Source: Puniceicoccales bacterium
GTDB taxonomy: Bacteria > Verrucomicrobiota > Verrucomicrobiia > Opitutales > LL51
Direction: 5' to 3'
DNA length: 15,361 bases
Assembly (NCBI GenBank): GCA_031268545.1
Contig: JAIRXD010000032.1
Coordinates: forward strand, 1-15,361
Each line of letters opens with the position of its first letter. Positions within the stretch are counted from its first letter, which is position 1. Shown here in pieces: positions 1 through 15,361 of this stretch. The position numbers were made by a program, and so were the translations under genes. The notes under the pieces are model-generated. The model did no database searches. It had not been told where the DNA came from and saw only the letters and a list, made by a program, of their open reading frames with translations.

Positions 1-767
1 CTCTGTCGATCATATAAAAATACTACGCACTGATGACGCTCCAGCTCTTCAAGTTCCTCTGGGGTAAGATTTTCGAGTTTCTTTTGTCGAAATTTTTTAA
101 ATACTTCGCTATGTTTACGCTTCCACTTTTCAAGTTCCTCTGGGGTAAGACTTTTGCGTCTTTTTTGTTGAGATTTTTTCAATACTTCGTTCTGTTTACG
201 CCTCAGCTCTTCAAGTCCCTCTGGGGTAAGGTTTTCGCGTCTCTTTTGTTGAGATTTTTTCGTTGCTTCGCTATGTTTACGCTTCCACTCTTCAAGTTCC
301 TCTGGGGTAAAATTTTTGAGTCTCTTTTGTTGAGATTTTTTCGATTCTTCGCTATGTTTATGCTTCAGCTCTTCAAGTTCCTCTGGGGTAAGATTTTCGC
401 GTTTCTTTTGGGCTAATTCACGTTCGTGATTTCTTTTTTTCCTGCAGCCATCTTTGAAAATTTCAATGGCATCGTTCAGGATATTATCCATAGATGGATC
501 CGGCGATTTTGCTATGGCACTACTGATTTGTTTAAGAGAAATTCTACTTTGTATTATCCTGCGAGCATTTGCAACTTCTTCTTTGGAGGACTGGATGATA
601 TTTTGGTCCATTCCCGATTCCGTGATAAGTGCATGGCGGACAAGTATTTCCAGGGCTTTAATTTCACGCTCATTGGGATCGTTCGTGCGCACTGCGAACA
701 GGGAGACACTCATCTGCCCGCAGCTAAATAATGCAAATAAAATACACAGTAGTTTAGAATTTTTCAT
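1..767 (-). CDS. Secreted charged repeat protein, partial (C-terminus beyond left edge)
   Basis: The frame is open from an ATG at 767 to the left edge (255 codons, no stop), so the C-terminus is missing. Residues 1-25 look like a Sec signal peptide: Lys at 2 and 5, then a hydrophobic stretch ending in SLFA. A Cys at 16 after LFS could be a poor lipobox. Residues 26-120 are a mixed, probably helical region without a recognised motif. From about residue 125 the protein consists of 27-residue tandem repeats with the core LTPEELEEL(K/W)KxKHSE followed by KKSQQKRR. Each begins with an acidic helix-like part and ends in a strongly basic part. The repeats suggest an elongated helical or coiled structure that may bind anionic partners; this is inference. 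No family is recognised. The signal peptide and the strictly 81-bp period favour this strand over the antisense frame. Confidence 0.8.
   Translation of the reverse strand, partial: MKNSKLLCILFALFSCGQMSVSLFAVRTNDPNEREIKALEILVRHALITESGMDQNIIQSSKEEVANARRIIQSRISLKQISSAIAKSPDPSMDNILNDAIEIFKDGCRKKRNHERELAQKKRENLTPEELEELKHKHSEESKKSQQKRLKNFTPEELEEWKRKHSEATKKSQQKRRENLTPEGLEELRRKQNEVLKKSQQKRRKSLTPEELEKWKRKHSEVFKKFRQKKLENLTPEELEELERHQCVVFLYDRQ
33..395 (-). repeat. 81-bp direct tandem repeat, about 4.5 copies
   Basis: The motif GGGGTAA recurs on the plus strand at 61, 142, 223, 304 and 385, always exactly 81 bp apart. Each unit encodes 27 residues of the minus-strand secreted protein. The copies have diverged by substitutions only, with no indels, and the changes are often conservative (Leu/Trp, Lys/Arg). 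The leftmost copy loses similarity after about residue 245, near position 33. The period being a multiple of three and the absence of frame disruption indicate that the array is maintained as coding sequence. Confidence 0.93.
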
Positions 768-829
768 GATCAAATAACAGACTTTCATTTTATCTATGTG
801 TAGATTTCGTCTAGTAAAATTTTTATATA

Positions 830-857
830 GACCAAATAATTTGGTCCCTATTGTCAA
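830..857 (-). promoter_or_regulatory. Possible promoter with operator dyad upstream of the repeat-protein gene
   Basis: On the minus strand a perfect -35 hexamer TTGACA (857-852) is followed by an inverted repeat with arms GACCAAA/TTTGGTC around a 3-bp centre (846-830), then the AT-rich string TCTATATAAAAA. The start codon is about 60 bp downstream. The best -10 candidates lie 20-22 bp after the -35 hexamer, longer than the usual 17. A dyad inside an over-long spacer resembles MerR-type promoters, but this is only a suggestion. No regulator gene is adjacent. Confidence 0.3.
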
Positions 858-1020
858 CGATTCATTGGCCTGGTCGGAAATAAATAATAGATCTAAAAAT
901 AATACTGTGAATTTTGTTGGGCCATGAGCCTATTGCATATATTATTGGATTTATATGTAGATGAGATTCGATGGGAATTATTTTACAGATCGATTCCCCA
1001 TGGCCATTGATGACAAAATA

Positions 1021-1051
1021 TACACCGAGTTCGTTAATCAAACCCGGTGTA
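1021..1051 (-). terminator. Probable terminator of the small acidic-protein gene
   Basis: Arms TACACCGAGTT (1021-1031) and AACCCGGTGTA (1041-1051) flank a 9-base loop. Read as minus-strand RNA, all 11 positions pair (one G-U). Read as plus-strand RNA, there is an A-C mismatch, which favours the minus strand. The stem is followed on the minus strand by TATTTTGTC, a modest U-tract. It lies about 60 bp past the stop of the gene ending at 1115. The U-tract is weak, so confidence is moderate. Confidence 0.5.
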
Positions 1052-1114
1052 TTTCCTATAATTAATCCTAGTAATGAGCTATTTTATCATGATTTTGTTA
1101 TTGTAATCGATAAA

Positions 1115-1444
1115 TTAATCAGCGATATTATCTATATGTGTAACAAGTTCAGTTTTTATAGCATCTTGTTCGTCATATAATTCATCGAGCACTTCTTCAA
1201 TAGAGTTAGCTTCATCTTCATGTTTATCAAGTTTTTTAAAGAGATCTTGTTTTTCAACCTCGCTTTTAACGAGATCGGTAATGCTAGTGGCCAATTCATT
1301 GGCTGTATCACTACCTTCGTCTTCATCAATATCATTGATTTCTTCATAATACTCCTCATCTTCGTATGTTGAATCATATCCAGCATCAAGCTGATTAACC
1401 CCAATTAGTACACATATCCAAACAAATAATAATCCATGTTTCAT
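1115..1444 (-). CDS. Small acidic secreted protein, unknown function (109 aa)
   Basis: The ATG at 1444 opens a 109-residue protein with a clear Sec signal peptide: Lys at 3, a hydrophobic core at residues 4-16, and probable cleavage after LDA near residue 21. The mature part begins with a very acidic, Tyr-containing stretch (residues 23-46, dominated by Asp and Glu). It then continues as a probable amphipathic helix or coiled coil with alternating Lys and Glu/Asp (about 50-105). There are no Cys residues after the signal peptide. A good promoter lies 27-54 bp upstream and a hairpin follows the stop, so it is probably a single-gene transcript. I recognise no family. A periplasmic or secreted cation-binding or partner-binding protein would fit the composition, but that is only a guess. 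Confidence 0.75.
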   Translation of the reverse strand: MKHGLLFVWICVLIGVNQLDAGYDSTYEDEEYYEEINDIDEDEGSDTANELATSITDLVKSEVEKQDLFKKLDKHEDEANSIEEVLDELYDEQDAIKTELVTHIDNIAD

Positions 1445-1470
1445 AATTTTTATTTAAATTAACGAAATGT

Positions 1471-1498
1471 AGTATATAAAGAAATTATTGGTAGTCAA
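1471..1498 (-). promoter_or_regulatory. Sigma-70 promoter of the small acidic-protein gene
   Basis: On the minus strand the -35 element TTGACT (1498-1493) and the -10 element TATACT (1476-1471) are separated by 16 bp. Each hexamer differs from consensus at one position. Transcription would start near 1464, giving a leader of about 20 nt before the ATG at 1444. It is the best promoter match found in the window. Confidence 0.7.
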
Positions 1499-1522
1499 TG
1501 CTGTTTTTAGCGTATATAATTA

Positions 1523-1729
1523 TTAATTTAGGTCTTTTGCGTTTTTGGTGAAGCAATTTGCGGCCAGTCTTAGGCTGGTGCAGATTAGGAAAATAGGTAA
1601 TCCTATGAGGAGAAATCGTACCAAGACTTTATCTATGAAGTTAAGGGCCCAAAGTATCCGATCGGCAATTTTTTGGATTTTCATTACAAATTTTTCAAAC
1701 ATTCTATTTGTTTCAGGGATGGCAAACAA
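1523..1729 (-). CDS. Possible small single-span membrane protein
   Basis: This is an open frame of up to 68 codons. The longest version starts with TTG at 1729; ATG alternatives are at 1702 and 1684, and none has a good Shine-Dalgarno sequence. The N-terminal half is an amphipathic, basic helix-like segment. Residues about 35-57 form one hydrophobic membrane span (FLLIGLPIFLICTSL), followed by a short tail. The opposite strand also has a 64-codon frame with less protein-like character. The gene would be divergent from the reductase-like gene. Existence is uncertain; no family is recognised. Confidence 0.4.
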   Translation of the reverse strand: MFAIPETNRMFEKFVMKIQKIADRILWALNFIDKVLVRFLLIGLPIFLICTSLRLAANCFTKNAKDLN

Positions 1730-1846
1730 AATTCATTAGGCTTTCCATTGATTTCTTTCTTTTATATATTGCGAATCTTTGGCCTCGTTTGATTCCATTA
1801 GAATTTAATTGTCCGACGCTGGTTATTATTAAATATCGAAAAAATT

Positions 1847-4800
1847 ATGATTGTTATAGATAGATTATGTGAAGATTTGGCCATGAAACATTCTGTGGCA
1901 ATGCCAAGCGACAGTAAGCCGAATTTCGATTGGGCTTCGGTGGTGCAAAATGATGTATATATTGATCGGTCAATTGCCGAGGAAGTGGCTAGGCAGGTAG
2001 GCAGTGCGATAACCGATTTGATGCTTGCTACCAGCAATGACGAAATTTTTTCCGAAAAAAATAAATCCATAGTGATCGACATAGTACGTCAGGTATGTGA
2101 TGAAATTTCTGATGATCAAGAGGTTAATATTCATGACATCATTTCGGATGTGTTGGTGCGAAATTCTTTACACGACATTGCCAGGTGTTTTTTAATGAAA
2201 TTAGCCTATGGTAACGATAACGGTTTAGGTGTTGATCAAAGCCTTATCAATGTGAAACTTATAAGAAGAAACGGCAAAATTGTTCCCTGGAATAAGGACA
2301 AGGTGGAACAAGCTGTCCGCAGGGCATTTTTGTCTCAATGTTTAGATCCAGTTTCATCAAAGCTTATAGCCGAAAATGTGACCGAACGGGTAATTTCTTC
2401 CGGTGCGAAATTCATTCATATAGAACAGGTTCAGGATTTGGTCCAGGAGGAATTGATGAAAACCGGTAATTTTAAAATTGCCGAGGCTTATATTTTATAC
2501 CGGGCGGAGAGAGCTCGGTTGCGCAATGATATCAATAGAGAAGTCATGACCACTTCTGGCCAGGAGGGGTTGCAGCGGGCGATGATTCTCGTGAAAATGA
2601 CCGATGGATCGGTTTCATTTTGGGATGGTAGTGATCTAAGGGAAAGGATCAGTTTTGCCAGAATTGGTCTGGATTTTGCGATCGGTTTTGAGGAAATAAT
2701 GACAGCACTCCGTGATAATATACCTGGAGAGTTGTCTGAATCTGAGTTGGAAAGCCATATTTTGGCAAATGCCTGCAAATTGGTGAGGAAGGATCCGAAT
2801 TTTTCCGTATTTGCTTCGAGGTTATCCCTATCCTATTTGTATCAGCATATCCTGGGATGGAACCCTCTGGATAAAGATATTGATGGACTGCGCAGACTGC
2901 ATCGAAATTATTTTATTAAATATATCCGAAGGGCCGTTGACCTTGGCCTACTGGATGGCGATATGCTGAGGTATGATCTACCTAGGCTGGCGGATTGCCT
3001 TTCGATTAGTGCCGATCTGGATTTTGACATAGTTGCAACTATGTCCTTGATGGACAACTACCTTCTTCGGGATCCAAACACCGGACTGCTGCTTGAAACT
3101 CCCCAGATATTTTGGATGCGGGTTGCCATGGGTATTTTCCTAAAGGAGGAGATTAGCTGGGATGACATTGCCATGTCGCTGTATAACCTGTTCAAGGACA
3201 GGGTGTTCTGTGTTTCTGAGCAGGCACTGTACTTCGCTGGTACCAGGAATTCGCAGCTGATGTCTGACTATATATATTCGGTCAATGATGATATTGAAAG
3301 CATTTTAAATAAATGTGTTATCGAAAGTGCGCTTATTTCAAGGCTTGGTGGGAATCTAGGCGGATCCTGGACGGCGATAAGAGGCAAGGGCGGGCAAATT
3401 AAAGGTACCCGTGGGGTCACCAATGGAATTATTCCTTTTATGCAACTGCATAAGCATCAACTTGCTATCATGACCAGTGGTGCCGGTGCGATGGTAGGAT
3501 CTGGTTGTGTGAGCTGCGAAATTTGGCACTCGGACATACTAGATTTTATTGGTTTTGGAAAAGAAAAATCCCCGTCTTCGAATGGCGGTAGGTTGAGCAC
3601 TTCGGTGTTGATTCCGGATCTATTTATGCGGAGAGTGAAGGATCAAAAGTCCTGGACATTGCTCAAAATTGATGATGCCAAGGTACTTATTAAATCCTAT
3701 GGTTTGGAATTTGAGACCGAATACGAAAAATTGGAATGTTTGGCAAAGGAGAATAAAATTTGGAGTAAGACTATAAATGCCAATGAGTTATGGTTTGTAT
3801 TGCTCAGGAATGTATTTGAAACCGGAAATCCGATGATATTGTTTAAAGATCAGTGCAATAATTCTGCTATGGGGGCGATTGATGGCTGCATTAATAGCGC
3901 TGGTCCGGGCCATTCGGTACTTTTGTCGGCCGGTGACGATGAATCCATAGCCTGCGGTTACGGATCGATAGTGATATCTAGATACATAGATGATGACGGC
4001 AATATAAATTTTGTCAAACTTCATGAAGATGTGGCCACATGCATCCGGGCGATGGATTCTATGATAGATGTGAATTATTTTCCCACAGAAACTTCGGTGG
4101 CCAGAACCAGGTTTTATCGGCCTATAGGCTTGGGCATGACTGGGTTACAGAACGCGTTATATAAATTAAATTACGAATTTGATTCCGATGAAGCCATAGA
4201 ATTTGCATCCATGTGTGCACGGAAAATACTACTTTTCGCTCTGGAGGCGTCCTGCCAACTGGCCCTGGAGAAGGGGAAATTTGCTGGGTTTCGGAATTCC
4301 CGTTGGGGAAGCCGTAGGCTGCCCTTCGATCTGGATAAAGGTGCTGGTTTTTTGAGTAAATTTGATGCCGAAGATATGGAAGTGATTGATGCCATCAAAA
4401 TGTCGATAACTCGTTCTGGCCTAAGAAATTGTTCTCTGTTGGCCTATTCGACCGACGAACGTATATCGAAATTGATGGGATGTTTCCCGGGAGTCTATCC
4501 GGTGACGCGAAACATATTCAAAAAATCCTATGGTGGCAGCGATGTGATTATGTTTGTTAACCCAGCCATGGTGAAGACGTTAAAGCAAGAAAACATTTGG
4601 ACCGATGACGTCTTTGAGCAGATATGTTATTTTGATGGTGAGATTGCCGCCATAGATGAAATTCCGAATGATATCAAGGCGAAATTTAGGACGGCTTACT
4701 CCATTGATACGGAGAAATTGATAAAAATGTACAGAAATCTTCAGTGCTGGATAGATCAGGGTCTGGCAGTCAGATTGTACCTAAGCTGCAGTGACATAGA

Positions 4801-4963
4801 AGAAATTTCCACCATGTACATCCGTTGTTGGGAGAGTGGAATAAAATCCATTTACGAATTGAAGCCAAGTGCACCTCCGGCGGCCAATTTACACTGCCGA
4901 CCCAGTAGAAGTTTGGCAACTGAGTCGATGGGTACGTTAAAAAACTATCCATCCACCATATAA
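1847..4963 (+). CDS. nrdA-like: Ribonucleotide reductase large-subunit (NrdA) homologue lacking catalytic residues; apparent pseudoenzyme
   Basis: The 1038 residues match the long chlamydial/PVC form of class I NrdA. The N-terminus has a degenerate ATP cone (about 30-125), a good cone (136-226, containing RRNGKIVPW) and a third cone-like domain (246-335). The ten-stranded barrel domain follows, with family landmarks such as FETGNPMILFKD, IKGTRGVTNGIIPF and IPDLFMRRV. The gapless match to the motif SSNLCTEI (E. coli N437, C439, E441) has Gly686, Gly688 and Ser690. The C225 position is Asp474, and the Tyr731 position is Glu1004; the C462 and Tyr730 positions are retained (Cys703, Tyr1003). The phosphate-binding PTATIS is STDERIS (868-874). 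The tail has one Cys (1017) instead of the redox pair. The frame is intact, so the protein is probably made and selected, but it should not reduce ribonucleotides. No nrdB is in the window. The start is uncertain: ATG 1847 has no clear Shine-Dalgarno sequence and ATG 1883 is an alternative. Confidence 0.9.
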   Translation: MIVIDRLCEDLAMKHSVAMPSDSKPNFDWASVVQNDVYIDRSIAEEVARQVGSAITDLMLATSNDEIFSEKNKSIVIDIVRQVCDEISDDQEVNIHDIISDVLVRNSLHDIARCFLMKLAYGNDNGLGVDQSLINVKLIRRNGKIVPWNKDKVEQAVRRAFLSQCLDPVSSKLIAENVTERVISSGAKFIHIEQVQDLVQEELMKTGNFKIAEAYILYRAERARLRNDINREVMTTSGQEGLQRAMILVKMTDGSVSFWDGSDLRERISFARIGLDFAIGFEEIMTALRDNIPGELSESELESHILANACKLVRKDPNFSVFASRLSLSYLYQHILGWNPLDKDIDGLRRLHRNYFIKYIRRAVDLGLLDGDMLRYDLPRLADCLSISADLDFDIVATMSLMDNYLLRDPNTGLLLETPQIFWMRVAMGIFLKEEISWDDIAMSLYNLFKDRVFCVSEQALYFAGTRNSQLMSDYIYSVNDDIESILNKCVIESALISRLGGNLGGSWTAIRGKGGQIKGTRGVTNGIIPFMQLHKHQLAIMTSGAGAMVGSGCVSCEIWHSDILDFIGFGKEKSPSSNGGRLSTSVLIPDLFMRRVKDQKSWTLLKIDDAKVLIKSYGLEFETEYEKLECLAKENKIWSKTINANELWFVLLRNVFETGNPMILFKDQCNNSAMGAIDGCINSAGPGHSVLLSAGDDESIACGYGSIVISRYIDDDGNINFVKLHEDVATCIRAMDSMIDVNYFPTETSVARTRFYRPIGLGMTGLQNALYKLNYEFDSDEAIEFASMCARKILLFALEASCQLALEKGKFAGFRNSRWGSRRLPFDLDKGAGFLSKFDAEDMEVIDAIKMSITRSGLRNCSLLAYSTDERISKLMGCFPGVYPVTRNIFKKSYGGSDVIMFVNPAMVKTLKQENIWTDDVFEQICYFDGEIAAIDEIPNDIKAKFRTAYSIDTEKLIKMYRNLQCWIDQGLAVRLYLSCSDIEEISTMYIRCWESGIKSIYELKPSAPPAANLHCRPSRSLATESMGTLKNYPSTI

Positions 4964-5220
4964 TTTTCGAACAACATTTTGAAACTTCTTCTCTGATTTT
5001 GATATTTTTATATTTATTATAAATAGTACTGAATGCCAACATTTTCATGGTTCATGGATGAATTTTAAAATAACCCAAAATTCTTTGTGCTGTTTCATTG
5101 CGTTGATGTAGAAAAATATTTGACAGATGTAATGAGAATTTAGATGGTCCATAATCATGATCTGCAACCAGGAAATATGTTTTTGTTATTTGCATATTCA
5201 GCCAGTTGTTGAGGTTTTTT

Positions 5221-5234
5221 AAGGAGGTTTATAA
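5221..5234 (+). promoter_or_regulatory. Strong ribosome binding site of lysS
   Basis: AAGGAGG at 5221-5227 is a perfect anti-16S match, 7 bases from the ATG at 5235. It fixes the lysS start, and it stands out because most genes in this window lack a recognisable Shine-Dalgarno sequence. Confidence 0.9.
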
Positions 5235-6689
5235 ATGCAAGAAGATGATAATAGTGAATTGCTAGCGGTTCGGCGGAACAAATTGGCAGAGATGCGCAGT
5301 GAGGGTTTTGATCCTTTTAGGCAGAATTGGGATCAGCAATATACATCGGCCCAGGCTAAAAAATTGTTCAGCGATAATGATGACATTGAGGTTTCTGTGG
5401 CCGGAAGAATTGTGGCCTATAGACTTATGGGTAAGGCAAGTTTTATTAAATTGCTAGATCGAGATGGCCATATTCAGCTGTATATTTCCCAGGATGACAT
5501 CGGAGAAGATGAATATAGAAATTTTAAAAAATTAGATATCGGCGATATTATTGGCGCAAAAGGCAAGCTGTTTAAGACCAAAACCGGTGAGATAACCGTA
5601 CGAGTCGATGGGTTTAGGCTTCTGGCAAAATCGATGCGGCCGCTGCCAGAAAAATGGCATGGACTTACCGATGATGAACAAATTTACAGACAAAGGTATC
5701 TGGATTTAATCGTAAATCAAGAGTCGAGAGCCAGGGCTTTCAAAAGGACGGAAATTTTGAAAGAGATTCGCAAGTTTTTGTGGAGTAGGGAGTTCACGGA
5801 AGTTGAAACTCCAATGCTGCAAAATATACCCGGTGGGGCCGCGGCAAAACCGTTTATGACTCATATGAATGTCCTCGATCATGATTTTTATCTAAGAATA
5901 TCATTAGAGTTGTTTTTAAAGCGGATGTTGGTTGCAGGTTTCGATCGGGTTTTCGAGCTGGGCCGAGTATTTAGAAACGAAGGTCTTTCCAGGAAACACA
6001 ACCCAGAATTTACGATGATAGAACTTTACCAGGCCTATTCAGATCATCGGGGGATGATGGATCTTATCTATGACCTGATTCAGCATCTGTGTAAAACCGT
6101 CCTTGGCAAGACGAAGCTGACCCGTTACGATGGAAAAGAGATCGAATTGTCGGGGAAGTGGAGAGAGGAAACCTATGGTAATCTCGTTATCGAAGCCACC
6201 AAAGATGGGCATTGGTTTTCCCGAACAAAGGAAGAGAAGCTTAAGGCCTGCAAGGAGTTAGGCGTCGAAGCAAATCCAGACCAGGAGGATTATGAAATCA
6301 CCGATGATGTTTTTGGCAAGTTGGTGGAGCCGAATCTGATACAGCCCACTTTTGTTTTGGAGTTGCCGAAGGAATTGTGCCCATTGGCCAAATTAAATCA
6401 GAAAAATCCGAAGCTCTTGGATGTGTTTGAGTTATGTATCAATGGCCAGGAGATTGCTCCGTCTTACTCCGAGCAGAACGATCCGTTTATCCAGAGGGAA
6501 ATGTTCGAGGCTCAGGTGGGCGAGGAGATACAAAACCTTGATAATGAATTCCTTTTGGCCCTTGAGTATGGCATGCCTCCGGCCGGTGGCATGGGTATCG
6601 GTATAGATAGGTTGGTGATTTTACTTGCCGAAGCAGATAATATCAGAGATACGATTTTATATCCCACGCTTAAGCCGTTGACAGATTGA
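5235..6689 (+). CDS. lysS: Lysyl-tRNA synthetase, class II
   Basis: It charges tRNA-Lys with lysine using ATP in the cytoplasm. The 484 residues have the usual bacterial length and order. An OB-fold anticodon-binding domain covers about residues 50-130 (VAGRIVAYRLMGKASF). The class II catalytic core follows: motif 1 near 180-195 (REFTEVETPML), the GGAAAKPF substrate loop at 200-207, motif 2 at 245-262 (VFRNEGLSRKHNPEFT), the NGQEIAPSYSEQNDP segment, and motif 3 near 450-465 (GGMGIGIDRLVILL). All expected catalytic landmarks are present. The start is set by a perfect Shine-Dalgarno sequence. miaB begins 3 bp after the TGA stop, so the two are almost certainly co-transcribed. A 271-bp gap separates it from the reductase-like gene upstream, so lysS probably has its own promoter, which I could not locate with confidence. 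Confidence 0.97.
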   Translation: MQEDDNSELLAVRRNKLAEMRSEGFDPFRQNWDQQYTSAQAKKLFSDNDDIEVSVAGRIVAYRLMGKASFIKLLDRDGHIQLYISQDDIGEDEYRNFKKLDIGDIIGAKGKLFKTKTGEITVRVDGFRLLAKSMRPLPEKWHGLTDDEQIYRQRYLDLIVNQESRARAFKRTEILKEIRKFLWSREFTEVETPMLQNIPGGAAAKPFMTHMNVLDHDFYLRISLELFLKRMLVAGFDRVFELGRVFRNEGLSRKHNPEFTMIELYQAYSDHRGMMDLIYDLIQHLCKTVLGKTKLTRYDGKEIELSGKWREETYGNLVIEATKDGHWFSRTKEEKLKACKELGVEANPDQEDYEITDDVFGKLVEPNLIQPTFVLELPKELCPLAKLNQKNPKLLDVFELCINGQEIAPSYSEQNDPFIQREMFEAQVGEEIQNLDNEFLLALEYGMPPAGGMGIGIDRLVILLAEADNIRDTILYPTLKPLTD

Positions 6690-6692
6690 TAG

Positions 6693-8012
6693 ATGAGAAG
6701 AGTTTTTATCAAGACCTATGGCTGTCAGATGAATGAACGAGATTCGGAATCGATTCACTCATTCCTCCAGGCCAGTGGTTTTGATATGGTCGATAACGAA
6801 ACATCGGCGGATGTTATCATCTTGAATACCTGTAGTGTTAGAGAACTTGCTGAGCTGAAAGCTTTAGGCAAATTGGGCTATCTTGCTCGGCGAAATATTG
6901 TTCTGTGTGTGCTTGGCTGCATGGCTAAGAATCTAGCCGAAGAAATAAAAAAACGCGTACCTGGCGTGGATATAATTCTTGGCCCAGGCGATTATAGTAA
7001 AATTGGCGACTATATAGAAGATATAATTTCTGGAAGAAGAACTTTTATAATTGATGTCGATTCTCCTGGGGCAGAAAATAACTTGGATATGGATTCGATG
7101 CACAATGTAACTCAAAGGCAATCAAGTGCTTTCGTTTCGATAATGTCCGGATGCAATATGCGATGTAGCTATTGTATTGTCCCTAAAACTAGAGGCACTG
7201 AAAGATATAGGGCAATGGAAGATATCATACTGGAGATCAACAAATTAGCGGACAATGGCATCAAGGAAGTGACGCTGCTTGGTCAAATAGTTAATCGCTA
7301 TGGGTTTCGCCAGATAGAGCAAAAGGATGGCAAGAGTGCCTTTGTTCAACTATTGGAAAAAATTCATGAAGTTCCTGGTATTAAACGAATTAGATTCACC
7401 TCTCCCCATCCGGTTGGATTTCATCGCGACCTCATCGATTGTTACAAAAATCTTCCAAAGTTGTGTTCTCAGGTGCATTTGCCTGCGCAGAGCGGATCGA
7501 ATAGGATATTGAAGGCGATGCGAAGGGCATATAATCGGGATGATTTTATAAAAATTGTTCAAGCTCTGCGAGATACGGTGCCAAGTATATCGGTTTCCAC
7601 CGATTTGATCGTTGGATTTCCTGGCGAAAATGATGATGATTTTTCGGAAACATGTTCGCTTTTCGATGAGGCCAGATTTGACATGGCATTCATATTTAAA
7701 TATAGCGATCGCAGGGGGACTGTAGCTGCTTCAATGCCGGATCAGGTGCCACGGGATGTGAAAGAATATCGGAATGCTGTGCTGCTTAAAAAATTGGCAA
7801 CGCACTCTAAGGCCTATAACGACAAGATGTTAAACACATTACAGATGGTTCTTGTGGAAGGAAAGGCACGGCGTGGAGAAAATATTTTTCAGGGACGAGC
7901 TAATAATCATCGAAAGGTACTATTCCCTGGCGATGATTTGGATGTCGGTGAGTTTGTGGATGTTAGGATAACATCATCCGCAGTTACCACATTATATGGC
8001 GAGAAAATTTAA
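6693..8012 (+). CDS. miaB: tRNA-2-methylthio-N6-dimethylallyladenosine synthase MiaB
   Basis: This radical-SAM methylthiotransferase adds a methylthio group to C2 of i6A37 in tRNAs reading UNN codons. The 439 residues show the three-domain plan. The N-terminal MTTase domain has cluster ligands Cys11, Cys47 and Cys76 in KTYGCQMNERDSE, NTCSVRE and VLGCMAK. The radical SAM CxxxCxxC is at Cys154, Cys158 and Cys161. A C-terminal TRAM RNA-binding domain covers about 378-435. KTYGCQMN and NTCSVRE favour MiaB over RimO or MtaB. The usual GQNVNSY motif reads GQIVNRY here, a mild variation. The start is 3 bp after the lysS stop with no clear ribosome site of its own, suggesting translational coupling. 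A hairpin followed by five T residues lies just past the TAA. Confidence 0.95.
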   Translation: MRRVFIKTYGCQMNERDSESIHSFLQASGFDMVDNETSADVIILNTCSVRELAELKALGKLGYLARRNIVLCVLGCMAKNLAEEIKKRVPGVDIILGPGDYSKIGDYIEDIISGRRTFIIDVDSPGAENNLDMDSMHNVTQRQSSAFVSIMSGCNMRCSYCIVPKTRGTERYRAMEDIILEINKLADNGIKEVTLLGQIVNRYGFRQIEQKDGKSAFVQLLEKIHEVPGIKRIRFTSPHPVGFHRDLIDCYKNLPKLCSQVHLPAQSGSNRILKAMRRAYNRDDFIKIVQALRDTVPSISVSTDLIVGFPGENDDDFSETCSLFDEARFDMAFIFKYSDRRGTVAASMPDQVPRDVKEYRNAVLLKKLATHSKAYNDKMLNTLQMVLVEGKARRGENIFQGRANNHRKVLFPGDDLDVGEFVDVRITSSAVTTLYGEKI

Positions 8013-8018
8013 TCCTAG

Positions 8019-8046
8019 CCGTAGCACTTGGAAGCTATCGGTTTTT
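8019..8046 (+). terminator. Intrinsic terminator of the lysS-miaB operon
   Basis: Arms CCGTAGC (8019-8025) and GCTATCGG (8034-8041, one bulged T) enclose an 8-base loop and are followed by TTTTT (8042-8046). It starts 7 bases after the miaB stop. The right arm contains the stop codon of the convergent O-antigen gene on the other strand (8037-8035). The stem is short, so confidence is moderate. Confidence 0.55.
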
Positions 8047-9249
8047 ATAATTTAGTGCCATAAATAGTACAATTGAAAAAAATAGCATTCCTATTGAATC
8101 CCAAGTCCCTCCAATACAATCACCTAGTTTGAATATTATCAATGATGTGGCAAGTGCTGTGGCCATTTTATGGCGAGAAAAAATTAATTTTACGGCGCAC
8201 ATTATTGGAAATATCCAGAAAAATAAAAATCCAGGAATTCCACATTTATACATAAATCCCAAGGCGGTTGCATGGGGCATGGTGCAAAATGATTCAGAAA
8301 ATTCGAAGTTGTTGTGGTTGTAGTTTCTAGCTCCCAACCCTCGGCCGCATATCAGTTCAATATTTGCATCTTTTAGCACGTTCATAATTTCAAAAAATCT
8401 ATTTTCTTCATCTAATTTTGTACTGGCGATGCGGTCTTTCAGAGGCTAAAACAGGTCTAGATCTGCGAGATAAAGTGAAGAAAATATTCCGATGGCCGAT
8501 ACAGATGCTATTACCAGATAAAGATTTGTTTTATTTATGCTCGAAATTATGGCCCACAATGTGCAGATCATGTATATGAGTAGACTTCCTCGGCTGCCTG
8601 TCAATGCTATGATGATCAAAATCAGCAGCCATGATCCCAGGAGTGGAGTCGTACTGCATTGGGATAAGCGTTTGTAGCACAATACGATAGGGAATAATCT
8701 TATGGAATAATCTATGGCAGTTATGATTGACATATTTATCAATCTTTGATGTTTATCTGCGGTGTAAAGTGACCAGATGGTTGCTAGGATTGCCAGCAGA
8801 AAAAGATAGTGGAAACAGATGGTTAACGTCTTTGCAATCACTATGTTGCCTTTTGTTGCGCATAGCATCGTTCCGATCAAAAATCCCGAGAGGGCTATGA
8901 GATCGGACAGCAGGCTGTACCAAGAAAAGAATGGCCTATGGAAATTTATCAGACCTAGGATGATGCCGTATAACATCAGTCCAAGGCATAGGTAATACGT
9001 TAAGCCACAATTACATGGCGATCTAATGTATTCAAAAAAAACCGAAATCGCGAAAATTCCGTAGATCAAAATTCTCCATGGATGCGAATCTTGATATAAA
9101 TTTCCATGGACCAATAGGCAGTAGGCTAGAGCATATAGAACCAGCAGCTTGCCGCTGGTTCCACATTTGACCTTGGCTTGCCGATGAGCTTTCAATCGGT
9201 CAATTTTGCTGTTGCACAAAGTCCTCGAACCCAGGCCCTTCGGTGTCAA
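8035..9249 (-). pseudogene. O-antigen ligase/polymerase-like membrane protein, interrupted by one in-frame TAG
   Basis: Two open segments on the minus strand, 9249-8449 and 8445-8038, lie in the same frame and are separated by a single TAG at 8448-8446. Joined, they give about 404 codons, the usual size of WaaL/Wzy-family glycan ligases or polymerases. The upstream part has about seven to eight hydrophobic spans and the family-typical TGSRGSLLIY. The downstream part resembles the Wzy_C region: a DRIAS...DEENRFFEI stretch, then GRGLGARNY, a His-rich periplasmic loop and two more spans. Members join or polymerise O-antigen or related glycans at the periplasmic face. The start is unclear: TTG at 9249 would overlap rpoD by 50 bp, and TTG at 9195 starts 4 bases after the rpoD stop. 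No other lesion is visible, so the nonsense mutation is recent, a sequencing error, or read through. Confidence 0.75.
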
Positions 9250-10894
9250 AATCTCCTTCGAAAAATCCGTGCAATTGGCGTATCCTCGTTGGATGGCGCA
9301 TCTTTCTCAGTGCCTTGGCTTCGATCTGGCGAATCCTTTCCCTGGTAACACTAAATGTTTGGCCGACTTCTTCCAGTGTTCTGCTGTAGCCGTCCTTGAG
9401 ACCAAATCGCAGCATCAAAACATCGCGTTCCCTTTCGGTCAAGCTGACCAACACGTCATCTATCTTCTCCCGCAGCAAACTGTAGGCGGTCATGTCATAG
9501 GGATTATCCGCGCTCTTATCCTCGATAAAATCTCCAAAACTGGAATCTTCGTTGTCGCCCACCGGACTCTGGAGCGAAATTGGTTGCTGGGCCATCTTCA
9601 TTATCGCCTTTACCCTCTCCAGAGGTAAGCTCATTTCGCTGGCAACTTCTTCGGCGGATGGTTCATGGCCAAGTTCTTGTTGCAATTGACGTTGGATTTG
9701 CATGACCCGATTAAGTACCTCTATCATATGCACTGGAATTCGGATGGTTCTAGCCTGATCGGCAATGGATCGAGTGATCGCCTGCCTTATCCACCAGGTG
9801 GCGTAGGTGGAGAACTTGTAGCCGCGGCGGTATTCAAATTTCTCAACGGCTTTCATCAGTCCCATATTTCCTTCTTGGATAAGGTCTAGGAATGTCAGGC
9901 CACGGTTGGTATATTTTTTTGCTATACTGATGACCAACCTCAAGTTCGCCTCGACCATTTCGGTTTTAGCCTTATGGGCCTCGCGCATGTATTCTCGAAA
10001 TTTTTTTACTATTTCCAGGAGCCTGAGCGGAGTCACTTGATGCTTCAGCTCTAGCTTTTTCATAGCTTTTTTTATTCGATTGGACATTTCGGTGGTATCA
10101 ATGTTTTTTTTGGCAGAGAGAGATGCAACTCGTTCTGATTCATGGGCTAGCTGTTCTATTTGTTTTAGATCTGGCCTTAATCTTTGGAGAAAATCTTCGA
10201 AAATCTTCATTTTAAAACAGAACCGTTTCATGACGGTTTTTAGTTGGGCCTGAAATTGTTTTAGCCGTTTCTGTTCGATCTCTCGATTTCCTTCGGCTGA
10301 TTGTAAGTGGTTCCAGATGTCATAGATACGCTCCAACAAGAGCTTGCTGTCCTGGATGGAACGCTCGAGGATTCTGTAATACACCTCCCGACTTTCGATT
10401 TTTTTATCTAGTACAATTCGGTCAAATCTCTCTTCTCGTTGTAGAAGTCGTTCGGCCAGATTGATTTGAAACTCGGCGGTTAGGTGAACCGAGAATAGTT
10501 CATCCTGGGCCTGAAGTTCGGCCTTTTCTATCCTTTTGGAGATGGATATTTCCTCATCTCTGGTCAGGAGCGGAACCTGGCCCATTTGCCTAAGATACAT
10601 TCGGACAGGATCTTCTGCTACATCCTCCATCGGAGCATCTTCGAAATTGCCGGCCTCTCGCTGTTTTACATACCTTTCGACATCATTGGTATCAACTATC
10701 TCTATTTCCAGGTTATCGAGAATATTCATCATATTCTCCACATCCTCTGGATTTTCTATACTTTCCGGCAGGTATTCGCTGATATCCTGGAGGGTTAAAT
10801 ATCCCTGTTCTTTGGCGAAACGGATCAGTTCGCGTACACGAACATCTGTGCCATTCACCGCATTTGCATCCGACGATGATTTATTAGTTGTCAT
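9200..10894 (-). CDS. rpoD: RNA polymerase primary sigma factor, sigma-70 family
   Basis: It directs core RNA polymerase to housekeeping promoters. The 564 residues carry the full primary-sigma plan. A region 1.1-like N-terminus (about 15-75) leads to region 1.2 (94-125, [21 protein letters not shown]). A charged non-conserved insert follows (about 130-300). Region 2 (311-390) has [27 protein letters not shown] and the -10 recognition and melting part [15 protein letters not shown]. Region 3 covers 391-460, and region 4 (485-540) has the -35 helix-turn-helix [25 protein letters not shown] short acidic tail of about 20 residues follows region 4. It starts 25 bp after the dnaG stop, and the O-antigen gene follows directly, consistent with one operon. 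The dnaG-rpoD pairing is a widespread macromolecular-synthesis arrangement. Confidence 0.97.
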
Positions 10895-10919
10895 ATTAAA
10901 ATATCAAAAATTACTCTAA

Positions 10920-12755
10920 TTATAATCTGGGTGGAGTCGCCAGCATTCTCCGCCAGCGGCTTTTTTCCTTCTGAAGGCCTTCAATTTTACTATCCACGGA
11001 ATCTTTACTTTTCGTAAAAATCATCGATGTCTTTTCTTTCTCTTGGATTAAGTCAAGTTTTTTTTTCACAAAATTCCTATGTAATTTCGCTAGACATATG
11101 TTGGCAGCACCTTCTGGATCCTCAAATTTATCGCTATCTGTGGCGATGGAAAATATTTCATTTATTTCAGATTCCGTCCAGGTTCCATCCTCCAGGTCGG
11201 AAATTCCGGACCAAAGGCCTTCTTTTAATCTGGATAAAATTTTAATAAGTATTTGACCTGAAAGACTTGAGTCGTTGATCATGCAATCGTCAATGATATT
11301 TACCAACTTTGTTCCAATGTCTATGTGATGAAGAACTATCGACAAAATATCGCTTTCCACCGAACTGATTTTTGTGGCTACTGAGGTCGGTTTGGGCCGT
11401 GAAGTCATGTCAATGGAAAACTTTGAATTTTTTACAAAAGATGAAAAATCGCTCTGTACCGACAGATAATTGATATGTATATAGGAGGAAATTTCTCTTA
11501 AATATCCTTCCGTTGCAACGATCGATGGACAGTGACCTAGCATTTCATATATTTTTTTCAAAGCCTGCTCTTTTTCCATCGGAGTGGATCGATTGCCGTT
11601 GGGGAGAAGGGTGTCCAGCATAAGTCTTAGAGATGAAACTCCTTCGGTGGTAAGCATTTCGATGCCATCCTGGCCTCTTTCCAGGATGAACGAATCCGGG
11701 TCATAGCCGTTGGGTAATTTCCATATGACCGCGTCGATATTTGCCTTGAAAGATAGTTCGGCGATTCGCTGGGCGCATTTCATTCCGGCTTCGTCTCCGT
11801 CCATTAGGCAATTGATTTTCACCGCGTACCTTCGGAGTATATTCAGCTGGGTTTCGGTTATTCCGGTGCCCTGTGGTGCAACGGCCGTGGTCAGCCCGGC
11901 CTCCAGGCATCGAATCACATCTAACTGGCCCTCAACTATATAGAATGTTCCGACCCTTTGAATATGCTTTCTAGCTCGGTCCAGACCAAACAACAGACTG
12001 CCCTTATGAAAAATTGGAGTTTCCGGCGAATTTATGTACTTCGAATCCGATGTACCGGCGGTTATGCCGTCGATTTTTCTTGCGGAAAATGCAACCACAT
12101 CCCCTTGGACGCTTTGAATGGGAATTATGAGCCGACCATTAAACCGAGGCTTTAGGTTTTTTAGATTGATATCTCCTTGATCATTAAAGATAAATAATCC
12201 GGATTGCCTTAGTGCTTCCGGAGAGAAATTTTTCCTAATCAGAAGATTTGTGAGTGAATTGTCCCCATTTGGTGAAAATCCGATGCCATACTTTTTCGCC
12301 ACCTCCAGAGAAAATTTTCTTTGATCTAGCCAATATTTTCGGAGATTCTGGGCATCTTTGGCCGAAGAGAAAAATGCATTTTGATAATATTCGGAGGCGA
12401 TTTGATGTATTCCAAGTAATTCATTTTTTATTGAATTCATGGATGGTTCCTGAGTTGTTTCGTATTTCACTGCCATGGAGTACCTTTTCCCAAGCCATTC
12501 CACTGATTCGGTGAATGAAAAAATTTCCTTCAATTGTAAAAATCTAAAAACATCTCCAGCTAGACCTGTGCTGAAACATTTGAAAAATTTTTTATCCGGA
12601 AGTACGTAAAACGAAGGAGTCTTTTCATCTGAAAACGGACTCAGACCTTTCCAGCTACTGCCAGAACACCTGAGGGTAACATAGCCAGATATCACATCCA
12701 GGATATCAACATTTTCCCTAATATTTTCTATGGATTCGCGACTTACCATTGGCAT
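10920..12755 (-). CDS. dnaG: DNA primase with degenerate zinc ribbon
   Basis: It makes RNA primers at the replication fork, working with DnaB helicase. The 611 residues follow the family plan. The N-terminal zinc-binding domain covers 1-95. The RNA polymerase core has RFNGRLIIPI (204-213) and KYINSPETPIFHKGSLLFGLDRA (239-261). The Toprim catalytic motifs are VEG at 274-276 and DGDEAG at 319-324. A helicase-binding C-terminal region follows. The Toprim acidic residues are intact (Glu275, Asp319, Asp321). The zinc ribbon is not: the CPFHxEKTPSF and CFGCG ligands are Ser39, Ser42, Cys60 and Thr63, although the surrounding residues (SPFSDEKTPSF, KCFSTG) are conserved. The start ATG at 12755 has an AAAGG upstream, and a second ATG follows two codons later. 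The gene begins 15 bp after the preceding gene's stop and ends 25 bp before rpoD. Confidence 0.96.
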   Translation of the reverse strand: MPMVSRESIENIRENVDILDVISGYVTLRCSGSSWKGLSPFSDEKTPSFYVLPDKKFFKCFSTGLAGDVFRFLQLKEIFSFTESVEWLGKRYSMAVKYETTQEPSMNSIKNELLGIHQIASEYYQNAFFSSAKDAQNLRKYWLDQRKFSLEVAKKYGIGFSPNGDNSLTNLLIRKNFSPEALRQSGLFIFNDQGDINLKNLKPRFNGRLIIPIQSVQGDVVAFSARKIDGITAGTSDSKYINSPETPIFHKGSLLFGLDRARKHIQRVGTFYIVEGQLDVIRCLEAGLTTAVAPQGTGITETQLNILRRYAVKINCLMDGDEAGMKCAQRIAELSFKANIDAVIWKLPNGYDPDSFILERGQDGIEMLTTEGVSSLRLMLDTLLPNGNRSTPMEKEQALKKIYEMLGHCPSIVATEGYLREISSYIHINYLSVQSDFSSFVKNSKFSIDMTSRPKPTSVATKISSVESDILSIVLHHIDIGTKLVNIIDDCMINDSSLSGQILIKILSRLKEGLWSGISDLEDGTWTESEINEIFSIATDSDKFEDPEGAANICLAKLHRNFVKKKLDLIQEKEKTSMIFTKSKDSVDSKIEGLQKEKSRWRRMLATPPRL

Positions 12756-12770
12756 TTTAATAAAGTACCT

Positions 12771-14942
12771 TTAGCCCAACAATTCGGCGTGGGTCTTATA
12801 CATCAAAGGTGTCTTGATTGGAATTATAATTTTTTCATCACTGTTTTGTTCTTTTTTTTCATTAAATATTTGGACATTCAAAGCCGCCTCAAATTGAGGA
12901 AGAGGTATCTGTTTAGTATCCGGTTTTATCTTCTTTTTTTTGTCAGTTTTTAATTCTTTACCTGGTTTTAATTTTTTTAATTTCTTTGCGGTATTAGTTT
13001 TGGCTTTTTTTGCCTTTTTTTTGATTTCGTTCAAAATTATAGCAGATTTAATGGTATTGACTATCTCTATAATAGTTTTGCGATCCAATATGCAGGATAT
13101 CATAATTTCTCTATCTTTTGTCGTCGTCCTAAATTCCAATGGGCTCATTAGATTATAATTTGGAGCGATGATTAAGTCATCGATATAGCCAATAATATTT
13201 TCCATTATACTTCTTATATCTATTTTTGTGGTGGTGACATCTCCTGGATTTAGCGTGCCAATATATGCCGTCAAAGCCTTTTGGGAAATCTTTTTGCCTT
13301 TGATTGCCGTTATTAACTCTTTTATATGATCTTTAGTATTGCTCGTTATGGCAACTCCATCGACCAGTGCGATATATTCTTTATAAATTTTTGATGAGTT
13401 ACTGCCTTGGGCGGCAACGTTATAAATTTCTGATAATTTACTGCCTTGGTCAACAACGCTATTGCTATTGCCACCGGATATTTCTCCATTAATTTGGGAA
13501 AGTGCTTTGGTAGCATCAACTTTTACCGGTTGGCTTGAACTTGTGATTATGTATTCGTAAATAGTTACACCGTCGTGTATATCTATTGTAGAAGATAATT
13601 CGATCATTTCAGTGGAAAATGGTTCGACCACTCCATTATTTTGGGAGAATGATGCAAGCCGTTTGGAGATCTGCTGAGCACCTCTACATATATAATCATA
13701 TACCGCAAGTAAATCGGCCATGGATCCAGTCCATGAAAAACAGAATGTATCTATAATACTTTTCGATTTTTGTCTGGATATTACTGAATCAATGGCTGTA
13801 TCTTCATTTGTTTCATTGTATAGGATTTTAATGCTTTCATTGAGCAAATTGTAGGGATTAATTATTTCACAATAGGTTCCATCGGTGTTAGATTTTACAA
13901 TATTTATGATTTTTGATAACTGGTTGGTATCCTTAAAGAAATCGAATAGGTCACAGGTTCCCAACGATTTCAATAAATCCAGTAGCATATCAAGGTAGGC
14001 CTCTGCATTAATTTTAGAGATTTGTGATATGGCCTCATGCTCTATAAAATTGGCCCAATTTGAAATATTGCCGCCGGAATTTTTACTATCGCAAAGTTTT
14101 GCCATTGGTGTCCCTTGATTGAATGCGGCAGAAGCTGCCAAAGTGACACTCGTATCTGTTATGCCAAAGAGTAGACTTATTGTGTCGAAACCGTCGGTAT
14201 ATTTCAATGCAATATTTTGTAGCGCAGTAACCAATTGCGTACATGATTGGATCTTATCAGCCTTCATTAAGTCCGTAACTTTAAAAGATATACTGAGCAT
14301 GTTATTGAGTAGATAGTTAATGTAATAATCGACACTTTTAAATGTTAACTCCAGGTCATTTTTTTCGGTGGCTGTGGCTATTTTTATGAAAGGTGTTATG
14401 TCGTTTACCTGGCTAATGATATTTTCCAATGGGGTGAAAATTAGCCATTTATCCACTATTTTTATCTTTAATTCATTGGTCTTAATGAAATCCTTAATGC
14501 TAGATATGTCATTATTTAATTTTGCCATTATCACTATTTCTTTACTTTCGCCGCAGAAAAAGCATGTAAGTCCATAATTACTATCAAAGGCCTTGAAATC
14601 AGGATAGCCATAGATTCGTAAAAAACTGCTCACTATGGGCTCGACCAACTTTGCGCTATCGAAGGAATTTATCAACTTTATGGTCTTGGCAACAAAAGAC
14701 TTAATATCTGCCAATTTCGCATAGCCAATGATATCTTCGTTGGTAAAATTTTTGGGCTTTTCCAATGCCATACTGTCCTGGGTAGTAATGGGGCCGCCGG
14801 CGTTTGGCGTGCCCAATTGACTTTCATTGGTGGACTGCACAACGCTTTGGCTATCAAAAATTTCCACGGGAACATTAGCCTGTAGCGGATTAATTCCTAG
14901 ATGCGCCATGACAAGTAAAACTAAAGAATATATATAATTCAT
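12771..14942 (-). CDS. Large secreted or periplasmic protein of unknown function (723 aa)
   Basis: The ATG at 14942 opens a Sec signal peptide (hydrophobic core at residues 5-20, probable cleavage after LQA near 22). The mature protein is mostly alternating short strands and helices. Segments such as IVIMAKLNNDISSIKDFIKTN followed by KIKIVDKWLIFTPLENI resemble the repeated beta-alpha modules of large periplasmic proteins seen in Verrucomicrobia and Planctomycetes. This is a likeness, not an identified domain. Residues 640-678 form a lysine-rich linker (19 Lys in 39), followed by a Pro-containing tail with no membrane anchor. A 13-residue tandem duplication lies in the second half. The stop is 15 bp from dnaG, so co-transcription is likely. 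An envelope protein leading a primase-sigma operon is unusual. No Shine-Dalgarno sequence precedes the start. Function is unknown. Confidence 0.8.
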   Translation of the reverse strand: MNYIYSLVLLVMAHLGINPLQANVPVEIFDSQSVVQSTNESQLGTPNAGGPITTQDSMALEKPKNFTNEDIIGYAKLADIKSFVAKTIKLINSFDSAKLVEPIVSSFLRIYGYPDFKAFDSNYGLTCFFCGESKEIVIMAKLNNDISSIKDFIKTNELKIKIVDKWLIFTPLENIISQVNDITPFIKIATATEKNDLELTFKSVDYYINYLLNNMLSISFKVTDLMKADKIQSCTQLVTALQNIALKYTDGFDTISLLFGITDTSVTLAASAAFNQGTPMAKLCDSKNSGGNISNWANFIEHEAISQISKINAEAYLDMLLDLLKSLGTCDLFDFFKDTNQLSKIINIVKSNTDGTYCEIINPYNLLNESIKILYNETNEDTAIDSVISRQKSKSIIDTFCFSWTGSMADLLAVYDYICRGAQQISKRLASFSQNNGVVEPFSTEMIELSSTIDIHDGVTIYEYIITSSSQPVKVDATKALSQINGEISGGNSNSVVDQGSKLSEIYNVAAQGSNSSKIYKEYIALVDGVAITSNTKDHIKELITAIKGKKISQKALTAYIGTLNPGDVTTTKIDIRSIMENIIGYIDDLIIAPNYNLMSPLEFRTTTKDREIMISCILDRKTIIEIVNTIKSAIILNEIKKKAKKAKTNTAKKLKKLKPGKELKTDKKKKIKPDTKQIPLPQFEAALNVQIFNEKKEQNSDEKIIIPIKTPLMYKTHAELLG
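13381..13458 (-). repeat. 39-bp tandem duplication within the secreted-protein gene
   Basis: Two adjacent 39-bp copies, 13381-13419 and 13420-13458, both begin TTATAAATTT on the plus strand. They share the central block TTACTGCCTTGG and differ at only a few positions. Each encodes 13 residues of the minus-strand protein around the motif QGSxxSxIY. This is a simple in-frame coding duplication. Confidence 0.85.
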
Positions 14943-14986
14943 AGTAGTAGAATATTATTTACTGATAACAATATTTATTGAATTAA

Positions 14987-15361
14987 TCAATGCAATAAAA
15001 TTAATTTGATACCTTCTATATTTTTAAAGAAGCAATTGCTGGCTGCGAAAAATTTATATTCTTTGCCTTGCAAATTATATGCTATTTCTAGGGATTCGGA
15101 ATGCAAAAACATCCTAGATTGGTTTGACTTAGCAAATAATCTGTTGAGGTTGAAATCGCCATAGGTTTTATCTCCTAGGATCGGTAGGTTATGCAAGGCA
15201 CACTGGGCTCGTAGTTGATGGGTCCTGCCGGTGATGGGTTTCAATGCTAGCAATGCTAGGGTTATGTTCTGGAGGTTAATGGTTTTTAAAATTTTGTAAT
15301 CGGTTAGGCATTTTTCTCCCGGGGCTTTTTTCAGGCGAAGTCTATTATTTGTAACGATTTT
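14987..15361 (-). CDS. RluA-family pseudouridine synthase, partial (N-terminus beyond right edge)
   Basis: The frame is open from the right edge to a TGA at 14989-14987, giving the C-terminal 124 codons. The conserved KPITGRTHQLRAQCA segment is followed by LPILGDKTYGD and SRMFLHSESL, which are family signatures C-terminal to the catalytic Asp motif. That Asp (HRLDxxTSG) lies outside the window. Members convert specific uridines to pseudouridine in 23S rRNA (RluC, RluD) or in tRNA and 23S rRNA (RluA); the fragment does not allow the target to be chosen. The stop is 44 bp before the next minus-strand gene, so co-transcription is possible but not shown. Confidence 0.9.
   Translation of the reverse strand, partial: KIVTNNRLRLKKAPGEKCLTDYKILKTINLQNITLALLALKPITGRTHQLRAQCALHNLPILGDKTYGDFNLNRLFAKSNQSRMFLHSESLEIAYNLQGKEYKFFAASNCFFKNIEGIKLILLH

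Follow-up and report, generated by a model that had tools for sequence, protein, structure and literature searches.

The window, by which we mean the whole 15,361-nt stretch of DNA analysed here, is one entire contig of a draft genome (G000; 89 contigs that total 665,079 bases; 84% complete) from a probably host-dwelling organism with a reduced genome. It harbors a gene for a protein related to NrdA, the alpha subunit of class I ribonucleotide reductase (RNR), whose features are collected in Table 1. The frame had originally been described as uninterrupted, and its 1038 codons indeed contain neither a stop nor a frameshift. Its product possesses the domain order of class I RNR alpha subunits—ATP-cone, all-alpha domain, barrel. 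Another genome (G001, locus L156), the congener of G000 in genus g1 of family f1, has the same gene order dnaG-rpoD-ligase-miaB-lysS-nrdA, which makes a chimera unlikely. As to the host or habitat of the organism, the 'Nucleococcus cluster' of protist endosymbionts, as presented in an excerpt of PMC8204192, offers a lead only.

Table 1 Features of the nrdA-like gene and its conserved neighbors in the window.
Feature	Positions	Strand	Basis
Orphan NrdA-like protein, putative pseudoenzyme, 1038 aa	1847..4963	+	ORF; Pfam ATP-cone, Ribonuc_red_lgN, Ribonuc_red_lgC
ATP-cone, residues 138-223, best-kept part of the protein	2258..2515	+	Pfam; constraint count
All-alpha domain, residues 392-468	3020..3250	+	Pfam
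10-stranded barrel domain, residues 473-1003	3263..4855	+	Pfam
Asp474, at the position of E. coli C225 (lost)	3266..3268	+	
Asp481, corresponding to E. coli D232 (kept)	3287..3289	+	
Arg512, corresponding to E. coli R262 (kept)	3380..3382	+	
G-P-G-H-S at the N-L-C-x-E finger loop; N437, C439 and E441 lost	3902..3916	+	
Cys703, corresponding to E. coli C462 (kept)	3953..3955	+	
STDERIS (868-874) at the substrate phosphate loop PTATIS (lost)	4448..4468	+	
Tyr1003-Glu1004 at Y730-Y731; Y731 lost	4853..4858	+	
lysS; neighbor and orientation as in congener G001	5235..6689	+	
miaB; neighbor and orientation as in congener G001	6693..8012	+	

Further genes of the window, all on the minus strand, were inspected by eye. 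At 8044-9306 lies an O-antigen-ligase-like membrane gene without a Pfam or NCBIfam match; one in-frame stop splits it into two ORFs, so that it looks broken, and its G001 counterpart (L156:4462-5751; 69% identity) is a single 430-aa frame. The stretch 3-857 encodes a probable secreted coiled-coil protein with an 81-bp (27-aa) tandem repeat in 4.6 copies, distantly related to two adjacent G001 genes (38% identity). A 723-aa protein with a signal-like start is encoded at 12771-14942; it, too, lacks a Pfam or NCBIfam match, and its second half is 43% identical to the G001 gene at the same place. Searches of the window returned no Rfam match and no match to an NrdR-box pattern.

To assess the catalytic residues, we aligned the window protein with E. 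coli NrdA (L162:4866-7151) in a set of 205 NrdA rows, composed of best matches, relatives and the E. coli protein rather than a random sample, with a few genes entered twice. At E. coli positions 225/437/439/441/462/730/731 the window protein reads D/G/G/S/C/Y/E, as compared to C/N/C/E/C/Y/Y in 184 of the 205 rows; the 21 deviants all belong to the orphan group described below. The alignment bore out the substitutions named in the original prediction, namely G686, G688 and S690 for the triad N437/C439/E441, D474 for C225, and STDERIS for PTATIS. The gap-free match from Ile682 to Ser707 likewise held against intact relatives, with the anchors D668, C670, N671, G680, C703 and G706 invariant in 14/14 rows, but the location given for it (3881-3952) was wrong: residues 682-707 occupy window positions 3890-3967. 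A displaced triad was also sought, and no N-x-C-x-E motif exists anywhere in the protein. Beyond what had been predicted, C462 and Y730 are kept, Y731 is replaced by glutamate, and the C-terminal cysteine pair is missing. Both the redox pair C225/C462 (D474 and C703 in the window) and the radical path Y730/Y731 (Y1003 and E1004) are hence broken. Judged by its sequence, the window protein is almost certainly dead as a catalyst.

An AlphaFold2 model of the protein (pLDDT 76.9, pTM 0.74) was weak at, among others, residues 479-504, 513-551 and 682-696, so that the finger loop and the specificity-site loop fall into low-confidence zones. Foldseek returned Pseudomonas aeruginosa NrdA with dATP (5im3)—also the best solved relative by sequence—as top match, and human R1 (3hnc) with a target TM-score of 0.88. 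By these matches, the overall fold is kept.

In neither G000 nor G001 was a second NrdA or any other PF02867 match found (one NrdA-like match each), and NrdB returned 0 matches in both; the reductase of the congener is of class III. Across 273 genomes of the order, NrdA was detected in 192 (E ≤ 1e-40) and NrdB in 175. Comparing the two lists placed both genes in 168 genomes and NrdA alone in 24. Two of the latter, G069 and G215, were dropped as orphan bearers, their NrdA pieces being intact fragments at contig ends. The remaining NrdB-less genomes carry an altered NrdA without exception (22/22). All are drafts, of 0.67-1.3 Mb, and they stem from families f1 (2; G000 and G001), f7 (11), f13 (1), f26 (3) and f28 (5). 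The selection of orphans relied on the absence of NrdB. Of the 168 two-gene genomes, 36 had their residues inspected, together with 3 database proteins; all 39 intact rows read C/N/C/E/C/Y/Y. Four genomes of genus g36 in family f20 (G050, G065, G160, G213) possess NrdB and matched the window NrdA weakly (E about 1e-47 to 1e-41). In the sister genus g2, none of 12 drafts (64-93% complete) yielded an NrdA.

Adding the database protein P0003, which is of the same type as the window protein, to the 22 genomes gave 23 orphan rows. C225 and Y731 are kept in none of them, N437 in 4, Y730 in 8, C439 in 12 (f7 and P0003), E441 in 17 (f7, f26 and three f28) and C462 in 18. None of the 23 rows has a cysteine at either of the aligned columns of the C-terminal pair, and two database proteins of the f7 type (P0008, P0011) have two cysteines somewhere within their last 30 residues. 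These counts imply that the losses came in stages, with f7 least altered: all 11 f7 proteins keep C439, E441 and C462 (four of them also N437), P0003 keeps C439 alone of the triad, f26 keeps E441 and C462, and the window protein, G001 and f13 have lost the triad altogether. Going by these residues, the f7 proteins might retain chemistry. This staged loss common to five families, like the sparing of the ATP-cone, goes beyond the original prediction.

In a tree of 67 rows, from which G109 was left out as its gene is split over two contigs, the 22 orphans used formed one clade with an SH-aLRT of 100, obtained with a quick method and subject to a long-branch warning. When families were added one at a time, f1, f26, f28 and f13 took no firm place among intact NrdAs. 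Orphans share the replacements G397 to A (23/23), M583 to L (23/23), N522 to R (22/23), A501 to G (21/23) and D537 to H (20/23). Together, the joint tree and the shared replacements support a single origin of the orphans.

To determine which parts of the protein have been spared, we selected the columns whose identity among the 39 intact rows reaches 97% or more (439 in total) and scored the cells kept in the 23 orphan rows, with five intact outgroup rows as control. Constraint is inverted in the orphans. In the ATP-cone (29 columns) they keep 519/621 cells (0.84) versus 75/145 (0.52) in the outgroups, whereas the stretch with the triad and C462 retains 345/758 (0.46) versus 151/165 (0.92), and the phosphate-loop stretch 292/782 (0.37) versus 145/170 (0.85). 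The other orphan and outgroup values were 0.55 and 0.54 for the third cone plus all-alpha domain, 0.69 and 0.89 for residues 601-670, 0.58 and 0.86 for residues 716-850, and 0.53 and 0.82 for the barrel end with Y730/Y731. Counted by column, 15/29 cone positions are majority-kept in all five families, compared with 82/400 others (Fisher p 0.0004). The least constrained large part, in the comparison of the window with G001, is the N-terminal 135 residues (identity 0.65).

Taken in its entirety, the region of the specificity site and loop 2 shows no such sparing: 1286/2223 cells (0.58) are kept in orphans versus 378/485 (0.78) in outgroups. Of the residues that we take to form the specificity site of E. 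coli NrdA, D232 and R262 are kept in 23/23 orphan rows and in all 13 f28-type database proteins (P0121-P0133, partly overlapping the orphan rows); R298 is kept in f7 and 4/5 f28 members and lost in f1, f13 and f26. Within the cone, R140 and R141 are kept in 21/21, and Y215 and R219 in 22/22, of the orphan rows with sequence there. By motif spacing rather than alignment, these four match Lys7, Arg8, Tyr83 and Arg87 of PcNrdD. The consulted part of PMC11226230 describes Lys7, Arg8, Arg87 and Arg91 as adjoining the phosphates of two dATPs, with Tyr83 stacking on the base of one and a hairpin roofing the other. The orphan cone has the residue set of an ATP-cone nucleotide sensor, with two basic residues in its hairpin and a Tyr/Arg pair at its C-terminal side.

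We further surveyed the orphan genomes for other components of dNTP supply. A class III NrdD was found in 19/22 (not in G019, G084 and G166); it is complete in G001 and reduced in G000 to a 3' fragment at a contig end. All 17 orphan-genome NrdDs that we aligned contain the MCCR motif, the cysteine at E. coli position 175 and the glycyl-radical glycine; one of the four zinc positions is histidine in most. NrdG2 passed the cut-off in 19/22 genomes (not in G000, G055 and G172; the last gave no match at all). Searches of G019, which is 93% complete, found no NrdB, no NrdD and no other reductase. The hairpin of the NrdD cone was missing in 8/10 NrdDs scanned, which match the ATP-cone profile only from position 16 onwards at the earliest, or not at all; the whole cone is present in G016, a larger genome, and in G025 (f13). 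Among orphan-genome NrdDs with the N-terminus covered, 15/16 lack the hairpin. The exception is again G025, where an orphan coexists with an NrdD whose cone is intact. The NrdD cone of G117 lies just over the Pfam cut-off (27.0 versus 25.8 bits), and that of G087 keeps a KRDC stretch, the rest of its hairpin being gone.

Genus g2, which has no NrdA, shows that NrdD can do without the orphan, since the one NrdD examined from its 12 genomes also lacks the hairpin. We therefore rejected the notion that the orphan universally supplies a cone in trans. With respect to gene neighborhoods, genus g8 has nrdD as the immediate upstream neighbor of the orphan, in the same orientation, in all three genomes whose contigs cover the region (G087, G164, G193), with 0.1-0.2 kb between the open frames; the contig of the fourth, G019, is cut there. 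In G117 and G180, nrdG2 and the orphan share a strand and are about 2.5 kb apart, separated by two genes. The orphans of G155 and G129 have other neighbors (G129 has an NrdD piece about 9 kb away, on the opposite strand), and the contigs of G097 and G147 end too early to reveal the neighborhood. In the window's genus, nrdD and the nrdA-like gene sit on different contigs among other neighbors, and neither nrdD nor nrdG2 is near the orphan in G001. These cases of adjacency are few and represent related events. By eye, a superoxide-dismutase-like gene follows the nrdA-like gene at two g8 loci (L209:7759-8505, L210:2471-2851). In genus g51, a secretion-chaperone-like gene (L218:5042-5563) lies between nrdG2 and the nrdA-like gene; it matches SicP weakly, at 21.4 bits with a cut-off of 99.

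NrdR (E ≤ 0.001) was detected in 19/22 orphan genomes (not in G000, G001 and G164), in 6/7 g2 genomes and in 10/10 relatives with larger genomes; several orphan-genome NrdRs, including all five of f28, score under the curated cut-off. Given its presence in 19/22, replacement of NrdR by the orphan is only suggestive, and we set this idea aside. ATP/ADP translocases of the Tlc family, which point to intracellular life, occur in 20/22 orphan genomes (not in G087 and G164), implying that orphan bearers are probably intracellular.

How has such a gene persisted? Between the window and its G001 counterpart (81% identity), dN/dS was 0.095 by the Nei-Gojobori method at a high dS of 1.21, on par with dnaG (0.091) and miaB (0.103) from the same two contigs; lysS and rpoD gave 0.036 and 0.021. 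Five f7 orphan pairs ranged from 0.055 to 0.071 (dS 0.31-1.09), and six intact NrdA pairs with usable dS from 0.040 to 0.093. Altogether 18 pairs were tried; three were saturated and returned no value, and dS exceeded 2 in the orphan pairs G164-G193 and G046-G131. No internal stop was found in the NrdA matches of the 22 orphan genomes. The rates are not neutral in either the window or the f7 comparisons, which supports the original proposal of a selected pseudoenzyme; at the sequence level, absent catalytic residues, absent R2 and purifying selection together mark the protein as an R1 pseudoenzyme. Alternatively, the gene could have become dispensable recently and be decaying slowly, its low dN/dS reflecting the time before the losses, as the absence of the gene from g2 and the higher ratios in one looser pair each of f26 (0.19) and f28 (0.14, at dS 2.4) might suggest. 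We consider this very improbable: all five families have lost C225, Y731 and the C-terminal pair and yet their frames are open, the orphans have conserved replacements in common (such as those of N522 and D537), and even close f7 copies (dS 0.31-0.49) gave 0.063-0.071, indicating that selection acted after the losses. An assembly or binning artefact, for which the fragmented draft state of the source genome might speak, has a practically negligible chance of being right; it is contradicted by G001 with the same gene, losses and gene order, and P0003 has nearly the same losses.

What the protein is selected for can be read in several ways. Conserved nucleotide residues in the cone, combined with destroyed catalytic ones, make a nucleotide-sensing role the best reading, and we lean—at slightly better than even confidence—towards a class I NrdA that lost NrdB and its chemistry in host-restricted lineages and was kept as a nucleotide-sensing protein. 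It is rather unlikely that the pseudoenzyme instead serves a purpose unrelated to nucleotides, such as a scaffold or a host-directed factor, with the cone needed for folding or oligomerization only. The probably intracellular life indicated by Tlc would suit such a role, as would the betaherpesvirus inactive R1 homologues, which act on host signaling according to the portions of PMC11772975 and PMC5469499 consulted; however, R140, R141, Y215 and R219, and not just the cone core, are invariant wherever covered, and the N-terminal region that might form a host-directed extension is the least constrained. Quite improbable, too, is an enzyme with a rebuilt active site, employing another cysteine, such as C681, or an f7-type N/G-x-C-x-E with a radical from an unknown partner. 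The residues retained by the 11 f7 proteins and P0003, and the failure to find another reductase in G019, leave some room for it, but the window and G001 lack the entire triad and have an altered phosphate loop, the loss of C225, Y731 and the C-terminal pair extends to all rows, and the NrdD of G001 has its catalytic residues.

For the nucleotide-sensing reading, we envisage the following course. The chemistry would have been lost by stages, most simply in one common ancestor. The orphan may still bind ATP or dATP at its cone and dNTPs at the specificity site, as its residues would allow, and its oligomeric state would shift with the dATP/ATP ratio. It might then pass the nucleotide signal on to NrdD or NrdG, the least certain step. 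NrdD, whose own ATP-cone appears to lack the hairpin that roofs the nucleotide, would be the most economical target, although not one that depends on the orphan, considering the 12 g2 drafts without it. In its most far-reaching form—possible but doubtful—this amounts to a new dNTP regulator, in which a dead class I alpha subunit confers ATP/dATP control in trans on a class III reductase with a gutted cone, and which would have a single origin, in an ancestor common to five families of probably symbiotic Opitutales/Puniceicoccales relatives.

Work on RNR alpha subunits treats them as enzymes that contain their own sensors. If the above holds true, the orphans would constitute a natural experiment that separates the enzyme from its sensors and reveals the worth of the ATP-cone alone, and the graded series from f7 via P0003 and f26 to the window, G001 and f13 could serve to test the conversion of a metabolic enzyme into a regulator. 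A further caution is that the database label 'ribonucleoside-diphosphate reductase subunit alpha', as borne by P0002 and P0003, need not mean aerobic dNTP synthesis.

Among the open-licence literature matches listed, screened by titles and the beginnings of abstracts, no inactive bacterial NrdA was reported. Of the 2022 class I alpha sequences covered by PMC9669993, 1914 have NLCXE according to the section consulted; that section does not discuss dead ones, and the words 'inactive' and 'pseudoenzyme' are absent from the main text of the paper. NCBIfam NF005401 ('ribonucleotide reductase-like protein') is likewise a bacterial RNR-like family, but the window protein was rejected as a member (86.4 bits versus a cut-off of 906; model of 604 aa). 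Against NF009029, presumably the chlamydial NrdA family, it scored 535.8 bits at a cut-off of 1350. NrdR is an ATP-cone transcription factor that senses ATP/dATP and controls dNTP supply; it has a zinc finger, in which the orphan differs from it. NrdD with an ATP-cone resembles the orphan in using the cone as an ATP/dATP sensor of dNTP supply, as far as the excerpt of PMC11226230 goes, and differs in being a glycyl-radical enzyme. The betaherpesvirus R1 proteins (HCMV UL45, HHV-6B U28, MCMV M45) are, like the orphan, inactive conserved R1s without a genomic R2, as stated in the consulted part of PMC11772975; unlike it, they are viral and host-directed. Closest in build are the long class I NrdAs with ATP-cones typified by the P. 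aeruginosa enzyme (5im3), which share the domain order, cone motif and barrel of the orphan; by comparison, the window protein has dispensed with the catalytic cysteine, its N/E companions, C225, Y731, the phosphate loop, the C-terminal pair and a genomic NrdB.
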